DNA from: Halobacterium rubrum
GTDB lineage: Archaea > Halobacteriota > Halobacteria > Halobacteriales > Halobacteriaceae
DNA length: 64,000 nucleotides
NCBI RefSeq assembly: GCF_021729015.1
Contig: NZ_JAJQQZ010000004.1
Coordinates: 124,001 to 188,000, forward strand
Reading direction: 5' to 3'
Every line of letters starts with the position of its first letter. Positions within the stretch are counted from its first letter, which is position 1. The position numbers and the translations under genes are program-made. The notes beneath the pieces are model-generated. The model did no database searches. It was given only the letters and a program-made list of their open reading frames with translations, and was not told the DNA's origin. Shown here in pieces: positions 1-64,000 of the stretch.

Positions 1-868
1 CGAGGCCCGCGAGCACGCCGCGCACGCCGGACTGCTCGTGGGGCACGAGGTAGCCGGCGTCCTCGAGGAGCTTCGGCGCCGACACCACCGTCTCGTTCGG
101 CCCGAAGCCGTGGTCCGAGACCACCGTCAGCAGCGCGTCGTGCTCGGCGGCGTACTCCATCACGTCCCCCACAACGTCGTCGAATCGCTCGTACCACGAC
201 AGCAAGACGTCCTCGTCCCAGACGAGGTGCTGGAGGCGGTCGGGCGCCGTGTACACGAAGAAGAACAGCCGCCAGTCGTCGCCAACCCGCTGCTGGAGCG
301 TCTCCCGGAGTGCGTTCCGCGCCGCGAGGAGGTCGGCGAGGTCGTCCTGGAACTCGCCCTCGCGGTCGGCGTACTCCCCCCAGTCCAGCCCGATCTCGTA
401 GCCGGGAATCTCGTCGGCGACCGCGTCGACGAGGCCCGGCGGGTGCGCGAACCCCTCGTCGCGCCGCGGCGTCATCATCCCGGAGACCACTGCGCCGTCG
501 ACGTCCGTGGCGGGGTACGTCATCGGGACGTTGCCGGCGACTGCCGGCTCCACGAGCTCCCAGAGCGCGGGTCGGGCGACGTCCCCGCTCGTGTTCATCC
601 GGTGGGTGTGGTCCGATTGCAGCCGCTGGAAGTCGTAGACACCGTGCTGGTCCGGCCACGTCCCGGTCGCGATGGAGGGCCACGCGAGCGCAGTGTGTGC
701 AGGCGTCGTGCTCTCGAGGACGCCGCTGGCGCCCTCGTCGAACAGCCGCCCGAAGTTCGGGAGGTGGCCGGCCTCGACCCAGTCTCGCAGCAGTCCCCAC
801 GGCACGCCGTCGAGCCCGAGGACGACTGCCCGGTCGGCTCCTGGCGGCTCGCTGTCGGAGTCGGTCAT
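1..868 (-). CDS. AlkP-superfamily type I phosphodiesterase / nucleotide pyrophosphatase, 3' end cut by window edge
   Basis: The reading frame opens at ATG 868 and runs off the left edge, giving 289 visible residues. It shows the type I phosphodiesterase layout: an N-terminal metal-binding block (AVVLGLDGVPW), then TTPAHTALAWPSIATG, where one Thr/Ser should be the nucleophile, followed by TWPDQHGV, and later a second metal site SDHGFGP. Family members hydrolyse phosphodiesters or transfer phospho-groups; the substrate here is unknown. It is the last visible gene of a minus-strand run of envelope-type genes. A TATA-like TTCGTTATCC lies 27-36 bases upstream and overlaps the stop of the preceding gene, so it can be transcribed on its own. 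The family is clear; the role in glycan or lipid metabolism is inferred from neighbours. Confidence 0.85.
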   Translation of the reverse strand, partial: MTDSDSEPPGADRAVVLGLDGVPWGLLRDWVEAGHLPNFGRLFDEGASGVLESTTPAHTALAWPSIATGTWPDQHGVYDFQRLQSDHTHRMNTSGDVARPALWELVEPAVAGNVPMTYPATDVDGAVVSGMMTPRRDEGFAHPPGLVDAVADEIPGYEIGLDWGEYADREGEFQDDLADLLAARNALRETLQQRVGDDWRLFFFVYTAPDRLQHLVWDEDVLLSWYERFDDVVGDVMEYAAEHDALLTVVSDHGFGPNETVVSAPKLLEDAGYLVPHEQSGVRGVLAGL

Positions 869-894
869 CGTGCCCGACGACTCGGTGACGCGGC

Positions 895-904
895 TTCGTT
901 ATCC
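895..904 (-). promoter_or_regulatory. TATA-like element for the phosphodiesterase gene
   Basis: AT-rich TTCGTTATCC (plus strand) lies 27-36 bases before ATG 868, the spacing of haloarchaeal leaderless promoters. It overlaps the TAA stop of the upstream gene. Confidence 0.45.
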
Positions 905-1717
905 GCTACTTGTCACCGTCTCACGGCTCTCTACCGGCAGGTCGGGGTGTTCCGGGTCGGCGTCCACAGGCTCGCCGCGAGCCGCCGCGTCCCGGGTCGC
1001 CTGCCAGTCGGCGTGCCGCCAGAGCACGCGCACCGGAATCTCGTCGAGGCCCAGCAGCTTCGCGATACAGAGCCGGTTGCGGCCGTCGGCGAACAGCACC
1101 TCGCCGTCCCGACCGACGTGGACCGCCACCTCGTTCTTGCGTCGCTCGGTCGGCAGCCGGGGCGGGCGGCCGAGCGTCGGGTCGTCGGCCGCCGCGAGCT
1201 CGGCCTGTGACTGGAACCCCTCGGTGGCGATGGACTCGTAGAGGTCGTCGAGGCGCTCGCAGCGCGCCTCCAGGGCCGCCCGCGAGTCACAGCCCCAGCG
1301 GGTCTGCCCGCGCTCGATTTCGGCGACGACGCGGTCGAAGAACTCGGTCTCCGTCCACGGGACGCCGTCCTCGAAGTGTGCCTCGTACGCCCGGTAGACG
1401 TCGAGGTCGATGAACCGACGGTCGACGAGGTCCCAGTCGCCACCGCACACGACGCCCGCCCGGCGGTACATCGGCCGGGCCTCGTCCGCAACGCGTTCGA
1501 TGCGCGCCGGGTCGACGTGCACCAGCCGGTAGGGCCGCGGCGGCGCGTCGTATCGGAGCTGGTTCTGCATCCGGGTAGTGGCGACGTACGCCCTCGCGTA
1601 CCGGTCGCGGGCGACGACCAGCCACGCTGCGAGCCCGCGCGGGGTGGCACCAGACGCCAGCCGGCCGGCACGGAGCACCGTCCTGTCGACCGCCCGCAGC
1701 ATCGACCTGAACGCCAT
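899..1717 (-). CDS. Conserved hypothetical protein with ParB-like C-terminal motif
   Basis: This is a 272-residue soluble protein starting at ATG 1717. The C-terminal third carries ADGRNRLCIAKLLGLDEIPV, which matches the ParB/sulfiredoxin-fold pattern of an acidic or polar DGxxRL followed by A-K-LLG and IPV. The N-terminal two thirds (rich in Arg and Tyr) match nothing I recognise. Proteins of this kind are common in haloarchaeal polysaccharide and glycosylation neighbourhoods, and this one sits 3 bases after the Gfo/Idh/MocA gene, so the two are probably co-transcribed. No DNA-binding helix-turn-helix is evident, so a partition role is unlikely. Function unknown. Confidence 0.8.
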   Translation of the reverse strand: MAFRSMLRAVDRTVLRAGRLASGATPRGLAAWLVVARDRYARAYVATTRMQNQLRYDAPPRPYRLVHVDPARIERVADEARPMYRRAGVVCGGDWDLVDRRFIDLDVYRAYEAHFEDGVPWTETEFFDRVVAEIERGQTRWGCDSRAALEARCERLDDLYESIATEGFQSQAELAAADDPTLGRPPRLPTERRKNEVAVHVGRDGEVLFADGRNRLCIAKLLGLDEIPVRVLWRHADWQATRDAAARGEPVDADPEHPDLPVESRETVTSSG

Positions 1718-1720
1718 CGG

Positions 1721-2839
1721 TCAGTCGTCGTCGTCGACGGCGGTCTCGACGGCGTCGCCGTGGCGGTCGGTGTCCCGTTCGGCCGCCGACCGGACGGCCG
1801 CCATCAGTTCCATCGTCCACCGGGACTCCGCCAGTGGCACGGGCATGTCGGCGTCCCCGAGCAGCGCGCGCGCCTCGGCATCTGTCTGGTAGTAGTGTGG
1901 GTTCAGCAGGCGTTTGGACTCCCAGTCGTCGCCGCGCTGGCGGCGCAGGACGGCGCGGGCGTTCGCGACGGTGCCGGCGATGCGGTCGGCGGCCTGGTCG
2001 ACGTTGTTGCGGGCCCGAGCCACCGCCGACGCCTTGTAGTCCCGGTCGTGCTCCAGCAGCGTCTGCGAGACCAGGTCCACGGTCAGGGACTTCTCCGTGC
2101 CGTGGAGCAGCACCATCCGGACCGGCCGCGTCCCCCCGAGCACCTGCACCGTGCAGAGCGTGTCGTCCTCGGAGACGAACTGGAGCTGGGCGGCGTCGTA
2201 CGCGAAGTCGCGGTCGTAGCTGCCCTGCGTGGCGGTCGACGCCTGCACGCTCGCCTCGCTGCGGGGGTAGCCGGCCGCCCGCAGCGCGAGGTAGAACGGG
2301 TGTGGTAGCCCCTCCTCGAACTCGCCGCCCGCCAGCTCGAACGTCCACGCGCCCCGGTTGGGGTCGTCCGGCAGGCTCGACCCCGTGTAGACGACGTCGA
2401 CTCCCCGGACTTCGCCGAGCTCCCCGTTTCGCTGTTGCTGCATCGCCGCGCGCATCACCGGCACGAAGTCGTGGTTGTGGACCTCCGTGACGGGGACGCC
2501 GTGGCGGTCGCTGTGCGCGGCGAGCTCCTCGAACTCCGCGACGGTCTCCGTGATCGGCTTCTCGATCTGGACGGGGACGCCGGCCTCGATGGCGAGCTTC
2601 GCGATGGCGAGGTGGGTCTGGACGGGCGTGCAGACGTGCAGCCAGTCCAGGTCGGCGCCGTCCAGCAGCGCCTCGGTGTCGTAGTAGGCGTCGATGCCCC
2701 AGTCGGCAGCGAGGTCGTCGGCGGTCTCCTCGTCGACGTCGCAGACGGCGACCAGCTCCGTCCGGGGGTTGTCCGCGAGCGCGGCGAGGTGTTTCCCCGA
2801 GACGGTGCCGCCGCCGACGACAGCGGTTCGCAGTGTCAT
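1721..2839 (-). CDS. Gfo/Idh/MocA family NAD(P)-dependent sugar oxidoreductase
   Basis: 372 residues from ATG 2839. The N-terminal Rossmann fold begins TAVVGGGTVSGKHL, followed by VAVCDVDEE and the family hallmark EKPI near residue 100; the C-terminal half is the typical alpha/beta sheet domain. The enzymes oxidise or reduce sugars and sugar nucleotides with NAD(P). An in-frame TTG farther upstream exists, but ATG 2839 is preferred because the motif starts three residues later and a TTGTTAT element lies 27-33 bases before it. It is followed at 3 bases by the ParB-like gene. Substrate unknown; a surface-glycan sugar is plausible from context. Confidence 0.88.
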   Translation of the reverse strand: MTLRTAVVGGGTVSGKHLAALADNPRTELVAVCDVDEETADDLAADWGIDAYYDTEALLDGADLDWLHVCTPVQTHLAIAKLAIEAGVPVQIEKPITETVAEFEELAAHSDRHGVPVTEVHNHDFVPVMRAAMQQQRNGELGEVRGVDVVYTGSSLPDDPNRGAWTFELAGGEFEEGLPHPFYLALRAAGYPRSEASVQASTATQGSYDRDFAYDAAQLQFVSEDDTLCTVQVLGGTRPVRMVLLHGTEKSLTVDLVSQTLLEHDRDYKASAVARARNNVDQAADRIAGTVANARAVLRRQRGDDWESKRLLNPHYYQTDAEARALLGDADMPVPLAESRWTMELMAAVRSAAERDTDRHGDAVETAVDDDD

Positions 2840-2865
2840 CGTCGGAAGCACCCGGCGTCGGCGCA

Positions 2866-2872
2866 TTGTTAT
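2866..2872 (-). promoter_or_regulatory. TATA-like element for the Gfo/Idh/MocA gene
   Basis: TTGTTAT on the plus strand (ATAACAA in the reading direction) is 27-33 bases before ATG 2839, matching a leaderless haloarchaeal promoter. Nearly the same heptamer recurs before other genes in this window. Confidence 0.5.
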
Positions 2873-2901
2873 GAAGCCGCTATCGACGGCCGGCGGTACG
2901 C

Positions 2902-3480
2902 TCATACTTCTTCCGGGTGGGGAGAGAGCCGCCGGCGGACGGCCGACAGCACGGGCGTGCCGTCGACGACCCAGACGGCGAGAGCGACCGCCAGCAGCCC
3001 GATTTCGGCGGCGAGGTAGACGGCGCCCCGGGGCGTCGCGAGGAAGGCCAGGAACGCACCGAGTAACTCCCGGAGGTGCGGCAGGACCGAGTCGGCACCG
3101 CCCCGGACCGGGACGACTGGCCAGAACAGAAAGCCTGCGCGGAGGTCACCGCGCACGACCAGCGGGTAGAGCACGTCGGCAGCGAGGTGGCTGCCGTAGC
3201 CGAGGACGAACGCGGCCGACAGTCGCTGCGACCCTCGCCACGCGCCGAGCAGTCCCGCGAGCCCCGCCAGCGGGAGAGCGGTGAACAGCGAGTGCGCGAG
3301 GGACTTCCCGGCCGGCAGGACGTCGAGGCCCCACGCCAGCGGCTTGTCGACGAGGTCGGGCGCGAGGGCGGCGACGCCGACGACGAGCGCGCCCCTCGTC
3401 GAGGGCGGTTCACCCCAGACGAGCCGGCTCACGCCCGAGTACGCGAGGTAGCCGACGGCCAGGTGTTCCCACGGCCACAT
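2902..3480 (-). CDS. DUF457 (YdjM-type) membrane-bound metal-dependent hydrolase
   Basis: 192 residues from ATG 3480. The family pattern is visible: WPWEHLAVGYLAYSG at the N-terminus, APDLVDKPLAW, HSLFTALPLAGLAG and GSHLAADVLYPL, with conserved His and Asp residues interleaved in several membrane helices. DUF457 proteins are predicted membrane hydrolases; their substrates are largely uncharacterised. The gene begins 4 bases after the DUF1616 gene ends, suggesting one transcript. The family assignment is firm; its biological job is unknown. Confidence 0.85.
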   Translation of the reverse strand: MWPWEHLAVGYLAYSGVSRLVWGEPPSTRGALVVGVAALAPDLVDKPLAWGLDVLPAGKSLAHSLFTALPLAGLAGLLGAWRGSQRLSAAFVLGYGSHLAADVLYPLVVRGDLRAGFLFWPVVPVRGGADSVLPHLRELLGAFLAFLATPRGAVYLAAEIGLLAVALAVWVVDGTPVLSAVRRRLSPHPEEV

Positions 3481-3484
3481 CGGC

Positions 3485-4513
3485 TCAGGACTCGGCCGGT
3501 GCCGACACGTCCACCCACAGCGTCAGGTGTTCGGTCGCCGTCCCCGCCGAGGGGTCGGCCGGCGGCTCGCCGTCGTAGACGAGCACGCGCAGCCGGAGGT
3601 CCTCGCCCAGCGTCTCGGGCGTCACCGACAGCTCCCGCTCGACCGTCTCCCCGGCGGCCACCGACAGCGTCTGTCGGTCGAGTTCGCGCTGTTCGAGGAC
3701 GGTCACGGACTCCCCGTCCGTCCGCACGCGCTGGAGGACGACCACCGCCACGTAGTCGGTCGCGGCGCCCTCCTGGTTCTCGACCGTGAGCGTGTACTCG
3801 GCCGGCTCGCCGGCGGTCAGGTCCGTGGCGTACCCGCCGGTGGTCAGGTCCTCGCCGGACCCGGTCGCCAGCGCGGCCTCGGTGTAGGTCTCGCCGGTCT
3901 GGGGCGCCGCGAGCCCGACGGCGAGCGCCGCGACCGCGACCACCAGCGCGCCGGCGAGCGCGACGTTCAGGACGGCGTCCACGCTGCTGTCCGCGTCGAC
4001 GGTGCCCTCGCGCACCTCTCGGGCCCACCGCTGGACCGGTAGCGTCGCCCGGTCCATCGGCGGCAGTCGCGCGCGCCGGACGCCGGCGAGCAGCCCGCTC
4101 GCGACCGTCACCCCGACGACGCCAGTCACCAGCGGCGCCGTCGCGAACGACTGCCCGACGACTGACACCGCCAGCGCGAGCAACACGAGGAGGACGACGG
4201 ACGTCCCGACGGCGAGTGCGCCGCGTTCGACCCACTCGACGCCGGGCCGCCGCAGCCGCTCTGCCAGCACCGCCCCGCGGTCTTCTGGCGCCGGCGGCTC
4301 CGCCGGGAACAGCGCGGCGACGACGGCGTATCCCGGCAGGACGAACAACAGTGGGCCAGCAAGCAGGACTCGGAGCGGGCCTTCGACGACCCCGCCGACG
4401 GCCAGCGCACCCACTGCGAGTGCGTAGGCGACCGTCACCACGAGGTCCCCGAACTCGCCGAGCAGGCCACCCGCCGTCGAGAACCCGCTCTCGGCGCCTC
4501 TGGCTCGCCTCAT
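3485..4513 (-). CDS. DUF1616 membrane protein
   Basis: 342 residues from ATG 4513 (a GTG two codons earlier at 4519 is an alternative). Five hydrophobic segments occupy roughly residues 20-207: first LVVTVAYALAVGALAVGG, next FVLPGYAVVAALFP, which is the DUF1616 signature, and then three more. A C-terminal domain of about 130 residues is beta-rich, probably extracytoplasmic, and carries sequence typical of CARDB-like adhesion modules. DUF1616 proteins recur in haloarchaeal N-glycosylation and exopolysaccharide loci. The start overlaps the stop of a possible 14-codon leader ORF (ATGA). No enzymatic motif is seen. Confidence 0.83.
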   Translation of the reverse strand: MRRARGAESGFSTAGGLLGEFGDLVVTVAYALAVGALAVGGVVEGPLRVLLAGPLLFVLPGYAVVAALFPAEPPAPEDRGAVLAERLRRPGVEWVERGALAVGTSVVLLVLLALAVSVVGQSFATAPLVTGVVGVTVASGLLAGVRRARLPPMDRATLPVQRWAREVREGTVDADSSVDAVLNVALAGALVVAVAALAVGLAAPQTGETYTEAALATGSGEDLTTGGYATDLTAGEPAEYTLTVENQEGAATDYVAVVVLQRVRTDGESVTVLEQRELDRQTLSVAAGETVERELSVTPETLGEDLRLRVLVYDGEPPADPSAGTATEHLTLWVDVSAPAES

Positions 4514-4554
4514 CGCCACTCGACCTCCCGTTTGTGGGGTGCGTCACGGAACAT
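4510..4554 (-). other. Possible 14-codon leader ORF before the DUF1616 gene
   Basis: Starting at ATG 4554 the minus strand encodes the peptide MFRDAPHKREVEWR, and its TGA shares bases with the ATG of the DUF1616 gene (ATGA). A TATA-like TTTGTTAT at 4586-4593 is 32-39 bases upstream of this ATG, whereas it is about 73-80 bases from the DUF1616 ATG. So the promoter spacing fits the small ORF better than the large one. It may be a coupling leader peptide or chance. Confidence 0.3.
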
Positions 4555-4585
4555 CTGAACGTCGGGGTGGACGACCAGCCCGTGG

Positions 4586-4593
4586 TTTGTTAT
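4586..4593 (-). promoter_or_regulatory. TATA-like element upstream of the DUF1616 operon
   Basis: TTTGTTAT on the plus strand is identical to the elements before the genes starting at 7303 and 16662. It is best spaced for a transcript starting near ATG 4554. The rest of the 245-base divergent spacer 4555-4799 shows no gene. Confidence 0.45.
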
Positions 4594-4799
4594 GGGTGGC
4601 GTACCGGTGAGTCGGGCCGCTTGGCTCCGCTCGGCAGGTGGCTCCGAAGCGAGCGCCGGCGACCCGACGCCTGGCTGTCGTGGCCCGCCGGGTCACGGCG
4701 CGTGTAAGCTCGGCTTTCAGTAGTTCGCCACGGAGACCCCTCGATACGGCGGAAAGAGCCGGCTTACAATGTGTCCTTACAGCGTCGACCCGATGACGT

Positions 4800-6245
4800 A
4801 TGCTCCACTTACAGGCAGCCGGGGGCCGCGGGGCAACCGCGCTCACCGCCGCAGTTCTGGTCGTCGCCGCCACCGCCGGCGTCCCGGTCGCCGTCGCCGC
4901 GGACAGCACCGCCGGAGCCACCGACGTGTCGACGTGTCGGACCATCGACTCGCCGGGGCTCTACGAACTCACTGCGAACGTCACTGACGCACCCTCCTCG
5001 GGCTGCCTCGTCGTCACTGCCGACAGCGTCGTGCTGTCCGGGAACGGCCACGGGCTCGCCACAGCGAACGGCAGCGAGCCGGGCGTGCTCGTGCGGGACG
5101 CGACCCAGGTGAGCGTCAGCGACCTCGTCGTCGACGGCTTCGGGACCGGCGTCGCCTACCGGGGCGTCGACGGCGGCGGCCTCATCGACATCACCGTCAC
5201 GAACGCCACGACCGGCGTCGCCCTGTCTGACGGCACCGCAGACGTGATGGTCGACTCCGTCACCGTCACGAACGCCACGACCGGCGTCGCTGTCACCGGT
5301 GACGGTCCGTCGAACGTCGTCTCCCGGAGCTCGCTCGGAGCGCCGAACGCGACCGGCATCGCCGTCTCCGCGCCGGGGACGACGCTCGCCGGGAACGACG
5401 TCGTGGACACCGCCGCGGGCATCCGGGTCGCCGGCACGCGTGACACCGACGTTCGCGGGAACACCATCACGAGGGCGACGGTGGGCGTGGTGGTCGACGA
5501 CGCCGGCGGCGTCACGGTGGCGGACAACCGAATCGTGGACTCGGTGAGTCGCGGCGTCCAGGTCGCCGGCGACCTGCCCCCGCGGTTCGACCCACCAGTC
5601 CGGGAAACCGCCCGCGTGCCACACCTCACTCCGTCCGTCGTCGCAGCGATGGACACCACGCCCCACGAGGTGAGGAACAACACCATCGCAGGGGGCAGAG
5701 ACTACGGCGTCCTCGTCGCCGACGTCGAGGACGCGACGGTGGCAGCGAACAGCATCTCTGACACCGAGGACGGCATCGGCATCGGCGAGACCGAGGGTGT
5801 GCGCGTCCTGAACAACTCCGTCGCCGGCGTCGGCGACGACGGCGTCCACCTGGCGAACGCCGACCGCAGCACGGTCGCCGGCAACGACCTGACCGACAGC
5901 GGCGACGACGGCGTCTACGCCGTCGGCGCCGAGAACCGCGTCCTGAACAACACCGCGACGAACAGCAGCGACGACGGCATCGACGTCCAGAACAGCACGC
6001 TCGCCGTCGTCAGGAACAACAGCGTCGCCGGCAGCGGCGACGACGGCGTGTTCCCCCGGAACGTCCGCAACGCGTCGGTCGCCGCGAACTCCCTCTCGGA
6101 CAGCGGCGACGACGGCGTCGACCTCCGCGCCGTCACTGCGACGTCAGTGACGGAAAATCGGGTCTGTGGCGTCGGCGACGTCACCGTCGTCCAGCGCCGC
6201 GGCGCCGCCAACAACACCGTCGGGAACAACACGGTCGTCTGCTGA
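4800..6245 (+). CDS. Secreted right-handed parallel beta-helix (NosD/PbH1-type) repeat protein
   Basis: 481 residues from ATG 4800. The first 34 residues form a signal peptide ending near AVAADS. The remainder is a long series of PbH1 coils of about 22 residues, recognisable by recurring N-N-T/S turns and DDGV or DDGI steps, as in periplasmic copper-binding NosD and pectate-lyase-like proteins. The repeated NNT and NNS triplets are also N-glycosylation sequons, in keeping with an extracellular protein near an AglB locus. No membrane anchor or catalytic triad is visible at the C-terminus, which ends in a Cys. Likely a surface or secreted carbohydrate-binding protein; function not determined. 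CTTACAAT about 30-37 bases upstream is a possible TATA element. Confidence 0.85.
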   Translation: MLHLQAAGGRGATALTAAVLVVAATAGVPVAVAADSTAGATDVSTCRTIDSPGLYELTANVTDAPSSGCLVVTADSVVLSGNGHGLATANGSEPGVLVRDATQVSVSDLVVDGFGTGVAYRGVDGGGLIDITVTNATTGVALSDGTADVMVDSVTVTNATTGVAVTGDGPSNVVSRSSLGAPNATGIAVSAPGTTLAGNDVVDTAAGIRVAGTRDTDVRGNTITRATVGVVVDDAGGVTVADNRIVDSVSRGVQVAGDLPPRFDPPVRETARVPHLTPSVVAAMDTTPHEVRNNTIAGGRDYGVLVADVEDATVAANSISDTEDGIGIGETEGVRVLNNSVAGVGDDGVHLANADRSTVAGNDLTDSGDDGVYAVGAENRVLNNTATNSSDDGIDVQNSTLAVVRNNSVAGSGDDGVFPRNVRNASVAANSLSDSGDDGVDLRAVTATSVTENRVCGVGDVTVVQRRGAANNTVGNNTVVC

Positions 6246-6292
6246 CGCACTCCCCGCCCTCCACGCTCGTCGCTCGCGAGTGCTGCCCGCGC

Positions 6293-7303
6293 TCAGTCAC
6301 GCCGCCACAGCAGCAGTGCAACGGCGACCACGCCGCCGACGACGGCGACGACGGGACCGAAGCCGGGCGTCTCGGAGGCCGACTCCACGACCGGGTCCTC
6401 GGCAGTCGTCCGGGGCTGGCTGTCCGCTGTCACCTCGAACGCGGCGGAGCGGTCACCGACGACTGCTTCGTAGCTCCCGGGCTCGTACACCGTCCGGGTG
6501 AACGTGACCTCGGTCGTCTCTCCCGCAGAGAGCGTGACGTCCCGGACTGTCACCACTTCGCCGAACAGCTCAAGCGGGACGCTGACGGTGCCATTCGCCT
6601 GGCCGTCGTTCTTGATCAGCGCCGTCACGGTCACGTCGCTGCCGCCCGACAGTGACGCCGGCGAGGCGCCGACGGAGAGGACGTCCAGCGCCGGCTGCTT
6701 CGGCTCGACAGCCACGAAGCGGTTCCGGCCGGCGTCCACCTCGAAGCTGTGGTTCCCGGGCGTCTCGAACGTGTAGACGAACGTCTCGGTCCGTGACTCG
6801 CCGGGTTCGAGCACGAACTCGCGGCTGTCCACGACGTCGTCGCCGATCTCGAACTGCACGACCTTGCGGCCCGCCTCCGTGCCGTTGTTCGTCGTCGTCG
6901 CCGCCACGACCAGCGGCTCGCCGACCACGCTCGGCGTCCGCAGGACGGTCACCGCTGCCGACCCGACGTTCGGCCGGGGGGCGCGCGTCTCGTTGCCCGA
7001 ACTCTCGTTTCCGGCGACCGATTCGTTACCGGAACTCTCGTTTCCGGCGACTGATTCGTTGCCCGCTCCGGAATCGTCGTCTCCGTCGTCTTCGTCGTGT
7101 TCGTCGAGCACGAACAGGAAGCCGGTGGGAGCGGACTCGAAGCCGGTCGAATCGTCGTGGTCGTCGACACTCGGCAGGTCAGTGGCGTCGGCCGACGCGT
7201 GCGTGGTGGCAGCGGCAGTCGCCGGTGCGATACCGGCGGTCGGCGCGGCGACGACAGCGGCGACCATGGCGACGACGACGAGCGAGTGGACCCTCGTGTG
7301 CAT
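6293..7303 (-). CDS. PGF-CTERM-anchored surface protein with CARDB-like domains
   Basis: 336 residues from ATG 7303; a longer frame exists upstream, but the TTTGTTAT element 28-35 bases before this ATG and the signal peptide starting MHTRVHSLVVVAMVAAVVAA decide the start. After the signal come a low-complexity Asp-rich stretch, an 11-residue NES-type sequon repeat, and two CARDB-like beta domains (about 110-195 and 205-295). The end is PGFGPVVAVVGG, a hydrophobic helix and WRRD: the tripartite PGF-CTERM signal processed by archaeosortase A with lipid attachment. It converges on the beta-helix gene, 47 bases away. Likely a glycosylated cell-surface protein. Confidence 0.88.
   Translation of the reverse strand: MHTRVHSLVVVAMVAAVVAAPTAGIAPATAAATTHASADATDLPSVDDHDDSTGFESAPTGFLFVLDEHDEDDGDDDSGAGNESVAGNESSGNESVAGNESSGNETRAPRPNVGSAAVTVLRTPSVVGEPLVVAATTTNNGTEAGRKVVQFEIGDDVVDSREFVLEPGESRTETFVYTFETPGNHSFEVDAGRNRFVAVEPKQPALDVLSVGASPASLSGGSDVTVTALIKNDGQANGTVSVPLELFGEVVTVRDVTLSAGETTEVTFTRTVYEPGSYEAVVGDRSAAFEVTADSQPRTTAEDPVVESASETPGFGPVVAVVGGVVAVALLLWRRD
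6991..7056 (-). repeat. Two tandem 33-nt repeats encoding N-glycosylation sequons
   Basis: Units 6991-7023 and 7024-7056 are near-identical; the encoded 11-residue unit alternates GNESS and GNESVA. Each unit adds two N-E-S sequons to the surface protein. Confidence 0.75.
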
Positions 7304-7330
7304 TGCCGAGTCACTGCCGCCGAACGAGGC

Positions 7331-7338
7331 TTTGTTAT
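7331..7338 (-). promoter_or_regulatory. TATA-like element for the PGF-CTERM protein gene
   Basis: TTTGTTAT on the plus strand, 28-35 bases before ATG 7303, the spacing of a leaderless promoter. Confidence 0.5.
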
Positions 7339-7469
7339 GTGCGCGTTTCGCGACGCCGCCCTGCGAAAGCACTGTCTATCGGGGACGGCGGACGGGTCAG
7401 ATCGACCGACGCGTTCGGCCCGCTAGACGGTAGCAGGCGCCCAACTCGCGGCCGGTCTCACCAAGTGCT

Positions 7470-7483
7470 CTGTAACAATACAG
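7470..7483 (+). promoter_or_regulatory. AT-rich palindrome before the glycosyltransferase gene
   Basis: CTGTA and TACAG are perfect inverted arms around ACAA. The site lies 31-44 bases before ATG 7514 and overlaps the only TATA-like sequence (GTAACAATAC) there. It could be the promoter, an operator, or both. Confidence 0.35.
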
Positions 7484-7513
7484 ACGCCGAGCCTACTCCG
7501 GGCCGACAGCCGA

Positions 7514-8770
7514 ATGTACCGAGCACACACCGTCGGGGTCGTCGTCCCGGCGTACAACGAGGCCGGGTTCGTCGGGGACACCATCGGTTCGGTGCCCGGA
7601 TTCGTGGACCGCGTCTACGTCGTCGACGACGGCTCCACCGACGGGACGTGGCAGGAGATTCGGGCCGCCGCCCGGGCCGAGAACGACCACTACGAGTCGG
7701 GGGTGTTCCCGGAGCGCGTCGTCCCCATCCAGCACGACGAGAACCGGGGCGTCGGCGGCGCCATCAAGACGGGGTACCTGCGGGCTCGCGAGGAGGACCT
7801 CGACCTCGTGGCGGTGATGGGCGCGGACGGCCAGATGCAGCCGGACGCGCTCGCCGACCTCCTCGACCCCGTCGTCGACGGCCGCGCCGACTACGTGAAA
7901 GCCAACCGCTTTCTCGGCCGGACGAGCCGGGGCGAGATGCCGCGCCTGCGGTTCGTCGGGAACGCGATGCTCGGTGCGCTCACGAAGATCGCCAGCGGCT
8001 ACTGGCGCACCGGCGACCCGCAGAGCGGCTACACCGTCATCTCGCGGCGGGCGCTGGACGCCGTCGACATCGAGGAGATGTACGAGTTCTACGGCTACTG
8101 CAACGACCTCCTCGTGAAGCTGAACGTCGCCGGGATGCGCGTGCTCGACGTCCCCCACCCGCCGGTGTACGGCGACGAGGAGAGCCACATCCGGTACCGG
8201 TCGTACGTGCCGCGGGTGTCGGCGATGCTCGCGCGGAACTTCCTCTGGCGGCTCAAGACGAAGTACCTCGCGTTCGACTTCCACCCGCTCGCTGGCGCGT
8301 ACGCGGCCGGCGCCACGGCTTCGGTGGCGGGGCTCGCCGGGCTCGCCTGGGCCGCCCCGGGGGTCGGCAGCGTCGCTACACCCCTGGCGCGGTTCGGGGC
8401 CGCGCTCGCGTTCCTGCTCGTGGGCGCGCTGGCGTTCGTGGCGGCGATGTGGATGGACATGCGGGCCAACGACCACCTCGGCGGCACCGTCATGCCGAAC
8501 GACCCCGAGCCCGTGGCGAGGACCGACGCGGACACACCGGCAGTGTCCAGCGACGTCGAAGCGCCGGCCAGCCGGCCGGTGCCGGACGGCACACTCGAGG
8601 CCGACGGCGAGGGTGCGACGGTCGCCGTCGAACTCGCGCCGGGCGAGTGGGCTGCTCTGCTTGACGCGGCCGCCACGGACGGCGGCGACCCCGAAGACGC
8701 GGCGGCCGCGCGGCGGCTCCGGGAGCGCGTCAGGGCTCGCCTGCGGGACCCCGAGCGCGCGGCGGACTGA
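7514..8770 (+). CDS. Family 2 glycosyltransferase (dolichyl-phosphate sugar synthase type)
   Basis: 418 residues from ATG 7514. The GT-A fold begins GVVVPAYNEAGFVGDTIGSV, continues VYVVDDGSTDG and VMGADGQMQPD (DxD-type metal site), and has the NRFLGRTSRGEMPRLRF segment typical of dolichyl-phosphate mannose/glucose synthase relatives. Two membrane helices follow near residues 262-315. A tail of about 100 acidic, low-complexity residues is unusual for the family. It should move a sugar from a nucleotide donor to dolichyl phosphate at the cytoplasmic membrane. It precedes the UDP-GlcNAc genes on the same strand, so one product may feed the other; the exact donor is unknown. Confidence 0.87.
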   Translation: MYRAHTVGVVVPAYNEAGFVGDTIGSVPGFVDRVYVVDDGSTDGTWQEIRAAARAENDHYESGVFPERVVPIQHDENRGVGGAIKTGYLRAREEDLDLVAVMGADGQMQPDALADLLDPVVDGRADYVKANRFLGRTSRGEMPRLRFVGNAMLGALTKIASGYWRTGDPQSGYTVISRRALDAVDIEEMYEFYGYCNDLLVKLNVAGMRVLDVPHPPVYGDEESHIRYRSYVPRVSAMLARNFLWRLKTKYLAFDFHPLAGAYAAGATASVAGLAGLAWAAPGVGSVATPLARFGAALAFLLVGALAFVAAMWMDMRANDHLGGTVMPNDPEPVARTDADTPAVSSDVEAPASRPVPDGTLEADGEGATVAVELAPGEWAALLDAAATDGGDPEDAAAARRLRERVRARLRDPERAAD

Positions 8771-8815
8771 GCTACGCGGGGACTAACTAACTCCGTGCCG
8801 GGAGGCAGTTCGGGC

Positions 8816-10156
8816 ATGTTCGGAACCAGCGGTATCCGCGGCGAATTCGGCACCGACGTGACGGCGGCGCTGGCGCTCGACGTCGGCCGGGCGCTCGCCT
8901 CCACGGGTCGGTCCCGGGTCGTCGTGGGCCGCGACCCCCGGGAGACCGGCCGGCTGCTCTCGGACGCGGTGACGGCGGGCTTGCGGGAGTGCGGCGCTGA
9001 CGTGGCGTGTCTCGGCGAGGTCCCGACACCGACGGTCGCCCGGGCGGTCGGCTGGCTCGACGCCGACGCCGGCGTCGCCGTGACGGCCTCGCACAATCCG
9101 CCCGCCGACAACGGCCTCAAACTGTGGGGCGCCGACGGGTCGGCGTTCGTCGGCGGCGACCAGACCGCCGTCGTGGAGCGCGTGGAGCGCGGCGACTACG
9201 AGCCCGTGGCGTGGGACGCCGTCGGTGACCGCTGGATGGAGTCGGGCGCTCGCCAGCGGCACGTAGACGCCGTCGTGGACGCCGTGCGCGTCGACGGTGC
9301 CCCGGAGGTGGTCGTGGACGTCGGTCACGGAAGCGGGCGTCTGACGGCGACTGCGCTCCGCAGACTCGGCTGCAGGGTGACGACGCTGCACGCCCGCCCC
9401 GACGGGTCGTTCCCGGCGCGGCCGAGCGAGCCGACGGCGGACCACTGCACGGAGCTCTGCGACGTGGTGGCGTCGAGTGACGCCGACTTCGGCGTGGCGC
9501 ACGACGGCGACGCCGACCGGATGCTCGCGGTCACCGGCGACGGCGAGTTCGTCCCCGGGGACGCACTGCTCGCGCTGTTCGCGCGCCGCGAGGCCCACGA
9601 CGGCGACCAGGTCGCCGTCCCCATCGACACCAGCATGGCGGTCCGGGAGGCCCTCCAGTCGGTCGGCGCGACAGTGACGTTCACCCGGGTCGGGGACGGC
9701 TTCGTCGCCGACCGCGCCAGCGACGACGGCGTCGCGTTCGGCGGCGAACCCAGCGGCGCCTGGATCTGGCCGGCGCTCTCACTGTGCCCGGACGGAACGC
9801 TGGCCGCCGCGAAGCTCGCCGCGCTCGTCGCCGACCGCGGGCCACTCGCCGACCTCGTCGCTGCCGTCCCCTCGGTCCCCATCCGGCGGAAGAACGTCCC
9901 CGCCGACGAGAACGACGCCGTCGTCGAGCGCGTGCGCAGTCGCATCGCCGACCGCTACGAGAACGTCACGAACGTCGACGGCGTGCGCGTCGACCACGAC
10001 GACGGCTGGTTCCTGGTGCGCGCCAGCGGCACTCAGCCGCTCGTCCGCATCACCGCGCAGGCGGACGACGAGCACCGAATGGCGTCGCTGTTCGACACCG
10101 CCAGCGAACTCGTCGAGGCGGCCGTCGACGACCTCGACGCCGGCGTGAAACGATAG
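8816..10156 (+). CDS. glmM: Phosphoglucosamine mutase / phosphomannomutase family protein
   Basis: 446 residues from ATG 8816, preferred over a GTG at 8795 because the family begins FGTSGIRG right after the Met and an AT-rich GACTAACTAACT lies about 30 bases upstream. The catalytic phosphoserine loop TASHNPP is near residue 93, the metal loop GDADRM near 230, and the sugar-phosphate loop ASGTQPLVRIT near the C-terminus. It interconverts hexosamine- or hexose-6-phosphate and 1-phosphate. Phosphoglucosamine is favoured over mannose because uridylyltransferase, acetyltransferase-type and GlmS genes lie next to it, which would complete UDP-GlcNAc synthesis. Confidence 0.87.
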   Translation: MFGTSGIRGEFGTDVTAALALDVGRALASTGRSRVVVGRDPRETGRLLSDAVTAGLRECGADVACLGEVPTPTVARAVGWLDADAGVAVTASHNPPADNGLKLWGADGSAFVGGDQTAVVERVERGDYEPVAWDAVGDRWMESGARQRHVDAVVDAVRVDGAPEVVVDVGHGSGRLTATALRRLGCRVTTLHARPDGSFPARPSEPTADHCTELCDVVASSDADFGVAHDGDADRMLAVTGDGEFVPGDALLALFARREAHDGDQVAVPIDTSMAVREALQSVGATVTFTRVGDGFVADRASDDGVAFGGEPSGAWIWPALSLCPDGTLAAAKLAALVADRGPLADLVAAVPSVPIRRKNVPADENDAVVERVRSRIADRYENVTNVDGVRVDHDDGWFLVRASGTQPLVRITAQADDEHRMASLFDTASELVEAAVDDLDAGVKR

Positions 10157-10199
10157 CGCGCGAATAACGAGGAGTGTTCCGTGCCTCGCGTCCGTCGTC

Positions 10200-11222
10200 A
10201 TGCAGACAGTCATCCTCGCTGCGGGCCGCGGCACCCGGATGCGTCCGCTCTCCGACGTCACGCCGAAACCGATGCTGCCGGTCGGCGACCGGCCGCTGGC
10301 CGCGCACGCGGCCGACGCCGCCGTCGCCGCCGGCACCGACGAACTGGTGTTCGTGGTGGGCTACCGCGCGAGCCACGTCAGGGCGCACTTCGGCCGGGAG
10401 TACCGGGGCGTGCCGGTCAGGTACGCGACCCAGCCGCGGGCCGACGGCACCGCCGACGCCGTCAGGGCGGCCCGCGAACTCCTCGACGGCGACCGCTTCG
10501 CCGTCGTGAACGGGGACAACCTCTTCGACGAGGCCAGCATCGCCGACCTCTTCGACCGAGAAGCCGGGGTCGCCGCCCACCGGGTCGCCGACCCGTCGGA
10601 GTACGGCGTGCTCTCCACTGCCGGCGAGACGGTTACGGGCGTCGTCGAGAAGCCCGACGAGCCGCCGTCGAACCTCGCGAACGCCGGCGCGTACGTCTTC
10701 CCCGCGTCGGCCGTCGACGAGCTCGACGTGCCGCCAAGCGAGCGCGGCGAGCGCGAACTCACGGACGTGCTCGCTCGCGTCGTCGACCGCCGGGACGTGG
10801 CGGCAGTCGAGGTCGATCGCTGGCTGGACGTCGCCCGGCCGGGTGACCTCCTGCGGGCCACCGAGCTCGTGCTCGGCGACGAGGAGTGCACCGGGGTCGC
10901 GGCGGGCGCCGCCGTCCACCCGGACGCGACCCTCGAGGGGCCGGTCGTGGTCCGGCGGGGCGCGTCGGTCGGCGCCGACGCGACTGTCACCGGGCCGGTA
11001 GTCGTCGGCCCCGACGCCGAGGTGTCCGGCGGGTCGACGGTCGAGCGGTCGGTGCTGCTGGCCGGCGCCGGCGTCGCCCCCGACGTGACGCTGCGGGGCG
11101 TCGTCGTCGGGCCGGACTGCCGGCTGACCGGGAACTGCATCGCGGGCGTCACCCAGGAGAACGGGCACGGCGCGGCGTCGGTCGTCGCCGGGGAGCCCGC
11201 CACCACGCCGCTGGAGTACTAA
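10200..11222 (+). CDS. Sugar-phosphate nucleotidylyltransferase (UTP-type) with short left-handed beta-helix tail
   Basis: 340 residues from ATG 10200. The signature loop is intact: VILAAGRGTRMRPLSDVTPK followed by PMLPVG; VNGDNLF supplies the metal-binding Asp, and VVEKPDEPP follows. The last 110 residues form hexapeptide repeats (left-handed beta-helix), but the catalytic segment of GlcN-1-P acetyltransferases is absent. It should join a sugar-1-phosphate to UTP or dTTP; GlcNAc-1-P is the likely substrate given the GlmM, GlmS and acetyltransferase-like neighbours. GAATAAC about 32-38 bases before the start is the probable TATA element. Confidence 0.88.
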   Translation: MQTVILAAGRGTRMRPLSDVTPKPMLPVGDRPLAAHAADAAVAAGTDELVFVVGYRASHVRAHFGREYRGVPVRYATQPRADGTADAVRAARELLDGDRFAVVNGDNLFDEASIADLFDREAGVAAHRVADPSEYGVLSTAGETVTGVVEKPDEPPSNLANAGAYVFPASAVDELDVPPSERGERELTDVLARVVDRRDVAAVEVDRWLDVARPGDLLRATELVLGDEECTGVAAGAAVHPDATLEGPVVVRRGASVGADATVTGPVVVGPDAEVSGGSTVERSVLLAGAGVAPDVTLRGVVVGPDCRLTGNCIAGVTQENGHGAASVVAGEPATTPLEY

Positions 11223-11250
11223 CAGCACCCACCGCTGTTCGCTGTTCTCT

Positions 11251-11273
11251 CACCGACACAAGGTGTGTCGGTG
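11251..11273. terminator. Hairpin between convergent genes
   Basis: CACCGACAC and GTGTCGGTG are perfect 9-bp inverted arms around a 5-base loop, in the 54-base gap between two converging genes. It has no clear T-run, so a terminator role is inferred from position and symmetry. Confidence 0.4.
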
Positions 11274-11276
11274 CGG

Positions 11277-11960
11277 TTACGCCTCGTCGAAGAAGTGCCG
11301 CCAGCACGTCACGCACAGCACGAACGCCAGGAACACGACGACCAGCGCCGTCGCGAGCGTCGCGGCGCCGGCTGCCTGCGCACCGAAGAACAGCACCGCG
11401 AAGCCCACGGATGCGCCGACGTACACTGACTCCACGGAGTCCTCCTCGGCCTGCTCGCCGACGTCGAGGTACTCGTAGAGCCCGTCGACGTTCTCGCCGG
11501 GGTCGATGCGGCCGCGGTTCTGGTCGAAGTCGACGACGCCGGCGTCGTCCATCTTCGGCAGGTGGCACTGGTAGAGCCCGATGTAGACGCGCTTGCGCTG
11601 CTGGGCGTCCAGCTGCTTCACCGGGATGTCGTTCTCGATGGCCGCGATGTGTTCGGCGAGCTCGCCGATTGTGACGGTCTCCTCCGTGTCACGCAAATAC
11701 TCGAGGACGAGGCGACGGCGCTTGTTCTTGAGTACCTCGAAGGTCACGTCCAGCGGTAGTTCGATGTCCTGTTCGCCTCCGTCGTCGGCTGCGTCGTCCG
11801 GGGCGTCCCCCACGTCCCCGCCGGCGTCCGGCGTCTGCGGTGATGGTGGGTCCGCTTGGCTCCCCGAGTCGGCAGTTCCGGTGGTTCCCTCGAGCATGTC
11901 TGAAGTGGTATCGTTTGGCGTGGTCGTCGCGCTGTTCCGTCGTGCTGGGTCTGTCGCCAT
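11277..11960 (-). CDS. Membrane-anchored winged-helix protein (DUF7344-like)
   Basis: 227 residues from ATG 11960. After a 65-residue acidic, disordered N-terminus comes a winged-helix domain: FEVLKNKRRRLVLEYL, then IGELAEHIAA, then RVYIGLYQCHLPKMDDAGVV and DFDQNRGRI. Two hydrophobic segments end the protein. This resembles the haloarchaeal DUF7344 family. It starts 3 bases after the stop of the GlmU-like gene, so both share one transcript, and its homologue lies just past glmS at 15345. A membrane-bound regulator of hexosamine or envelope genes is a reasonable guess; its operator may be the palindrome at 13035-13052. Confidence 0.82.
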   Translation of the reverse strand: MATDPARRNSATTTPNDTTSDMLEGTTGTADSGSQADPPSPQTPDAGGDVGDAPDDAADDGGEQDIELPLDVTFEVLKNKRRRLVLEYLRDTEETVTIGELAEHIAAIENDIPVKQLDAQQRKRVYIGLYQCHLPKMDDAGVVDFDQNRGRIDPGENVDGLYEYLDVGEQAEEDSVESVYVGASVGFAVLFFGAQAAGAATLATALVVVFLAFVLCVTCWRHFFDEA

Positions 11961-11963
11961 CGC

Positions 11964-13031
11964 TCACTCCCTCCGCGGCGCCCGGTCTCTGGTCACGACT
12001 TCGCCGGGATTCGTGGTCGCCCCCGGGCCGACCGTCACCCCGACGTTCAGTCTCGTCCCGATGCCGAGTTTCGCGTCGCTCCCGACCACCGCGCCGAACT
12101 TCCGGCGTCCCGTCGACACGCGGTCGCCGTCGTGTGCCACCTCGACGGCGTCCCCGTCGTGCCGGAGGTTCGCGACGATGGTGCCCGCGCCGAGATTCGC
12201 GTCCGGGCCCACGACGCTGTCGCCCACGTAGGAGAGGTGTGGGACCTGTGCCCCCGCCATCACCACACTGTTCTTGATCTCGACGCTGTGGCCGACGTGG
12301 GCGTTCCGGCCGAGGAACGTCCGCCCCCTGACGTACGCGTTCGGGCCGACAGTCGCCCCCCGCCCGACGTACGCGGGCCCCTCCAGGACGACGCCGGCGT
12401 CGACGCTCGCTGTCGGCTCGACCACCACCGCCCCGCGACACTCGGCGTCCGGGTGGACGTCGCCGGCCAGCGTCCGCTCGACGTGCGCCAGATACGCCTC
12501 GTTGGCGGCGAGCAGCTCCCAGGGCCGCCGCGCGTCGAGCGCGGCCGACCACGCCACGCGGGCGTCTTCTGGGGCCGTCTTCGCCACCCGGTCGAGCCCT
12601 CCGTCCGACGACACCTCGTCGAATGCGGCGGGCGGCGCGGCGAAGGCCGCCGGCGCCGTCCCCGTGCCACCGTCTGCTGCCGCTGCTGTCTCCGCCCCGG
12701 TCGGCGCCGGGGCCGGTCGCAACTGTCCGAGCGTCGTCGAGGGGACGAGCGCCGCCGCGTCGACCACCACCACGCGGTCGTGGTCGGCTGCACGCTCGCG
12801 AACTGCACCTGCATCACTCGTCTCGTCTGCCACCGGCGCGTCCGAACGGGCGGCCCAGTCGGACACGTGGCGGTCGTCCGACACGACCAACACCTCGTCT
12901 CCCCCCGCACGGGCCAGCGCCGACGCCGCCCGCTCGATTACGGGCGCACCTGCAACTGGGCACAGCGCCGCCAGCGTCGACGGCGCGAACGAGGGACCTG
13001 TGTTTCGCGGCGTTCGCAACACACCCAGCAT
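11964..13031 (-). CDS. GlmU-like protein: degenerate uridylyltransferase domain with intact GlcN-1-P acetyltransferase-type beta-helix
   Basis: 355 residues from ATG 13031 (a TTG at 13043 is less likely; the TATA element spacing fits the ATG). The N-terminal half has the nucleotidyltransferase outline, PVAGAPVIERAASALARAG, but the LAAGxGxRM loop is replaced by LGVLRTPRNTGPSFAPST. The C-terminal half is a left-handed beta-helix carrying GHSVEIKNSVV, PHLSYVGDSVVG and NLGAGTIVANLR, then STGRRKFGAVVG: the acetyltransferase signature of archaeal GlmU-like enzymes, including the likely catalytic His in PHLSY. So it probably acetylates GlcN-1-P but cannot transfer UMP. It heads an operon with a winged-helix gene. 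Confidence 0.82.
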   Translation of the reverse strand: MLGVLRTPRNTGPSFAPSTLAALCPVAGAPVIERAASALARAGGDEVLVVSDDRHVSDWAARSDAPVADETSDAGAVRERAADHDRVVVVDAAALVPSTTLGQLRPAPAPTGAETAAAADGGTGTAPAAFAAPPAAFDEVSSDGGLDRVAKTAPEDARVAWSAALDARRPWELLAANEAYLAHVERTLAGDVHPDAECRGAVVVEPTASVDAGVVLEGPAYVGRGATVGPNAYVRGRTFLGRNAHVGHSVEIKNSVVMAGAQVPHLSYVGDSVVGPDANLGAGTIVANLRHDGDAVEVAHDGDRVSTGRRKFGAVVGSDAKLGIGTRLNVGVTVGPGATTNPGEVVTRDRAPRRE

Positions 13032-13034
13032 CTC

Positions 13035-13052
13035 GTCTGACAAAGGTCAGAC
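13035..13052 (-). promoter_or_regulatory. Palindromic candidate operator of the GlmU-like operon
   Basis: GTCTGAC and GTCAGAC are perfect 7-bp arms around AAAG, between the TATA-like element (13060-13068) and ATG 13031. A further copy of the half-site, GTCTGACAAA, occurs at 13090-13099 in the same orientation as the left arm. Binding here would block transcription start. Confidence 0.5.
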
Positions 13053-13059
13053 TACCCAC

Positions 13060-13068
13060 TTAGTTATC
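13060..13068 (-). promoter_or_regulatory. TATA-like element for the GlmU-like operon
   Basis: TTAGTTATC (plus strand) is 29-37 bases before ATG 13031. Confidence 0.45.
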
Positions 13069-13387
13069 CGTCGGTTAGCGTGTGGTAATGTCTGACAAAC
13101 GGGGTCTTCGGGGTTTAGAGTTCGCGGTGCTCGAACGCTCTCGAACCGGATTCTCGGAAGTAGCCCGCAGCCAACCCGACGCAACTGCCGAATAACAATG
13201 CCCGGAAGCTGCGATTCATGCATGTTGTCCGACACGCGAACGCGCCCGACCCTACTACCATGACCTGGAAGACACCGAACCCCCGTGCGACGACGCCCCG
13301 GCCGCTGACTGACGCCCTCGATCCCGGGCGTGACCACGGCGACGAGTCGCGGCTGCACGTGCCGGCCCACCGTCAGGGAGGCACAGC

Positions 13388-15223
13388 ATGTGTGGAATAA
13401 CGGCGTGTGTCACCGCAGCCGCCGACCGCGGTGACGACGGCGACGTCGTCGACGTCCTGCTCGGCGGGCTCCGGAACCTCGAGTACCGCGGCTACGACTC
13501 CGCGGGCGTCGCCACGACTGCGGGCGACGGGGTGACGGTGGTCAAACGCGAGGGCGGCATCGACGAGCTCGCGGAGGCCGTCGGCGTCGTGGAACCGACC
13601 GGGCGGGCTGGCGTCGGACACACCCGCTGGAGCACGCACGGCGCGCCGACGGACGCGAACGCCCACCCCCACACGGACTGCGCGAACCGGGTGGCGGTCG
13701 TCCACAACGGCATCATCGAGAACTACCAGTCGCTGCGCGAGGAACTGGCGGCCGACGGCCACTCGTTCACCAGCGAGACGGACACCGAAGTCGTCCCGCA
13801 CCTCGTCGCGGAGGCGCTCGCGGACGGCGCGACCCCCGACGGCGCGCTCCGCGCCGCCGCCGACCGCCTCGAGGGCAGCTTCGCGCTGGCGATGGTCGTC
13901 CGCGGCCACGACGCCGTCTACGCCGCCAGACAGGGGTCGCCGCTCGTCGTCGGTGTCGCCGACGGCCGGCGCTTCCTCGCCAGCGACGTGCCGTCGTTCC
14001 TCCAGCACACCCGCGACGTGGTGTACCTGGAGGACGGCGACGTCGTGCGCGCCACCGGTGACGGCCACGAGGTGACTGACCGCTCCGGCCGGCCGGTCGA
14101 CCGGCCGGTCGAGTCGGTGGACTGGCAGGCCGAGGACGCCGAACGCGACGGCTTCGACCACTACATGCTCAAGGAGATCCACGAGCAGCCCGCCGCCCTC
14201 GAGCGCGCCGTCAACGGCCGCGTGAGCGCCGACGGCGACGTCCACCTCGAGGACTTCCCGCCGGGGTCGTTCGCGGACGTCTCAGACGTCCAGTTCGTCG
14301 CCTGCGGGACGTCGTACCACGCGTCGCTGTACGCCCGTCAGCTGCTCGCGGAGCGCGGCGTGCCGGCGCAGGTGTTCAGCGCCGGCGAGTACGCGACGAC
14401 GCCGGCGCCGGTCGACGAGGACACGCTCGTGGTCGCCGTCACGCAGAGCGGCGAGACGGCCGACACTCTGCAGTCGGTGCGGCGGGCGGCTGCCGACGGC
14501 GCACGGACGCTGGCGGTGACGAACGTCGTCGGATCGACGGCCGCACGCGAGTGCGACGACGCCCTGTTCATACGTGCCGGCCCCGAGATCGGGGTGGCGG
14601 CGACGAAGACGTTCTCCTCGCAGGTCGCGGCGCTCTCGCTGCTCGTCGAACGCCTCACCGGCGACGTCACCGGGACGGCCGGCGAGCACCGCGACGACCT
14701 GCTCAGGGCGCTCGACCGACTGCCGAGTGACGTCCAGCAGATTCTCGACCAGTCGGGGCCCGCCGGGCTCGCCGACCGCTTCCGGGACCGCGAAGGGCAC
14801 TTCTTCATCGGGCGCGGGGTCGGCTTCCCGGTCGCACTCGAGGGCGCGCTGAAGTTCAAGGAGATCACCTACGAGCACGCCGAGGGGTTCGCAGCCGGCG
14901 AACTCAAGCACGGCCCGCTCGCGCTCGTCACCCCGGACACGCCAGTGTTCGCGGTGTTCACCGGCCGCCACGACGAGAAGACGCTACACAACGTCGAGGA
15001 AGTCCAGTCGCGGGGCGCCGAGGTCGTCGGCATCGCCAGCGAGGCGAGCGCCGACGTCGCCGCGACCGTCGACGAGTTCCTCCCGATACCGGACACACAC
15101 CCGGCGGCGGCGGGCGTGCTCGCGAACGTCCAGCTCCAGTTGGTGTCGTACCACGTCGCGGACCTCCTCGGCCGCTCCATAGACAAACCCCGGAACCTCG
15201 CCAAGAGCGTGACAGTAGAGTGA
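13388..15223 (+). CDS. glmS: Glutamine--fructose-6-phosphate aminotransferase (isomerizing)
   Basis: 611 residues from ATG 13388, the normal length. The protein begins MCGITACV, so the glutaminase Cys is exposed after Met removal. The Ntn domain then shows YRGYDSAGV, GHTRWSTHG and NGIIENY. Two SIS sugar-isomerase domains follow, with CGTSYHAS and TQSGETADTL near residues 303 and 355, and the C-terminus ends KPRNLAKSVTVE as in the family. It makes glucosamine-6-phosphate from fructose-6-phosphate and glutamine, the committed step to UDP-GlcNAc. It is transcribed away from the GlmU-like gene. Confidence 0.96.
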   Translation: MCGITACVTAAADRGDDGDVVDVLLGGLRNLEYRGYDSAGVATTAGDGVTVVKREGGIDELAEAVGVVEPTGRAGVGHTRWSTHGAPTDANAHPHTDCANRVAVVHNGIIENYQSLREELAADGHSFTSETDTEVVPHLVAEALADGATPDGALRAAADRLEGSFALAMVVRGHDAVYAARQGSPLVVGVADGRRFLASDVPSFLQHTRDVVYLEDGDVVRATGDGHEVTDRSGRPVDRPVESVDWQAEDAERDGFDHYMLKEIHEQPAALERAVNGRVSADGDVHLEDFPPGSFADVSDVQFVACGTSYHASLYARQLLAERGVPAQVFSAGEYATTPAPVDEDTLVVAVTQSGETADTLQSVRRAAADGARTLAVTNVVGSTAARECDDALFIRAGPEIGVAATKTFSSQVAALSLLVERLTGDVTGTAGEHRDDLLRALDRLPSDVQQILDQSGPAGLADRFRDREGHFFIGRGVGFPVALEGALKFKEITYEHAEGFAAGELKHGPLALVTPDTPVFAVFTGRHDEKTLHNVEEVQSRGAEVVGIASEASADVAATVDEFLPIPDTHPAAAGVLANVQLQLVSYHVADLLGRSIDKPRNLAKSVTVE

Positions 15224-15344
15224 CACGACCAGAACCGCCAGCGACGCCGCGACCCCGCCGGCCGCAGGCCGACGGGACGGAGCCGGGACGGTACCCGGGA
15301 GTACAGCGGCCGCGTCACTGCCCGCCGACCCGCCGACTCCACCG

Positions 15345-15860
15345 ATGTCCAGACAAGACCAAGATTCGCTGACTCAGGGCGAGGTCTACGACCTCCTGAG
15401 TAACGCTCGCCGGCGGTTCGTCATCTCGTACCTGCGGGACCGCGACGAGCCAGTGGAGTTGAACCAGCTCTCCCGGGAGGTCGCTGCCTGGGAGAACGAG
15501 ACCGACGTAGAGAACCTCACCGACCAGCAGATCAAGCGCGTGTACGTCTCCCTCTACCAGACGCACGTCCCGAAGCTCAGCGAGTCCGGGCTCCTCGAGT
15601 ACGACCAGGACTCGGGGGAGGTGGCGCTCACGTCGAACGTCGCCGTCCTCGACACCTACCTGCCGGACAGCGACGAGGAGGCGGTCCCGTGGCAGCTGGT
15701 GTACGCCGGCATCGCCGTCGTCGGGCTGGCCGCGTACGGCGCCGTGTCGGTGTTCCCGGCGGCGCTGTCCTGGGTGTCGGTGACGTGGCTCGGCGGCGTG
15801 CTGATGGCGGCGTTCGGCGCCGTGGCAGTCGCCCACTACGTCTACGGAGGTCGATCGTGA
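15345..15860 (+). CDS. Membrane-anchored winged-helix protein (DUF7344-like), homologue of the 11277-11960 protein
   Basis: 171 residues from ATG 15345. The winged helix reads YDLLSNARRRFVISYLRDRD, then LNQLSREVAAWEN, then RVYVSLYQTHVPKLSESGL and YDQDSGEVAL. Two hydrophobic segments follow (about residues 116-136 and 142-165). The match to the protein encoded at 11277-11960 covers the whole winged helix (YVSLYQTHVPKL against YIGLYQCHLPKM) and the paired membrane segments. It probably acts as a DNA-binding membrane regulator. The following wHTH gene starts 16 bases later, so the two may be one unit. Confidence 0.83.
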   Translation: MSRQDQDSLTQGEVYDLLSNARRRFVISYLRDRDEPVELNQLSREVAAWENETDVENLTDQQIKRVYVSLYQTHVPKLSESGLLEYDQDSGEVALTSNVAVLDTYLPDSDEEAVPWQLVYAGIAVVGLAAYGAVSVFPAALSWVSVTWLGGVLMAAFGAVAVAHYVYGGRS

Positions 15861-15876
15861 TGCACGCGGCAACGGG

Positions 15877-16164
15877 GTGGTTCGCGTGAGCCCCGACTGG
15901 GACGTGGTCGGCTACGTCATCAGCTCCGACCACCGGACGAAGGTGCTCGGCCGGCTCGCAGAGGGGCCGGCGACGCCCACACAGATCGCGACGGACGTCG
16001 ACCTCTCGGTGACGCACGTCTCCCGTGCGCTGAGTTCGCTGCGGGAGCGCGACCTCGTCGAGTTACTCGTCCCGGAAGACCGCCGGAAGGGGCGGGTGTA
16101 CGGCATCACCGAGCAGGGGGCGTCTGCGTGGGAGACTATCCAGACAAAAGACCTCTCGAAGTGA
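15877..16164 (+). CDS. Small MarR/ArsR-like winged-helix regulator
   Basis: 95 residues from GTG 15877; GTG 15886 is an equally good start. The fold is a single winged helix: VIDYV-like entry VGYVISSDHRTKVLGRLAEG, recognition part TPTQIATDVDLSVTHVSRALSSL, then a wing RRKGRVYGITEQGASAW. This is the pattern of haloarchaeal transcription factors that recognise DNA as dimers. No ligand site or metal-binding Cys is seen. Targets are unknown; co-location with the membrane winged-helix gene suggests a shared response. Confidence 0.8.
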   Translation: MVRVSPDWDVVGYVISSDHRTKVLGRLAEGPATPTQIATDVDLSVTHVSRALSSLRERDLVELLVPEDRRKGRVYGITEQGASAWETIQTKDLSK

Positions 16165-16177
16165 CCCGAAAAAGAAC

Positions 16178-16255
16178 GGGGATGGGGGAGAACGGTGGGT
16201 CCGGTCGGGGGCGGACGGGGGAGCGTTCCGGGGGAGAGCGGAACGGGAGCCTCCC
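16178..16255. terminator. G-rich convergent spacer with hairpins
   Basis: Six runs of three to five G lie on the plus strand (16178-16181, 16184-16188, 16197-16199, 16207-16211, 16217-16221, 16230-16234), a pattern able to form a G-quadruplex. CGTTCCG and CGGAACG (16224-16245) form a 7-bp stem, and GGGAG and CTCCC (16245-16255) another. It separates two converging genes, so termination is a plausible role. Confidence 0.4.
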
Positions 16256-16299
16256 CGAGCGTACTGTTGTCGCGTCGGCCTATTGTTAGTCGGGCGTTG

Positions 16300-16662
16300 T
16301 CACACCCCGGCGAGCACGGCGGCGTTCCGGGTGCTGACGGCGACGTGGACCGCCGACGGCAGCCCGTAGCCGACGAGCCGGACCGCGAACTGTGACTGCG
16401 GCGGCGCGTCGTCGTACAGCGACACGACGGCGACCGCCGTCTCGGTGACGAGCGCGACTGCACAGACGACGGTCAGGCTGACGGCGGCGAGCGCGGGGAG
16501 CGTCCCGTGGGCGGCGACGGCGCTGGCGACCACCGGGTTCGCCTCGCGGACCCCGGCGACGACCTCGAGCCCGAGGTAGGTGGTGGCGGCGTCGGCGAGC
16601 TTGGTGGCGGCCAGCACCGCGACGAAGGGCCAGGCCGCCCGCGTCGCACCGGCGATAGACAC
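16300..16662 (-). CDS. Small membrane protein, DUF5658-like
   Basis: 120 residues from GTG 16662, placed by the TTTGTTAT element 26-33 bases upstream. Four hydrophobic segments are visible; the loop ATTYLGLEVVAGVREANPVV, with its E-x-NP motif, resembles DUF5658 proteins, small haloarchaeal and bacterial membrane proteins of unknown function. No catalytic residues are evident. It converges with the small winged-helix gene across the G-rich spacer. Identity as a real gene is well supported; the family name is tentative. Confidence 0.72.
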   Translation of the reverse strand: MSIAGATRAAWPFVAVLAATKLADAATTYLGLEVVAGVREANPVVASAVAAHGTLPALAAVSLTVVCAVALVTETAVAVVSLYDDAPPQSQFAVRLVGYGLPSAVHVAVSTRNAAVLAGV

Positions 16663-16687
16663 GTCCGGACAGCGGTGCCGGCGAGCG

Positions 16688-16695
16688 TTTGTTAT
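16688..16695 (-). promoter_or_regulatory. TATA-like element for the 120-residue membrane protein
   Basis: TTTGTTAT on the plus strand, 26-33 bases before GTG 16662. Confidence 0.5.
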
Positions 16696-16769
16696 GGAGT
16701 CGACCAGACCGCGTGCAGTCGGGAAGTCGCGGTATAACGAAAGTCACTGCGTGCGTCGGGTCGTTCGTA

Positions 16770-16880
16770 ATGCGCTCCAAACTCGCAGCGATGTCGGCGC
16801 TCGCCGCCGTCGCACTCGTCACTGCACTGCTCGTCGAACGCCGCACGCGACCCACGCTCGCCGACGAACACGGCGACTGA
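16770..16880 (+). CDS. 36-residue single-helix membrane peptide
   Basis: ATG 16770 opens a 36-residue peptide starting MRSKLAAMSALAAVALVTAL, a basic start plus one hydrophobic helix, followed by ERRTRPTLADEHGD. GGTATAAC at 16731-16738 lies 32-39 bases upstream, so promoter, start and stop are coherent. It is divergent from the membrane-protein gene at 16300-16662. No family recognised; small membrane peptides of this type are often missed. Confidence 0.5.
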   Translation: MRSKLAAMSALAAVALVTALLVERRTRPTLADEHGD

Positions 16881-17130
16881 CCGCACCCCAGATAACGACA
16901 CTTTTTCTAGTTCACTGGTAGATTCCCCCGTCTGTCGGTCCATGCACCACTTTCAGCGGCCCGTAACCGATCCTTACGCGGCGGCACCGCTTCGCCGTCC
17001 GTGTGCTTCTGGTGGCTCGTCGACCGACGACCGGTCTCCGGTCGGCTCGCCGACGAAACACATTTATAACTGCCTCTAGCCCGGATTATTCGAATTATTA
17101 CTTTACCCGCGGTGTGGTTAGTAGGGTGTG
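16881..17130. other. 250-base spacer with hairpin and AT-rich promoter region
   Basis: A T-rich ACTTTTTCTAG at about 16899-16909 may end the small peptide transcript. GACCGG and CCGGTC around TCT (near 17030) form a 6-bp stem. CATTTATAAC (17061-17070) and ATTATTCGAATTATTAC (about 17085-17101) are AT-rich and probably serve the next gene. No longer coding frame is credible. Confidence 0.4.
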
Positions 17131-17262
17131 ATGTCTCACCGCATCACCGAGTCGGAGCGGCGGCGGATGGAGGAGTTCGCCAGCACCCCGAAGTACCGCC
17201 GGGGCCCCGACCTCCTCGAGCCCGGCCCGACCGAGGACGACGACCAGCAGAGCAGTCAGTAA
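17131..17262 (+). CDS. 43-residue acidic small protein
   Basis: ATG 17131 to TAA 17262. The peptide opens MSHRITESERRRMEEF, continues STPKYRRGPDLLEPG, and ends in a very acidic TEDDDQQSSQ. This composition is what a soluble haloarchaeal protein looks like, and the AT-rich block about 30-45 bases upstream supports a leaderless promoter. I believe this is one of the conserved tiny haloarchaeal proteins, but I cannot name a family. A helix followed by a flexible acidic tail is all that can be inferred. Confidence 0.6.
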   Translation: MSHRITESERRRMEEFASTPKYRRGPDLLEPGPTEDDDQQSSQ

Positions 17263-17375
17263 CGTTACGAAAACACCGCCCAGCCCGAGCCTGTCACTGG
17301 CGGCGACGCCGGGCCGCCACACTCACACCGTCCTACTCTCCATCGGGTTCCCGTAAGCCGCTCGTTCTCGCCGCG

Positions 17376-17939
17376 TCACGCCCGACCGAGTACGTCCGCC
17401 GTCGTCGCGACCGTAGCGAACTCGCCGTCGAGGTGCGCCAGCGCCGTCCGGTGGACCTCGTCGGCGGGTAGCACCTCGCCGTCGAACGTCCGGTCGTGGG
17501 TGGCCGTCGCGTCTCGCACGAGCGTCACGTCGAAGCCCCGGTTCTCGGCCATCCGGACCGTCGTCGACACGCAGTGGTCGGTCGTCAGCCCACAGACCAC
17601 CACGGAGTCGACCCCCCGTCGGTCCAGCCACGCCTCGAGGTCGGTGTCGACGAACGCGCCGTTGACGGACTTCACGAACTCGCCTTCGCCCTCGCGGGGC
17701 GCCAGCTCGTCGAGATACGCGAATCCGGGCTCGCCGCGTCGGAGCGGCGACTCCGGCTCCCTCGAGTCGTGGCGCACGTGTGCGACGGCCCCATCGCGCT
17801 CCCGCCACGCGGCCAGCAGCTCTCGGGCGCGAGCCTCCGCCTCGGGGTTGTTCCGGTCGCCCCACGACGGGTCGTCGAACCCCCGCTGGAAGTCCACGAG
17901 CACGAGCGCCGCGTCGGGGGCGGTGGCGCCGTCAGTCAT
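17376..17939 (-). CDS. Isochorismatase-family cysteine hydrolase
   Basis: 187 residues from ATG 17939. The three catalytic positions of the family are present: Asp in VLVDFQRGF, Lys in [10 protein letters not shown] and Cys in [12 protein letters not shown], where the cysteine is the nucleophile. Members hydrolyse isochorismate, nicotinamide or carbamoyl amides. The loop composition does not decide the substrate. Isochorismate itself is made in this window by MenF, but the genes are 18 kb apart. It overlaps the upstream YqcI-like gene by 8 bases, so the two are translated as a unit. Confidence 0.85.
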
Positions 17940-18774
17940 CGCTGTCGGCCGGGGAGGTGGCTCGATTGCCGACCACCGGGTCGACGCCGGCCGTCGCTTT
18001 CGGGTGGTCGCGCGTGAACGTCACCGGACACTCGTCGGGTGCCTGCGACTCGTCCTCCCGGAAGAGATACTGGACCCACTCGCGGTCGCCCTCGACGCCC
18101 CAGTCGCCGAGGTCGGCGTGCGGACACTGGCCGTCGTAGTCCTCGATGCGGTCCTGGATGACCTCGCGGGCGTGCTGGCCGGCCTCGGTGTCGGCGGTGA
18201 TACCCTCGAACAGCGCGCGCGGCTGGAAGGTGACCTCGAGCCCGACTGGGCAGTGCCGCGAGTACCGGTCGTGCTCGTCGTAGAACGGCGCGCGACACGT
18301 CGGGAACAGCGCCTCGCCGCCGAAGCAGAACTCCCACTCGGGGTGGTCGGTCTCGGTCGGGATATCCTCGGGCCACGGCTCCGGGTCGTGGACGTGCAGG
18401 ACGTTCAGGACGTGCCACAGCGCTTCGTGGTAGTCGGCCTCCGAGAACGATTCGCCGGTGGGCTTCCAGAACGTCACGAACGACGCCCGGCCGTCTCGCT
18501 CCCGGTAAACGTCGAGGTACTCCAGCAAGGCGTCACGCAGGCCGAGCAGCGCGTCCGGGTCGGTCAGCGAGGGGACCACCGTGTACAGCGGCTCGCCGTT
18601 CCTGACCGACTCGGTACCGAAGTGACACGGAAACGGCGTCCCGTCCCGCTCGCCCGTGACGCCGTCGGAGAAGCTCTCCCAGTGCCGACGCACCCACTCG
18701 GGGTACTCGCCGGCCGCCACCCGGTCGGCAAGGGTCGGCTGGTCGACGACCGCCTGCAGGGCCCGCTCGTTCAT
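17932..18774 (-). CDS. YqcI/YcgG family protein
   Basis: 280 residues from ATG 18774. The conserved blocks of the YqcI/YcgG family are visible: [11 protein letters not shown] near residue 47, [21 protein letters not shown] near 148 and [11 protein letters not shown]. Five or more cysteines in these blocks suggest metal or redox function, but no activity is established for the family. It is the first gene of a two-gene unit with the isochorismatase-like hydrolase, overlapping it by 8 bases. Function unknown. Confidence 0.82.
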
Positions 18775-18899
18775 ACCTCACTCTTGCGAATGTGTTCGGA
18801 TTGAGTGTTGCGGTCGCTTCCACGCACGGCGCCGTCGAAGCATCCCCGAAACCCCCTCTCGCCCGAACCTTCGAGAGGCTCGCGTCCGTATAGGTGGTC

Positions 18900-19658
18900 G
18901 TGTCACCGACAGAGCCGGCGTCGTCGCCGGTCGCCTGCTCCCGCGAGTACGTCCTCGCTACAAGGCACGGCGAGGCGACCGAGCAGTTCCGCGCGGCACT
19001 CGCGGCGCTCGACGGCGACCGACTCGCTGCGCTCGACCGGGAGGCGACCACTGCCTTCTGGCTGAACACCTACAACGCCGCCGTGCAGGACGACCTCCAG
19101 CGGGACCCCGACATCTTCGCGGACAAGCGCCGGCTGTTCGGCGAACCCCGGCTGACGGTCGCCGGCCACGACCTGAGCCTCGACGACGTCGAACACGGCA
19201 TCCTCCGCGGGTCGAAGTCGAAGTACGGCCTGGGCTACCTGCCGCGGCTCCGGGCCGACGGCTTCCAGCGCCGCCACAGGCTTCCCGACGCCGACCCCCG
19301 GATTCACTTCGCGCTGAACTGCGCGGCCGCCTCCTGTCCGCCGATAGCGGCCTACACCGCCGACGGCGTCGACGAGGAACTGGACCGCAGCACGGCCTCG
19401 TTCCTCCACAGCGACTGCGAGTACGACGACCGCGGCCGGCTGGCCGTCTCCCGGCTGTTCCTCTACCACCGCGGGGACTTCGGCGGCCGGTCGGGCATCT
19501 ACGCGTTCCTCCGCGAGCACGGCGTCCTCGATGACGGGGAGCGCCCGCGCGTCACGTACCAGTCCTACGACTGGTCGCGCAAGCTCGGGTACTTCACCGA
19601 CCACGAGGCTTCGGCGGCGGCGACGGACGCGGAAGAGACGGAGGACCCTGAGCCGTGA
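18900..19658 (+). CDS. DUF547 domain protein
   Basis: 252 residues from GTG 18900 (another GTG at 18894 is possible). The DUF547 core is clear: TTAFWLNTYNAAVQD, then KRRLFGEPRLTVAGHDLSLDDVEHGILR, and IHFALNCAAASCPPI near residue 140, with the two-cysteine CAAASC motif diagnostic of the family. The family has no agreed biochemical role; some members are linked to thiol or secretion contexts. The stop overlaps the GTG start of the UbiA gene (4 bases shared), so the two are coupled. Confidence 0.84.
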   Translation: MSPTEPASSPVACSREYVLATRHGEATEQFRAALAALDGDRLAALDREATTAFWLNTYNAAVQDDLQRDPDIFADKRRLFGEPRLTVAGHDLSLDDVEHGILRGSKSKYGLGYLPRLRADGFQRRHRLPDADPRIHFALNCAAASCPPIAAYTADGVDEELDRSTASFLHSDCEYDDRGRLAVSRLFLYHRGDFGGRSGIYAFLREHGVLDDGERPRVTYQSYDWSRKLGYFTDHEASAAATDAEETEDPEP

Positions 19659-20569
19659 GCGAGACGAACCCGGCCTGGCCGGCAGCCGACGCCCGCACCG
19701 TCGCATGGGTGCTCTGGAAGACGGCGCGGCCGCCACAGGTGCTGCTCATCGGACTCGTCTACGCCATGGGCGCGAGCCTCGCGTTCGCGGAGACTGGCCG
19801 ACTCCCCGTCGGGGCGCACGCCGCCGGACTGGCAGCGATGGCGCTGGTCGCCGCGAGCGTCCACTACGCCAACGAGTACGCCGACGCCGAGACCGACCGG
19901 CTGACCGAGCGGACGCCGTTCTCCGGCGGGAGCGGCGCACTGGTACAGACTGGAGTCTCCCGGCAGGTCGTGCTGGCGGCCGGCGTCGTCGCACTCGCTG
20001 GTGCCGTCGGCGTCGTCACCGCGACGGCCGGTGTGGCGCTCCCGTGGCTGTCTGTCTGGCTGCTCGCAGCCGTCGCAGTGCTGGGCTGGCAGTACTCTGT
20101 GGGGCCGCTGGCGTTCGCGTGGCGCGGCCTCGGCGAACTCGTCAACGCGCTGCTCGGCGGCCTGCTGTTGCCGCTGTACGCCGTCTCCGTGGCGACCGGG
20201 CGCGTCACGCTCGCGGCGGTCGCCGCCTGCCTGCCGTTCGCCGTGGTGGTGTTTTTGAACCTCCTCGACACCACGTGGCCCGACCGGCGGGCCGACGCCG
20301 CCGTGGGCAAGCGCACGCTGGCGACGCGCTGGTCGACCGGCCGACTGCGCGGGACGTACTGGTCGGGGGTCGTCGCCTTCGCCGCGACGACCGTCGCCCT
20401 CGCGGACGCCCTGCCGTCGGCCGTCTGGGTGGCGACCGCTGCTGTCCTGCCGGCGCTGGCGTTCGCGGGCGGCCGGTACACCACCGACCGGTCGCCGGCG
20501 CCGACGGTGGTGGCGATGGTCGCACTCGCAGTCGCTCAGACGGCGGCGTGGCTGGCTGTCGCCACCTGA
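19655..20569 (+). CDS. UbiA-family membrane prenyltransferase
   Basis: 304 residues from GTG 19655. Eight or nine hydrophobic segments span the protein. The two Asp-rich substrate motifs of UbiA enzymes are present: NEYADAETD after the second helix and DTTWPDRRAD in the middle, both needed for Mg-prenyl-diphosphate binding. The acceptor is not obvious: candidates are a quinone ring, a lipid or heme-like precursor. It is distinct from MenA at 42378, so it is not the only prenyltransferase here. Translationally coupled to DUF547. Confidence 0.85.
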   Translation: MSETNPAWPAADARTVAWVLWKTARPPQVLLIGLVYAMGASLAFAETGRLPVGAHAAGLAAMALVAASVHYANEYADAETDRLTERTPFSGGSGALVQTGVSRQVVLAAGVVALAGAVGVVTATAGVALPWLSVWLLAAVAVLGWQYSVGPLAFAWRGLGELVNALLGGLLLPLYAVSVATGRVTLAAVAACLPFAVVVFLNLLDTTWPDRRADAAVGKRTLATRWSTGRLRGTYWSGVVAFAATTVALADALPSAVWVATAAVLPALAFAGGRYTTDRSPAPTVVAMVALAVAQTAAWLAVAT

Positions 20570-20658
20570 CTGCCGTCCCTGCGAGTGCACGCCTGTCCGG
20601 GGCCGGTTACCCTGCGGTGACTCCAACAGTTACGTCCCCACGCGTCGCACGTTCACGC

Positions 20659-22086
20659 ATGACGGATCCATTCGTGGTCGTCGGCGGCGACGCCGCCGGA
20701 CTGAGCGCGGCCAGCAAGTGTCGACGGGAGGACCCGGACCGCGAGGTCGTCGTCTTCGAGCAGGGCGACTGGGTGTCGTACGCCCAGTGCGGGATGCCGT
20801 ACTTCGTCAAAGGCGAGGTCGACGACATCACCGACCTGCTGTCGCTGTCGCCGGAGGCGGCCGCCGAGCGCGGCATCGACCTGCGGCGGCGACACGAGGT
20901 CACGCGCGTCGACCCCGACGAGAAGACGGTCACCGTCCGGAACGAGAGCGGCACGTTCGAACAGCCGTACGCTGACCTGCTGGTGGCCTCGGGGGCTCGC
21001 GCGCTGTCGACGCCGATTCCGGGGACGGAGCTGTCGGGCGCGTTCACGCTCCATCACATGGACGACACCGCCGCGCTCCGGGCGTTCCTGGTCGACGACG
21101 CCGAGGCCGAGTCGATTGCGAGCGTCGAGTACGTGGACGGCGAGTACGTCCGCGAGTACGGCGCCCGCGACCCGCCGGAGACGGCGGCCATCGTCGGCGG
21201 CGGCTACGTCGGCGTCGAGATGGCGGAGGCGTTCGCGGCCCACGACCTCGACGTCCACCTCTTCCAGCGACCCGACCAGCTGTTGCCCCCGTTCGGCGAG
21301 GCGGCCGGTGAGCGCGCCGCCGAGACGCTGCGCGAGCACGGTGTCACCGTCCACCTTCAGACCGAGGTCGAGGCGCTCGTCGGTGACGACCGCGACCACC
21401 TGATGGCGGTCGAACACGACGACGGCCGGCTGCAGGCGGACGTCGCCGTCGTCGGGGTCGGGGTTCGGCCGAACACCGAGTTTCTCGCCGGGTCGGACGT
21501 CGACCTCGGGCCGAGCGGCGCGGTGGCAGTCGACGAGTTCGGCCAGACGAACCGCGAGGCCGTGTTCGCCGCCGGCGACTGCGCCGAGATGCGCCACGCC
21601 GTCACGGGCGAGGCCGACTGGGTGCCGCTCGGGCTCACGGCGAACCGGGCGGGCCGCGCCATCGGGCAGACCGTCGCCGGCGACCGCGAGCCCGTCGGCG
21701 ACATCGCCGGGACGGCGGCGGTGAAAGCCTTCGAACTGGAGTGTGGGCGGACCGGCATCCTCGACCACGACCGCGCGTGGGACGCCGGCTTCGACCCGGT
21801 GTCCGAGACCGTCACCGCCGGCTCCCGGTCGGGGTACTATCCGGGGAACGCCGAGACGACGGTGACGCTGACCGCCGATAGCCAGAGTGGTCGGCTGCTC
21901 GGCGGCGCCATCGCCGGCGAGGACCGCGCGGCGATCCGAATCGACACGGTCGCCACGGCCATCGAGCACGAAGCGACCGTCGCCGAGATCGAACGCCTCG
22001 ACCTGGCGTACGCGCCGCCGTTCAGCCCCGTCTGGGACCCCGTGCTCGTCGCCGCGAAAGTCCTGCGGGGCACCCTCGAGGACTGA
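20659..22086 (+). CDS. FAD-dependent pyridine nucleotide-disulfide oxidoreductase, CoA-disulfide-reductase type
   Basis: 475 residues from ATG 20659. The FAD-binding start is DPFVVVGGDAAGLSAASKCR. SYAQCGMPYFV near residue 40 has the single redox cysteine of the CoA-disulfide reductase / NADH oxidase / peroxidase group instead of a CxxxxC pair. The NAD(P) site is AAIVGGGYVGVEMAEAF, the second FAD contact is VFAAGDCAEM, and the C-terminal dimerisation domain is complete. It likely reduces CoA disulfide or a related thiol, or O2, with NAD(P)H. The convergent peroxiredoxin-like gene fits a thiol-redox theme. Confidence 0.87.
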   Translation: MTDPFVVVGGDAAGLSAASKCRREDPDREVVVFEQGDWVSYAQCGMPYFVKGEVDDITDLLSLSPEAAAERGIDLRRRHEVTRVDPDEKTVTVRNESGTFEQPYADLLVASGARALSTPIPGTELSGAFTLHHMDDTAALRAFLVDDAEAESIASVEYVDGEYVREYGARDPPETAAIVGGGYVGVEMAEAFAAHDLDVHLFQRPDQLLPPFGEAAGERAAETLREHGVTVHLQTEVEALVGDDRDHLMAVEHDDGRLQADVAVVGVGVRPNTEFLAGSDVDLGPSGAVAVDEFGQTNREAVFAAGDCAEMRHAVTGEADWVPLGLTANRAGRAIGQTVAGDREPVGDIAGTAAVKAFELECGRTGILDHDRAWDAGFDPVSETVTAGSRSGYYPGNAETTVTLTADSQSGRLLGGAIAGEDRAAIRIDTVATAIEHEATVAEIERLDLAYAPPFSPVWDPVLVAAKVLRGTLED

Positions 22087-22117
22087 GAACGGGCGCGCAG
22101 TTCGGTGGCGACGGCTG

Positions 22118-22615
22118 CTACGAGCGGGCGTCGAGCTCGGCGAGCAGGTCGTCGACGCTCGGCCGGTCGGTCGGCGACGACCCGCGGTGCTCGTAGGCGA
22201 CGGTCGGCTCGTCGCCCCGCACGTCGAGAACCACGGTTTCGGGCATCCGGCCGACGAGGTCGTGGAGGCTCCCGAGCACGCCGAAGCGCGTCGGCTGGTC
22301 GTAGTCGTCGCCGACGGCCTTCGACTCGTCTGCCAGCAGCGCGAACGGCAGTCCGTAGCTGTCCTGCCAGGACTCGGCGCGCTCCCGGGGCTCGGGGAGG
22401 ACGGACGCCACCTCGGCGCCCCGGGAGACGAACTCCTCGTACCGTTCGGCGACGTGCTGGACCTGCTCCCGGCAGTTCCCGCAGTGGTAGTCGCGCTGGA
22501 ACAGGAGCACGAGAAACGCGAGGTCGTCGTCTGCTGCCCGGTCGGCGAGCCGGTAGGGGTCGGGGCCGGCGCCGGCGTTCGGCAACTCGAAGTCGGGCGC
22601 GGGCGTGGAAGCCAT
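22118..22615 (-). CDS. Peroxiredoxin-like / thioredoxin-fold (redoxin) protein
   Basis: 165 residues from ATG 22615. The order of elements is that of the AhpC/TSA redoxin family: APDFELPNAG at the N-terminus, FLVLLFQRDYHCGNCREQVQ with a CGNC redox pair near residue 45, and FALLADESKAVGDDY. The family reduces peroxides with thiols; a CxxC pair suggests a resolving cysteine in the same helix. It faces the CoA-disulfide-reductase type gene 31 bases away, and the two could supply each other with reductant, although they are on opposite strands. Confidence 0.82.
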   Translation of the reverse strand: MASTPAPDFELPNAGAGPDPYRLADRAADDDLAFLVLLFQRDYHCGNCREQVQHVAERYEEFVSRGAEVASVLPEPRERAESWQDSYGLPFALLADESKAVGDDYDQPTRFGVLGSLHDLVGRMPETVVLDVRGDEPTVAYEHRGSSPTDRPSVDDLLAELDARS

Positions 22616-22671
22616 ACACAGCCGTGGGGGCGCCAGCCGCCTGAAGCTTCGGGAGCGCCCGCGACTCGCCG

Positions 22672-23298
22672 CTAGTGCTCGAGGCCCGCGAGCAGGTCGT
22701 CGACGGTCTCCTGCTCGCCGTCCAGCGCCTGCGGGTAGATGGCGACGGCCACCACGAAGTCGCCGTCGTGTTTCACTTTGGTGACGTGGACGTAGACGTC
22801 GACGGTCGACCCGCCGATGGACGCCTCGCCGTCGAACTTCGTGACGTTCGTCGACTCGCCGAGCGTCGACACGCTCCGCGTGCCGACCTCGTCGCCGACC
22901 GTCAGGCCGCTGTACTGCTGCTGGGCGAGCGCCACCAGCTCCCGGTCGCTGTAGTCCTCGATGGGGTTGAACGACTGCCCGAGCACGCTCACCTCGGGGC
23001 TGGCGAACGCCCCGAAGACGGCCGCGCGCTGACTGCCGACCACCGGCACGTCGACGCTGCGCTCGTACATCGCGATCTGGTTCGTCACGGTGACGTTGCG
23101 GGACTGACCGGCGGCCTCGAACTCCCGGGTCACCTCCTGCTCGGAGACGTTGGCCTCCTCGTAGTCGGAGTCGTCGAGCGTGGCGTCGCCGACGGTCGCG
23201 GGCGACGCCGAAAAGGAGACGTCGCCGGTCAGCGCGCCGCAGCCGGCGAGCGCGACCAGGGCCGCCAGCGCGACTGCCGTCGCCGTTGTGCGTTGCAT
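22672..23298 (-). CDS. DUF6517-like lipoprotein
   Basis: 208 residues from ATG 23298. The lipobox ALAGC places lipidated Cys near residue 20 after a hydrophobic signal. The mature part is a beta-rich domain with NVTVTNQIAMYERSV, which matches the haloarchaeal DUF6517 family. Function unknown. A TATA-like GAATAACCC is 22-30 bases upstream of the start, so the gene has its own promoter. It should sit on the outer face of the cytoplasmic membrane. Confidence 0.78.
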   Translation of the reverse strand: MQRTTATAVALAALVALAGCGALTGDVSFSASPATVGDATLDDSDYEEANVSEQEVTREFEAAGQSRNVTVTNQIAMYERSVDVPVVGSQRAAVFGAFASPEVSVLGQSFNPIEDYSDRELVALAQQQYSGLTVGDEVGTRSVSTLGESTNVTKFDGEASIGGSTVDVYVHVTKVKHDGDFVVAVAIYPQALDGEQETVDDLLAGLEH

Positions 23299-23373
23299 AC
23301 GCCACCGGAGCCGTCCGCCGAGAATAACCCTTGTGGCCCGCCTGCGGCGGCGCGTCGCCCAGAAGGGGGCCGT

Positions 23374-24861
23374 CTACAGCCGGAACGTGGCGCCGTCGTC
23401 GGTGTCCTCGACGGTGACGCCGAGCGCCTCCAGCCGGTCGCGGAGGTCGTCCGCGCGCTCGTAGTTGCCGGCCTCGCGTTCCTCCTCGCGGACGTCCAGC
23501 ACGAGGTCGACGACGTCCTCGGCGATGGAGACGTCGCCGCCGACCTCGCTGTCGCCCTCGAACTGGAAGCCCAGAACGCCGCCGCCGAGGGCCTCGAACG
23601 CCTCGATGGCGTCGACGAGCGCCCGGTAGTCGTAGGCGTCGTGGGCGTCGACGTGGCGGTTCACGGCCGTCGCCACCTCCAGCAGCGCGGAGACGGCGCC
23701 CCGCGTGTTGAAGTCGTCCTCCATGGCGGCCGCGAAGTCCTCGCGGGCGTCAGCGACGGCGGCGCGCAGGTCTCCGTCCTCGACTTTCGCGTACGCCTCG
23801 ACGTCGTCGGCGGCGTCGACGGCACGTTCGTAGGCGCGCTCGAGGCGCTCCCAGCGCTCCTCGGCCTCGCCGACGGTCGCCTCCGAGTACGTCTGGCGCT
23901 GCGTGTACGACGTCGACACCAGCAGCATGCGGACGACGTTCGCACCGAGCTCCTCGACGGCGTCGCCCACCGTGAAGAAGTTCCCGAGGCTGGAGGACAT
24001 CTTCTCCCCGCCGGTCTCCAGCAGCCGGACGTGCATCCAGTAGTCCGCGAACCGCTCGCCCGAGGCCGCCTCGCTCTGTGCGACCTCGTTCTCGTGGTGG
24101 GGGAAGACGAGGTCCTGCCCGCCGATGTGGACGTCGATGTGCTCGTCGAGGTGCGTCGTCGCCATCGCGGAGCACTCGATGTGCCAGCCCGGCCGGCCCT
24201 CGCCCCACGGCGACGCCCACGTCTGGCCGCACTCGTGCTCGAGCGGCGGTAGGTCCTCGTCACGGTGTTCGTTGGCGTCTGCGGGGCTGACGCCGCCGGC
24301 CTTCCAGAGCGCGAAGTCGGCGGGGTGGCGTTTCTCCGCCTGCTCGCCGTCGGGGCCCTGCGCGTCCAGCTCCTCGACGTCCTGCCCGGAGAGCTTCCCG
24401 TAGTCCTCGAAGCTCGTCACGTCGAAGTACACCGAGCCGTTCGACTCGTAGGCGTACCCCGCCTCGATCAGGTCCTCGACGAGGTCGATGATCTCGGGGA
24501 CGTGCTCGGAGACCCGGGGGTAGACGTCCGCCCGTTCGAGGTTCAGCGCGCGCATGTCGTCGATGACCGACTGCGTGTAGTGGGCCGCCACCTCGGCCTC
24601 CGTGTCGCCGAGGTCGTCCTCCCCGACGCGCGCAACGATCTTCTCGTTGACGTCGGTGAAGTTCTGCACGTGTCGCACGCCGTAGCCAGCGTGCGAGAGC
24701 CACCGCGCCACCACGTCCGACTGCACCCAGAGGCGAGCGTGCCCGAGGTGGGCGTCGTCGGAGACCGTCAGGCCACACGTGTACACGAGCACGTTCTCGG
24801 GGTCGCGTGGCTCGAAGGACTCTCGCTCGCCGGAGAGGGTGTTCGACACGTACTGCGTCAT
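23374..24861 (-). CDS. cysS: Cysteinyl-tRNA synthetase
   Basis: 495 residues from ATG 24861, normal length. The class I HIGH motif is HLGH within CGLTVSDDAHLGHARLW, the zinc-binding Cys is in the same segment, and WHIECSAM and HHENEVAQSE give the other zinc ligands. The KMSKS loop reads KMSSSLGNF, with one Lys replaced by Ser. The C-terminal DALR and anticodon-binding part is intact. It charges tRNA-Cys with cysteine. It is isolated, with no operon partner evident; the promoter region upstream is GC-rich. Confidence 0.96.
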   Translation of the reverse strand: MTQYVSNTLSGERESFEPRDPENVLVYTCGLTVSDDAHLGHARLWVQSDVVARWLSHAGYGVRHVQNFTDVNEKIVARVGEDDLGDTEAEVAAHYTQSVIDDMRALNLERADVYPRVSEHVPEIIDLVEDLIEAGYAYESNGSVYFDVTSFEDYGKLSGQDVEELDAQGPDGEQAEKRHPADFALWKAGGVSPADANEHRDEDLPPLEHECGQTWASPWGEGRPGWHIECSAMATTHLDEHIDVHIGGQDLVFPHHENEVAQSEAASGERFADYWMHVRLLETGGEKMSSSLGNFFTVGDAVEELGANVVRMLLVSTSYTQRQTYSEATVGEAEERWERLERAYERAVDAADDVEAYAKVEDGDLRAAVADAREDFAAAMEDDFNTRGAVSALLEVATAVNRHVDAHDAYDYRALVDAIEAFEALGGGVLGFQFEGDSEVGGDVSIAEDVVDLVLDVREEEREAGNYERADDLRDRLEALGVTVEDTDDGATFRL

Positions 24862-24908
24862 GCCGGGAGAGTACGACGGCCAGCGTTTCAAGGCGTCGGA
24901 ATCGTCAC

Positions 24909-25418
24909 CTACTGCGACCGGTCGGGCACCGACGCCAGCGCGTCCTCGACGACCCGCAGCGCGTCCGCGCCGTCCCGGCGTTCGACGACCACCGCCAGCC
25001 CGTCGGCCACGCCCGCGGCGACCGGGTCGATGTCGGCGGCGTGCAGGCGCTCCAGCGAGTGCGCCAGCGCTCGCGAATCGAGGCCCTCGCCCGCTGCGAC
25101 CAGCGCCGTCAGGCTGCCGCCGTCCCGCGCGAACGACGCGTCGCCGACAGCGAGCAGCCAGTCGGCCTCGCCCGTGGCTGTGTCGCCGTCCACCTCCGAG
25201 ATGCCGGACGACATCGACACGCGAGGGGTCGCATCCCGGCGCTCGAGTGCCGGGAGGTCTTCGGCGTACCGGCGGACGGCTGCCGCCACGGCGTCCTCGT
25301 CGCCGTCCACGTCGAGAAAGCGCGCCACAGCGGCGTGGTTCGCGACGCCCGCCCGCAGCGCCCGCCGCAGGAACGGGTGGTCGTCGACCGCCGCCCGCGT
25401 CTCGCCAGCCAGCGACAT
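24909..25418 (-). CDS. Conserved haloarchaeal protein, DUF7523-like
   Basis: 169 residues from ATG 25418. The N-terminal part, MSLAGETRAAVDDHPFLRRA and then NHAAVARFLDV, looks like a small helical domain; the middle AVVVERRDGADALRVVEDAL resembles an ACT-like or ferredoxin-like half. CTTAAC at about 25444-25449 is 26-31 bases upstream. It lies 47 bases after cysS stops at 24861 in reading direction and may share regulation. I consider it a haloarchaeal family (DUF7523-like) with no known function; the name is tentative. Confidence 0.7.
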   Translation of the reverse strand: MSLAGETRAAVDDHPFLRRALRAGVANHAAVARFLDVDGDEDAVAAAVRRYAEDLPALERRDATPRVSMSSGISEVDGDTATGEADWLLAVGDASFARDGGSLTALVAAGEGLDSRALAHSLERLHAADIDPVAAGVADGLAVVVERRDGADALRVVEDALASVPDRSQ

Positions 25419-25473
25419 ACGGACGGCTCGGCGCCCGACCGGCTTAACTTTCAGTATCTGCGACTCGCGGGCG

Positions 25474-25483
25474 GCGTTTAAAT
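25474..25483 (+). promoter_or_regulatory. TATA element for the ArsR-like gene
   Basis: GTTTAAATGC, an excellent haloarchaeal TATA box, is centred 28 bases before GTG 25506. Confidence 0.55.
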
Positions 25484-25505
25484 GCGGGGAGTGTGAATCG
25501 CTGCT

Positions 25506-25850
25506 GTGAGCGAGGACAGCGACCCGACGGCGGTGCTCTCCGTGCTCGACGACGAGCACGCGCGAGCCATCCTCGCCGCGGCAAGCAGGGAACCCATGTC
25601 CGCGAGCCAACTGAGCGAGGCCTGCGACGCGTCGACCGCGACGGTCTACCGGCGCATCGACGACCTCACCGAACTCGGCCTCCTGGAGGAGTCGATCAAC
25701 GTCCGCCCGGACGGCAACCACCACAGCGTCTACCGCGCGACGCTCACGCGGTTCAGTCTCGAACTCGAGGACGGCGAGTTCACCACGGAAGTGGAGTGCG
25801 AGTCAGAGGATGTCGCCGACCGATTCACGAGAATGTGGGAGGGACTATGA
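25506..25850 (+). CDS. ArsR-like winged-helix regulator
   Basis: 114 residues from GTG 25506. The DNA-binding part reads VLSVLDDEHARAILAAAS, then MSASQLSEACDASTATVYRRIDDL for the recognition helix, then NHHSVYRATLTRFSLELEDG for the wing. Cysteine pairs for metal sensing are not present, so it is not a metal-responsive ArsR of the classical kind. Its stop overlaps the ATG of the next, small membrane protein gene (ATGA), which makes a two-gene coupled unit of regulator and membrane partner, a common haloarchaeal arrangement. Confidence 0.82.
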   Translation: MSEDSDPTAVLSVLDDEHARAILAAASREPMSASQLSEACDASTATVYRRIDDLTELGLLEESINVRPDGNHHSVYRATLTRFSLELEDGEFTTEVECESEDVADRFTRMWEGL

Positions 25851-26143
25851 CCTGGTTCGCCGCCATCGTCGTCGTCTCGCTGGCGTCGACGCTCGTCGGC
25901 CTGTTCGTCGGCTACCAGGCGTACCGGGGCTTTCGCCGCCACCAGAGCACGTCCATGCAGTACCTCTCGGTGGGGCTCATCCTCCTGACGGCGGTGACGA
26001 ACACGGCGGCGTTCGTCGGCACCGGGCTGTTGCGGCTCGGCGTCATCGACGCCAGCCTCCAGTCGCCGCTCACGCTGGCCGTGCGGCTGCTCCAGTTCGC
26101 GGGACTGGTCTGCATCGCGTACTCGCTGTACCGGCGGCCCTGA
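25847..26143 (+). CDS. Small membrane protein (DUF7521-like) coupled to the regulator
   Basis: 98 residues from ATG 25847, overlapping the regulator stop by 4 bases. Three hydrophobic segments are visible: WFAAIVVVSLASTLVGLFVG, then YLSVGLILLTAVTNTAAFVG, then LAVRLLQFAGLVCIAYSLY. Similar proteins follow ArsR-like regulators in many haloarchaea and are now grouped as DUF7521. It may sense the membrane and pass a signal to its partner; no evidence for transport. Confidence 0.75.
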   Translation: MTWFAAIVVVSLASTLVGLFVGYQAYRGFRRHQSTSMQYLSVGLILLTAVTNTAAFVGTGLLRLGVIDASLQSPLTLAVRLLQFAGLVCIAYSLYRRP

Positions 26144-26169
26144 CCGCTGCGAAGCGTCCGAGCTGCCGG

Positions 26170-27384
26170 TCACTCGCAGGCGACCGATGCTGCCACCCGA
26201 AGCACCGACGCCTTCTCGAGGTCTGTCGCGAGCACCGTGTACCGGACGTCCCCGCAGCGCCACTGGACCGCGGTGGCGTACTCGGTCCGCAGGAACGTCG
26301 CGCTCCGCCCGGCGACCGTGACGGACTCGCCCGCAGACAGCGGCGACGCATCCTCACTGGCCGTCGTCTCGTTGTCCGGCGCGTACTTCGAGACCGCGAG
26401 CATCGAACCCGCGCTGTCCCGCTGGCTCGCGTACTCGGTGACGACCTGCGTGTAGTTGTCGCCGTCGAGGACGCGACCGTGCTCGAACGCGTAGCCGTCG
26501 GGGACGTCGGGACGCGGCACCGACATCGGGGCGTCGTCGACGAACACGGCCCGGGAGTCGTAGGCGTCTTCCCCGACCCCCAGCGTCTCCACGGACGCGT
26601 TCGAGGGTGGTGACCACGCGAAGGTGCCCGCGTCGAGGTCGGCGTCGAACGTGACGTCCCGCAGCGCGGACTGGACGTGGTACGTCTCGTTCTCGAAGGC
26701 CGCTGTGCGAGCCGACCGCAGCGGGTAGTAGTACTCGGCGTCCAGCCACAGCGTCCGGTTCGCTGTGAGCGCGGCGTCGGTGACCGCCGACAGCCGGAAG
26801 CCGTGAGCGGTGCGGCCCGACACCGTCTCCGTCCCGAGGTACTCGACCTCGTAGCCTTCGACGGCGTCACCGACGGGGCGAGTCCTGTCTGACGCCGGAA
26901 CGACCGGGAGCGGCGACACGCGGTCGGCCGTGATCGTCTCACCGTCCCGGGCGGCCTCGGCGATCCTCGCGTAGAACTCGCCCCGGTCGGCGAACTGTGC
27001 CGGGATCACTGGACGGGGGAATCTGGTGGCTTCGGCCTCGGAGGCGTCGTACACCACGACTTCGGCGCCTCGCCAGGCGACCACGTCGCCGGAGTCGGCC
27101 TCGGGGGCGACGACGCGACGGAACCGCTCGACGCCCCTCGGGTCGTCGCCGACCGCCAGCTTGACCGTCGCTCGCGTCCGGTTCGTGGTGTCGTTCGTCT
27201 CGACGGTCCGGACCTCCGTGGCGGTCAGCGAGTCCAGTGTCTGGAAGCTCGCGGCGACCTCGTCGCCGCTCGGCGGCGCCGCCGGCTCGCCGTCGCCGTC
27301 GAGTGCGAGCACCGCAGCGCACCCGCTGACGAGCAGCAGGGCGGCGGCGCAGAGTGCGATGGTCTGCCGAGAGCTGGGAGCCAT
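26170..27384 (-). CDS. Secreted lipoprotein of LolA/DUF2092-like fold
   Basis: 404 residues from ATG 27384. The signal and lipobox read ALCAAALLLVSGC, so Cys 22 is likely lipidated. The mature protein appears to have two beta-sheet domains: an LolA-like half (ATEVRTVETNDTTNRTR, LWLDAEYYYPLR) and a C-terminal half resembling DUF4367 (YTQVVTEY, SVTVAGRSATFLRT). Such proteins bind lipid or peptides at the surface. A TATA-like GGGTTAAAAC is about 28 bases upstream. It converges on the small membrane protein gene. Precise function unknown. Confidence 0.78.
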   Translation of the reverse strand: MAPSSRQTIALCAAALLLVSGCAAVLALDGDGEPAAPPSGDEVAASFQTLDSLTATEVRTVETNDTTNRTRATVKLAVGDDPRGVERFRRVVAPEADSGDVVAWRGAEVVVYDASEAEATRFPRPVIPAQFADRGEFYARIAEAARDGETITADRVSPLPVVPASDRTRPVGDAVEGYEVEYLGTETVSGRTAHGFRLSAVTDAALTANRTLWLDAEYYYPLRSARTAAFENETYHVQSALRDVTFDADLDAGTFAWSPPSNASVETLGVGEDAYDSRAVFVDDAPMSVPRPDVPDGYAFEHGRVLDGDNYTQVVTEYASQRDSAGSMLAVSKYAPDNETTASEDASPLSAGESVTVAGRSATFLRTEYATAVQWRCGDVRYTVLATDLEKASVLRVAASVACE

Positions 27385-27501
27385 CGGGTACCGTACACGT
27401 ACACGTCATCCGGGTTAAAACAGGCGAAAAACTCCGGGTCTGTGGGGGCAGACGACGTCGTTCCCGAAGTCACTAAGGCCGCCCCGCCACTAGCGGTGTC
27501 C

Positions 27502-28380
27502 ATGCAAGCGCTGGTCATCGTCGGACACGGCTCGCACCTCAACCCGGGCTCCTCGGAGCCCGCCTACGCGCACGCCGACACCATCCGCGAGTCGGGTGCG
27601 TTCGACGAGGTCCGCGAGGCGTTCTGGAAGGAGGAGCCGTCGTTCCGGAACGTCCTCCGCACGCTGGAGTCCGACGAGGTGTACGTCGTCCCGCTGTTCA
27701 TCTCGGAGGGCTACTTCACCGAGCAGGTCATCCCTCGGGAGCTGCGCCTCGACGACTTCGACCCCGAGGACTGGGAGTCCGACGGCACCGACGCCGACCA
27801 CGTCACCCTCGACGCCGGCGACGTCGAGAAGACGATTCACTACTGCGGGCCGGTCGGCACCCACGACTCGATGAGCGACGTCATCGTCCAGCGCGCGAAG
27901 TCCGTCACGGGCCGCGACGAGTTCGGCGACGACTTCGGCCTCGCGGTCGTCGGCCACGGCACCGAACGCAACGAGAACTCCGCGAAAGCCATCTACTACC
28001 ACGCCGACCGCATCCGCGACATGGGCACCTTCGGCGAGGTGCAGGCGGTGTTCATGGACGAGGACCCCGAGGTCGACGACGTCACCGACTTCTTCGAGAC
28101 CGAGGACATCGTGGTCGTGCCGCTGTTCGTCTCCGACGGCTTCCACACCCAGGAGGACATCCCCGAGGACATGGGGCTGACCGACGACTACCGCACCGGT
28201 TACGACGTCCCCAGCGAGGTCGACGGCCACCGCATCTGGTACTCGGGCGCGGTCGGCACCGAGCCGCTGGTCGCCGACGTCGTCCTCGAGCGCGCCGAGG
28301 ACGCGGGCGCGCCCGTCGGCGACGCGGTCGAGGCGGTCCGGGAGCGTACGGGTGGCGCCGACGCCGCCGCGGGTGATTAG
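27502..28380 (+). CDS. cbiX: CbiX-type sirohydrochlorin cobaltochelatase, two-domain
   Basis: 292 residues from ATG 27502, where an extended upstream frame is discarded because the conserved QALVIVGHGSHLNPGSS opens the protein. The chelatase fold appears twice: VIVGHGSHLNPG near residue 5 and LAVVGHGTERNENS near residue 148, both with the catalytic-type His; each is followed by VVPLFIS or VVPLFVS. Doubled chelatases insert cobalt (or iron) into sirohydrochlorin for vitamin B12 or siroheme synthesis. It abuts the DR2241 gene with no gap, so the two likely act together. Confidence 0.87.
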   Translation: MQALVIVGHGSHLNPGSSEPAYAHADTIRESGAFDEVREAFWKEEPSFRNVLRTLESDEVYVVPLFISEGYFTEQVIPRELRLDDFDPEDWESDGTDADHVTLDAGDVEKTIHYCGPVGTHDSMSDVIVQRAKSVTGRDEFGDDFGLAVVGHGTERNENSAKAIYYHADRIRDMGTFGEVQAVFMDEDPEVDDVTDFFETEDIVVVPLFVSDGFHTQEDIPEDMGLTDDYRTGYDVPSEVDGHRIWYSGAVGTEPLVADVVLERAEDAGAPVGDAVEAVRERTGGADAAAGD

Positions 28381-29469
28381 ATGTCGGTCGCCGACGCGCT
28401 CGTCGACGCCGCCGACGACGGCATCGACTTCGACGGACTCACCGTAGAGCCGTACCGGGACGCCTACCGCTTCCAGACGCCCGACGAGGACGCCGTCGTC
28501 ACGCTCGAGGAGCTCCGGGAACACGCCGACAGCCCGTACGCGACGAACTGGCACTACTGGGAACGCGACGTCGGCGGGCACGACACCGCCCGGCGGGCGT
28601 TCCTCCGCTGGCTGGAGGGCGGCGACGGCCTCTCCGTCCCCGAGCGCTACGATGCGCTCGAGGGCGGCCACACCCGCCACTGGGGCGAGCTCGCCGTGAC
28701 CGCCGTCCTCGGCCGCGACGGCCAGCGGCGCTACGAGGTCCGCCACGAGGACGACGTCGGCGAGGACGTGGACGCCTACACCGACCCCCTCGAAGCCCGG
28801 GAGCTGGTGAAACACGACGACGACGGCCGCTACCGGCCGCTGTCGACGGCGCCGTCGCTGCCGCACGGCTGGGCGTTCGTCGACCTCGACGGCGGCGACC
28901 TCGTCGAGACGGTGGAGTACGTCTACCCGGCGACGGTCGCGAACTGGCACCGCGAACGTGCGGGCGACCTCGACGTCGACCACTGGGAGGACGCCGCCGG
29001 GCGCCAGACCGGCATCTACGGCGTCGTCTCCGAACTCCCCGACGAGGCGCTGGAGTGGGCGGCCGAGGCCTGCTGTGTCGACTCCCAGTGTCTGAAACGC
29101 CGGGAGTGGGACCGCAACGGCGACGAGGAGCTGGACGTCCCCCGCGGCGACGGCGAGTTCCCGTGCCGGGAGCCCTGCTCGCTGCTCGTCGCCGCCGCCC
29201 GCAAGTTCACGACGCTCGAACGCGAGGAGACCCGCGAGTACACCTTCGAGCTGACGCCCGAGGAGAAAGAACAGGTCGAGGACATCGTCGACGCCGTCGC
29301 CGACGGCCGCACCGACGAAATCCGGGAGGCCGACGTCTACGAGGGCGCGAACCGCTACCGCGCCCGGTTCCTGCGCGCCAAGCGCATGGACGACCACGGC
29401 AACCTCTCGGGCACCCCGACCTACCCCGAGGACCACGACGAGGACGAAGCTGACGACGACCACCACTGA
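28381..29469 (+). CDS. DR2241 family protein with Cys-rich (likely 4Fe-4S) segment
   Basis: 362 residues from ATG 28381, immediately after the CbiX stop. The C-terminal half carries a Cys-rich segment, EACCVDSQCLKRREW and then FPCREPCSLLVAAARKF; these five cysteines resemble the iron-sulfur region of DR2241 (Deinococcus) proteins. The N-terminal half, TPDEDAVVTLEELREHADS, is alpha/beta and specific to this family. DR2241 proteins commonly accompany chelatases in tetrapyrrole loci, so it may carry or reduce the tetrapyrrole. Function inferred only from context. Confidence 0.8.
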   Translation: MSVADALVDAADDGIDFDGLTVEPYRDAYRFQTPDEDAVVTLEELREHADSPYATNWHYWERDVGGHDTARRAFLRWLEGGDGLSVPERYDALEGGHTRHWGELAVTAVLGRDGQRRYEVRHEDDVGEDVDAYTDPLEARELVKHDDDGRYRPLSTAPSLPHGWAFVDLDGGDLVETVEYVYPATVANWHRERAGDLDVDHWEDAAGRQTGIYGVVSELPDEALEWAAEACCVDSQCLKRREWDRNGDEELDVPRGDGEFPCREPCSLLVAAARKFTTLEREETREYTFELTPEEKEQVEDIVDAVADGRTDEIREADVYEGANRYRARFLRAKRMDDHGNLSGTPTYPEDHDEDEADDDHH

Positions 29470-29498
29470 GGCAGTCGCTGTCGCAGGTCTTCTTGCGA

Positions 29499-29509
29499 GG
29501 TCACTGACC
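29499..29509. terminator. Short palindrome in the convergent spacer
   Basis: GGTCA and TGACC surround a single C. It sits in the 66-base gap between converging genes; TCGCA and TGCGA nearby make a second 5-bp stem. Either could help end transcription. Confidence 0.25.
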
Positions 29510-29535
29510 GAGGCCCGCGAGACGTAGCTTCGTCG

Positions 29536-30096
29536 CTACCGGAACAGCTCGTAGGCTGCCACGGCCACGCCAGCCAGCACGCCCGCGACGCCGACGGCAA
29601 GCGCGCCGGCGTCCGGCACCGCAATCGCCGCGGCCGCGGCGACCAGCACAGCGACCCCTGCGAGGACGACCGGCGTCACGACCTGCGTCACGGACGCCGC
29701 CGTGTCCGACTCCGTCGGCGTCTCCTTCTCCGTCAGCGTGTCGTCGACGGCGACGTCCGGTCCGCCGTCTTTCCGTTCGCTCGTCACCGACACCGCCACC
29801 GCCGACTCCTCGGCGCCGTACCCCGTCACGAGCTGCAGCCGGCCCTCCAGTGGACCGGCCCCTCGCGGCACCGCCACGTCCACGCTCCGCGTCTCCGCCT
29901 CGTCGACGTACAGCTGCGTCTCCGCCGGCGTCACCACGCCGTCGAGCACGTCGTCGGGATGCAGGTGGACGTGCAGCGGCTGGCCGTGGTTCACGAACTC
30001 CAGCACGAACGACCGGTCGGTCTCCAGCGCGGCCGCTTCCGGGTCGAGCTCGCGCGGCCCCTCGCGGTTCAGGTGGACCGACAGCGTCTTCGGCAC
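29536..30096 (-). CDS. Conserved haloarchaeal membrane protein, DUF7524-like
   Basis: 186 residues from GTG 30096 (a TTG at 30123 would add 9 residues; a T-rich TATA-like run lies about 27 bases before the GTG, favouring it). The N-terminal half is beta-rich, MPKTLSVHLNREGPRELDPE and then LEFVNHGQPLHVHLHPDDV. A Thr/Glu-rich stretch and two C-terminal hydrophobic segments follow. It seems to be a membrane-anchored beta-sandwich. Haloarchaeal-specific; function unknown. Confidence 0.75.
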   Translation of the reverse strand: MPKTLSVHLNREGPRELDPEAAALETDRSFVLEFVNHGQPLHVHLHPDDVLDGVVTPAETQLYVDEAETRSVDVAVPRGAGPLEGRLQLVTGYGAEESAVAVSVTSERKDGGPDVAVDDTLTEKETPTESDTAASVTQVVTPVVLAGVAVLVAAAAAIAVPDAGALAVGVAGVLAGVAVAAYELFR

Positions 30097-30138
30097 GTCC
30101 GGGACTGCGACCCCGGGCGGCAAAAAAGGTTCCCCGCC

Positions 30139-30348
30139 TCAGGCCGACGCCGCGCTCTCCTCGTCGTCGTCGCGCATGTCCGGCGGCAGCAGGTTCGGGA
30201 TGCCGTCCTCGATGGGGTAGACCTCGCCGCACTCCGTACACGTCAGCGTCCCCGCCATCACCTCGCCGTCCTCCTCGGACTCCACGTCCAGCTCGAGGTC
30301 GTGTTTGTCCAGCGGACAGCAGACGATGTCCATCAGGTCCTCTTTCAT
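30139..30348 (-). CDS. Trm112-family methyltransferase activator
   Basis: 69 residues from ATG 30348 (a longer frame upstream is discarded since family homology starts here). DIVCCPLDKHDLEL and then LTCTECGEVYPIEDGIPNLL hold the zinc-type CC and CxxC pairs and the YPIxDGIPxLLP closing segment of Trm112. Trm112 proteins bind and activate several methyltransferases that modify tRNA, rRNA and release factor. An A-rich TATA-like GGCAAAAACG lies 25-32 bases upstream. The methyltransferase partners are not in this window. Confidence 0.88.
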   Translation of the reverse strand: MKEDLMDIVCCPLDKHDLELDVESEEDGEVMAGTLTCTECGEVYPIEDGIPNLLPPDMRDDDEESAASA

Positions 30349-30415
30349 ACCTGAAGCCTGGCGGGCGGTCGGCAAAAACGTGCGGGTTCCGACCGGGGCG
30401 GGAGCGAACGGCGGG

Positions 30416-31738
30416 CTACTCGAAGGGGTTCTGTCGGACCACGGACTCCTCGCGGCCGGGACCGACGCCGAGCACGTAGGCGGGGGTGTCGAGTTCGTCC
30501 TCGACGTACTCGACGTACGCCTGCGCCTCGTCGGGGAGGCCGTCGTAGCCCTCGCTGGCGACGGTCTCCGGGTCGAACTCCGGCCAGCCGTCGAAGGTCT
30601 CGAAGACGGGCTCGCAGTCGCCCCAGCGCTCGGTCGTCGCGGGCATCGAGTAGACGGTCTCGCCGTCGAGCTCGTAGGCGTGCCCGACCTTTACCTCGTC
30701 GAGGCCAGCGAGCACGTCAAGGTGGTTGATGGCGAGCCCCGTGAAGCCGTTCGCGCGGCTCGCGTGCCGGAGCATCGGCATGTCCAGCCACCCGACCCGG
30801 CGCGGGCGACCGGTGACGGTGCCGTACTCGCCGCCCTCCTCGCGGATGTACGTCGCGAGGTCCTCGTCGTCGCCGGTGAGTTCGGTCGGGAGCGGGCCGG
30901 TGCCGACCCGGGAGAGGTACGCCTTCACGATGCCGACGACCTCGCCCTGACCGATGGTCGTCGGGCCGAGCCCCGTGCCAGTGGCGGCGTAGCCCGCCGT
31001 CGGGTTCGAGGACGTGACGTAGGGGTAGATGCCGTGGTCGATGTCGAGGCTGGTGCCCTGGGCGCCCTCCAGCATCACCTCGTCGCCGTCGGCGATGCGG
31101 TCGGCGAGGTAGTCGCCGGCGTTGACGTCCATGCCTTCCTCCTGAATGCGTTCGCCGTACTCGCGGTACTGCTCGAAGAGCGCGTCGACGTCGAATGCCT
31201 CGCCGGCGTCGCCGCCGTAGACGTCCTCGTAGAGCGCGCGCTTCTGTGGGACGACGTACTCCAGGCGCTCGCGGAGCACGTCCGGGTCGAGGAGGTCGCC
31301 GACGCGGACGCCGCGGCGGCCCGCCTTGTCCTCGTAGGTCGGGCCGATGCCGCGGCCCGTCGTGCCGGCGTCGAGGTCGGAGTCGGCCTTCGCTTCCTCT
31401 TCGATGCCGTCGAGTACGCGGTGGTAGGGGAGAATGACGTGGGCGCGCCGGGCGACGCGGACGTCCGGGTCGAGGCCGCGTTCGCGGAGGTCGTCGATCT
31501 CCTCGAACAGCGTCTCGGGGTTGACGACGCAGCCGTTGCCGAGGACGCCAGTCTTTCCGCGGACGGCGCCCGACGGGACCAGTGATAGCTTGTACTCGTC
31601 GCCGCCGACCACGACGGTGTGGCCGGCGTTGTCGCCGCCCTGGTACCGGGCGACGACGTCTGCAGCGTCGCCGAACAGGTCGACGACGCCGCCTTTGCCT
31701 TCGTCGCCCAGCTGGGCGCCGACGATGGTGACGGTCAT
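30416..31738 (-). CDS. purA: Adenylosuccinate synthetase
   Basis: 440 residues from ATG 31738. The GTP-binding start is TVTIVGAQLGDEGKGGVVDL, with the GDEGKG loop; QGGDNAGHTVVVG, TTGRGIGPTYEDK and the switch segments follow, and the C-terminal RHASRANGFTGLAINHLDVL is standard. It joins IMP and aspartate with GTP to make adenylosuccinate, the first step to AMP. No operon partner is seen; it diverges from the small HTH gene at 31956 across a 217-base spacer. Confidence 0.96.
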   Translation of the reverse strand: MTVTIVGAQLGDEGKGGVVDLFGDAADVVARYQGGDNAGHTVVVGGDEYKLSLVPSGAVRGKTGVLGNGCVVNPETLFEEIDDLRERGLDPDVRVARRAHVILPYHRVLDGIEEEAKADSDLDAGTTGRGIGPTYEDKAGRRGVRVGDLLDPDVLRERLEYVVPQKRALYEDVYGGDAGEAFDVDALFEQYREYGERIQEEGMDVNAGDYLADRIADGDEVMLEGAQGTSLDIDHGIYPYVTSSNPTAGYAATGTGLGPTTIGQGEVVGIVKAYLSRVGTGPLPTELTGDDEDLATYIREEGGEYGTVTGRPRRVGWLDMPMLRHASRANGFTGLAINHLDVLAGLDEVKVGHAYELDGETVYSMPATTERWGDCEPVFETFDGWPEFDPETVASEGYDGLPDEAQAYVEYVEDELDTPAYVLGVGPGREESVVRQNPFE

Positions 31739-31955
31739 ACGCGAATCTACCACCACGGACGTGATACCGGTTACGGTATCTCGGCCGAGGTTCTACACGT
31801 ACGTGTACACTTCCGGCAGAATAGCAGCAACCAGCGCCGCGAGTTCCCCGAACGCAATCGTTAATTGTTACCACCCGCGTAGTTCGATGTAGCTCAGTTC
31901 TGCCGCCCGGGTGTGACAACCTTTAAAGGCCCGCCCTGACAAGTTAACAAATGCC
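31739..31955. promoter_or_regulatory. Divergent promoter spacer of purA and the small HTH gene
   Basis: The spacer holds TTTAAA at 31922-31927, which is 29-34 bases before ATG 31956 on the plus strand and a good TATA element. TTAATTGTTACC around 31861-31872 and GTTACGGTATC around 31771 are AT-rich and could serve purA. No coding frame is credible. Confidence 0.5.
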
Positions 31956-32258
31956 ATGATAGACCGGCTTGAGAAGGAAGTCGACATGCTGGAGCGTCAT
32001 CTGCAGGTCCTCCGGATGGTCATCGAGAACGAACCTATCGGCATCGTGAAGATGTCCAACGAGACCGGCTACCCGCACCACAAGGTCCGCTACTCGCTGC
32101 GCGTCCTCGAGGAGGAGAACCTCATCGAGCCGTCCAGTCAGGGCGCAATCACGACCGAGCGCACCCACGAGTTCGTCGAGGAACTCGACGGCAAAGTCGA
32201 CGAGATCATCGACAAGATGGAATCCATGAAGATCGACGCGGCCGCGGAAGCCGAGTAA
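31956..32258 (+). CDS. Conserved archaeal winged-helix protein
   Basis: 100 residues from ATG 31956, with a strong TATA (TTTAAA) 29-34 bases upstream. An N-terminal coiled-coil helix, DRLEKEVDMLERHLQVLRM, leads into a winged helix: IGIVKMSNETGYPHHKVRYSLRVLEEENL, then GAITTERT. The KMSNETGYPHHKVRYSLR segment is extremely conserved among haloarchaea as far as I recall, implying an essential DNA-binding or RNA-binding role. A second helix ends the protein. Targets unknown. Confidence 0.82.
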   Translation: MIDRLEKEVDMLERHLQVLRMVIENEPIGIVKMSNETGYPHHKVRYSLRVLEEENLIEPSSQGAITTERTHEFVEELDGKVDEIIDKMESMKIDAAAEAE

Positions 32259-32272
32259 CCCGTTTTCTCCCT

Positions 32273-34378
32273 TCAGAGCTCCGGAACGGTCAGGTGGAAC
32301 GCGTCGTTGCGGTCCTCCACGAGACACAGGTGGTAGCCAGCCTTGCGGCCGACTTTCACGAAGCTCTCGCGGTCGGCCCGCGAGAACAGGCCGCCGGCCG
32401 CCGTCTCCTCGTCGGCCGTCTCGAGGGCGGCCGGCTGGAAGAACGACCCGGTGACGTACATCGCCGCCGCGAGGTCGTCGCTGCCCTCGCGGATGGCGGT
32501 CGCGTCCTCGACTAGCGCGGTCATCTGGTCGCCCGTCACGGGGTCGCGGCCCGTGCTGACGTCGGCGACGACCAGCGGGTTCCCCATGCGGTCGCGCAAC
32601 ACCACGTCGAACGTCCGCGAGACGGTGGTGTCCTCGTCGGGAGTTACCTCGACGGTGCCGTTCAGTTCGGCGCGGTCCACCTGCGGCAGCGCGCCGTAGA
32701 GGTCCGCGAGCCCGGACTGGTGGCCGGAGTCCCGGACCTCGTACGGGAGCGCGCGCACCGCCCAGGAGACGAACCGGTAGACGGTCGTCTCCTCGAGGAA
32801 CGACTCGAAGGACTCGCCGTCGACCGTCGCCGACTCGGCGTCGAACTGCGTGTGGTGGTCGATGCGGAGGTTCTCGTTGACGGCGTCGGGGTCGGTCGTG
32901 TCCTTGAGTTCGTCGAGCGTCGGTTTCCCCTTCGACTCGTACCGCACGAAGAGGTTCGTGCCCGACAGCGCGTCGACGGCGTTCAGGTCGGTCGCCGCCG
33001 TGTCGTCGCTGCCCTCACTGGCCTCTGCGGCCGCCAGCTCGCTCTCGAGGCCGGCGACCGTCGACTCGAGGTCGTCCCGCTCGCTCTCCAAAGTATCGAC
33101 GCGCTCCTGGAGGCGCTCGCGTTCAGCCTCGAGGTCGTCCCGTTCGCCCTCGAGGGCGTCGATGCGCTCGCTTGCGGCCTGCAGCTTCTGCTCGCGCTGC
33201 TTGACCGCCTGCTTGAGCTTCTCGACCGTGGACTTCGGACCCGACGACGAGGAGCCGGAACGCGACCGGCCGCTCCGACCAGACGAGGAGGAAGAGGACG
33301 AGGACGACGACTTCGTGCGACCCCCGCTGCTCGTGCCGGTCGACGTCCGCGCCTGCGAGCCCCTGGCGCCGCTCCCGTCTTCGCTGTCCTCGGGGTCGAT
33401 TGTCGGGACCGACGTGGTCTCTCGCCACTCGCGCTCGTCGTCGAACGCCTGGTCGCTCTCCGGCGGCTTCGCCTTCGTTCCGCCGTCCTCGGCGGCTTCG
33501 GCGCCGCTGTCCGCCGTCGCTTCCGTCCGCCGACGCGACCCCCCGCCCGACTCGTCGCTGCTGTCGGGAGCCGGTGTGTCCCCGGTGCCCCGGGTCCCCG
33601 ACTTCCCGTCGGGGGAGGCACTCGAGGCGTCGCTCGGGGTCGACTCCGACGGGTCAGCCGCCGAATCGTCGGCGCGCTGGCCCGTCGATAGCGACGCGTC
33701 CGTCCCCTGCGTGTCGACCTCGTCGCTCTCGGCGGCTGCGTCCGCGCTCGCGTCTGCTGCCACACCGGCTGCGGCCCCCGCCGCTGCCCCACTGTTCGCG
33801 TCACTGTCTGTGTCCTCGCCGCCGTCCGCCTCGTCCTCGCGCGGCGGGAGCTCGGTGACGTTCACCGGCGTCTTCACGACCTCGTAGACGCCGACCTCGT
33901 CGTCCGCGCGCTCGAACGCCTCGTCGCCCGTAATCAGCTCCTCGGTGGTCCCGACGAACGCCGCGCTCATCGACCGCCCGCCGTAGTAGACCACGTAGTA
34001 GTCGCCCGAGAGGACGTTCTCGGAGAGCTCGATGTAGCCCGTGAACTTCGCGTCCGACAGCGTCTCGCCCGCCTCGGACAGCGGCGTGTCGTTCGTGTAG
34101 TACTTCGCCTGCGTCTCCCCGCCGCGCTGCTGCATCGCGTACAGCAACGCGACCGACTCGTGGGGCGCCTCGTACACTGTGCCCTCGGCGTCGGCGACGT
34201 CCTCGACGTCGCCCCCGAACACCCCGATGACGCGGCCGTTCAACAGGAACAGCCACGTCTCCCCGGCGGACACCGCGCCCGAGAAGTCCGCGTCCGCGAG
34301 TTCGTGGAGCTGGCCGACCCCGCCGGAGAACGGCCGGGAGTCCCAGGACTCCACTCGCTCGACTGTGCGTGCCTGCAT
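32273..34378 (-). CDS. Large coiled-coil protein with low-complexity linker (DUF7527-like)
   Basis: 701 residues from ATG 34378. Three parts are visible. Residues about 1-170 form a globular beta-rich domain (FLLNGRVIGVFGGDVEDV). Residues about 170-375 are a disordered linker of Ala, Asp and Ser with a run of ten or more Ser. Residues about 375-455 form a coiled coil beginning TVEKLKQAVKQREQKLQ with heptads of Leu and charged residues, followed by a C-terminal alpha/beta domain (FDVVLRDRMGNPLVVADVST, then YHLCLVEDR). PLVVADV recalls restriction-endonuclease-like folds but with no full active site. TATA-like TATAAGCC lies about 25 bases upstream. Function unknown. Confidence 0.75.
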   Translation of the reverse strand: MQARTVERVESWDSRPFSGGVGQLHELADADFSGAVSAGETWLFLLNGRVIGVFGGDVEDVADAEGTVYEAPHESVALLYAMQQRGGETQAKYYTNDTPLSEAGETLSDAKFTGYIELSENVLSGDYYVVYYGGRSMSAAFVGTTEELITGDEAFERADDEVGVYEVVKTPVNVTELPPREDEADGGEDTDSDANSGAAAGAAAGVAADASADAAAESDEVDTQGTDASLSTGQRADDSAADPSESTPSDASSASPDGKSGTRGTGDTPAPDSSDESGGGSRRRTEATADSGAEAAEDGGTKAKPPESDQAFDDEREWRETTSVPTIDPEDSEDGSGARGSQARTSTGTSSGGRTKSSSSSSSSSSGRSGRSRSGSSSSGPKSTVEKLKQAVKQREQKLQAASERIDALEGERDDLEAERERLQERVDTLESERDDLESTVAGLESELAAAEASEGSDDTAATDLNAVDALSGTNLFVRYESKGKPTLDELKDTTDPDAVNENLRIDHHTQFDAESATVDGESFESFLEETTVYRFVSWAVRALPYEVRDSGHQSGLADLYGALPQVDRAELNGTVEVTPDEDTTVSRTFDVVLRDRMGNPLVVADVSTGRDPVTGDQMTALVEDATAIREGSDDLAAAMYVTGSFFQPAALETADEETAAGGLFSRADRESFVKVGRKAGYHLCLVEDRNDAFHLTVPEL

Positions 34379-34478
34379 GTCCGGGAGAATGCGAGTGCCG
34401 CGTATAAGCCTTTTCGGGCCGGACGAGGGGCTCAGAACGTGTCTCGCAGTGACACCGAAGCGGCGGAAACTGGGGCGG

Positions 34479-34757
34479 CTACAGCTGGTTCGACGCGTCG
34501 TCGGCGAGCTCCTCCATCCGCTTGCTGATGCGGCCGGCGCTGGAGAACTCGTCCTCGCTCATCGCGGCGGCAAGCGAGTTCCCGAGGAGGAAGACGGCGT
34601 GCTTGTGCTCGCTTTTGGACTTGTGGACGTGCGAGGGTTCGACTTCCAGCTCCTCGTAGGCGGCGAAGGAGTCTTCGTCGACGTGGTCGAAGCCGAGGAA
34701 CTGGTCTTTGATGTCGACCATCTGTTCGTGGAGTTCGAGGAGCTCGTCCTTGTGCAT
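34479..34757 (-). CDS. UPF0058 family protein
   Basis: 92 residues from ATG 34757. The all-helical UPF0058 pattern is visible: HKDELLELHEQMVDIKDQF, then VEPSHVHKSKSEHKHAVFLL and ISKRMEELADD. This is a conserved archaeal family of unknown role. GGTTTAAGC about 25-32 bases upstream is the TATA element. The His and Lys positions (HVHKSKSEHKHA) could bind nucleic acid or metal; no evidence beyond composition. Confidence 0.85.
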   Translation of the reverse strand: MHKDELLELHEQMVDIKDQFLGFDHVDEDSFAAYEELEVEPSHVHKSKSEHKHAVFLLGNSLAAAMSEDEFSSAGRISKRMEELADDASNQL

Positions 34758-34812
34758 GAAGTTAGCGTAGGGAATTCTGGGGTTTAAGCGTTCTTCGGGA
34801 CCAGTTCACACG

Positions 34813-35031
34813 CTAGAAGACGTACTCGTCGTCGTGCCCCATCATGCCGCCCTCGCTCTCGAGGCCGGCGCCGTCTTCTTCGTCGCTGGGGCCGCTGGTC
34901 TTGTAGGCGCGAATGCCCGAGGACAGCAGCTGTTCGATCGCTTCCTCCCGGCTCACGAACTCCCCCTGTTCGACGAGCTGGGCGATCTGCATCTCGATCT
35001 GGTCGGGGATGTTGACTTCGACGGTGGGCAT
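34813..35031 (-). CDS. Ribbon-helix-helix (CopG-type) regulator
   Basis: 72 residues from ATG 35031. The fold is the minimal ribbon-helix-helix: strand TVEVNIPDQ, then helix IEMQIAQLVEQGEF and VSREEAIEQLLSSGIRAY. The tail is acidic and ends GHDDEYVF. These proteins dimerise and bind palindromic DNA. A perfect palindrome lies between the TATA element and the start codon, which would suit autoregulation (see 35039-35060). Several longer frames start upstream in the 5' region but are not supported by homology or composition. Confidence 0.84.
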   Translation of the reverse strand: MPTVEVNIPDQIEMQIAQLVEQGEFVSREEAIEQLLSSGIRAYKTSGPSDEEDGAGLESEGGMMGHDDEYVF

Positions 35032-35038
35032 CCTAACG

Positions 35039-35060
35039 AGGGAGGCTTCGACGCCTCCCT
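35039..35060 (-). promoter_or_regulatory. Perfect palindrome, candidate operator of the RHH gene
   Basis: AGGGAGGC and GCCTCCCT are 8-bp inverted arms around TTCGAC. The site begins 8 bases from the start codon and ends where the TATA-like TGATAAGC starts, so it covers the expected transcription start. This is the classical place for repression by a ribbon-helix-helix dimer. Confidence 0.6.
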
Positions 35061-35068
35061 TGATAAGC
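35061..35068 (-). promoter_or_regulatory. TATA-like element of the RHH gene
   Basis: TGATAAGC (plus strand; GCTTATCA in reading direction) lies 30-37 bases before ATG 35031 and directly abuts the palindrome. Confidence 0.5.
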
Positions 35069-35194
35069 CTGACGGGGGAGATTCTTTCGACAGGCAAAAC
35101 TAGAGTGGCGAAACGGCGAACTCCGCTTTCGGTTTCCCCAGACGGCGCTGGGTATTCCGGTAGGAATACGTGTCCGGAATCGCTACGCGTAGCC

Positions 35195-35791
35195 ATGACT
35201 GTCGACGACGTGACCGACCTCTACCGGGAGTTCGGCGACGACCGGGTGCCGCCCGGGCAGCGCGAGACCTCGAAGTTCCCGGTGCTGTCGAAAGGCGACA
35301 CCCCGAACTGGGACCCCGAGACGTGGGAGTTCACGGTCACCGGCGCCGTCGAAGACGAGTTGACGCTGTCCTACGACGAGTTCCGGGACCTCGAGACCGT
35401 GACACAGCGCCAAGACTTCCACTGCGTCACCGGCTGGTCGAAGCTCGACTGCGAGTTCACCGGCGTGCCGTTCACGCACCTCGCCGACCTCGCCGGCGTC
35501 GACCCCGACGCCGTCCACGTGATGTTCCACGCGCTCGACGGCTACACCACGAACCTCCCGCTGGCGGACTGCATGCGGGACGAGGTGCTGTTCACGTGGG
35601 CGTTCGACGGCGAGGACCTCGCGCCCGAACACGGCGGCCCGCTGCGGGTCGTCACGCCCCACAGGTACGCCTACAAGGGCGCGAAGTGGGTGGACGGCGT
35701 GGAGTTCCTGACCGAGCCCGAGCGGGGCTACTGGGAGAAGCGCGGCTACTCGAACACGGCGGACCCGTGGGCGGAAGACCGGTACAGTTAG
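35195..35791 (+). CDS. Sulfite-oxidase-like molybdopterin oxidoreductase
   Basis: 198 residues from ATG 35195. It is the compact molybdopterin-binding core of sulfite oxidase / MsrP (YedY) enzymes: WEFTVTGAVEDELTLSYDEF, then RQDFHCVTGW, whose Cys should ligate molybdenum, then GVPFTHLADLAGV and MRDEVLFTWAFDGEDLAPEHG. The C-terminus PHRYAYKGAKWVDGVEF closes the fold. There is no Tat signal, so it acts in the cytoplasm. The electron partner and substrate are unknown. The following menF is transcribed in the same direction, 45 bases away. Confidence 0.87.
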   Translation: MTVDDVTDLYREFGDDRVPPGQRETSKFPVLSKGDTPNWDPETWEFTVTGAVEDELTLSYDEFRDLETVTQRQDFHCVTGWSKLDCEFTGVPFTHLADLAGVDPDAVHVMFHALDGYTTNLPLADCMRDEVLFTWAFDGEDLAPEHGGPLRVVTPHRYAYKGAKWVDGVEFLTEPERGYWEKRGYSNTADPWAEDRYS

Positions 35792-35836
35792 GCCGGGACA
35801 GCAGGGTATTTGGCGCGCCAGTCCGAACGGCAGGTA

Positions 35837-37162
35837 ATGAGTTCGCTTGCCGGGGAGGCGACCGCCGACGGGCCGGTCGTCGCGACGAGCTGTCGGGTCG
35901 CGGACGTCTCCTACCGGGCGTTTCTCGCCGCCCGGGCCGCGCCGGGGTTCCACTGGGCAGACCCGGACGGTCTGGAGCTGTCGGGGGCCGGCACCGCCGC
36001 CGGGGTGACGGCGGCGGGCGAGAACCGGTTCGAGACGGTGCGCGCGTGGGCCGACGACCTCTTCGACGACCTCGACTACGACGGCCCGCCGGCGGCCCGG
36101 CCGCGGCTGCTGGGCGGCTTCTCGTTCTTCGCCGACCACGACGCCGAGGCCCCGTGGACGGGGTTCCCGGCCGCCCAGTTCGTGCTCCCGCAGTACCAGC
36201 TCGCGAGCGTCGGCGACGAGACGTGGCTCACGGTCGCACGAGCGGGCGAGGACGCCACCGAGGAGACTGTCGAGGAGGCGCTGGCGGACGCCCGCGAGGC
36301 GGTCGAGGCGCTGCCGGCGATGCGGCCCAGCGGCCCCAGGCCGGGCGTCACCGAGACGACGCCGACGCCGGACCGAGAGACGTGGACGGAGGGCGTGCTG
36401 GACGCGCTCGCCCGCATCGACGCCGGCGACCTCCGCAAAGTGGTGCTGGCGACGGCGCTGCGCGCCGACCTCGACGGCTCCGTCGACCCCCGGGACCTCC
36501 TCGAGCGGCTGCGCCAGCGGTACTCGCAGTGCTTCCGGTTCCTCGTCGCTCCCACCGAGGAGGCGGCGTTCCTCGGGGCGACGCCGGAGCGGCTGGCGAC
36601 GCTGCGCGACGGCCGCGTCGAGACGGTCGCGCTCGCGGGCTCGGTCGGCCGCGGTGACTCCCCCGAGGAGGACGCCCGGCTCGCCGAACGCCTGCGGGAG
36701 AGCGATAAACTCCGCCACGAGCAGGGCGTCGTCGTCGACACCATCGCGCGCCGGCTGGAGGAGCTCGGGGCCGTCGAAGTCGGCGACCGGGGAGTCCGGA
36801 CCCTCTCGAATATCCAGCACCTCGAGACGCCGATTTCGGCCGCTGTCGGCGACGAAACCCACGTCCTCGACGTGGTGGAGACGCTGCACCCGACGCCGGC
36901 CGTCAACGGCCTGCCGCCGGCTGCTGCCCTCGACACGATTCGGGACACCGAGAGCTTCGAGCGCGGCTGGTACGCCGCCCCCGTAGGGTGGTTCGACGCC
37001 GACGGCGACGGGACGTTCGGCGTCGGGCTGCGGTCGGCGGTCACGAACGGCGACTCCGTGACGCTGTTCGCCGGCAACGGCATCGTCGCCGACAGCGACC
37101 CCGACGACGAGTGGGAGGAGGTCCAGCTCAAGTACCGCCCCGTACTCGACGAACTGGAATGA
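35837..37162 (+). CDS. menF: Isochorismate synthase
   Basis: 441 residues from ATG 35837. The chorismate-binding domain shows KVVLATALRADL, then FLGATPERLATL, LAGSVGRGDSPEED and NIQHLETPISA, and near the C-terminus TPAVNGLPPAAALDTI. It makes isochorismate from chorismate, the entry to menaquinone. A TATA-like GGTATTTGG lies about 24-33 bases upstream. The stop overlaps the menD start (ATGA), which couples the two. Confidence 0.92.
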   Translation: MSSLAGEATADGPVVATSCRVADVSYRAFLAARAAPGFHWADPDGLELSGAGTAAGVTAAGENRFETVRAWADDLFDDLDYDGPPAARPRLLGGFSFFADHDAEAPWTGFPAAQFVLPQYQLASVGDETWLTVARAGEDATEETVEEALADAREAVEALPAMRPSGPRPGVTETTPTPDRETWTEGVLDALARIDAGDLRKVVLATALRADLDGSVDPRDLLERLRQRYSQCFRFLVAPTEEAAFLGATPERLATLRDGRVETVALAGSVGRGDSPEEDARLAERLRESDKLRHEQGVVVDTIARRLEELGAVEVGDRGVRTLSNIQHLETPISAAVGDETHVLDVVETLHPTPAVNGLPPAAALDTIRDTESFERGWYAAPVGWFDADGDGTFGVGLRSAVTNGDSVTLFAGNGIVADSDPDDEWEEVQLKYRPVLDELE

Positions 37163-38913
37163 CGGCACCAGCACCGAACCGCAACACGCTCTGGGCGGAC
37201 GCCGTCGCCGACGAACTCGCGACGGCCGGCGTCGACGCCGTCTGCGTGTGTCCGGGCAGCCGGTCGACGCCGCTGACGGTCGCCGTCGACGCCCACGACG
37301 ACCTCACCGTCTACTCGCACCTCGACGAGCGCTCGGCGGCCTTCTTCGCGCTCGGCCGCGGGAAGCGCACGGGCAAGCCGACGGCCGTCGTCACGACCTC
37401 CGGCACCGCCACGGCGAACCTCCACCCGGCAGTGATGGAGGCCAATCAGGCGCGCGTCCCGCTGCTCGTGCTGACCGCCGACCGCCCGCCGGAGCTCCGG
37501 GACTCCGGAGCGAACCAGACCGTCGACCAGCAGCAGCTCTACGGGGACGCCGTCCGCCACTACCGCGACCTCCCAGAGCCCGAAGCCGACGCCCGGAAGC
37601 TCCGGTCGCTGCGCACCGGCGTCTGTCGGGCGGTCGGCGAGGCCACCGGCTCGAACCCCGGCCCGGTCCACCTGAACTTCCCGTTCCGGAAGCCGCTGGA
37701 GCCGGTCGACGTGCCCGGCGACGTCCCCGAGACGTTCGCGGAGGACCACCCGCTCGCGGCGGAGGGGCGGGCCGGGAGCCCGTTCGTGGACGTCGCCCAC
37801 GCCACCGCCCGGCCGAGTGACGAGGTTCTCGCCCAGCTCGCCGACGCCGCCAGTGCTGCCGAGCGTGGCCTGCTGGTCGCTGGCCCCGAGGACGGCGGGC
37901 TCTCGGCCGGCGCCGCGAGCGCACTAGCGGACGCGACCGGCTTCCCGCTGCTGGCGGACCCGTTGTCGGACCTGCGGTTCGGCCCGCACGTCGCCGACGC
38001 ACCGGTCGTCGGCGGCTACGACGGCCTGCTCGCCGGCGACGCGGACGCCCCGAAGCCAGACTTCGTCGTCCGGTTCGGCGCGTCACCGACGTCGAAGCCG
38101 CTCCGGAAGTACCTCGCCGCCAGCGACGCCCGGCAGGTAGTCGTCGACCCGGCCGGCGGCTGGCGGGAGGCGGAGTTCACGGCGAGCGACCTCGTGGTCG
38201 CCGACCCAGACGAGACCGCCCGGGTGCTCGCCGAGCGCGTCGAACGCGCCGGCGACGAGGACTGGACGACCCAGTGGCTCGACCGCGAGGCCCGCTACTG
38301 GGAGACGGTCTCGGCCTTCGATCCCGACGCACTTCTGGAGGGAGAGATCGCGTCAGTCGTCGCCGCCGACGCCCCCGACCCGGCGACGGTGTTCGTCTCG
38401 AACAGCATGCCCGTCCGGGACGTCGACCGGTTCGCCGAACCCCACGAGGACGACCTCACCGTCCTCGGCAATCGCGGCGCGTCGGGCATCGACGGCGTCG
38501 TCTCGTCGGCGCTGGGCGCCGGCAGCGCGACCGACGACCCGCTCGTCCTGCTGACCGGCGACCTCGCGTACTACCACGACTCGAACGGCCTGCTCGCGCT
38601 GGAGCGCTGCGGCGTCGACGCCACGGTCGTCCTCGTGAACAACGACGGCGGCGGCATCTTCCACATGCTCCCCATCAAGGCCTTCGACCCGCCGTTCACC
38701 GGCCAGTTCAAGACGCCCCACGGTCTGGACTTCGAGCCGACCGGCGACACCTACGACCTCGAGTTCGCGCGCGCCGAGTCCGTCGACGGCTTCCGGGCAG
38801 CCTACCGGGACTCGGTCGGCGCAGCCGGGACGCAAGTCATCGAGGTGGCGACGGACGCCGAGGCCAGCCACCGGGAGCGCGAGCGCCTCGAGTCACTCGT
38901 CGCGGACGTCTGA
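37159..38913 (+). CDS. menD: 2-succinyl-5-enolpyruvyl-6-hydroxy-3-cyclohexene-1-carboxylate synthase
   Basis: 584 residues from ATG 37159, sharing 4 bases with the menF stop. The thiamin-diphosphate enzyme pattern is complete: VCVCPGSRSTPLT, then HLDERSAAFFALGRGK, TSGTATANLHPAV, TADRPPELRDSGANQ, NSMPVRDVD, and the ThDP-binding GDLAYYHDSNGLL and NNDGGGIFHMLP. It condenses isochorismate and 2-oxoglutarate. The gene's 3' end overlaps the end of the membrane-protein gene on the other strand by 21 bases. Confidence 0.95.
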   Translation: MTAPAPNRNTLWADAVADELATAGVDAVCVCPGSRSTPLTVAVDAHDDLTVYSHLDERSAAFFALGRGKRTGKPTAVVTTSGTATANLHPAVMEANQARVPLLVLTADRPPELRDSGANQTVDQQQLYGDAVRHYRDLPEPEADARKLRSLRTGVCRAVGEATGSNPGPVHLNFPFRKPLEPVDVPGDVPETFAEDHPLAAEGRAGSPFVDVAHATARPSDEVLAQLADAASAAERGLLVAGPEDGGLSAGAASALADATGFPLLADPLSDLRFGPHVADAPVVGGYDGLLAGDADAPKPDFVVRFGASPTSKPLRKYLAASDARQVVVDPAGGWREAEFTASDLVVADPDETARVLAERVERAGDEDWTTQWLDREARYWETVSAFDPDALLEGEIASVVAADAPDPATVFVSNSMPVRDVDRFAEPHEDDLTVLGNRGASGIDGVVSSALGAGSATDDPLVLLTGDLAYYHDSNGLLALERCGVDATVVLVNNDGGGIFHMLPIKAFDPPFTGQFKTPHGLDFEPTGDTYDLEFARAESVDGFRAAYRDSVGAAGTQVIEVATDAEASHRERERLESLVADV

Positions 38914-39555
38914 CCGACCCGCGAGCTGTACCCGGGCGAGCGCGACCACGACTGCCCCGCCGAGGCCGAACACCAGCGCGTACGCGGCGGTGTGGAGGGC
39001 GACGGTGACCGGGTCGGGCGCGATGGTGAGTTCGGCCACGCCGAGGCTGCGCTCGTAGCCGGCGACCCGGAGCGCGAGCAGGGCCGTGGCGACGTAGCCG
39101 GCGGCGACGCCGAGGCCGGGCTGCCACGCCCGCGACGGCCGGCGGACGCTCGCGAGCACGACCACGGCGGCGCCGGCGGCGAACAGCGCGACGGGTGGCG
39201 CGTAGGCGAGCGCGCCATCCCAGACGGACAGCGACTGCACGTCGACGGTTCGGTGGGCGGTGTTCCCGAACGCCTCGGCGTCCAGTTCGAGGGGCACGCG
39301 GTGGCTGGCGTACGCGAACCACGCCACGACCTGCGTGGGGTCCGGTTCGAGCCAGTCCGCGAGCTCAGCGAGTACGCGGCCGGCGTCGGGCCCGAAGGAG
39401 GCCGCCAGCGAGTCCACGAAGGCCGCGACGTCGCCGGCCTCGTCGCGCTGCCGGACGGCGGTGGCGGCGACCACGGCGCCGAACGCCAGGGCGCCGGCGA
39501 CCACCCCAGCAGCTGTCGGCCACCAATCGCGTGCCAGCGTGCGGGCGTCGTCCAT
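38893..39555 (-). CDS. Conserved membrane protein, unknown function
   Basis: 220 residues from ATG 39555. Four hydrophobic segments are visible: WPTAAGVVAGALAFGAVVAA, PPVALFAAGAAVVVLASV, GVAAGYVATALLALRVAGY and YALVFGLGGAVVVALARV, with an extracytoplasmic loop of about 70 residues between the first two. No catalytic motif or family I can name. It lies opposite to the men genes and its end overlaps menD by 21 bases. The divergent menB gene starts 75 bases away. Confidence 0.7.
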   Translation of the reverse strand: MDDARTLARDWWPTAAGVVAGALAFGAVVAATAVRQRDEAGDVAAFVDSLAASFGPDAGRVLAELADWLEPDPTQVVAWFAYASHRVPLELDAEAFGNTAHRTVDVQSLSVWDGALAYAPPVALFAAGAAVVVLASVRRPSRAWQPGLGVAAGYVATALLALRVAGYERSLGVAELTIAPDPVTVALHTAAYALVFGLGGAVVVALARVQLAGRSDVRDE

Positions 39556-39630
39556 AGGGAGGGGTCGCTGCGGGCGCACTTCAGCCTGCGGGTGGGAACC
39601 CTTTTGCGGGCGCCGGCCGACCGCCCCCGT

Positions 39631-40545
39631 ATGGTCTCGGAACTCTTCGACGAGGCGGCGTGGACGCCCGTTGACGGCTTCGACTTCGACGACGTCACCT
39701 ACCACCGCGGGGTGGACGTGCCGGCTGTCCGCATCGCGTTCGACCGGCCGGACGTCCGGAACGCGTTCCGGCCCGGCACGGTCGACGAACTGTACACGGC
39801 CCTCGACCACGCCCGCAAGCAGGCGGACGTCGGCTGCGTGCTGCTCACGGGCAACGGGCCCTCGTCGAAGGACGGCGGCTGGGCGTTCTGTTCGGGCGGC
39901 GACCAGTCCGTGCGCGGCGACTCCGGCTACGAGTACCGGGGCGACGACGAGGCCGCAAGCGACGACGACCCCCAGGTCCAGCAGGCCCAGGCCGGCCGGC
40001 TGCACATCCTCGAGGTGCAGCGCCTGATTCGCACGATGCCGAAGCCGGTCGTCGCCGTCGTGCCCGGGTGGGCGGTCGGGGGCGGCCACAGCCTCCACGT
40101 CGTCTGCGACATGACGCTGGCGAGCCGCGAGCACGGCCAGTTCAAGCAGACGGACCCGGACGTCGCGAGCTTCGACGGCGGCTTCGGGTCGGCGTACCTC
40201 GCCAAGCAGGTCGGCCAGAAGAAGGCCCGCGAGATCTTCTTCCTCGGGAAGACCTACGACGCCGAGGAGGCCGCAGACATGGGGATGGTCAACGAGGCCG
40301 TTCCCCACGACGAACTGGAGGAGACGGCCCTGGAGTGGGCCGAGGAGATGACCGGAAAGTCGCCGACGGCGATGCGGATGCTGAAGTACGCGTTCAACAT
40401 GACCGACGACGGCATGGTCGGCCAGCAGACCTTCGCCGGCGAGGCCACCCGGCTCGCGTACATGACCGACGAGGCACAGGAGGGCCGCGACGCATTCCTC
40501 GAGGGCCGCGACCCGGACTTCTCCGACTACCCCTGGCACTACTGA
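39631..40545 (+). CDS. menB: 1,4-dihydroxy-2-naphthoyl-CoA synthase
   Basis: 304 residues from ATG 39631. Crotonase-fold motifs are present: RPDVRNAFRPGTVDEL, then GWAFCSGGDQSVRG for the oxyanion hole, PKPVVAVVPGWAVGGGHSLH, and TDPDVASFDGGFGSAYLAK, with the C-terminal MENB hallmark DPDFSDYPWHY. It cyclises succinylbenzoyl-CoA. The GC-poor AACCCTTTTGC about 30 bases upstream serves as TATA element. Downstream lies the BCCT transporter, then menA. Confidence 0.95.
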   Translation: MVSELFDEAAWTPVDGFDFDDVTYHRGVDVPAVRIAFDRPDVRNAFRPGTVDELYTALDHARKQADVGCVLLTGNGPSSKDGGWAFCSGGDQSVRGDSGYEYRGDDEAASDDDPQVQQAQAGRLHILEVQRLIRTMPKPVVAVVPGWAVGGGHSLHVVCDMTLASREHGQFKQTDPDVASFDGGFGSAYLAKQVGQKKAREIFFLGKTYDAEEAADMGMVNEAVPHDELEETALEWAEEMTGKSPTAMRMLKYAFNMTDDGMVGQQTFAGEATRLAYMTDEAQEGRDAFLEGRDPDFSDYPWHY

Positions 40546-40712
40546 CAGCTCTCTGCCCGAGAAACGTCCGGCTACCGTGTGGCTTTTCCGTCAGACGGCG
40601 TTTCGCCGCAGGCTGTAATGGTGAATCGCGACGTTACGGCGCTGAGCGACTGCGCTCGCGCGACGACCCGGCAGCTAACCGACGACAGCGACGGCCCGCT
40701 CCGACACACCCC

Positions 40713-42329
40713 ATGACCCGCGACCCGTGGTACGTTCTCGGCCTCGAGGACGCGACGTGGCCCGAGCGCGGCCTGTTCGGGGTCGCGATGGCCGCCATGA
40801 TGGGACTCGCGGCCGTCGGATTCCTCCGGCCGGCGCGGCTCAGCCGGGCGCTGAACGGCGCCTTCGACTGGGTACTGACGTACTTCGGCTGGTGGTTCAT
40901 CCTGCTCGGGTTCGTGTTGCTCGTACTCGTGCTGGCGGTGACGTTCTCCCGGTACGGCAGGCTGCGCATCGGCGGCCCGGACGCCGAACCCGAGTTCGAC
41001 ACGTTCTCCTGGCTCTCGATGGTGTTCACGGTCGGCTTCGGGGCCTCCATCCTCATCTGGGGAGTGGGCGAGCCGGTCTCCATCTTCCAGAACCCGCCGC
41101 CCCGACCGTGGCCCGTCGAGGGCGCGTCGACGAAGTCCCTGGCGCTCGCGTTCATGTTCGTCCACGAGGTGTTCCCGGGGCTCGCGATGTGGTACCTGCC
41201 GGTCGCGCTCGCGTTCGGTGTCGTCGTCTACACCCGGGGCGTCGGGGAGTACAAGGTGTCCTCGATGCTGACGGGCGTCGTCCCCGCCGACGACTACCCC
41301 GGGTTCCACTGGACCGTCGACCTGGCCGCCATCGTCGCGACCATCGGCGGCATCGCCACCACACTCGGGTTCAGCTCGAAGACGATGGCCGCCATCCTCG
41401 GCGGCGTGTTCGGGCTGGAGGCGACCGGACTCACGTACGGCATCTTCGCGCTGATCGGCGGCGTCTTCCTCGTCGACGTCTGGCTCGGCCTCCGGAAGGG
41501 CATCCGGAACGCCGCCCGCGCGACGATGGTGTTCATCGCCGTCGCGATGGCCGTGCTGGTCGTCGTCGGCCCGACGCTGTTCACGTTCCAGCTCGGCCTC
41601 GACGCGACCGGCGTCTGGCTGAACAACGCCGTCCGGCTGATGCTGTACACGAACCCCACCGCCGCCGGGAACTGGGCGGCGAACTGGACGGGGTTCTGGT
41701 GGGCGTGGTGGGCGGCCTGGAGCATCTTCGTCGGGAGCTTCGTCGCTCGCGTCTCGAAGGGCCGCACCGTCCGCGAGATGTTCGTCGTGCTCGTGCTCGC
41801 GCCGACCGCGCTGACGTGGATTCAGCACCTGATTATCGGCGGCTGGGTGCTCGCACCGGGCTACGTCGGCCCCGTGGGAGCCGCGCTGACCGCCGACGGC
41901 ATCCCGGTCGCCATCGCAACGGCGCTCTCCATCACCCCCTACGGGACGGTGCTGGCGGTGCTGTTCGTGCTCGTCATCGCCGGCTACATCGTCACGTCGC
42001 TGGACTCGGCCGTGTTCATGATTTCGGCCATCACGCTCGGCGACGAGGACCCGAACCCCCGGAATCGCGCCTGGTGGGGGCTGCTACTGGCCGCGTTCGG
42101 GATGATGAGCCTCGAGCTGTCGAGCTTCGAGGCCATCGAGGCGCTGTCCCCGATACTCGCGCTCCCGTTCACGCTGTTCCTGCTCGCCGTCGTGTACGCG
42201 AGCTACGTCGCCGCCCGGAACTACGCCGAAGCCAACGACGACGTCGACGTCGAACCCGGCACGCTGCTGTCCTCGCAGACACGCCGGACTGACACCGACC
42301 AGTCCGCGCCCGCCGCCGACGACGACTGA
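40713..42329 (+). CDS. BCCT-family transporter (betaine/choline/carnitine type)
   Basis: 538 residues from ATG 40713. Twelve hydrophobic segments and the family signature WWAWWAAWSIFVGSFVARVS, followed by KGRTVREMF, are clear. BCCT carriers import compatible solutes such as glycine betaine using Na+ or H+; accumulation of osmolytes would suit a halophile. The aromatic box around the substrate (WSIFVG, FGASILIWGVGEPV) is present, but the substrate cannot be chosen from sequence alone. The gene lies between menB and menA although it has no connection to quinone synthesis. Confidence 0.9.
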   Translation: MTRDPWYVLGLEDATWPERGLFGVAMAAMMGLAAVGFLRPARLSRALNGAFDWVLTYFGWWFILLGFVLLVLVLAVTFSRYGRLRIGGPDAEPEFDTFSWLSMVFTVGFGASILIWGVGEPVSIFQNPPPRPWPVEGASTKSLALAFMFVHEVFPGLAMWYLPVALAFGVVVYTRGVGEYKVSSMLTGVVPADDYPGFHWTVDLAAIVATIGGIATTLGFSSKTMAAILGGVFGLEATGLTYGIFALIGGVFLVDVWLGLRKGIRNAARATMVFIAVAMAVLVVVGPTLFTFQLGLDATGVWLNNAVRLMLYTNPTAAGNWAANWTGFWWAWWAAWSIFVGSFVARVSKGRTVREMFVVLVLAPTALTWIQHLIIGGWVLAPGYVGPVGAALTADGIPVAIATALSITPYGTVLAVLFVLVIAGYIVTSLDSAVFMISAITLGDEDPNPRNRAWWGLLLAAFGMMSLELSSFEAIEALSPILALPFTLFLLAVVYASYVAARNYAEANDDVDVEPGTLLSSQTRRTDTDQSAPAADDD

Positions 42330-42377
42330 CCGGCCGGACCGCCACCAATTAGACGGCCCTCCCCCTACTGGCTGACA

Positions 42378-43313
42378 ATGACAGAGACGGCCGACGTGTC
42401 GAGACGGCGGGCGTGGCTGATGGCAGCCCGCCCGCACACGCTGCCGGCGGCCGCCGCACCCGTCGCGGTCGGGACGGGACTGGCGGTCCACGCCGACGTG
42501 CTGGCGGTGCTGCCCGCGCTCGCGGCGTTCGTCGGGGCGGCGCTCATCCAGGTCGGGACGAACTTCGCGAACGACTACTACGACGCCGTGCAGGGCGCGG
42601 ACACCGAGGACCGGGAGGGCTTCACGCGCGTCACCGCCGGTGGCCTCATCGAGCCCGAGCGCGTGAAGCAGGCGACGTACGCGACGTTCGGACTGGCGAT
42701 TCTCGTCGGTGCGTATCTCGTCTACGTCGGCGGCCTCCCGATTCTCGTCGTCGGACTGCTGTCCGTCGCGTCCGGGTTCGCGTACACCGGCGGCCCGTAC
42801 CCGCTGGGCTACCACGGGCTCGGGGACCTGTTCGTGTTCCTGTTCTTCGGTGTGATAGCGGTCGCCGGGACGTTCTACGTGCAGGCCGCCGCCGTCCTCG
42901 CCGAGCCGCTCGCGACGACGATTCCCGCGGGGACGCTGCCGGTGTCGGCCGTCGTCGCCAGCCTCCCGGTCGCCGCCATCTCCACGGACATCATCGTCGT
43001 GAACAACATTCGGGACAGGGACGAGGACGAGACGACCGGGAAGCGCACGCTCGCGGTGCGGTTTGGCTACCGGTTCTCGCGGCTGGAGTACGCCGGCCTG
43101 CTCGCGCTGGCGTACGCCACCCCGGTCTGGTTCTACCTCGAGGGGTACGGCCGCCTCGTGTTCCTGCCGCTGCTCACGCTCCCACTCGCAATCTCCGTCA
43201 CGAGGACCGTCTTCGAGCGCACGGACGGCGAGGCGCTGAACCCCGCACTCTCCCGGACGGGACAGCTGCTGGCGGCGTACTCACTGCTGTTCGCCGTGGG
43301 GCTGGCGGCATGA
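42378..43313 (+). CDS. menA: 1,4-dihydroxy-2-naphthoate polyprenyltransferase
   Basis: 311 residues from ATG 42378. The UbiA-type motifs are NFANDYYDAVQGADTEDREG and NNIRDRDEDETTGKRTLAVR, preceded by RPHTLPAAAAPV, which identifies MenA. It transfers the polyprenyl chain onto the naphthoate ring, releasing CO2, in the membrane. A TATA-like CAATTAGACG lies about 23-32 bases upstream. Its stop overlaps the ATG of menC. Confidence 0.93.
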   Translation: MTETADVSRRRAWLMAARPHTLPAAAAPVAVGTGLAVHADVLAVLPALAAFVGAALIQVGTNFANDYYDAVQGADTEDREGFTRVTAGGLIEPERVKQATYATFGLAILVGAYLVYVGGLPILVVGLLSVASGFAYTGGPYPLGYHGLGDLFVFLFFGVIAVAGTFYVQAAAVLAEPLATTIPAGTLPVSAVVASLPVAAISTDIIVVNNIRDRDEDETTGKRTLAVRFGYRFSRLEYAGLLALAYATPVWFYLEGYGRLVFLPLLTLPLAISVTRTVFERTDGEALNPALSRTGQLLAAYSLLFAVGLAA

Positions 43314-44311
43314 CCATCCGGCCGTTCACCCTCGACCTCGACCGGCCGCTGTCGACGGCCAGTGGCACCATCGACGCGCGCAAGGGCTTCCTGTTCGGGC
43401 GCGACGGCGGCGTCGGCGAAGCCACGCCGCTGCCGGGCTGGACGGAGGCCGCCGACGACTGCGGGGACGCGCTGCGCGCTGCCGACGCGGCCGACGACTG
43501 GGGGAGCGCGCTCGCAGCCTGCGCAGACGCCCCGGCGGCCCGGCACGGCGTCTCGGTGGCGAATCTGGACGCCCGGGCGCGAGCCGACGGCGAACCGCTC
43601 GCTGCCGTGCTCGCCGACGGTGCCGAGTACGCCGACGCTGTTCCGGTGAACGCGACAGTCGGCGACGCCGACGTCGAGGCGACCCGGTCGGCGGTCGCCG
43701 ACGCCGCCGACGCCGGCTTCGAGGCGGTGAAGGTGAAAGTCGGCGCGCGCCCCATCGAGGACGACCTCGCGCGCCTGCGGGCCGCCAGCGACGCCGCAGA
43801 CGTCTCGCTGCGGGCGGACGCGAACGGGGCGTGGAGCGCAAAGCAGGCCCGTGAGGCCGCCGACGACCTCGCCGCACTCGACCTCGAGTACGTCGAGCAG
43901 CCGCTGCCAGCCGCGAGTCTCGACGGCTACGGGAGCCTCGACGGCGTGCCCGTCGCGCTCGACGAGGGGCTGGTCCACCACGACCTCGGCGACGTCCTCG
44001 ACGTGGCCGACTACGTCGTGCTGAAGCCGATGGCGCTCGGCGGCGTGGACAGAGCACGGGACGCCGCAATGGCGGCGCGCGAGGCGGGCGTGGACCCCGT
44101 CGTCTCGACGACCATCGACGCCGTCGTCGCGCGGACGGCTGCCGTCCACCTCGCCGCGACGATTCCGGACGTGCGAGCCTGCGGGCTGGCGACGGCGGAC
44201 CTGCTCGCGAACGACCTCGCAGTGGACCCGGCGCCGGTCGAGGGCGGCCGGATCGTCGTTCCGGACACCCCGGGCCACGGCGTGGACGTGGAGGTCGGGA
44301 CTGATGCGTGA
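43310..44311 (+). CDS. menC: o-Succinylbenzoate synthase
   Basis: 333 residues from ATG 43310, overlapping menA by 4 bases. Enolase-superfamily motifs are present: AVKVKVG (catalytic Lys), RADANGAWSAKQA, LEYVEQPLP, VALDEGLVHHD, and LKPMALGGVDRA for the second Lys. It dehydrates SHCHC to o-succinylbenzoate. The final bases overlap the menE start, so menA-menC-menE is one translational unit. Confidence 0.92.
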   Translation: MTIRPFTLDLDRPLSTASGTIDARKGFLFGRDGGVGEATPLPGWTEAADDCGDALRAADAADDWGSALAACADAPAARHGVSVANLDARARADGEPLAAVLADGAEYADAVPVNATVGDADVEATRSAVADAADAGFEAVKVKVGARPIEDDLARLRAASDAADVSLRADANGAWSAKQAREAADDLAALDLEYVEQPLPAASLDGYGSLDGVPVALDEGLVHHDLGDVLDVADYVVLKPMALGGVDRARDAAMAAREAGVDPVVSTTIDAVVARTAAVHLAATIPDVRACGLATADLLANDLAVDPAPVEGGRIVVPDTPGHGVDVEVGTDA

Positions 44312-45797
44312 CGAGGTCGCGCTCCAGGCGACTACGAACCCCGAACGGACGGCGCTGGTCGACGCCGAGACCGGGCGCTCGTGGACGTTCGCCGGACTGG
44401 ACGACGCCGTCGCGCAGACGGCCGGACGGCTCGCCGGGCTCGGCGTCGAACCGGGCGACAGGGTGGCCGTCCTCGCCGAAACCCGGCCGGCGTTCGCGGA
44501 ACTCGTCTTCGCGGCCGCACGGCTCGGCGTTGTCCTCGTCCCCCTGAACGCTCGCCTCACCCGATCTGAGCTCGCCGAGCAGGTGAACACCGTCGACCCG
44601 GTGCTGGTCGTCACCGAAGCCGAGTCGGTCGAAGACGCCCGCGAGCTCGGACCGCCGGTCGCGAGCGTCGACGACGTGGACAGCGACGGGGTTCGTGAGC
44701 TGTCGGCCGTCGACCCGGCGGAGTTCGAGGGCGTCGACTCCGCGTGGAGCGACACCCGGCTGTTGCTGTTCACGTCCGGGACGACGGGCGCGCCGAAGGC
44801 CGTCCGGCTCACGTACGGGAACCTCGGCGCGAGCGCGGTCGCGTCGGCGTTCCGGCTGGGCATGCTTCCCGACGACAGCTGGCTGTGCCCGCTGTCGATG
44901 TACCACACGGGCGGTGTCTCGGTCGTCCTCCGGTGTGCGCTGTACGGGACGACGGCCGTGCTCGTGCGGACGCCGGGCTTCGACCCGGACTCGGTCCGGG
45001 ACGCACTCGCCGAGTACGACTGCACGGGCGTCTCGCTGGTCCCGACGATGCTCGACCGGCTGCTCGACACCGACGCCGGCCTCCCCGACTCGCTGCGGTT
45101 CGCACTCGTCGGGGGCGCGCCGACGCCCCCCGAGCTCGCCGAGCGCGCGCTCGACGCCGGCGTCCCGGTGTGTCCGACGTACGGGGCGACCGAGACGGCC
45201 TCGCAGGTGGCGACGCTCCGCCCGGAACAGGTCGACGCCCGGCCGGGAAGTGTCGGCCGGCCGCTGCTCGGCACCGAGGTCACGGTGCTCGACGACGACG
45301 GCGACCCACTCCCGGCCGGCGAGACCGGCGACCTCGCGGTCTCCGGGCCGACCGTGACGCCGGGGTACGTCTCGGCGGACGAGACGGCAGCCCGGTTCTG
45401 CGAGCACGGGCTGCGCACCGGCGACCGCGGCCGCGTCGACGGCGACGGCTTCCTCTCCGTCGGCGGGCGCGCCAGCGACGAGATCGTCACCGGCGGGGAG
45501 AACGTCCACCCAGGCGAGGTCGCCGACGTGCTCCGCGACCACCCCGGCGTCCGGGACGTCGCCGTCGTCGGCGTGCCGGACGACGACTGGGGCGAACGCG
45601 TCGGCGCGCTCGTCGTCCCCATCGAGGACGCCTCCACAGCGGACGTTTCTGTCGACGCCTTGCGGGCGTTCTGCGAGGACCGGCTCGCGGGCTACAAGCA
45701 CCCCCGGACGGTCGCCGTCGTCGACGCCCTCCCCCGGACGCCGTCGGGGACGGTCGACCGGGAGGCGGCAATCGAGGCGCTGGGCGACGACACCTAA
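44304..45797 (+). CDS. menE: o-Succinylbenzoate-CoA ligase
   Basis: 497 residues from ATG 44304, overlapping menC by 8 bases. Acyl-adenylating enzyme motifs: LLLFTSGTTGAPKAV (P-loop), YGATETASQVATL, GYVSADETAARFCEHGLRTGDRG and KHPRTVAVVDALPRTPSGTV with the catalytic Lys. It activates succinylbenzoate with ATP and CoA for MenB. Together with menF, menD, menB, menA and menC, the core of menaquinone synthesis is complete except for MenH-type and thioesterase functions, which are not in this window. Confidence 0.93.
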   Translation: MRDEVALQATTNPERTALVDAETGRSWTFAGLDDAVAQTAGRLAGLGVEPGDRVAVLAETRPAFAELVFAAARLGVVLVPLNARLTRSELAEQVNTVDPVLVVTEAESVEDARELGPPVASVDDVDSDGVRELSAVDPAEFEGVDSAWSDTRLLLFTSGTTGAPKAVRLTYGNLGASAVASAFRLGMLPDDSWLCPLSMYHTGGVSVVLRCALYGTTAVLVRTPGFDPDSVRDALAEYDCTGVSLVPTMLDRLLDTDAGLPDSLRFALVGGAPTPPELAERALDAGVPVCPTYGATETASQVATLRPEQVDARPGSVGRPLLGTEVTVLDDDGDPLPAGETGDLAVSGPTVTPGYVSADETAARFCEHGLRTGDRGRVDGDGFLSVGGRASDEIVTGGENVHPGEVADVLRDHPGVRDVAVVGVPDDDWGERVGALVVPIEDASTADVSVDALRAFCEDRLAGYKHPRTVAVVDALPRTPSGTVDREAAIEALGDDT

Positions 45798-45822
45798 GTA
45801 CGGGGGCCGCTTACCTTCAGGC

Positions 45823-46512
45823 GTGTGCACGCTGGCGTTCGCCTGGCGGGAGTTCGAGGACGCGCCGCTGGTGGTCGCGGCGAACCGCGACGAGGCGCTC
45901 GGCCGGCCGTCCGACCCGCCCGCGGTCCGCCCCGACCACCCAGAAATTCTGATGCCGCGGGACGCAGAGGCGGGCGGCACCTGGATGGGTGTCACCCACG
46001 GCGGCCTGTTCGTCGGAGTGACGAACCGGCGCGCCGACGTCGAGGGCGACCGGTCCCGGGGGCTGCTCGTCAGGGACGCGCTGGGCGCCGACTCCGCACG
46101 CGACGCCGCCGACCTCGTCGAATCCGAGCTCGCCGAGCGCGACTACTCGGGGTTCAATCTCGTGCTCGCGGACCGCGAGGATTGCCTGCTGTACGTCTGG
46201 GGCGGCAGCCTGTCCCGCCGCGAACTCGACCCCGGCGTCCACGTCGTCGTCAACGCCGGCGTCGACGGCGAAACCGAGAAGTCGCGGACCGTCCGGGCGT
46301 CGCTGTCCGGCCACGACTCCGTCGAAGCGTGGCTCGGCGCCGCCCGAACGACACTCCGTGACCACGAGACGGACGTCTGTATCCACCGGGACGGCTACGG
46401 GACGCGGTCGTCGTCGCTCGTGACCCTCTCGGCGGACGGCAGCGTCGCCTACGAGTTCGCCGACGGCCCGCCCTGCGAAGCCGGCTACGAGCCAGTGAAC
46501 GACCAACTTTAA
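45823..46512 (+). CDS. NRDE (TANGO2-type) family protein
   Basis: 229 residues from GTG 45823. The family start MCTLAFAWRE with the near-terminal Cys and the NRDE tetrapeptide (VVAANRDEALGRPS) are diagnostic. GGTWMGVT, NRRADVEGDRSRGLLV and the Ntn-hydrolase-like arrangement follow. NRDE/TANGO2 proteins are linked to heme or lipid trafficking in eukaryotes; the archaeal role is unknown. It starts 25 bases after menE and might be co-transcribed with the men operon. Confidence 0.85.
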   Translation: MCTLAFAWREFEDAPLVVAANRDEALGRPSDPPAVRPDHPEILMPRDAEAGGTWMGVTHGGLFVGVTNRRADVEGDRSRGLLVRDALGADSARDAADLVESELAERDYSGFNLVLADREDCLLYVWGGSLSRRELDPGVHVVVNAGVDGETEKSRTVRASLSGHDSVEAWLGAARTTLRDHETDVCIHRDGYGTRSSSLVTLSADGSVAYEFADGPPCEAGYEPVNDQL

Positions 46513-46514
46513 AC
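46508..46514 (+). promoter_or_regulatory. TATA element for the MarR-like gene
   Basis: TTTAAAC is 24-30 bases before ATG 46538. It overlaps the end of the NRDE gene. Confidence 0.5.
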
Positions 46515-46537
46515 GGGTCGCGGACGGTGTGGCGTAT

Positions 46538-46981
46538 ATGAGCGCCGAAGTCACGGAGGCCGACCTCTCCGAGGACGAACGCCGCGGTCTGGAACTCGTC
46601 CGCGAGGAACTCGGCATCCACCAGAGCGAGTTCTGGAAGGCCCTCGACGTCTCCTCCCGGAAGGGCAGCCGCATCGCCTCCAAGCTGGAGGAGAAGGGGT
46701 TCGTGGAGCGCGAGGAGACCGTCCACGGCGGGAACACGACCTACTACATCACGCCGGTCGTCGACGAGCGCGAGCTGGAGTTCATGCTGCTGATGGCCGG
46801 TGACATGCTGTCGCCGTTCGTCGGCGAGGAGGAGGTCGACCCGCAGGGCGACGCCTTCTCGCAGTGGATCATGAACCTCGCGTACGAGGACGCGCCGAGC
46901 CCGGAACCGGAGGAGCCGAGTATCGAACCGGAAGAGCCGGGTATCGAACCGGAAGGGCCGGGTACCGAACCCCGGGAGTAA
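46538..46981 (+). CDS. MarR-like winged-helix regulator with repeat tail
   Basis: 147 residues from ATG 46538, where a TATA (TTTAAAC) lies about 24-30 bases before the start. The winged helix reads LELVREELGIHQSEFWKALD, then SSRKGSRIASKLEEKGFVER, then TVHGGNTTYYITPV. The tail is a run of proline- and glutamate-rich heptapeptides (EPEEPSI, EPEEPGI, EPEGPGT), made from 21-nt DNA repeats, and is likely disordered. Such tails are unusual for a small regulator and may vary between strains. Target unknown. Confidence 0.82.
   Translation: MSAEVTEADLSEDERRGLELVREELGIHQSEFWKALDVSSRKGSRIASKLEEKGFVEREETVHGGNTTYYITPVVDERELEFMLLMAGDMLSPFVGEEEVDPQGDAFSQWIMNLAYEDAPSPEPEEPSIEPEEPGIEPEGPGTEPRE
46904..46966 (+). 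repeat. Three tandem 21-nt repeats in the regulator tail
   Basis: Units 46904-46924, 46925-46945 and 46946-46966 encode E-P-E-E-P-x-I type heptapeptides with only a few base differences. Copy number can change by slippage without a frame shift. Confidence 0.8.
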
Positions 46982-47080
46982 CGACCGGCGGTTTCTCGGT
47001 GGCGGCGCTGCCGGGCTGCTTCTCGGGGACGAAAGAACGGGGGTGGGACTGCGTGGGGTCTGGCTGGGCTCGGATTCTCG

Positions 47081-47221
47081 TTACTGCTGGCGCGGGACGG
47101 CGATGTTCCGGACGCGCCCGCCACAGGACGGACACTCGCCGAGGAACTCGTCCGTCGTCGTGCGTTCTCTACAGCTCACGCACTCGTAGGTGCGTCGGCC
47201 GTTGTTCGTGGTCGCTGCCAT
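47081..47221 (-). CDS. Tiny zinc-ribbon (rubrerythrin-like) protein
   Basis: 46 residues from ATG 47221. YECVSCRERT and GECPSCGGRVRNI hold two CxxC pairs, i.e. a compact zinc- or iron-ribbon that is annotated as rubrerythrin-like in haloarchaea. A TATA-like AGTAAAATG lies about 23-32 bases upstream. It converges with the MarR-like gene; the 99-base gap holds no gene. Confidence 0.75.
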   Translation of the reverse strand: MAATTNNGRRTYECVSCRERTTTDEFLGECPSCGGRVRNIAVPRQQ

Positions 47222-47342
47222 CCTACCAGAAGGAAGTGCTGCCACAGTAAAATGTGTTACGTGGTAACACACCTAGGAACTAGCAGACGTACAAGGACGA
47301 TTTAGGTCGGCCGTTTTCGTGTTCGCGCTCGCAGACAGCAGT

Positions 47343-47648
47343 GTGCCGACAGTGTACATCACCGTACCACGGGACGTCGCAGCGCCCCTCGCAGCCGACC
47401 TCGTCGAACGCCGGCTCGCCGCCTGCGTGAACCGCCTCGACTGCCAGTCGACGTACCGCTGGGACGGCGACGTCGTCCACGACGAGGCGGAAGTCGTCCT
47501 GCTCGCGAAGACCACCGACGACGCCTACGACGACCTCGTGGCGTTCGTGGAGCGCGAACACCCCTACGACGTGCCCTGCATCGAGCGCTTCGACGACGCC
47601 GACGCGCTCCCCGCCTTCGCCGACTGGCTCGACGACGCCGTCGCCTGA
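47343..47648 (+). CDS. cutA: CutA divalent-cation tolerance protein
   Basis: 101 residues from GTG 47343 (a longer frame upstream is possible, but PTVYITVP is the family start). The trimeric CutA fold shows VERRLAACVNRLDCQSTYRW, then EVVLLAKTTDDAYDDLVAFV and EHPYDVPCIERF. It is linked to copper and divalent metal tolerance. The gene is alone on the strand with AT-rich CGATTTAGG about 40 bases upstream. Confidence 0.92.
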   Translation: MPTVYITVPRDVAAPLAADLVERRLAACVNRLDCQSTYRWDGDVVHDEAEVVLLAKTTDDAYDDLVAFVEREHPYDVPCIERFDDADALPAFADWLDDAVA

Positions 47649-47750
47649 CGGACCGGCTGCTCCGTCCCGTCGAGAGCGTCCAGTCGAGGGCATTCCCGGG
47701 GCATCGGACGCCTCGGTACGCCCAAGTGCACACCCGACCAAGCGCCCGTC

Positions 47751-48962
47751 GTGACCGAACACACCGACGTGCTGGTGGTCGGCGGTGGCGCGACCGGCGC
47801 CGGCGTCGCCCGCGACCTCGCGCTCCGCGGCGTCGACGTCACGCTCGTCGACCGCGACGGGCTCGGCAGCGGGACGACCGGGCGCTCCCACGGCCTCCTG
47901 CACAGCGGCGCGCGCTACGCCGACACCACCCCCGAGGACGCCCGGGAGTGCGTCCAGGAGAACGAAATTCTGCGGGAGACCGCCGGCGCCTGCGTCCGTG
48001 ACACCGGCGGCTTCTTCGTCCAGCTCGCCGACGACGACCCCGAGTACTTCGAGGAGAAGCTCGCTGCCTGCGAGTCCGCCGGCGTCCCCGTCTCCATCCT
48101 CGACGGCGACACCGCGAGGGAGCGCGAGCCCGGTCTCGCGGCCGACGCCGAACGCGTCGCCGTCGTCCCCGACGGCGTCGTCTACCCGTCCCGGCTGGTC
48201 GCCGCGACCGCCGCCGACGCCCGCGAGCACGGCACGACGATTCGACCGCACGCGCCCGTCGACGGGCTGACGACCGACGGTGACCGCGTGACCGGTGCGA
48301 CGCTCGCGGACGGGTCGACCGTCAACGCAGACCACGTCGTCAACGCTGCCGGCGCGTGGGCCGACCAGATTGCCGCCACGGCCGGCGTCGCCCTCGACAT
48401 GCATCCCACGAAAGGCGCGATGGTTACTGTCGGCGTGTCGGGTGTCGACACCGTCCTGAACCGGTGTCGGCCGGCCAGCGACGGCGACATCGTCGTCCCG
48501 CACGCCGATAGCGTCGTGCTCGGCACCACGAGCGTCGAAGTCGAGGACCCCGACGACTTCGTGGAGTCGACGGCGGAGGTCGAGCGCGTCGTCGACGAGT
48601 GCAGCGCCTTGCTCCCGGACGCCGCCGACGCGACTGTCGATCGCACCTACTGGGGCGTCCGCCCGCTCTACAGCCCCGCAGACTACGGCGACGACGCCCG
48701 CGGCATCTCCCGTGGGTTCTACGTCCTCGACCACGCCGACCGCGACGGCCTCGCCGGCCTCACGACGGTCGTCGGCGGGAAGCTCACGACCTACCGGTTG
48801 ATGGCCGAAGCGACCACCGACCTCGTCGCCGACCGCCTCGGCGTCGACGCGCCCTGCCGCACTGCCGACGAGCCACTCGCCGCTCACGACGACCCCGAAC
48901 GCCTCGACGCGCTCGTCGCGGAGTTCGACGCCGGTGGTCCGGCGGACGCGGACGTCCGCTGA
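47751..48962 (+). CDS. Short GlpA-like FAD-dependent oxidoreductase
   Basis: 403 residues from GTG 47751. FAD-binding start DVLVVGGGATGAGVARDL, then GTTGRSHGLLHSGARY (the GlpA/D signature), WGVRPLYSP and LTTVVGGKLTTYRLMAE. At 403 residues it has the catalytic DAO domain but not the C-terminal [2Fe-2S]/BFD extension of GlpA (usually about 540-580 residues), and no glpB or glpC follow. It may oxidise glycerol-3-phosphate or a related alpha-hydroxy compound using another electron acceptor. Confidence 0.83.
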   Translation: MTEHTDVLVVGGGATGAGVARDLALRGVDVTLVDRDGLGSGTTGRSHGLLHSGARYADTTPEDARECVQENEILRETAGACVRDTGGFFVQLADDDPEYFEEKLAACESAGVPVSILDGDTAREREPGLAADAERVAVVPDGVVYPSRLVAATAADAREHGTTIRPHAPVDGLTTDGDRVTGATLADGSTVNADHVVNAAGAWADQIAATAGVALDMHPTKGAMVTVGVSGVDTVLNRCRPASDGDIVVPHADSVVLGTTSVEVEDPDDFVESTAEVERVVDECSALLPDAADATVDRTYWGVRPLYSPADYGDDARGISRGFYVLDHADRDGLAGLTTVVGGKLTTYRLMAEATTDLVADRLGVDAPCRTADEPLAAHDDPERLDALVAEFDAGGPADADVR

Positions 48963-48974
48963 CGGCTCTGCTGC

Positions 48975-49355
48975 TCACTCCTCGGACACGCGGGAGAGCA
49001 CCAGCGTGACGCGGTCGGCGTCGTCGTCCTCGTCCTCCTCGACGCCGTCTGGCGTCTCCGTGCCGTGGAGCGCGCGCAGCGCCGGCTCCATGTCCGCCCG
49101 CACGCCCGCCCGGTTCGTCACGTCCCGCCAGACGCGCTCGGGCACCCGGAGCACCCACGCCGTCGGCGTCCGTTCTGCGAGCGGGTCGTCGGCGAACGCC
49201 TGCCGCCACTCGTACACCAGCCCGTCGACGGTCACGCCCGGGTAGTCCGCAATCGCGGCCTGGACGTCGCGTGCACACGCCGCGAGGTCTCGCTCCCGGA
49301 CCCCCAGCGTGTCGGCGACCCGTGAGACGGTCCGGTCCTCGAACGGTCCGTGCAT
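48975..49355 (-). CDS. Conserved hypothetical, acidic small protein
   Basis: 126 residues from ATG 49355. The N-terminal helical part, FEDRTVSRVADTLGVRERDL and then ARDVQAAIADYPGVTVDGLV, may be a helix-turn-helix-like domain; WRDVTNRAGVRADMEPAL forms the second part and the end is a run of Glu and Asp. I cannot name the family. It converges on the GlpA-like gene and is followed in reading direction by nothing close. Its composition is typical for a real haloarchaeal protein. Confidence 0.65.
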   Translation of the reverse strand: MHGPFEDRTVSRVADTLGVRERDLAACARDVQAAIADYPGVTVDGLVYEWRQAFADDPLAERTPTAWVLRVPERVWRDVTNRAGVRADMEPALRALHGTETPDGVEEDEDDDADRVTLVLSRVSEE

Positions 49356-49389
49356 ACCGCCCGGTAGGACGGCCAGCGAGAAAAGTGTC

Positions 49390-50325
49390 TCAGTAGTCCA
49401 GGTCGTCAGTCGTCGCATCCAGCACCAGCACCGCGCCGGCGCCGACGACGCCCGCAGCCAGCAGCGGCGTGACGGACGCCACCGTCCACGCGCTCGTGGC
49501 GTCAGCGATTTCGATTGCCGGCGCCCGCAGCGCGCCCGCCATCAGCGCGACGAGGAACGTCAGCGTCGCCGCCCGGTAGTGCTCCAGCGCCCACTTCACC
49601 ACTCGCGCGAACGTCAGAATGCCGACCAGCGCGCCAGCGGAGAAGACCACGAGCGTCGACAGCGGCTCGACGGCGTCGCCGAGCGCCCCGGCGAACAGCG
49701 CGTCGACCGAGTCGCTGACCGCGCCGGTCATCGTCTCGTACTTCCCCAGCGTCAACAGGATGAGCGACCCCGACACCCCGGGCAGCACCATCGCGCAGAT
49801 GGCGACCGCGCCGGCGACGAACATCACCGGCAGGCCACCCGGCAGCAGGCCCGCCTGCGCCTGCCCGCTCAAAACGAACGCGAACGCGAACCCACCGACG
49901 CCGGCAGCGACGCGCCCGGGCGTGTCCGCCGACACCTCGCTGAACAGCACGACGACGGACGCGGCGATGAGCCCGAAGAAGAACGCGAAGGTCACCCCCG
50001 GGTACTCGTGGTACGCGACGTCGACGGCGTTCGCGACGGTCACGACCGCCGTCAGGACGCCGACGCCGAGCACCAGGAGGAACGGCACCTCCATGTCGGT
50101 CAGCGCCGTCCCGAGCTCGTCGCGTGCGTCGGCACGCCCCAGCTTCGGGACGAGCGGAAGCAACGCCAGCGTCTCCCCGGGGTCGAGCGCCGCGATTGCG
50201 CTCACGAGCCGCTCGTAGATGCCCGTGATGAGCGCGATGGTCCCGCCTGAGACGCCCGGGACCGCGTCGGCCGCGCCCATCGCCGCGCCTTTCAGGTAGA
50301 CGGCGGCCCACTCCCGCGCCGCCAT
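49390..50325 (-). CDS. DUF368 (PopT-type) polyprenyl-phosphate transporter
   Basis: 311 residues from ATG 50325, whose A is also the last base of the aglB stop (TGATG). About nine hydrophobic segments; the DUF368 signature GAADAVPGVSGGTIALITGIYE is at the N-terminus and AMVLPGVSGSLILLTLGKYE in the middle, i.e. two internal pseudo-repeats. In bacteria DUF368 proteins (PopT) move polyprenyl phosphate back across the membrane after glycan transfer. Directly coupled to aglB here, it most likely recycles dolichyl phosphate released by AglB. Strong functional logic from the neighbour. Confidence 0.88.
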   Translation of the reverse strand: MAAREWAAVYLKGAAMGAADAVPGVSGGTIALITGIYERLVSAIAALDPGETLALLPLVPKLGRADARDELGTALTDMEVPFLLVLGVGVLTAVVTVANAVDVAYHEYPGVTFAFFFGLIAASVVVLFSEVSADTPGRVAAGVGGFAFAFVLSGQAQAGLLPGGLPVMFVAGAVAICAMVLPGVSGSLILLTLGKYETMTGAVSDSVDALFAGALGDAVEPLSTLVVFSAGALVGILTFARVVKWALEHYRAATLTFLVALMAGALRAPAIEIADATSAWTVASVTPLLAAGVVGAGAVLVLDATTDDLDY

Positions 50326-53300
50326 CACCGGAGCCGACCGAGCACTGCGGCGCCCGCGAGCGCCGGCACCGCGCCAGTCGTCACGTCCACGCCGCCCGAC
50401 TGCGAGCCGTCAGCGTCCCCTTCAGACTCGGTCAGGTCGCTCGGCGCAGTGACGGACTCGCTCGTCGACGAGGTGTTGTTCTGGGCGCCCTCCGGTTCGT
50501 CGACGACCTCGCGCTCGAGGTCGACGGTCACCGGCTCGTCGCCCTCACCGAGCACCTGCGCTTCCGAGACGTCGGCCGAATCCGAGAACTCCACGACCGT
50601 CAGGCCGTCGTCGGCGGTCTGGTTTCCGGTCGTGAACTCGTAGGGACCGCTGGCGCGCACGGAGACGTTCGTGTGGCCGTTCTCGGGCCCGAACTCGTCG
50701 TAGCCGTCCGTCGAGTACGGCAGCGTCATCGTGAACTCGCCGTCGGCGCCCGTCTCGGCGTACTGCGTGTACGTGAACTCGGGGCTCTGCCCCTGCTCGT
50801 TGGCCATCTGGGACATGTTCAGCGTCACCGACGCCTCTACCGTGGTGTTCGCCGGACCGGTTCCGGTCACCTCAGCGCCCTCGACGCGCTCGAACAGCTT
50901 CACGGACGTCGGGTAGTACGCCGGGTTCAGCTCCCCGCCGAAGTACCAGAGGTTCGCCGGTGCCGTGTGGTCGTCGCTGACTCCGACCAGCCGGTAGTGC
51001 TGCAGGGCCTCGATGTCCTCCTGCGGCAGGTCCTGGAAGCCACCAATCTGGGCGGACGTGTCGTTGGCCACGTACGCCTCGGCCTCCGCCATTGTGTCGA
51101 ACTGGCGGGTGTTGTTCGTCGCCGCGTCGAACACCGCCGGCTGCCCTCTGACGTTGCGCAGTGTCTCCCGCCAGTCCAGCACGACCGGCTGCGCCTGCTT
51201 CGCGGAGCCGTGGTACCGGTACAGCCGCACCATCATCGACTCGAAGTACGCCTGCTTCTTCAGCAGCGGCGACTGCTGGAAGTACTGGACCTGTCCCTGT
51301 CTGATCTGGCCCTCCTCCCACTGCGCGTTGTACGCCTGCTGGTAGAAGTCACCAGCCGAGAGGTCCCGCGGCCCGTCGTAGAACACGACCGGCGCGCCGA
51401 ACTTCGACTGTCCCGCACCGAGGTCCGGCCGCGGCGGCATCACCATCTTCCAGTCCACCGCCACGTAGCGGTTCTTCGCGTCGTCCTCTTCGATGCCCTC
51501 GAGGACGGACTGCGCCTGACTCTCGTTGTTCGCCAGCAGGAAGTTCGCGGCCGTAGTGGCGCCCTGCTGGAACGGGTTCGCGTGCGGCACGGCGTCCCCC
51601 ATGACGGTCATCCAGTGGCCGTAGTCCCACCACGACACCACGCCGAAGGCGCCGTCGGGGTAGTCGAAGTCGTCGGTCTGGGCGTACGTCCCGTAGTACC
51701 GCATCTCGTCGGCGTTGTCCGCGCCGTCGTACGTCCCCTGGTCGGGGGTGTGGTCGTCGTACCACGCCATCGCGTCGCCCCACGCAGTCACGTCACCGGG
51801 GCCGTTGTTCTTGCCGATGGTGATAGCCGACTGCAGCGGCACCTGCTGGCCCTGACTGTTCGTCAGGGTGATCGGCGTCGCCGACCCCCGCTGGGAGTCG
51901 TTGTTCGTCGCCTCCGCGACGGCCGGCGCCGCGACTGGCACCAGGATGAGGAGAACGACCATCGTCACCGTCCCGACCTGATACCAGCTCACGTCCTCGA
52001 CAGCCGACGCCGGCTTGTCGAGGTCGATAGCTGCGAGCACGCCCTTCAGCACGTACGCGTTCAGCACGACGACCGGCACGACGAGGTAGTAGTTGAACCG
52101 CACCTGCGTGAACGCCGCCGACGTGATGAACGCCCCCCAGACGACGACGAGGAGCTTCTCGGCCTCGTAGCCGCCGGTCACCGCCAGCGCCGTCAGCGTC
52201 GCTGTGACGATTAGCAGGGCCGTGAGCTGGCCGCCGAGTCCGAAGATGCCGCCGATGGCCGCCGACACCGGCGGGGAGACGTACACGAGCGCGATGACCG
52301 CGACTCCGGCGCCTGCACCGAGAATGCGACGAGCGTTCCCGCTCGTCAGGTGGGGCTTCAGGAGAATCGCCGCGGCACCGACGAGCGCCGTGAAGAACGC
52401 CAGCCCGTACTCGAGGAAGACGACGCCGAACGTTCCGAGCCCGTACTGGGCCTTCCGGGCGAGGAACGGCTGTGCCTCGCCGATGGTACGTCGGCTGGCG
52501 TTGGCGCTCAGACCGAGGTAGTTCAACAGCTGATCCTGGAGCGTCGACCAGAAGCTGGGCGCGATCAGCGCGAGCACGCCGACGGCGACAACGAGCGTGC
52601 CGAAGACCGCGCCGACGTACGCCGGCTCGGAGAGCTCGCGGTCGTCGAACTCGCGGGCGAGCCACGCGAGGAACACGCAGCCGAACGCCACCGCGAGTGC
52701 GAACACCGGCTGCAGGAAGGAGAACCCGGAGACACCGAGCCCACTCTCTCCGAGCGGCACGAACATCATGAGTGCGGTCGTCGCCATGCTCACGGCGCCG
52801 ACGACGGCGACGTGGTCGGGGCTCGTACCAGTGACGTAGTCGCCGACGAGCTTCACGAGGAAGAACGCGCCGAAGATGCCGACGAGAAGCACGCCCGGCG
52901 GCCACACCCACATGTAGACGGCGGTGGCGGCGCCGGCGAGTACGCTCCAGCCGACGACCCCTCGGAGGCCCGCGACGTCGCGGTCGAGGAACTGCTCGAA
53001 GACTGGCTTCTCGCGCTCTGCGACGGCCAGTGCCACCATCATCGCGAGCACGGCCAGCGCCATGAACAGCGGCTCCGCGCCGTTGTGGTCCGCCGCACCG
53101 GCCCGCGTCCGGATCATGAAGTACCCGGGCAGCAGGCCGAGGATGACCGCGGAGAACACCCCACCGAGGCGGCCGCCCAGCCGCTTCCCCATGAAGTAGA
53201 CGGGAATCGCCAGCAGCGCGCCGAAGACCGGTGGTGCGATGACCAGCACCATCGCGATGGTGTTCTCGGAGGGGCTACCGAGGCCGACGACCAGGGCGAC

Positions 53301-53621
53301 GGTCGCCAGAATCTGGTCGAACAGCGTACCGAACTGGCCCGCGAGCGTCCCGTTCGGGAAGTTCGTCCACGGGTCGAACGGCATCGTGTCCGGGTAGTTC
53401 CGGACCGTGTACGTCACCTGGCGGAGGTGGTAGTACGCGTCGTTCCCAGAGAGATACACCTGGCCGTCCTGGGTGAAGTTCTCCCACGCCTGCACGCGCA
53501 CCCAGAACATGAACGCGAGCACCGCGCCCAGGGCGGGCACGTGGTACCAGTCTTCGATGGCGTCGAGGGCTGCGTCGAACGAAACGGAAGAGAGCCCCGA
53601 CGCTTCGGTCTTCTCGCTCAT
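50325..53621 (-). CDS. aglB: Oligosaccharyltransferase (dolichyl-phosphooligosaccharide:protein)
   Basis: 1098 residues from ATG 53621. The N-terminal part has about 13 membrane helices with LSGNDAYYHLRQV in the first loop (acidic metal/acceptor site), RTRAGAADHNGAEP later, and YYLVVPVVVLNAY. The soluble C-terminal half carries the diagnostic SWWDYGHW, with WWDYG at residues 664-668, which reads the +2 Ser/Thr of the N-x-S/T sequon. Beta domains and an acidic tail with a short hydrophobic end (VPALAGAAVLGRLR) follow. It transfers the lipid-linked glycan to S-layer and other surface proteins. TATA-like GAATAAGCC lies 24-35 bases upstream. Confidence 0.97.
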   Translation of the reverse strand: MSEKTEASGLSSVSFDAALDAIEDWYHVPALGAVLAFMFWVRVQAWENFTQDGQVYLSGNDAYYHLRQVTYTVRNYPDTMPFDPWTNFPNGTLAGQFGTLFDQILATVALVVGLGSPSENTIAMVLVIAPPVFGALLAIPVYFMGKRLGGRLGGVFSAVILGLLPGYFMIRTRAGAADHNGAEPLFMALAVLAMMVALAVAEREKPVFEQFLDRDVAGLRGVVGWSVLAGAATAVYMWVWPPGVLLVGIFGAFFLVKLVGDYVTGTSPDHVAVVGAVSMATTALMMFVPLGESGLGVSGFSFLQPVFALAVAFGCVFLAWLAREFDDRELSEPAYVGAVFGTLVVAVGVLALIAPSFWSTLQDQLLNYLGLSANASRRTIGEAQPFLARKAQYGLGTFGVVFLEYGLAFFTALVGAAAILLKPHLTSGNARRILGAGAGVAVIALVYVSPPVSAAIGGIFGLGGQLTALLIVTATLTALAVTGGYEAEKLLVVVWGAFITSAAFTQVRFNYYLVVPVVVLNAYVLKGVLAAIDLDKPASAVEDVSWYQVGTVTMVVLLILVPVAAPAVAEATNNDSQRGSATPITLTNSQGQQVPLQSAITIGKNNGPGDVTAWGDAMAWYDDHTPDQGTYDGADNADEMRYYGTYAQTDDFDYPDGAFGVVSWWDYGHWMTVMGDAVPHANPFQQGATTAANFLLANNESQAQSVLEGIEEDDAKNRYVAVDWKMVMPPRPDLGAGQSKFGAPVVFYDGPRDLSAGDFYQQAYNAQWEEGQIRQGQVQYFQQSPLLKKQAYFESMMVRLYRYHGSAKQAQPVVLDWRETLRNVRGQPAVFDAATNNTRQFDTMAEAEAYVANDTSAQIGGFQDLPQEDIEALQHYRLVGVSDDHTAPANLWYFGGELNPAYYPTSVKLFERVEGAEVTGTGPANTTVEASVTLNMSQMANEQGQSPEFTYTQYAETGADGEFTMTLPYSTDGYDEFGPENGHTNVSVRASGPYEFTTGNQTADDGLTVVEFSDSADVSEAQVLGEGDEPVTVDLEREVVDEPEGAQNNTSSTSESVTAPSDLTESEGDADGSQSGGVDVTTGAVPALAGAAVLGRLR

Positions 53622-53644
53622 TGCCCTTAGGGTCCGTCAGCGCG

Positions 53645-53656
53645 CGAATAAGCCTT
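53645..53656 (-). promoter_or_regulatory. TATA-like element for aglB
   Basis: GAATAAGCCTT lies 24-35 bases before ATG 53621. The remaining 230-base spacer up to 53851 also carries AATCCTTATTC at about 53818-53828, the TATA-like element of the next gene on the plus strand. Confidence 0.5.
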
Positions 53657-53851
53657 GTCATCTCCCCATGGAGTGAGGGGCTCGATGGCGTCCGCGAATA
53701 GCCGCTATAGATGAGACGTGCCGTCATGTTTGTACCCGGGACTCGCTGGACAACCCGTCCCGACTACCACTTGCGTGGCCGTCTATGGGAACCCCATCTC
53801 GTATGGCCGGGAAGCACAATCCTTATTCGCGACACGAGCGCACTCCCGGTG

Positions 53852-54790
53852 ATGAAGGTCTCAGTCGTCGTCTGCACGTACTCGATGGACCGCTACGGTC
53901 CCTTCTCCGAGGCCGTCGAGAGCGTGCTCGCCCAGACCCACGACGACCTCGAAGTCGTCCTCGTCGTCGACGGAAACGACGAGGTCTTCGAGCGCGTCCG
54001 CGAGGACTTCGGCGACCGCGAGGAGGTCGTACTGCACTGTAACGACGAGAACCAGGGGATCTCGTACAGCCGCACGAAGGGCGCCGAGCTGGCGAGTGGT
54101 GACGTCGTCGCGTTCATCGACGACGACGCCACCGCCGAAGCGGACTGGGTGGCACAGCTCGTCGAAGTGTACGAGGAGACGGACGCTATCGCCGTCGGCG
54201 GCGACGTCGTCCCGGACTGGCAGGTGGAGAAACCGGACTTCTTCCCCGCCGAGTTCTACTGGCTGGTCGGCTGCGTCGAGCCCGGATTCGCGGAAGACGG
54301 CGAGGAAGTCCGGAACACGTACGGCTCGAACATCTCGTACCGGCGCGAGCAGTTTCTGGAGGTCGGTGGGTACGACCCGAACACGGGCCGGAAGGGCGAC
54401 AAGCACCTTCAGGCGCACGAGGCACCCGTGGGGATTCGGTTGCGCGAGGAGTACGGCCGCGGGATGGTGTTCACGCAGGACGCGCGGGTGCACCACAAAC
54501 TGTTCGACTACCGCGGCGAGTTCGGGTGGCTCGTGTTCCGGTCGTTCTGGCAGGGGTACTCCAAGCGCGTGATGGACCTCCTCTACCCCGACGCCGAGGA
54601 CAACAAGAGCAGCTACCTGAAGCAGCTACTGACCCGATTCGTCCCGAAGCGCGCGAAGAATCTGGTGAAGTCGCCGTCGCTGGAGCGGTTCCAGCAGCTC
54701 GTGGCAATCTTCGTGTTCACGGCCGCGGTCGGACTCGGGTACGTGTACGCGATGGCGACGCCGAATCTGGTGGAGAAGGCTAATTCCTAG
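53852..54790 (+). CDS. Family 2 glycosyltransferase, AglG/AglI-like
   Basis: 312 residues from ATG 53852. GT-A motifs: VSVVVCTYSMDRYGPFSEAV, VVLVVDGNDEVFERV, ISYSRTKGAELASGDVVAFI and DDDATAEADWVAQLV, then YRREQFLEVGGYDP. Length and end (a C-terminal membrane helix, LVAIFVFTAAVGLGYVY) match Haloferax AglG, which adds a hexuronic acid to dolichol-linked glycan. It diverges from aglB, so it probably builds the glycan AglB transfers. TATA-like CCTTATTC lies about 24-34 bases upstream. It overlaps the end of the next gene on the other strand by 11 bases. Confidence 0.88.
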   Translation: MKVSVVVCTYSMDRYGPFSEAVESVLAQTHDDLEVVLVVDGNDEVFERVREDFGDREEVVLHCNDENQGISYSRTKGAELASGDVVAFIDDDATAEADWVAQLVEVYEETDAIAVGGDVVPDWQVEKPDFFPAEFYWLVGCVEPGFAEDGEEVRNTYGSNISYRREQFLEVGGYDPNTGRKGDKHLQAHEAPVGIRLREEYGRGMVFTQDARVHHKLFDYRGEFGWLVFRSFWQGYSKRVMDLLYPDAEDNKSSYLKQLLTRFVPKRAKNLVKSPSLERFQQLVAIFVFTAAVGLGYVYAMATPNLVEKANS

Positions 54791-55685
54791 GCGCCGGGAT
54801 GTCGTCGCGTTTCTCGCCGAAGACGTACTCGTAGTAGTAGCCGAGACCGCGAGCCGCGAGCATCGCAATCGAGAGGAATGCAAAGGCGAGTCTCGTGAAG
54901 ATGGAGTCAGGTTCATCCTCGTCGTCGCCGCCGCTCGGCCCGCTCGGCGTCGGTGGGATGCCGGGCTTGCCGTAGCGTTCCGGGTAGTAGCGCTGCTTCT
55001 GGCAGAAGCCCCGTCCGACGCGGAAGTTCTTCTTCGCGAGGGACTCGAAGAACGTTCGAGCGGGGTGGTAGACGGTGGCATCCCCCGCGTATCCTTGCTT
55101 GTAGCCCGCCTCGTGGACGCGCTCGCCGAACTCCCGGTCACCACCAGAGATGAGCCGAGCGTCGAAAAGGCCGACATCCTCAAAGACCTCCCGTTTTACG
55201 AGTAGTGCACACGTCGGGGCGTAGTTCTGCTCATCGAGATATTGTTCCACTGGGAACCCAGTGCTAGCGTTGTATCTGCCGACAATCCCATCTCCGGGGA
55301 GAGCAAGTTCGACATTGCAGCCGAGGTAATCGACGTTCTGATTTTTCATCGCTCTCAGGGCAGTATCGACCCAATCTTCTTCTACCGTCTCATTGGCATC
55401 AAGGAACGCGATAACCTCACCTTCTCCCTCCCGTATTCCCCGGTTTCGAGCGGCATAGGAACCTTGTACTTCGTCTTCGACGATGAGATTGACACTCTTG
55501 TAACGGTTAGTGTATTTCCGAATTTGAGACCGAGAGTCATCGGTTGATCCGTTGTCAACGACGATAACTTTCTGCTGATCGCGCAACTTGAGTAGAGAAT
55601 CTAGGGTCTCTGAGATGCCAGCGGCGTCGTTATACACGGGGATTACAAAGACTAAATTCGGCGGTTCGTCTCCTCCCTTCCACAT
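54780..55685 (-). CDS. Family 2 glycosyltransferase, AglE-like, with GC switch inside the gene
   Basis: 301 residues from ATG 55685 (a TTG two codons earlier is not needed; TTTAACTAAG lies 28-39 bases before the ATG). GT-A motifs: LVFVIPVYNDAAGISETLDS, VIVVDNGSTDDSRS, YAARNRGIREGEGEVIAFLD and DANETVEEDWVD, then LISGGDREFGERVHEAGYK for the acceptor part, and one membrane helix near the C-terminus (FTRLAFAFLSIAMLAARG). Resembles AglE. The C-terminal half has host-like GC, the N-terminal half is AT-richer, so the gene looks mosaic. It probably adds one sugar to the dolichol-linked glycan; the N-terminal catalytic half is the exchanged part. Confidence 0.85.
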   Translation of the reverse strand: MWKGGDEPPNLVFVIPVYNDAAGISETLDSLLKLRDQQKVIVVDNGSTDDSRSQIRKYTNRYKSVNLIVEDEVQGSYAARNRGIREGEGEVIAFLDANETVEEDWVDTALRAMKNQNVDYLGCNVELALPGDGIVGRYNASTGFPVEQYLDEQNYAPTCALLVKREVFEDVGLFDARLISGGDREFGERVHEAGYKQGYAGDATVYHPARTFFESLAKKNFRVGRGFCQKQRYYPERYGKPGIPPTPSGPSGGDDEDEPDSIFTRLAFAFLSIAMLAARGLGYYYEYVFGEKRDDIPAPRN

Positions 55686-55708
55686 ACCCAAATCTCGAGC
55701 AGACTTAG

Positions 55709-56734
55709 TTAAATAGTGTCGAAGTATTGCTCGCCGCCATCGCAGGCTATCATGGCGATGTTTGCATCGCCGTCTTTCTCCGCGATTTTAGTCGCGACGC
55801 TCAATGCGGCCCCGCTCGAGGGACCGATCAGGAGACCATGTTCCTCTGCCGATTTCCTCGTCCACGCCATGGCTGTTTCATCGTCGACTGACGCAACTCG
55901 ATCAATGTAGTCAAACCACATTGTAGGCGTCTCACTTCCTTTCCCTAAGCCTTCGATTCCGGTACAGTACTCTACTGGCTCTTCCCCATAGAACGCAGAG
56001 CTGATATTCGACTTATCGGCGTCGACGCCAACGATTTCTACAGATTCGTCTTTCTGCTTGATGTATTTCCCAATCCCGGATAGCGTCCCGCCAGTGCCCA
56101 TGGGGCACACCACGTGTGTTAAGTCATCTACTTGACCCCATAATTCGGGCCCCGTCCACTTCTTGTGGACTTCAGGATTCAATTGGTTGTGGTACTGGTC
56201 GAGAAAGACGCCGCCGCGATTCTCGGCAATCCTCTCGGCAGTGTTTCTGTAATGATCCTCAGAAGAAGAATCAACATCCGGACACTCAACTAAGTCAGAC
56301 CCGAAGGCTTTGACGTACCCGGTTTTTTGAGGGGTCGTTGTTTGAGGGGTGGTTATCACACTCTCGTAACCCAGTCGGTTGGCTACTAACGCCACTCCAC
56401 CGGCTGTATTGCCTGAAGACGCTTCGACGATGAGATCCCCATCCGTCAACTCACCTGACTTCTCCATCTCCAGAACCATGCCCAGAGCGATGCGATCTTT
56501 CATCGACCCGGTTGGGTTCTCTTTTTCTAGTTTTATGAAGAGTTCCCCAGCGAAGTCTTGCGGAAACTCTACGATGGGCGTATCGCCGATGAGGGAAAGG
56601 ACAGGGTCATCTGTAGTATACCCGTCCTCAGTCATTGACTCTCGCTTTTCACACATAGCTGCAGCCGTTTCCATACAGCCTCCGGCCGATGATAATTCTA
56701 TGCCCGGTCGAGAGCCCTCTTCCTCCTCTGTCAT
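55709..56734 (-). CDS. Cysteine-synthase-family PLP enzyme
   Basis: 341 residues from ATG 56734; ATG 56635 would give 308 residues and a normal N-terminus (LSLIGDTPIVEF). GAATATATCC about 23-32 bases before ATG 56734 supports the longer form. PLP motifs: ENPTGSMKDRIALGM (Schiff-base Lys), EASSGNTAGGVAL, CPMGTGGTLSGIGKYI and GPSSGAALSVA. The enzyme makes cysteine or a related beta-substituted amino acid from an activated serine. It sits in the low-GC island, and an amino-acid synthase here may supply a glycan substituent. That role is inferred; ordinary cysteine synthesis is possible. Confidence 0.82.
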   Translation of the reverse strand: MTEEEEGSRPGIELSSAGGCMETAAAMCEKRESMTEDGYTTDDPVLSLIGDTPIVEFPQDFAGELFIKLEKENPTGSMKDRIALGMVLEMEKSGELTDGDLIVEASSGNTAGGVALVANRLGYESVITTPQTTTPQKTGYVKAFGSDLVECPDVDSSSEDHYRNTAERIAENRGGVFLDQYHNQLNPEVHKKWTGPELWGQVDDLTHVVCPMGTGGTLSGIGKYIKQKDESVEIVGVDADKSNISSAFYGEEPVEYCTGIEGLGKGSETPTMWFDYIDRVASVDDETAMAWTRKSAEEHGLLIGPSSGAALSVATKIAEKDGDANIAMIACDGGEQYFDTI

Positions 56735-56851
56735 TAGGGCCTGTTTGACCGGGGTAGAATATATCCTTGTTGTTAAGGTCTTAGTTAGACGATTGCATCT
56801 AAATCGAGTAGAAACGAAAACTCTATTCAGGAATCTTCGTCACCAGACAGT

Positions 56852-58645
56852 ATGACCCGTTTCTTTGCCACCTCAAGCTCCGACTCGGTTGCAGATATAG
56901 AATCAAGTCCCGGAATCCAGACAGCAAATATGTCTGGTTCTATCGACCGGGAGGAAGTCGCGCTGAGGACGTACCACAAGCGGTGCATCGAGAATGAGAA
57001 CTTTCGAGCATTCGACGACGGTGATTTCGTAGCAGTTGTAGGGACGCTAATTCTAGATGGAAAAATCGGGGGGGAGGTCCTAGAGCTAGTCTACGAACAC
57101 GTGACGTCTGGGAATCAGAGCGTAATTCGGGAACAGGGGCTTGGTCATTACGCAGTGGTGGTCTGCGAGGACGACGAATTGACGGCTTTCACAGACCCCA
57201 ACGGCGTGTTCGAACTCTACTATATGTCAGGCGAGAATTGGATTATCTCGGATGGGCTTGCCGCTTGTTCACGGTCACTTGATTCGAGAACAGTCAATCG
57301 TCACCAGCTATTTGAACTAGCTATCGAATACTCCGAGATCTCAGAAGCTAGTGTATTCGACAGTGTTGATCGACTCTTCGGATCGGAGATGTTAGAAGTC
57401 AATCTCACAGACGGCACCCTGCGTGTGTCAGAGGTCGGTCTACCAGAGAGAGACTGGGATTATACGGATGCTTCTTTCGGGGATGTTCTGACAGATTACG
57501 CTAGTCGTGTGCGAGACACATTCGAAGAATTGGAGCAGGCCTCCGACTCGATCGGTGTCCAGGCAACCGGCGGTTTAGACTCTCGAACCGTCCTCGGTGG
57601 CTTGTTGAACGAGGGCGTTGAGCCGATAATTCTCTACGGCGTGGGGAACTCCAAGCTGACGAATACGAAAGACAGCGATGCTATGCTGGCTAAACGGTTT
57701 GCAGATAGGTACGACCTGCCGTTTGAGCAACTTGATTGGCGGGAAGAGTATCCTCTCGGAATAGATACCTGGAATAATCTGTTCCGTTCGTATGGGTTTG
57801 ACTTCCTAATGTACGGAGCTACGACTTCCTTCTTCGATTCGTTCACTGACCGAGGAGAGAATATGCCCGAGTTGGTGATGAGTGGCTATGGCTTCGGGAC
57901 GGTATCGAATACGTACTTTTGGGAGATGTCCGATGTAACTCCAATATCATTCGAAGATCTGGTGAAAGATTACTTCACAGCGGTAGACTGTTTCGAGAAC
58001 TCTCTTCGCAACCGAAGTGAGTACGAAGAAGAACTTGTTGACGAGTGTCAGGCGGCTCTACAGAAACTCACAAATGAACCCCTCGAAGAACCGTTCGATA
58101 TTGGTGAATTCTCAAAGGTGATCCAACTATTGTTTGGTCGCCCCCAGTCGGCCTACGCAAGCTCGGCGAACGAGTTCACGTTCCATATAGCACCGCTCGC
58201 GACATACGAGTTGAGTCGACCAGTCATCGACTTCCCTACCGAATATCGCGCCGGGGAGCGTATCCGCATTCATCTGATCAAAGATCTGTTTCCCGACATT
58301 CTCGAACCGCCGCTCTTCTCTGGCCGGAAACAGGCCTCAATCACAGAGAATGGGCGCATTCGAAGGCCCGTGTCGGAGCGACTGAAACAGCGTGTTGACG
58401 ACTCCTTTCCGGAATTCCTTCTCCAGTTGATTCGGCCAGTGTACTATAGATTCACCGACAACAACCCTCTCGACGATATCGATACGGAAATTTTGGAGGA
58501 AGCTGCGGATTACATCGAAACCACTGGCGTCATCGATAACCAGTTTGAAGCTGAGAAGCAACACGGTTCTGTCCGACAGACACTTCGCCTCGCCCTTCTC
58601 TGCTACGCAGTCGACCAGATCGGATACGATTCACTACAACGGTAG
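56852..58645 (+). CDS. Asparagine-synthetase-like ligase without N-terminal cysteine
   Basis: 597 residues from ATG 56852 (ATG 56930 is possible). The N-terminal part follows the glutaminase fold of AsnB (VVVCEDDELTAFTDPNGVFELYY), but there is no Met-Cys start, so no glutamine-hydrolysing nucleophile. The ATP-pyrophosphatase domain shows VQATGGLDSRTVLGGLL, the PP-loop SGGxDS variant. Proteins of this kind (AsnB-like, beta-lactam synthetase-like) use ATP to form amides, with ammonia or an amine as donor. In this island it could amidate or aminoacylate a sugar acid. The sequence is AT-rich like the rest of the island. Confidence 0.82.
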   Translation: MTRFFATSSSDSVADIESSPGIQTANMSGSIDREEVALRTYHKRCIENENFRAFDDGDFVAVVGTLILDGKIGGEVLELVYEHVTSGNQSVIREQGLGHYAVVVCEDDELTAFTDPNGVFELYYMSGENWIISDGLAACSRSLDSRTVNRHQLFELAIEYSEISEASVFDSVDRLFGSEMLEVNLTDGTLRVSEVGLPERDWDYTDASFGDVLTDYASRVRDTFEELEQASDSIGVQATGGLDSRTVLGGLLNEGVEPIILYGVGNSKLTNTKDSDAMLAKRFADRYDLPFEQLDWREEYPLGIDTWNNLFRSYGFDFLMYGATTSFFDSFTDRGENMPELVMSGYGFGTVSNTYFWEMSDVTPISFEDLVKDYFTAVDCFENSLRNRSEYEEELVDECQAALQKLTNEPLEEPFDIGEFSKVIQLLFGRPQSAYASSANEFTFHIAPLATYELSRPVIDFPTEYRAGERIRIHLIKDLFPDILEPPLFSGRKQASITENGRIRRPVSERLKQRVDDSFPEFLLQLIRPVYYRFTDNNPLDDIDTEILEEAADYIETTGVIDNQFEAEKQHGSVRQTLRLALLCYAVDQIGYDSLQR

Positions 58646-58714
58646 TGCGTCTGGACTTGGTACCGTCCTCACCCCGAGATACTTTACAGTTGAACCGCTA
58701 TTAGGGAGACACCT

Positions 58715-59830
58715 ATGGCAGAGAATAGTGTGGAATTGTTGAAAAAGGGTGTGAAGAATCCAGAGAGAGCGATTAGATACGTCGCTCGAAAATTGGGCGA
58801 CCGGGCGATAGATTTCTACGGAGCGGCACATCAAACGTTCCATCGCCACCCAGATCAAGCCGAGTTGATACACGATTTCGTCAACGCTAATGACGAGTTC
58901 GTACTTGTCGTCCTCGACGCCTGCCGATACGACAAATTCCAGTCAGTAATCGGTGATTATCTCGACGGCGAAGTTTCTGCTGCCTGGAGTCCCGGTAGTC
59001 TCACCCCTGAATGGGGTCCCAAGGTGTGGGACCAGCAGTACGATTTGACGTACATTAGTTCGAACCCGATTATCGGCAACTTCGAGTACGCTCCCCGGAA
59101 CAACGACTTCGGTTACGAGACATTCTGTGCAGCCGACCACGTCTCAGAGTTTGTCGACGCGTACAATTTTGGATGGGACGAAGACGACCGGACCGTCCGA
59201 CCTGAAGTAATGACCGATACCGCTCTAGAAGTCGCAGCACGAGACAGCCCAACCCGGATGGTTGTTCACTATCTACAACCACATCTCCCCTTTGTTGGTG
59301 AGAACGGGTTCTCGATGATACCACTGGAACACAAAACCGATGTTGACGCTACCGAACTGACGGGGCAGGAACGCACTCAGTATTTGAGAGAAACGACAGA
59401 AATCACGGTTCGGGAGAAAGTAGAGAAGGGAGTGACCTGGCAGGAAGAACTCGAGTACAATATCTCTGTGACGGACAATGAACTGCGCGGGTATCGTCCA
59501 CTTCTTGAGCAAGGACTAATTGAGAAGGCTGATATCGAACGGGGGTACGTGGGGAATCTCAAGCTCGCTCTGTCAGAAGTCCGTCGACTAGCCAGACGGC
59601 TCGATTGCCCAGTTGTGGTGACTTCTGACCACGGTGAACTTCTCGGGGAATGGGACCGATACGAACATCCCCCAATTCGCCATCCCACCCTGCGTAGAGT
59701 CCCATGGTTCAGGGTCGACTCTATTGAGACTGATCAGATGGTAAACAACCACGCGCCACTTGAGCACCAAGAGAAGGATATTGACGACGAATCAGTCGAG
59801 AGGCGTCTTGAGAGTCTCGGATACGTATAA
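58715..59830 (+). CDS. AlkP-superfamily sulfatase-like hydrolase
   Basis: 371 residues from ATG 58715; TTTACAGTTG is 25-32 bases upstream. Metal-site motifs: FVLVVLDACRYDKF near residue 68, a possible nucleophile Thr in SPGSLTPEWGPKVW, HYLQPHLPFVG, and VVTSDHGELLGEW near residue 306. It is related to sulfatases and phosphoethanolamine transferases, although the Cys/Ser-x-P-x-R signature of sulfatases is not obvious. No signal or transmembrane anchor, so it works in the cytoplasm. Within the glycan island it may modify or trim sugar phosphates or sulfates. Confidence 0.8.
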   Translation: MAENSVELLKKGVKNPERAIRYVARKLGDRAIDFYGAAHQTFHRHPDQAELIHDFVNANDEFVLVVLDACRYDKFQSVIGDYLDGEVSAAWSPGSLTPEWGPKVWDQQYDLTYISSNPIIGNFEYAPRNNDFGYETFCAADHVSEFVDAYNFGWDEDDRTVRPEVMTDTALEVAARDSPTRMVVHYLQPHLPFVGENGFSMIPLEHKTDVDATELTGQERTQYLRETTEITVREKVEKGVTWQEELEYNISVTDNELRGYRPLLEQGLIEKADIERGYVGNLKLALSEVRRLARRLDCPVVVTSDHGELLGEWDRYEHPPIRHPTLRRVPWFRVDSIETDQMVNNHAPLEHQEKDIDDESVERRLESLGYV

Positions 59831-59874
59831 AACTAAAATATGGAAGACACATTCCGTAGCGAGGTGTAGATAGT

Positions 59875-60573
59875 ATGTCTGATGACACCGACAATACCCA
59901 ATTCGACAGAGTATTAGGTGTTCTTGGGGGGATGGGGCCGGAGGCGACGGTGGATTTCATGGATAAGTTGGTTACGGCCACGCCGGCAGAAGTGGACCAG
60001 GACCACATCGAAACGGTAGTCTACAACGACCCGAAGATTCCTGACCGAAACCAGGCTATCCTCGAGGGGGCGGAGAGTCCACTCCCACGATTGAAACGCA
60101 ACGTGAACCGGTTGGAGGAACTTGGCGTTGACGTGCTAGCCTTACCGTGCAATACGGCTCACTATTACTTTGAGGACCTTGCGTCTGAATCGGACGCCGC
60201 GCTCATAAATATGATATCACGGACGAGAGAAGTGATAGAAGAGATGGGGATCGAATCTGCGGGGCTACTTGCTACAGAGACAGTCATGGAAGCTGGAGTG
60301 TACGATGACGAGTTCGCCGAATCGCCAGTGGATCTAGTGGAGCCAGCTGACAGGGATGCTCTCATGAGCTGCATTTACGATATTAAGCGGAAGAACCATC
60401 AGCAGGCCCAAGACTCGTATGACGAGGTAATCAGGCAATTGATGGAGAGAGAAGTTAGTTGCCTAATCGTCGGTTGCACTGATTTAGCACTTCTCGAGGT
60501 TGAATTTGACATTCCGGTGGTTGACACAACGTCCGTCCTCGTGGATGCTTGTATCGACCGAACCCGGGCATGA
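59875..60573 (+). CDS. Aspartate/glutamate racemase family protein
   Basis: 232 residues from ATG 59875. The family pattern is complete: VLGVLGGMGPEATVDFMDKL, ALPCNTAHYYFEDL with the first catalytic Cys, and IVGCTDLALLEVEF with the second Cys. Both catalytic cysteines present indicates cofactor-independent racemisation of aspartate (or glutamate). TAAAATATGG about 32-41 bases upstream may be the TATA element. It is in tandem with the ligase and the AlkP-like gene, so a D-amino acid could be the building block for the ligase. That link is inference. Confidence 0.86.
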   Translation: MSDDTDNTQFDRVLGVLGGMGPEATVDFMDKLVTATPAEVDQDHIETVVYNDPKIPDRNQAILEGAESPLPRLKRNVNRLEELGVDVLALPCNTAHYYFEDLASESDAALINMISRTREVIEEMGIESAGLLATETVMEAGVYDDEFAESPVDLVEPADRDALMSCIYDIKRKNHQQAQDSYDEVIRQLMEREVSCLIVGCTDLALLEVEFDIPVVDTTSVLVDACIDRTRA

Positions 60574-60728
60574 GATGCAGAAGTGTGAAGATAGTACAAA
60601 TAGGGATTCGTGGAATGGAAGTTACGTCCTGAATGTCCGGGGTTCCACTGGACGTTTGAGCTCGTTGCAGTCCTGAGTCCGCACTTCTGAACTGCCAATT
60701 CCATTTATTGGCATGTTCAGATGTCGAT
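60574..60728. other. 155-base convergent spacer in the low-GC island
   Basis: No gene is credible here. It separates the racemase gene from the end of the candidate GT-B gene on the other strand; several AT-rich words are present but no strong hairpin. Confidence 0.4.
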
Positions 60729-62153
60729 CTATTCTTCATCCATAATTTGATTTAGCCGCCGTTCGAATTCCTGAATAGCATTCTGCTGGAAGAACCGTTC
60801 TGAGTCATATTCCACGGTTGTCTCTTCACCAAGTTCGCCAATGAGGTCCTGCGGAGAAGAGACAGTGGTAATTGTGCCGTCGTCAATCAGGTCCTGAACG
60901 TAGTGTACTCCCTCAATATCCAGAACGTACGTTTTGAGGTCAAAGTAGAGACCTTCGTAAATTGCAGTCGAATACACACCTACTTGAATATCGACGCTCG
61001 AGAACAACTCATAGAGCGTCATTGATTCATCTCCGTGAATTTCGACTGGTGATTCGACTAGCCACGGGTACTTACTTTTCCAGGTAGAGTACTCGTCGGG
61101 GTGTAACTTGTAAATCACCGAACACTCGTCCTCTGTAGCTTCTGCCAACTCGACCGCGAATTTCGACAACTCGGCCCCGATTGTTCCTTGGGATATAAAC
61201 GCAACCCGTCTTTTCGAATTTGCTTCGGACGTCCGTTCTATGCTGACTTCGGACGCTTTCTGTTCTAAATACGGGTATCCGACGTCGTAGACATTTTCTT
61301 CGTCAATTGGCAGGTCTAACCTATTACGCCAGAACGCCCCGAACGTCAAGAAGTAATCCGGGAATGTGTCTTTCTCTTCGTCAGAAGGATACGAATACCC
61401 ACAGTGGTATTTCGAGATAGATCCGTGTTGTAACTCTACCACTGGGACCCCCACATTCTGACACGCCTCGATGAACGATTCTTTCCCATAGCTGACGACG
61501 AGCACGACAACCTTCGGTTTCACCCGAGTCAGAAGGGACTCGTAGAGTGGAACGAGAATCCTTCTCTCGGCCAACTCCTCTCGAACCGCTTCGGCTACAT
61601 CAATCTCCACTCCGAAAGCCGTCTCGAATGCCTCCTCAACTCTCGCTAAATATTCGGCTTCCGCGTCCGAAAGCTCGTAGTGAGGCAACATTTTGTAGAG
61701 GGTACCACAGTACTCGATGAGGTCCGTGTACCTGAGAGAGCTAGTCCGAGCGGGAGTATAGTGGGTTAATCCGTGATCGTACTCGATTGAGACCGCGTCA
61801 AGGTTTAGTTCCTCAAGAATTGGGTCCGTATATAGGTCCCACCACGTTCCATCAGGTTGTTTCTTTCTCCGAGGGTGTGAGTAGAAGAGAAGATCGTGTT
61901 GGGATACCAAGTAGGGATTCCGAATTATCGCATTGCGGAACAGTAGATGTAGGCCGCGGAATCGGTCACTCCAAGACTCACCGGGCTCAGCGTTCGCTTC
62001 GCCGAATACCCCGACCGAACTGCAGATATCGTCGTAGATGTCGTTTCGAACTCGCCCCCAGTATCGGACGTCTTCAACAGTCCGGTCGAACAAGCGGAAT
62101 CGGGATTCGAGATCGTTGAGTGTGGCGTGAATCTCTGGAATCGAGAATGTCAT
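60729..62153 (-). CDS. Candidate GT-B glycosyltransferase / polysaccharide biosynthesis protein
   Basis: 474 residues from ATG 62153; the family is not certain. The first 200 residues are an N-terminal alpha/beta domain. The C-terminal half has GT-B traits: VVVLVVSYGKESFIEACQNV, VPVVELQHGSISKYHCGYSY with an H-G-S and G-Y motif, DYFLTFGAFWRNRLDL, VAFISQGTIGAELSKFAVEL, VIYKLHPDEYSTWKSKYP and STAIYEGLYFDLKTYVLD. The pattern KLHPxE and STAxxEGL recalls capsule/KDO/sialic-type and CDP-glycerol-type transferases. It follows neuB in the same operon (68 bases), so the sugar it moves may be the nonulosonate made there. Confidence 0.72.
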   Translation of the reverse strand: MTFSIPEIHATLNDLESRFRLFDRTVEDVRYWGRVRNDIYDDICSSVGVFGEANAEPGESWSDRFRGLHLLFRNAIIRNPYLVSQHDLLFYSHPRRKKQPDGTWWDLYTDPILEELNLDAVSIEYDHGLTHYTPARTSSLRYTDLIEYCGTLYKMLPHYELSDAEAEYLARVEEAFETAFGVEIDVAEAVREELAERRILVPLYESLLTRVKPKVVVLVVSYGKESFIEACQNVGVPVVELQHGSISKYHCGYSYPSDEEKDTFPDYFLTFGAFWRNRLDLPIDEENVYDVGYPYLEQKASEVSIERTSEANSKRRVAFISQGTIGAELSKFAVELAEATEDECSVIYKLHPDEYSTWKSKYPWLVESPVEIHGDESMTLYELFSSVDIQVGVYSTAIYEGLYFDLKTYVLDIEGVHYVQDLIDDGTITTVSSPQDLIGELGEETTVEYDSERFFQQNAIQEFERRLNQIMDEE

Positions 62154-62221
62154 TTCAGCTCTATTCCTTTCCAGCAAATTCGTCCACTACGGAACCTCAT
62201 ATGACCCTGCACTCGCATCAC

Positions 62222-63244
62222 CTACTCTGGCCTTAGATGGTCTTCTTTGACGACGCTGTTTGCTGGAAGGTCGACGTCTATGGCCTCGCCAATGACCTCG
62301 TAGAAGCGGTCTGCACTAATTCCTGTTCCGGGGCGTTTAGTGGTGAGGTCGTCCTCAGTGAGCCTCTGACCAGCTTCCACATCTTCCGCAGTCACGATGC
62401 TGTGTCGTGCCCACGCCTTGACGTCCGCTTCCTCGTCCGTGGTGAACTTCTCTCTCCCCGAAGTACTGTGCACTAGCTCTGCGTAGTCAGTCAGTGTATC
62501 AATCTCTTCGGGTTCGATAGACACCTCTTGGTCCGGCCCTGGTAGCCGCCGGTCGATGGTGAAGTGCTTCTCTACGAAGTCGGCTCCGCGAGCCATCGCG
62601 ATGACTGACGCTTCCACCCCCGTCGAGTGGTCAGAAAATCCCACGGGAACATCATACTTCGTCTTCATCTCTTCAATGGTGTCCAGTTGGAAGTCGGCTG
62701 GATCAGTTGGGTACTCGGATACGCAGTAGAGAAGACCGAATTTAGCATCTCTTTCATTTAGGAAGTCGACTGTATCTGCGATAGTACCGTAGTCGCTCAT
62801 CCCCGTAGAGACTAACAGGGGGACGCCTGCCTCCACTGCCCGGTCGAGCAGGGGGTAGTTCGTCAGCTCACCAGACCCGATCTTGATCGCGGAGACATCT
62901 AGCTCCTCAAGCCAGTCGACAGCTTTTACCGAAAACGGGGTCGACAAATACTCTACGTCTTCGCGGTCACAGTGGTCCTTTAGCGCCCGGTGCTCGTCCT
63001 TCGAAAAGGAACAACCGGAGACCACCTCGTAGACCTCACCGGCGCCGATTTTCTCCATCTCCTCTGCAACCATCTCCTCGTTTGAAAGGTGGGTTTGGAA
63101 CTTTATTGCGTCCGCACCGGAGTTGGCAGCCACCTCAATGAACCGCTTCGCCAATTCGATATCGTCGCCGGCGTTGATTCCGACCTCCGCTATAACGAAC
63201 GGTACTTCGTCACTACCAATCTGAATCTTGTTCATAGTCGTCAT
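62222..63244 (-). CDS. neuB: N-acetylneuraminate / legionaminate synthase family protein
   Basis: 340 residues from ATG 63244 (ATG 63235 is an alternative). NeuB motifs: PFVIAEVGINAGDDIELAKR, AIKFQTHLSNEEMVAEE, YLSTPFSVKAVDWLEEL, AIKIGSGELTNYPLL, VSTGMSDYGTIAD and VGFSDHSTGVEASVIAM, then VEKHFTIDRRLPGPDQE. A C-terminal SAF (antifreeze-like) domain ends RPGTGISADRFYEVIGE. It condenses phosphoenolpyruvate with an N-acyl hexosamine to a nonulosonic acid (sialic, legionaminic or pseudaminic). It starts 3 bases after neuC, so the two are co-expressed. The exact nonulosonate cannot be read from the sequence. Confidence 0.92.
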   Translation of the reverse strand: MTTMNKIQIGSDEVPFVIAEVGINAGDDIELAKRFIEVAANSGADAIKFQTHLSNEEMVAEEMEKIGAGEVYEVVSGCSFSKDEHRALKDHCDREDVEYLSTPFSVKAVDWLEELDVSAIKIGSGELTNYPLLDRAVEAGVPLLVSTGMSDYGTIADTVDFLNERDAKFGLLYCVSEYPTDPADFQLDTIEEMKTKYDVPVGFSDHSTGVEASVIAMARGADFVEKHFTIDRRLPGPDQEVSIEPEEIDTLTDYAELVHSTSGREKFTTDEEADVKAWARHSIVTAEDVEAGQRLTEDDLTTKRPGTGISADRFYEVIGEAIDVDLPANSVVKEDHLRPE

Positions 63245-63247
63245 AAC

Positions 63248-64000
63248 TTACCTCGGCGAAGTATCTTTTACTTCCGGTTGAACCCCAGCTTGCTCGGGGC
63301 TCATTGGCTCTTTTCGTTCGAATGTGATCGAAGTTAGAATATCGATTACCCTGTCGGCTGCGCCTCCAGATCCGTAAATGAAGCTGGGGTCGTACTCACC
63401 GTGCTTGATTTGGGTTCTGAGCGCCTCTTCGATTGCCGACGTTTCGCACTCCACGTCCACCACGTTCGGACCGCGTTCTCTGTGCGATTGCCGATTACCC
63501 ACGTTCACTACAGGAGTTCCGAAGTACGAACATTCGCGAATCCCAACACTCGAGTTTCCGACAACACAAGCTGCGTTACTTACAAGTGTCAGGTAGTCTT
63601 TCGGCTCGAGATTGATAAAAAACCGCACTCCGTCTGGAGCCTTCTCCTCACGGTACTCGCGTATCGCCTTAGATACCTGATCTGTTCCGGCGTCCATATT
63701 CGGCCAGAACCAGAACACTTGCACGTCTAGTCTGTTTACTGCTTCAATCAACAATCGGGTCTTTTCGTAATTACTCTGGTACTCAGTCGGTAGCGGATGG
63801 TACTGCACAACAATGTATGGTTCATCTACATCAACCCGATCACCAACTCCGCCATATTCCTCTTGGGGGTCGTAGTGGTCAGACCGGTTCCGTTCAATCT
63901 CTGCCGCAATATCGATGGAGGGGCATCCAGTTCGATAAATCCTATCTTGATTTTCCCCGAGACTCTCCACAATTCTCTTGCTGCGCTCCGTCGACACAAA
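63248..64000 (-). CDS. neuC: UDP-N-acetylglucosamine 2-epimerase (hydrolysing) family protein, 5' end cut by window edge
   Basis: At least 251 residues are visible; the frame remains open at the right edge, and the usual family length of about 370-390 residues means roughly a third of the N-terminus lies outside. Motifs: STERSKRIVESLGE, DRIYRTGCPSIDIA, IVVQYHPLPTE, and ACVVGNSSVGIRECSYFGTPVVNVG, the signature of NeuC/LegG-type enzymes. They convert a UDP-GlcNAc derivative to ManNAc-type sugar for NeuB. Immediately upstream of neuB by 3 bases. Confidence 0.9.
   Translation of the reverse strand, partial: FVSTERSKRIVESLGENQDRIYRTGCPSIDIAAEIERNRSDHYDPQEEYGGVGDRVDVDEPYIVVQYHPLPTEYQSNYEKTRLLIEAVNRLDVQVFWFWPNMDAGTDQVSKAIREYREEKAPDGVRFFINLEPKDYLTLVSNAACVVGNSSVGIRECSYFGTPVVNVGNRQSHRERGPNVVDVECETSAIEEALRTQIKHGEYDPSFIYGSGGAADRVIDILTSITFERKEPMSPEQAGVQPEVKDTSPR

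Follow-up and report, generated by a model that had tools for sequence, protein, structure and literature searches.

Pairing of a DUF368 gene with aglB points to a candidate for dolichyl phosphate return in haloarchaeal N-glycosylation

DUF368 proteins (COG2035, PF04018), such as PopT and VCA0040, are reported to act in polyprenyl-phosphate recycling in bacteria, with undecaprenyl phosphate as the substrate. On loss of DedA and DUF368 proteins, undecaprenyl phosphate is reported to stay on the outer leaflet (review PMC12826051). UptA has the same proposed task in bacteria but belongs to a different Pfam family (DedA/VTT, PF09335). A haloarchaeal DUF368 protein, HVO_RS12060 of Hfx. volcanii, is reported to complement V. 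cholerae Δvca0040 at least partly for its poor growth at alkaline pH, and dolichol phosphate is mentioned as a possible extension of the DUF368 role (Sit et al. 2022, PMC9876793). The membrane proteins AglR and Agl15 belong to the haloarchaeal N-glycosylation pathway itself and act on dolichyl-phosphate-linked sugars; they differ in that they are proposed to carry the charged carrier outward (PMC3871713). Our literature search found no paper testing dolichyl phosphate recycling in an archaeon and no protein assigned to the return of the carrier to the cytoplasm after archaeal N-glycosylation. AglR and Agl15 are taken by us to be Wzx/Polysacc_synt-like, and the locus tags indicate that HVO_RS12060 is presumably located away from aglB in its genome. 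A link between DUF368 and aglB was not found stated in the literature search on DUF368; it may already be in print, since the abstract of Roney and Rudner 2023 reportedly mentions syntenic analyses.

Herein, a DUF368 gene directly downstream of aglB is described in a window of 64,000 nucleotides from Halobacterium rubrum (Table 1). The encoded protein shares the Pfam family and two PGVSG motifs with PopT and VCA0040. It differs from them in its archaeal host, which has a dolichyl rather than undecaprenyl carrier, in its link to aglB, and in scores below the 400-bit cut-offs of the bacterial models. DUF368 beside the oligosaccharyltransferase gene in most sampled haloarchaeal genera offers one named candidate for carrier return. 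If confirmed, the bacterial principle of carrier recycling would be extended to archaeal protein glycosylation.

Table 1 Coordinates of the aglB-DUF368 locus and its flanking elements within the window.
Feature	Position	Strand	Basis
DUF368 gene (PF04018, 311 aa), membrane protein resembling polyprenyl-phosphate transporters	49390-50325	-	PF04018
DUF368 ATG	50325-50323	-	sequence
TGATG, shared by the aglB stop and the DUF368 start	50323-50327	-	sequence
aglB stop TGA	50327-50325	-	sequence
aglB, archaeal oligosaccharyltransferase, 1098 aa, ATG	50325-53621	-	TIGR04154; Pfam
TTATTC, -30 to -25 of aglB ATG; TATA-like, leaderless-type promoter	53646-53651	-	sequence; putative function
TTATTC, -29 to -24 of divergent glycosyltransferase ATG; TATA-like	53823-53828	+	sequence; putative function
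Divergent AglG-like glycosyltransferase	53852-54790	+	NF041394

The junction of the two genes reads GGTGATGGCG on the minus strand. As the earlier note had claimed, the ATG of DUF368 uses the last base of the aglB stop, base 50325 being common to both. An alternative in-frame GTG at 50328, three bases upstream of this ATG, would make a 4-nt overlap. The ATG is favored as the start, since an ATG at -1 occurs in 7 of 8 genomes of the genus (this one counted), and only two of these 7 have the GTG as well. The TTATTC elements before aglB and before the divergent glycosyltransferase gene lie close to -29, the place expected in leaderless promoters of haloarchaea. No TATA-like element was found within 60 bases before the DUF368 ATG in this window. 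The divergent gene product matched NF041394 (glucosyl-dolichyl phosphate glucuronosyltransferase) with 527.4 bits (cut-off 440). A longer open reading frame of this gene starts at 53711, the NF041394 match begins at residue 48 of that longer frame, and the ATG at 53852 is likely the true start. One-base overlaps are reported in nearly 100 of 2,511 unidirectional pairs of Hfx. volcanii (PMC10666635), and because such overlaps are common in haloarchaea, the overlap by itself is weak evidence. It is the pair itself whose conservation exceeds chance.

The identities of both proteins were determined by profile searches. The AglB protein is full-length and matched TIGR04154 over residues 28-1025 with 835 bits (cut-off 450), with Pfam matches to STT3, AglB_core-like and AglB_L1. 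It carries WWDYG at residue 664, in line with WWDxG, which we take to be the motif of archaeal AglB. The downstream gene had been named DUF368 from the letters, and the assignment is confirmed by a PF04018 score of 223.4 bits against a gathering cut-off of 26. The protein has no Pfam match other than PF04018 (undecaprenyl phosphate translocase-like in the Pfam description), and the DedA/UptA domain PF09335 is absent from it. Against the NCBI PopT equivalog models, 194.5 bits (NF052564) and 105.6 bits (NF052563) were obtained, both below the 400-bit cut-off, and the protein is therefore classed as a family member and not as a PopT equivalog. Residues 7-267 cover the VCA0040-type model (NF052564) over most of its length. 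PGVSG is found at residues 23 and 182, with equal spacing to G-x-Y-E. P23, G24, S26, G27, P182, G183, S185 and G186 are conserved in at least 97% of 122 aligned DUF368 sequences, an alignment from which 21 hits failing the motif search, several from the same genomes, were left out. PGxSG in both halves is, we assume, the hallmark of the family.

The haloarchaeal DUF368 protein could instead move a different lipid, such as a membrane phospholipid, with only an indirect link to aglB. The missed cut-offs of the polyprenyl-phosphate transporter equivalogs would allow for this, as would the poor AlphaFold2 model built from five sequences (the DUF368 protein and four relatives; mean pLDDT 52). However, both PGVSG motifs are among the most conserved residues, and a haloarchaeal protein partly makes up for the bacterial one in growth at alkaline pH (PMC9876793); such a lipid is considered very unlikely. 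The search of the PDB gave no significant sequence match for the DUF368 protein. Residues 78-124 (window 49954-50094, minus strand) gave a weak, non-significant match to Swp1, a subunit of the yeast OST (E 0.7), which is taken as chance.

This genome has one DUF368 gene. Three DedA/VTT proteins over the cut-off are also encoded, and with the UptA model (cut-off 250) they reach only 16-24 bits, compared with 194.5 bits for DUF368 against the VCA0040-type model. As their resemblance to UptA is so slight, DUF368 is the best candidate for carrier return here.

The survey of aglB-DUF368 adjacency proposed in the earlier note was carried out by profile searches of 194 genomes drawn evenly from the class, as a scan of genome contigs for related loci had yielded only 4 loci. 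The sampled class is presumed to be the haloarchaea from the names of its families and of the named records. DUF368 was present in 192 of the 194 genomes, and TIGR04154 AglB matches were found in 193, with 192 over the cut-off. The adjacency held: DUF368 immediately follows aglB in the same orientation in 125 of the 194 genomes, and 8 more have it downstream in that orientation at a distance of about 1.6 to 2.6 kb, with one or two genes between, counts that represent non-independent events as the genomes are related. At least one directly adjacent genome was found in 43 of 65 genera and in 9 of 10 families, and the adjacent and interrupted pairs together span 46 of the 65 genera. The genes are apart in 58 genomes, a count that takes in five genomes with the listed genes on different contigs (G016, G047, G050, G094, G137) and G161, in which the genes are also on different contigs, DUF368 is at a contig start and the pair may be adjacent. 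In the remaining 3 genomes, one of the genes is missing or below the cut-off. The placement of 116 genomes was made from the best 150 matches of both the aglB and the DUF368 search, and the rest were settled from fetched loci. The aglB entry of the window's own genome was taken from the window coordinates, and G183, with aglB split over two frames, was counted as adjacent by its second piece. In six of the eight interrupted pairs (G077, G112, G121, G151, G157, G189), a gene between is an opposite-strand member of a UDP-glucose-dehydrogenase cluster, a glycosylation-type enzyme. For G042 the gene between belongs to another cluster and shares the strand of the pair, and the G014 pair was placed from coordinates only.

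The neighbors of aglB were compared as a control. A same-strand DUF368 gene is the +1 neighbor in 107 of 153 fetched loci (41 of 57 genera), a low figure because composition-rule gene calls missed DUF368 in 3 of 14 loci checked; L032 duplicates one G155 contig, and one junction may be held twice in the 153 loci, as in the junction counts of 114, 21, 54 and 36 given below. The next most constant neighbor is a divergent family-2 glycosyltransferase at -1 (75/152), and all other neighbors at positions -4 to +5 reach at most 34/150. DUF368 is thus the most constant neighbor of aglB, and the surrounding gene order is much less kept than the pair.

The recycling of AglB-released dolichyl phosphate by the DUF368 protein is probably the best explanation of this pairing. 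The transporter role itself rests on published work, namely the complementation of V. cholerae Δvca0040 by the Hfx. volcanii DUF368. The aglB and DUF368 genes would be co-transcribed as a two-gene unit, with the promoter lying before aglB, and the translation of DUF368 would in this genome be joined to that of aglB by termination-reinitiation at TGATG. At the outer membrane face, AglB would load the acceptor protein with the glycan carried by dolichyl phosphate and leave dolichyl phosphate there. The DUF368 protein would return it to the cytoplasmic leaflet, with both the substrate and the inward direction being presumed, and the AglB product would be its main load. Glycosyltransferases, one of them encoded divergently beside aglB, would recharge dolichyl phosphate in the cytoplasmic leaflet. 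Hbt. salinarum is reported to assemble its sulfated tetrasaccharide on dolichol monophosphate, with DolP as the carrier (PMC8674786), and AglB should therefore release the monophosphate directly. The form that AglB should release is the form that the DUF368 family is proposed to move. The "(pyro)" that the earlier note had allowed for in the released form is probably needless.

The opposite direction was also considered, in which DUF368 flips glycan-charged dolichyl phosphate outward, supplying AglB instead of clearing its product. Haloarchaeal AglR and Agl15 have the status of proposed flippases or helpers (PMC3871713; PMC4335974), and this leaves room for another outward transporter. However, a separate Polysacc_synt family, PF01943, is found near aglB in a number of loci, and in bacteria that have lost DUF368, uncharged carrier is reported to remain on the outer leaflet (review PMC12826051). 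Outward flipping is considered very unlikely.

Carrier recycling by DUF368 had been argued in the earlier note from translational coupling to aglB. Short stop-start overlaps are reported to couple translation in Hfx. volcanii (PMC6728339, PMC10666635). In Hfx. volcanii and E. coli together, 13 of 14 tested overlapping pairs are reported as strictly coupled (PMC6728339), and a spacing of about 20 nt as nearly abolishing coupling (PMC10666635). We read 114 junctions, 111 from sample genomes and three from named records, one of which is a duplicate contig. Coupling is allowed at 65 of them by an in-frame ATG or GTG at -8 to +10 of the aglB stop (55 with ATG), and an ATG stands at exactly -1, giving the one-base overlap, at 21. 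At 47 junctions the only starts lie more than 20 nt past the aglB stop, and in family f3 none of the 18 junctions read is coupled. The overlap claimed in the earlier note stands for this genome, and coupling is permitted at the 65 junctions, but coupling is not the conserved feature of the pair. The TGATG coupling is lineage-specific, and coupling was dropped as the main argument because of the 47 junctions with distant starts only.

Upstream A/T profiles were computed with the start chosen by its distance to the conserved motif; the junction count used a looser motif than the residue alignment. No A/T peak was found upstream of DUF368 at 54 coupled junctions. At the 36 junctions with gaps of more than 50 nt, the A/T fraction was 0.92 and 0.83 at -29 and -28 before DUF368, which is TATA-like. 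These profiles indicate two modes, one coupled without an own promoter and one separate with its own promoter. For the coupled mode, AglB and DUF368 might form a physical complex during coupled translation, with the released dolichyl phosphate handed straight to the transporter, possibly driven by the sodium gradient. This is suggested by the reported enrichment of short overlaps among subunits of complexes (PMC10666635), and we regard it as quite unlikely. If true, it would represent an oligosaccharyltransferase with a built-in carrier-return subunit.

As exceptions to the pairing, the genes are apart in 22 of 40 genomes of family f2 and 29 of 49 of f3. The exceptions comprise g6, g10, g23, g32 and g62 of f2, much of f3, g31 of f4 and g53 of f10. 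In g9 of f4, aglB and DUF368 are apart in four of five genomes, and in one genome of this genus (L105) DUF368 lies beside the UDP-glucose-dehydrogenase cluster with aglB elsewhere. On a DUF368 tree, 7 changes between linked and unlinked rows were needed, well supported branches requiring 6 of them, and repeated loss of the link is suggested. The tree carries little weight because it has long branches and only 12 unlinked rows, one of them a MAG locus (L033), against the 58 genomes with the genes apart.

Outside the class, within the same phylum, DUF368 was found in 34 of 203 sampled genomes, and an STT3 protein is present in all 34. The two genes were adjacent in 0 of these 34, with distances judged by eye and in assemblies whose fragmentation could hide some pairs. 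The adjacency that the earlier note had proposed to survey in archaea is thus widely kept in the class, with the 58 exceptions, and does not extend to these 34 genomes.

These distributions bear on whether DUF368 returns dolichyl phosphate in general, from all pathways, or serves salt or pH homeostasis, with the aglB link as an inherited gene order that reflects no particular tie to AglB. The many uncoupled junctions, the TATA-like element of the gapped ones and the genomes with DUF368 far from aglB all agree with such a role. The V. cholerae DUF368 is reported to matter most at alkaline pH and high Na+, and the enrichment of DUF368 in Halobacteria is noted as a possible salt adaptation (PMC9876793). 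However, gene order is otherwise poorly kept around aglB, the commonest gene at +2 being found in only 21 of 153 loci, and DUF368 also occurs in the 34 genomes outside the class. A general role is held to be unlikely, and the recycling of the AglB product by DUF368 is preferred.

Several further observations were made. A 147-aa open reading frame (window 48975-49418, minus strand) shares 29 nt with the 3' end of DUF368 and may belong to the unit as its third gene. It has no match in Pfam or NCBIfam, and its sole relative among called genes is in one same-genus genome. G021 (f5) has AglB over the cut-off, two DedA proteins and no DUF368 match, so AglB is apparently able to work without DUF368. 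The DUF368 of L033 (9932-10921), on a contig labelled Actinomycetes MAG, is 50% identical to the window's protein, and no aglB was found in the fetched locus; its presence there is attributed to transfer or mis-binning. In four genomes of f29, outside the class (G272, G280, G296, G378), DUF368 lies 12.6-14.4 kb upstream of the STT3 gene on the same strand. In g7 of f3, six genomes (G005, G024, G090, G106, G142, G192) have two DUF368 matches, one of them beside aglB, and in six others of the genus, where the genes are apart, the only match scores lower. The best E values are 1e-64 to 1e-66 in the two-copy genomes, compared with 1e-51 to 1e-54 for the single unlinked matches.

What the first reader, a model, noticed from the sequence alone, without database searches (positions are those of the whole stretch)
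55709..64000. Candidate system: nonulosonic-acid glycan with amino-acid or amide decoration next to aglB
The island combines a cysteine-synthase-like enzyme, an AsnB-like ATP-dependent ligase lacking glutaminase cysteine, an AlkP-like hydrolase, an Asp/Glu racemase with both catalytic cysteines, and a neuC-neuB-transferase operon. Amino-acid synthesis, racemisation and amide ligation together with nonulosonate synthesis suggest a surface sugar carrying an amino acid (possibly D-configured) or carboxamide. I know of no described haloarchaeal pathway of exactly this set. Each family assignment is firm or likely; the joint pathway is inference.
Basis: partly seen in the sequence, partly recalled or inferred. 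Interest (0 to 1): 0.8.

Follow-up and report, generated by a model that had tools for sequence, protein, structure and literature searches.

The report
Amino-acid-decorated sialic-acid-like sugar island
A salt-loving archaeon carries a foreign-looking gene block that appears to build a sialic-acid-like surface sugar and, with a dedicated amino-acid-making enzyme and an ATP-driven ligase, to hang an unusual acidic amino acid on its surface glycan; the same gene set recurs in two other archaeal families, but its product has not been seen.

Summary
All named genes are present, intact, and carry the stated motifs. PALP through neuA form one block of about 51% GC in about 70% GC DNA, next to aglB. 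The full set (PALP, racemase, glutaminase-dead AsnB-like ligase, AlkP-like enzyme, GT-B transferase, NeuA/B/C) is co-localised but reordered in two other haloarchaeal families. In about 390 genomes the close AsnB-like, AlkP-like and racemase homologues occur only in these three.

Two refinements. (1) The core is a PALP plus AsnB-like pair. A dedicated PALP clade, split 100/100 from housekeeping cysteine synthases, is next to an AsnB-like ligase in 10 of 19 genomes. Eight of those are aglB clusters, most without nonulosonate genes. (2) The PALP has drifted away from cysteine synthase and shares three positions with a solved cysteate synthase. With an acidic-type racemase this suggests cysteate, or another acidic amino acid, possibly D.

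Best reading: an amide-linked acidic amino acid on a carboxylated sugar (nonulosonate or uronate) of a surface glycan, probably the N-glycan. Gene linkage is shown; amino acid, acceptor and stereochemistry are inferred. Archaeal amino-acid glycans and haloarchaeal nonulosonates are known, so this is a new variant.

The parts
50325..53621 (-). aglB oligosaccharyltransferase, anchor of the N-glycosylation locus
   Evidence: 1098-aa ORF; aglB relatives flank the PALP + AsnB-like pair in seven other genomes
53711..54790 (+). aglG glucuronosyltransferase (supplies a hexuronic acid, a possible carboxylate acceptor); the true start may be further in
   Evidence: NF041394 527 bits, above its cut-off of 440
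54780..55691 (-). family-2 glycosyltransferase of the agl cluster
   Evidence: PF00535 E 5e-25; 66-73% identical copies beside PALP in three other agl clusters
55709..56734 (-). dedicated PLP-dependent beta-substituted-alanine synthase (PALP; cysteine-synthase superfamily, possibly cysteate synthase)
   Evidence: PF00291 E 3e-67; separate clade from housekeeping CysK, 100/100; S106, Y162, K265 shared with CapA-type 9k2p
56852..58645 (+). AsnB-like ATP-dependent amide ligase with degenerate glutaminase domain (no Cys2) and intact TGGLDSR loop
58715..59830 (+). alkaline-phosphatase-superfamily (sulfatase-like) enzyme, soluble
   Evidence: PF00884 E 7e-6, just over cut-off; 52-55% orthologues only in the two other full-set genomes of 392
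59875..60573 (+). Asp/Glu-type (acidic amino acid) racemase
   Evidence: TIGR00035 184 bits and NF052483 234 bits, both over cut-off; C82, C194, R48, K164 of Pyrococcus aspartate racemase kept
60729..62177 (-). GT_x, putative CMP-nonulosonate-dependent GT-B glycosyltransferase
   Evidence: GT-B fold matches by Foldseek, low-to-moderate model; next to neu genes in three genomes and to a Pse pathway in a fourth; invariant HP and ST motifs
62222..63244 (-). neuB, nonulosonate synthase
   Evidence: PF03102 E 4e-72; TIGR03569 320 bits, above TIGR03586 236 bits
63248..64000 (-). neuC, hydrolysing UDP-GlcNAc 2-epimerase (continues to window 64447; then neuA at 64508-65269 and glmS)
   Evidence: PF02350 E 1e-31; complete ORF and neuA in locus L002

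Best explanation
The island is a horizontally acquired surface-glycan module. glmS, neuC, neuB and neuA make CMP-nonulosonate; with no dehydratase or aminotransferase in the cluster it is most simply a ManNAc-derived, Neu5Ac-type acid. GT_x transfers it to a lipid-linked glycan. The dedicated PALP makes a beta-substituted alanine, which the racemase can convert to its D-form. The glutaminase-dead AsnB-like ligase adenylates a sugar carboxylate (nonulosonate C1 or a uronate C6) and couples it to the amino group of that amino acid, giving an amide. The AlkP-like enzyme does an associated phospho- or sulfo-group step of unknown kind. Because the block adjoins aglB, aglG and an agl-type GT2, the acceptor is probably the N-glycan. 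Shown: gene content, motifs, GC boundary, conserved co-localisation, and PALP + AsnB-like linkage. Inferred: every reaction, the amino acid (most likely acidic; cysteate favoured over aspartate), the acceptor and the stereochemistry.
For: Full set conserved but reordered in three families. AsnB-like (full-length, over 40% identity), AlkP-like (over 50%) and racemase (over 48%) homologues found only in those three genomes of about 390, while NeuB occurs in 19 of 121 genomes. PALP clade adjacent to three different AsnB-like subfamilies in 10 of 19 genomes, 9 genera, 3 families; 8 in aglB clusters. All AsnB-like partners keep [ST]GGxDSR and lack Cys2; F14 members also hit amide cyclases of the AsnB family. 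PALP split 100/100 from CysK; CapA/CysKM score ratio 0.85-0.97 in the clade against 0.47-0.66 in cysteine-synthase paralogues. Acidic-side-chain residues R48 and K164 kept in the racemase. Low-GC block. Precedents: Thr on a mannuronate of Methanococcus N-glycan (PMC2952790), AsnB-type WbpS amidating a glucuronate (PMC7468200), nonulosonate genes beside aglB in Halorubrum PV6 (PMC6137143).
Against: No product, substrate or mutant data. The AsnB-like model was unusable (pLDDT 39.5), so the nucleophile pocket could not be inspected; a ligase using free ammonia (plain carboxamide) is not excluded. Nine of 19 PALP genomes have no AsnB-like neighbour in the stretch examined, and three of those (one genus) lie in non-glycan surroundings. 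No aglB was found near the set in G233 and G263. A PseC-like aminotransferase exists about 76 kb away, so a 4-amino nonulosonate is not fully excluded.
Confidence: 0.55

Rival explanations
1. Plain carboxamide: the AsnB-like enzyme works as WbpS does, turning a uronate or nonulosonate carboxylate into a simple amide with ammonia, while PALP and racemase act elsewhere (for example sulfur supply).
For: AsnB-type WbpS of Porphyromonas makes a glucuronamide (PMC7468200); family score to TIGR01536 and TIGR03108 in related ligases.
Against: Glutaminase Cys2 is missing in all PALP-linked ligases examined, and the amino-acid synthase is their recurrent neighbour in 10 genomes, which a plain amide would not need.
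Confidence: 0.17
2. Reverse polarity: the ligase adenylates the amino acid and acylates a sugar amine, giving an N-aminoacyl neuraminic or amino sugar.
For: N-seryl and N-glycyl sugars exist (PMC7468200); AsnB-fold ligases can activate either partner (established family knowledge).
Against: In Porphyromonas aminoacylation is assigned to VimA, a predicted N-acyltransferase, not to an AsnB; nothing in the cluster is an obvious N-deacetylase that would free an amine.
Confidence: 0.15
3. Patchwork: PALP + ligase belong to the ancestral agl N-glycan, and the neu operon is an independent passenger for another glycan, so there is no joint product.
For: PALP + AsnB-like occur with aglB and without neu genes in seven genomes; aglB was not found near the set in G233 and G263.
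Against: The racemase, the AlkP-like clade and the F14 ligase subfamily travel only with neuABC and GT_x in three families with different gene orders; one GC block spans both operons.
Confidence: 0.13

Closest known systems
Legionaminic acid and agl gene region of Halorubrum sp. PV6 (PMC6137143)
   Same: Nonulosonate synthesis (NeuB/C/A homologues) clustered with aglB and a sulfatase-like gene in a haloarchaeon
   Different: Has dehydratase, aminotransferase and acetyltransferase (LegB/C/H); the text names no asparagine-synthase or cysteine-synthase gene
Threonine-substituted N-glycan of Methanococcus voltae and M. maripaludis (PMC2952790)
   Same: Archaeal N-glycan with an amino acid on position 6 of a uronic acid
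   Different: Threonine and ManNAcA, no nonulosonate; the attaching enzyme was unidentified at that date
WbpS (PGN_1234) of Porphyromonas gingivalis (PMC7468200)
   Same: AsnB-family ligase acting on a sugar carboxylate in a surface glycan
   Different: Makes a simple carboxamide; not reported with an amino-acid synthase or racemase
Lasso-peptide and ikarugamycin-type AsnB-like cyclases; beta-lactam synthetase
   Same: AsnB fold forming an amide with an amine other than ammonia; window-type ligases from two genomes hit NF033561 at E 4e-9 and 2e-8
   Different: Peptide or small-molecule substrates, no glycan context
CapA cysteate synthase of sulfonolipid synthesis (solved chain 9k2p, NF053679)
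   Same: PALP superfamily; shares S106, Y162 and K265 positions with the island PALP
   Different: 36-38% identity; island PALPs score about 165-219 bits against a cut-off of 600; bacterial lipid pathway

Membership tests
Nonulosonate (sialic-acid type) pathway NeuC-NeuB-NeuA | 2-epimerase, PEP-dependent synthase and CMP-transferase all present and clustered | tested here: met
   best-scoring models TIGR03568, TIGR03569 and TIGR03584, each below its strict equivalog cut-off
Legionaminic or pseudaminic pathway | 4,6-dehydratase and aminotransferase in the cluster | tested here: not met
   None within the block or in the G233 and G263 loci; a PseC-like aminotransferase lies about 76 kb away
Glutamine-hydrolysing asparagine synthase (AsnB) | N-terminal nucleophile Cys at position 2 | tested here: not met
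   Absent in all ligases of the set
AsnB-fold ATP-dependent amide ligase | PP-loop SGGxDS type motif and detectable homology | tested here: met
   TGGLDSR; TIGR01536 E 4e-5; hhalign E 1e-11 to F21 and 3.5e-11 to F28, which hit PF00733
Cysteine synthase CysK/CysM | Score over TIGR01136/01139/01138 cut-offs and placement with CysK | tested here: not met
   234, 221 and 194 bits against cut-offs 344, 351 and 394; excluded from the CysK clade 100/100
Cysteate synthase CapA | Score over NF053679 cut-off (600) | tested here: not met
   206 bits; relative shift toward CapA and three shared diagnostic positions only
Cysteate synthase activity | Makes cysteate from phosphoserine and sulfite | not testable with these tools
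   Needs an enzyme assay
Cysteate racemase CuyB / aspartate racemase | Two catalytic Cys, acidic side-chain residues, family score | tested here: inconclusive
   Over both cut-offs, but genuine Pyrococcus aspartate racemase also passes the CuyB cut-off (249 against 190), so the substrate is not resolved
AlkP-superfamily sulfatase | Over Pfam Sulfatase cut-off; metal-site and nucleophile motifs | tested here: met
   26.0 against 25 bits; LDACRxD, WSxGS, DHGE and HP motifs conserved; reaction unknown
CMP-dependent sialyl- or KDO-type GT-B transferase (GT_x) | Family hit to GT38, GT52, GT80, KpsC or similar | tested here: not met
   No Pfam hit even at E 10; only generic GT-B fold matches

The most novel reading that the evidence does not exclude
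The module makes D-cysteate (PALP from phosphoserine or serine plus sulfite, then racemase) and links it by an amide to the carboxylate of a sialic-acid-like sugar in an archaeal N-glycan: a sulfonated D-amino-acid sialoconjugate. More broadly, a PALP + glutaminase-dead AsnB pair would be a general haloarchaeal system for putting non-protein amino acids on N-glycans.
Probability: 0.2. Interest if true: 0.85.

Novelty: new variant of a known kind. Interest (0 to 1): 0.6.

Why it matters
Amino-acid-bearing archaeal N-glycans have been known since the Methanococcus threonine glycan, whose attaching enzyme was unidentified in the review read here. This locus names a candidate enzyme class (a PALP-linked, glutaminase-dead AsnB ligase) present in nine haloarchaeal genera, so the question becomes testable by single knock-outs and glycopeptide mass spectrometry. 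If the amino acid is cysteate, it would be an unusual sulfonate route to negative surface charge in hypersaline brine, alongside sulfation and uronic acids. The mobile low-GC block also shows how surface glycan decoration is exchanged between haloarchaeal families.

Tried and rejected
AlphaFold of the AsnB-like ligase from four sequences gave pLDDT 39.5 and was discarded. GT_x gave only generic GT-B matches, dominated by UDP-GlcNAc 2-epimerases and teichoic-acid polymerases, and no Pfam hit at E 10, so the sialyltransferase idea rests on neighbours and the HP/ST motifs. The CuyB family hit looked like proof of cysteate, but a genuine aspartate racemase passes the same cut-off, so it was demoted. 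The GTDB contig scan with the ligase alignment returned one locus, Natronorubrum sulfidifaciens; the plasmid search returned nothing. Central cysteine metabolism was rejected for the PALP: two other cysteine-synthase-like paralogues sit elsewhere in the genome (33% and 32% identity). A clade of the three full-set PALPs was not found: the window PALP groups with neu-less agl clusters. That argues that the PALP was already resident at aglB while the rest of the set moved, or that it was replaced by recombination. The housekeeping rows L053 and L057 are long branches, so the inner placement of PALP relative to CBS and CapA is unsure.
Full report
What is there. The window is contig C4:124001-188000 of a 3.07 Mb haloarchaeal genome. 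From aglB rightward the genes are aglB(-), aglG(+), a GT2(-), PALP(-), AsnB-like(+), AlkP-like(+), racemase(+), GT_x(-), neuB(-), neuC(-), then outside the window neuA(-), glmS(-) and two sugar nucleotidyltransferases(-). Gaps are short: AsnB-like to AlkP-like 69 bp, AlkP-like to racemase 44 bp, GT_x to neuB 44 bp, neuB to neuC 3 bp, neuC to neuA 60 bp, neuA to glmS 12 bp. This fits two operons, AsnB-like/AlkP-like/racemase and (glmS)/neuA/neuC/neuB/GT_x. GC falls to about 50-55% from the middle of GT2 through neuA, against about 70% in the rest of the window and 63-64% from glmS onward. The block therefore looks like one imported unit that ends at neuA.

Family assignments. PALP, racemase, NeuB and NeuC are firm. 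NeuA is a cytidylyltransferase closest to PseF (173 bits against a cut-off of 206). aglG is firm (NF041394). The AlkP-like call is just over the Pfam cut-off but keeps the LDACRxD, WSxGS, DHGE and HP motifs. The AsnB-like protein has no Pfam hit and a weak TIGR01536 hit. Homology is secured through relatives: profile comparison with two other PALP-linked subfamilies gives E 1e-11 and 3.5e-11, and these hit PF00733 directly. All keep [ST]GGxDSR and none has Cys at position 2. GT_x is unclassified; its model gives GT-B matches, and it has invariant HP and ST motifs that resemble those of CMP-sugar transferases (from memory, inference).

Conservation of the set. The ligase was found in 4 of 293 haloarchaeal genomes by sequence search and in 6 of 391 with the profile. 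In G233 and G263, which belong to two other families, PALP, racemase, AsnB-like, AlkP-like, GT_x, NeuB, NeuC and NeuA lie together in a different order. AlkP-like homologues over 50% identity occur only in these three of 392 genomes, the next best being 36%. Racemase homologues occur in six, three of them at 48% or more, again the same three. NeuB-family genes occur in 19 of 121 genomes, so nonulosonates are not rare but this set is. None of the 12 other genomes of the window's genus that were searched has the ligase. A more distant ligase (30%) and GT_x (41%) sit beside a pseudaminic-acid-type cluster in G216, which matches Natronorubrum sulfidifaciens. This independently ties GT_x and the ligase family to nonulosonates.

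The wider pair. The island-type PALP occurs in 19 of 392 genomes at 42-71% identity. In ten of them an AsnB-like ligase is the next gene, or is separated by the racemase or by about 1.1 kb: G000, G233, G263, G295, G183, G304, G230, G334, G287, G375. These cover nine genera and three families, and the ligases fall into three subfamilies. Eight are aglB/aglG clusters. AlkP-superfamily genes are also in several of these. With only a few ligase candidates per 3-4 Mb genome, chance adjacency would be about one in a hundred per genome (rough estimate), so ten of nineteen is not chance. In G302 a PALP and a racemase of this kind lie within about 4 kb of each other near a contig end, a further link between synthase and racemase; that racemase has Ser in place of the first catalytic Cys.

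Which amino acid. The PALP clade is separated from housekeeping cysteine synthases with full support. It scores 193-234 bits on CysKM, while housekeeping haloarchaeal CysK score about 400; its CapA (cysteate synthase) scores are in the same range as theirs (about 165-219 against 160-199), so the CapA/CysKM ratio is 0.85-0.97 against 0.47-0.66. The solved chain 9k2p, deposited under a generic name, is a CapA-type cysteate synthase by family score (597 bits for a fragment, cut-off 600). At positions where the island clade is invariant or nearly so and CysK differs, it shares with 9k2p but not with a cystathionine beta-synthase S106 of the SSGN loop and Y162; at K265 of the EGxGK motif 9k2p and most island members have Lys. 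Cysteate synthase in sulfonolipid synthesis starts from L-phosphoserine (PMC11211663). The racemase keeps the two Cys and both residues that in Pyrococcus aspartate racemase sit at positions 48 and 164; their role in binding the acidic side chain is from memory. A synthase plus a racemase for acidic amino acids points to cysteate, with aspartate, S-sulfocysteine or another acidic product possible. The CuyB hit does not decide this, because the Pyrococcus aspartate racemase also passes that cut-off. I put cysteate, given that the overall model is right, at roughly 0.4.

Mechanism. The neu genes would give ManNAc, then a Neu5Ac-type acid, then its CMP form; no dehydratase or aminotransferase is in the cluster. 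The ligase would activate a carboxylate with ATP and couple it to an amine. Because the glutaminase is dead and an amino-acid synthase is the constant partner, the amine is most simply that amino acid. The carboxylate could be the nonulosonate C1 or, in clusters without neu genes, the hexuronic acid supplied by AglG. The alternatives are listed as rivals.

Comparison. Haloarchaeal nonulosonate synthesis beside aglB is known (PMC6137143). An archaeal N-glycan with threonine on a mannuronate is known, and its attaching enzyme was unidentified in the review read here (PMC2952790). An AsnB-type enzyme acting on a sugar carboxylate is known (PMC7468200). I found no description of the PALP + dead-AsnB pair or of this set in the literature searches made; the library is partial.

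Noticed in passing
PDB 9k2p: Deposited as a generic PLP-dependent protein beta subunit; by NF053679 score it is a CapA-type cysteate synthase.
   Followed up: yes
L009:6028-7167 (G263): A WbuX-type N-acetyl sugar amidotransferase (TIGR03573, 303 bits) sits inside the full-set cluster of G263, suggesting an additional acetamidino-type change there.
   Followed up: partly
L087:4383-10948 (G417): An island-type PALP lies beside PseI/PseG-like genes, but no AsnB-like ligase was found within 20 kb.
   Followed up: partly
L079:8246-9064 and family F7 in L080, L082, L083, L092: An FkbM methyltransferase recurs in the PALP-containing agl clusters, possibly for O-methylation of the same glycan.
   Followed up: partly
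window:49390-50328: A small multi-pass membrane protein (GAADAVPGVSGGTIALITG) next to aglB recurs beside aglB in other genomes (L079, L080, L081, L082); its role in the N-glycan pathway is unclear.
   Followed up: no
L104:4868-5986 (contig C4:108967-110085): A PseC/LegC-like sugar aminotransferase lies in a second polysaccharide-like region about 15 kb left of the window.
   Followed up: partly
contig C4:216322-216912 and 235826-236467 (L003, L004): Two archaellin genes lie 28-48 kb right of the island, possible targets of the N-glycan.
   Followed up: no
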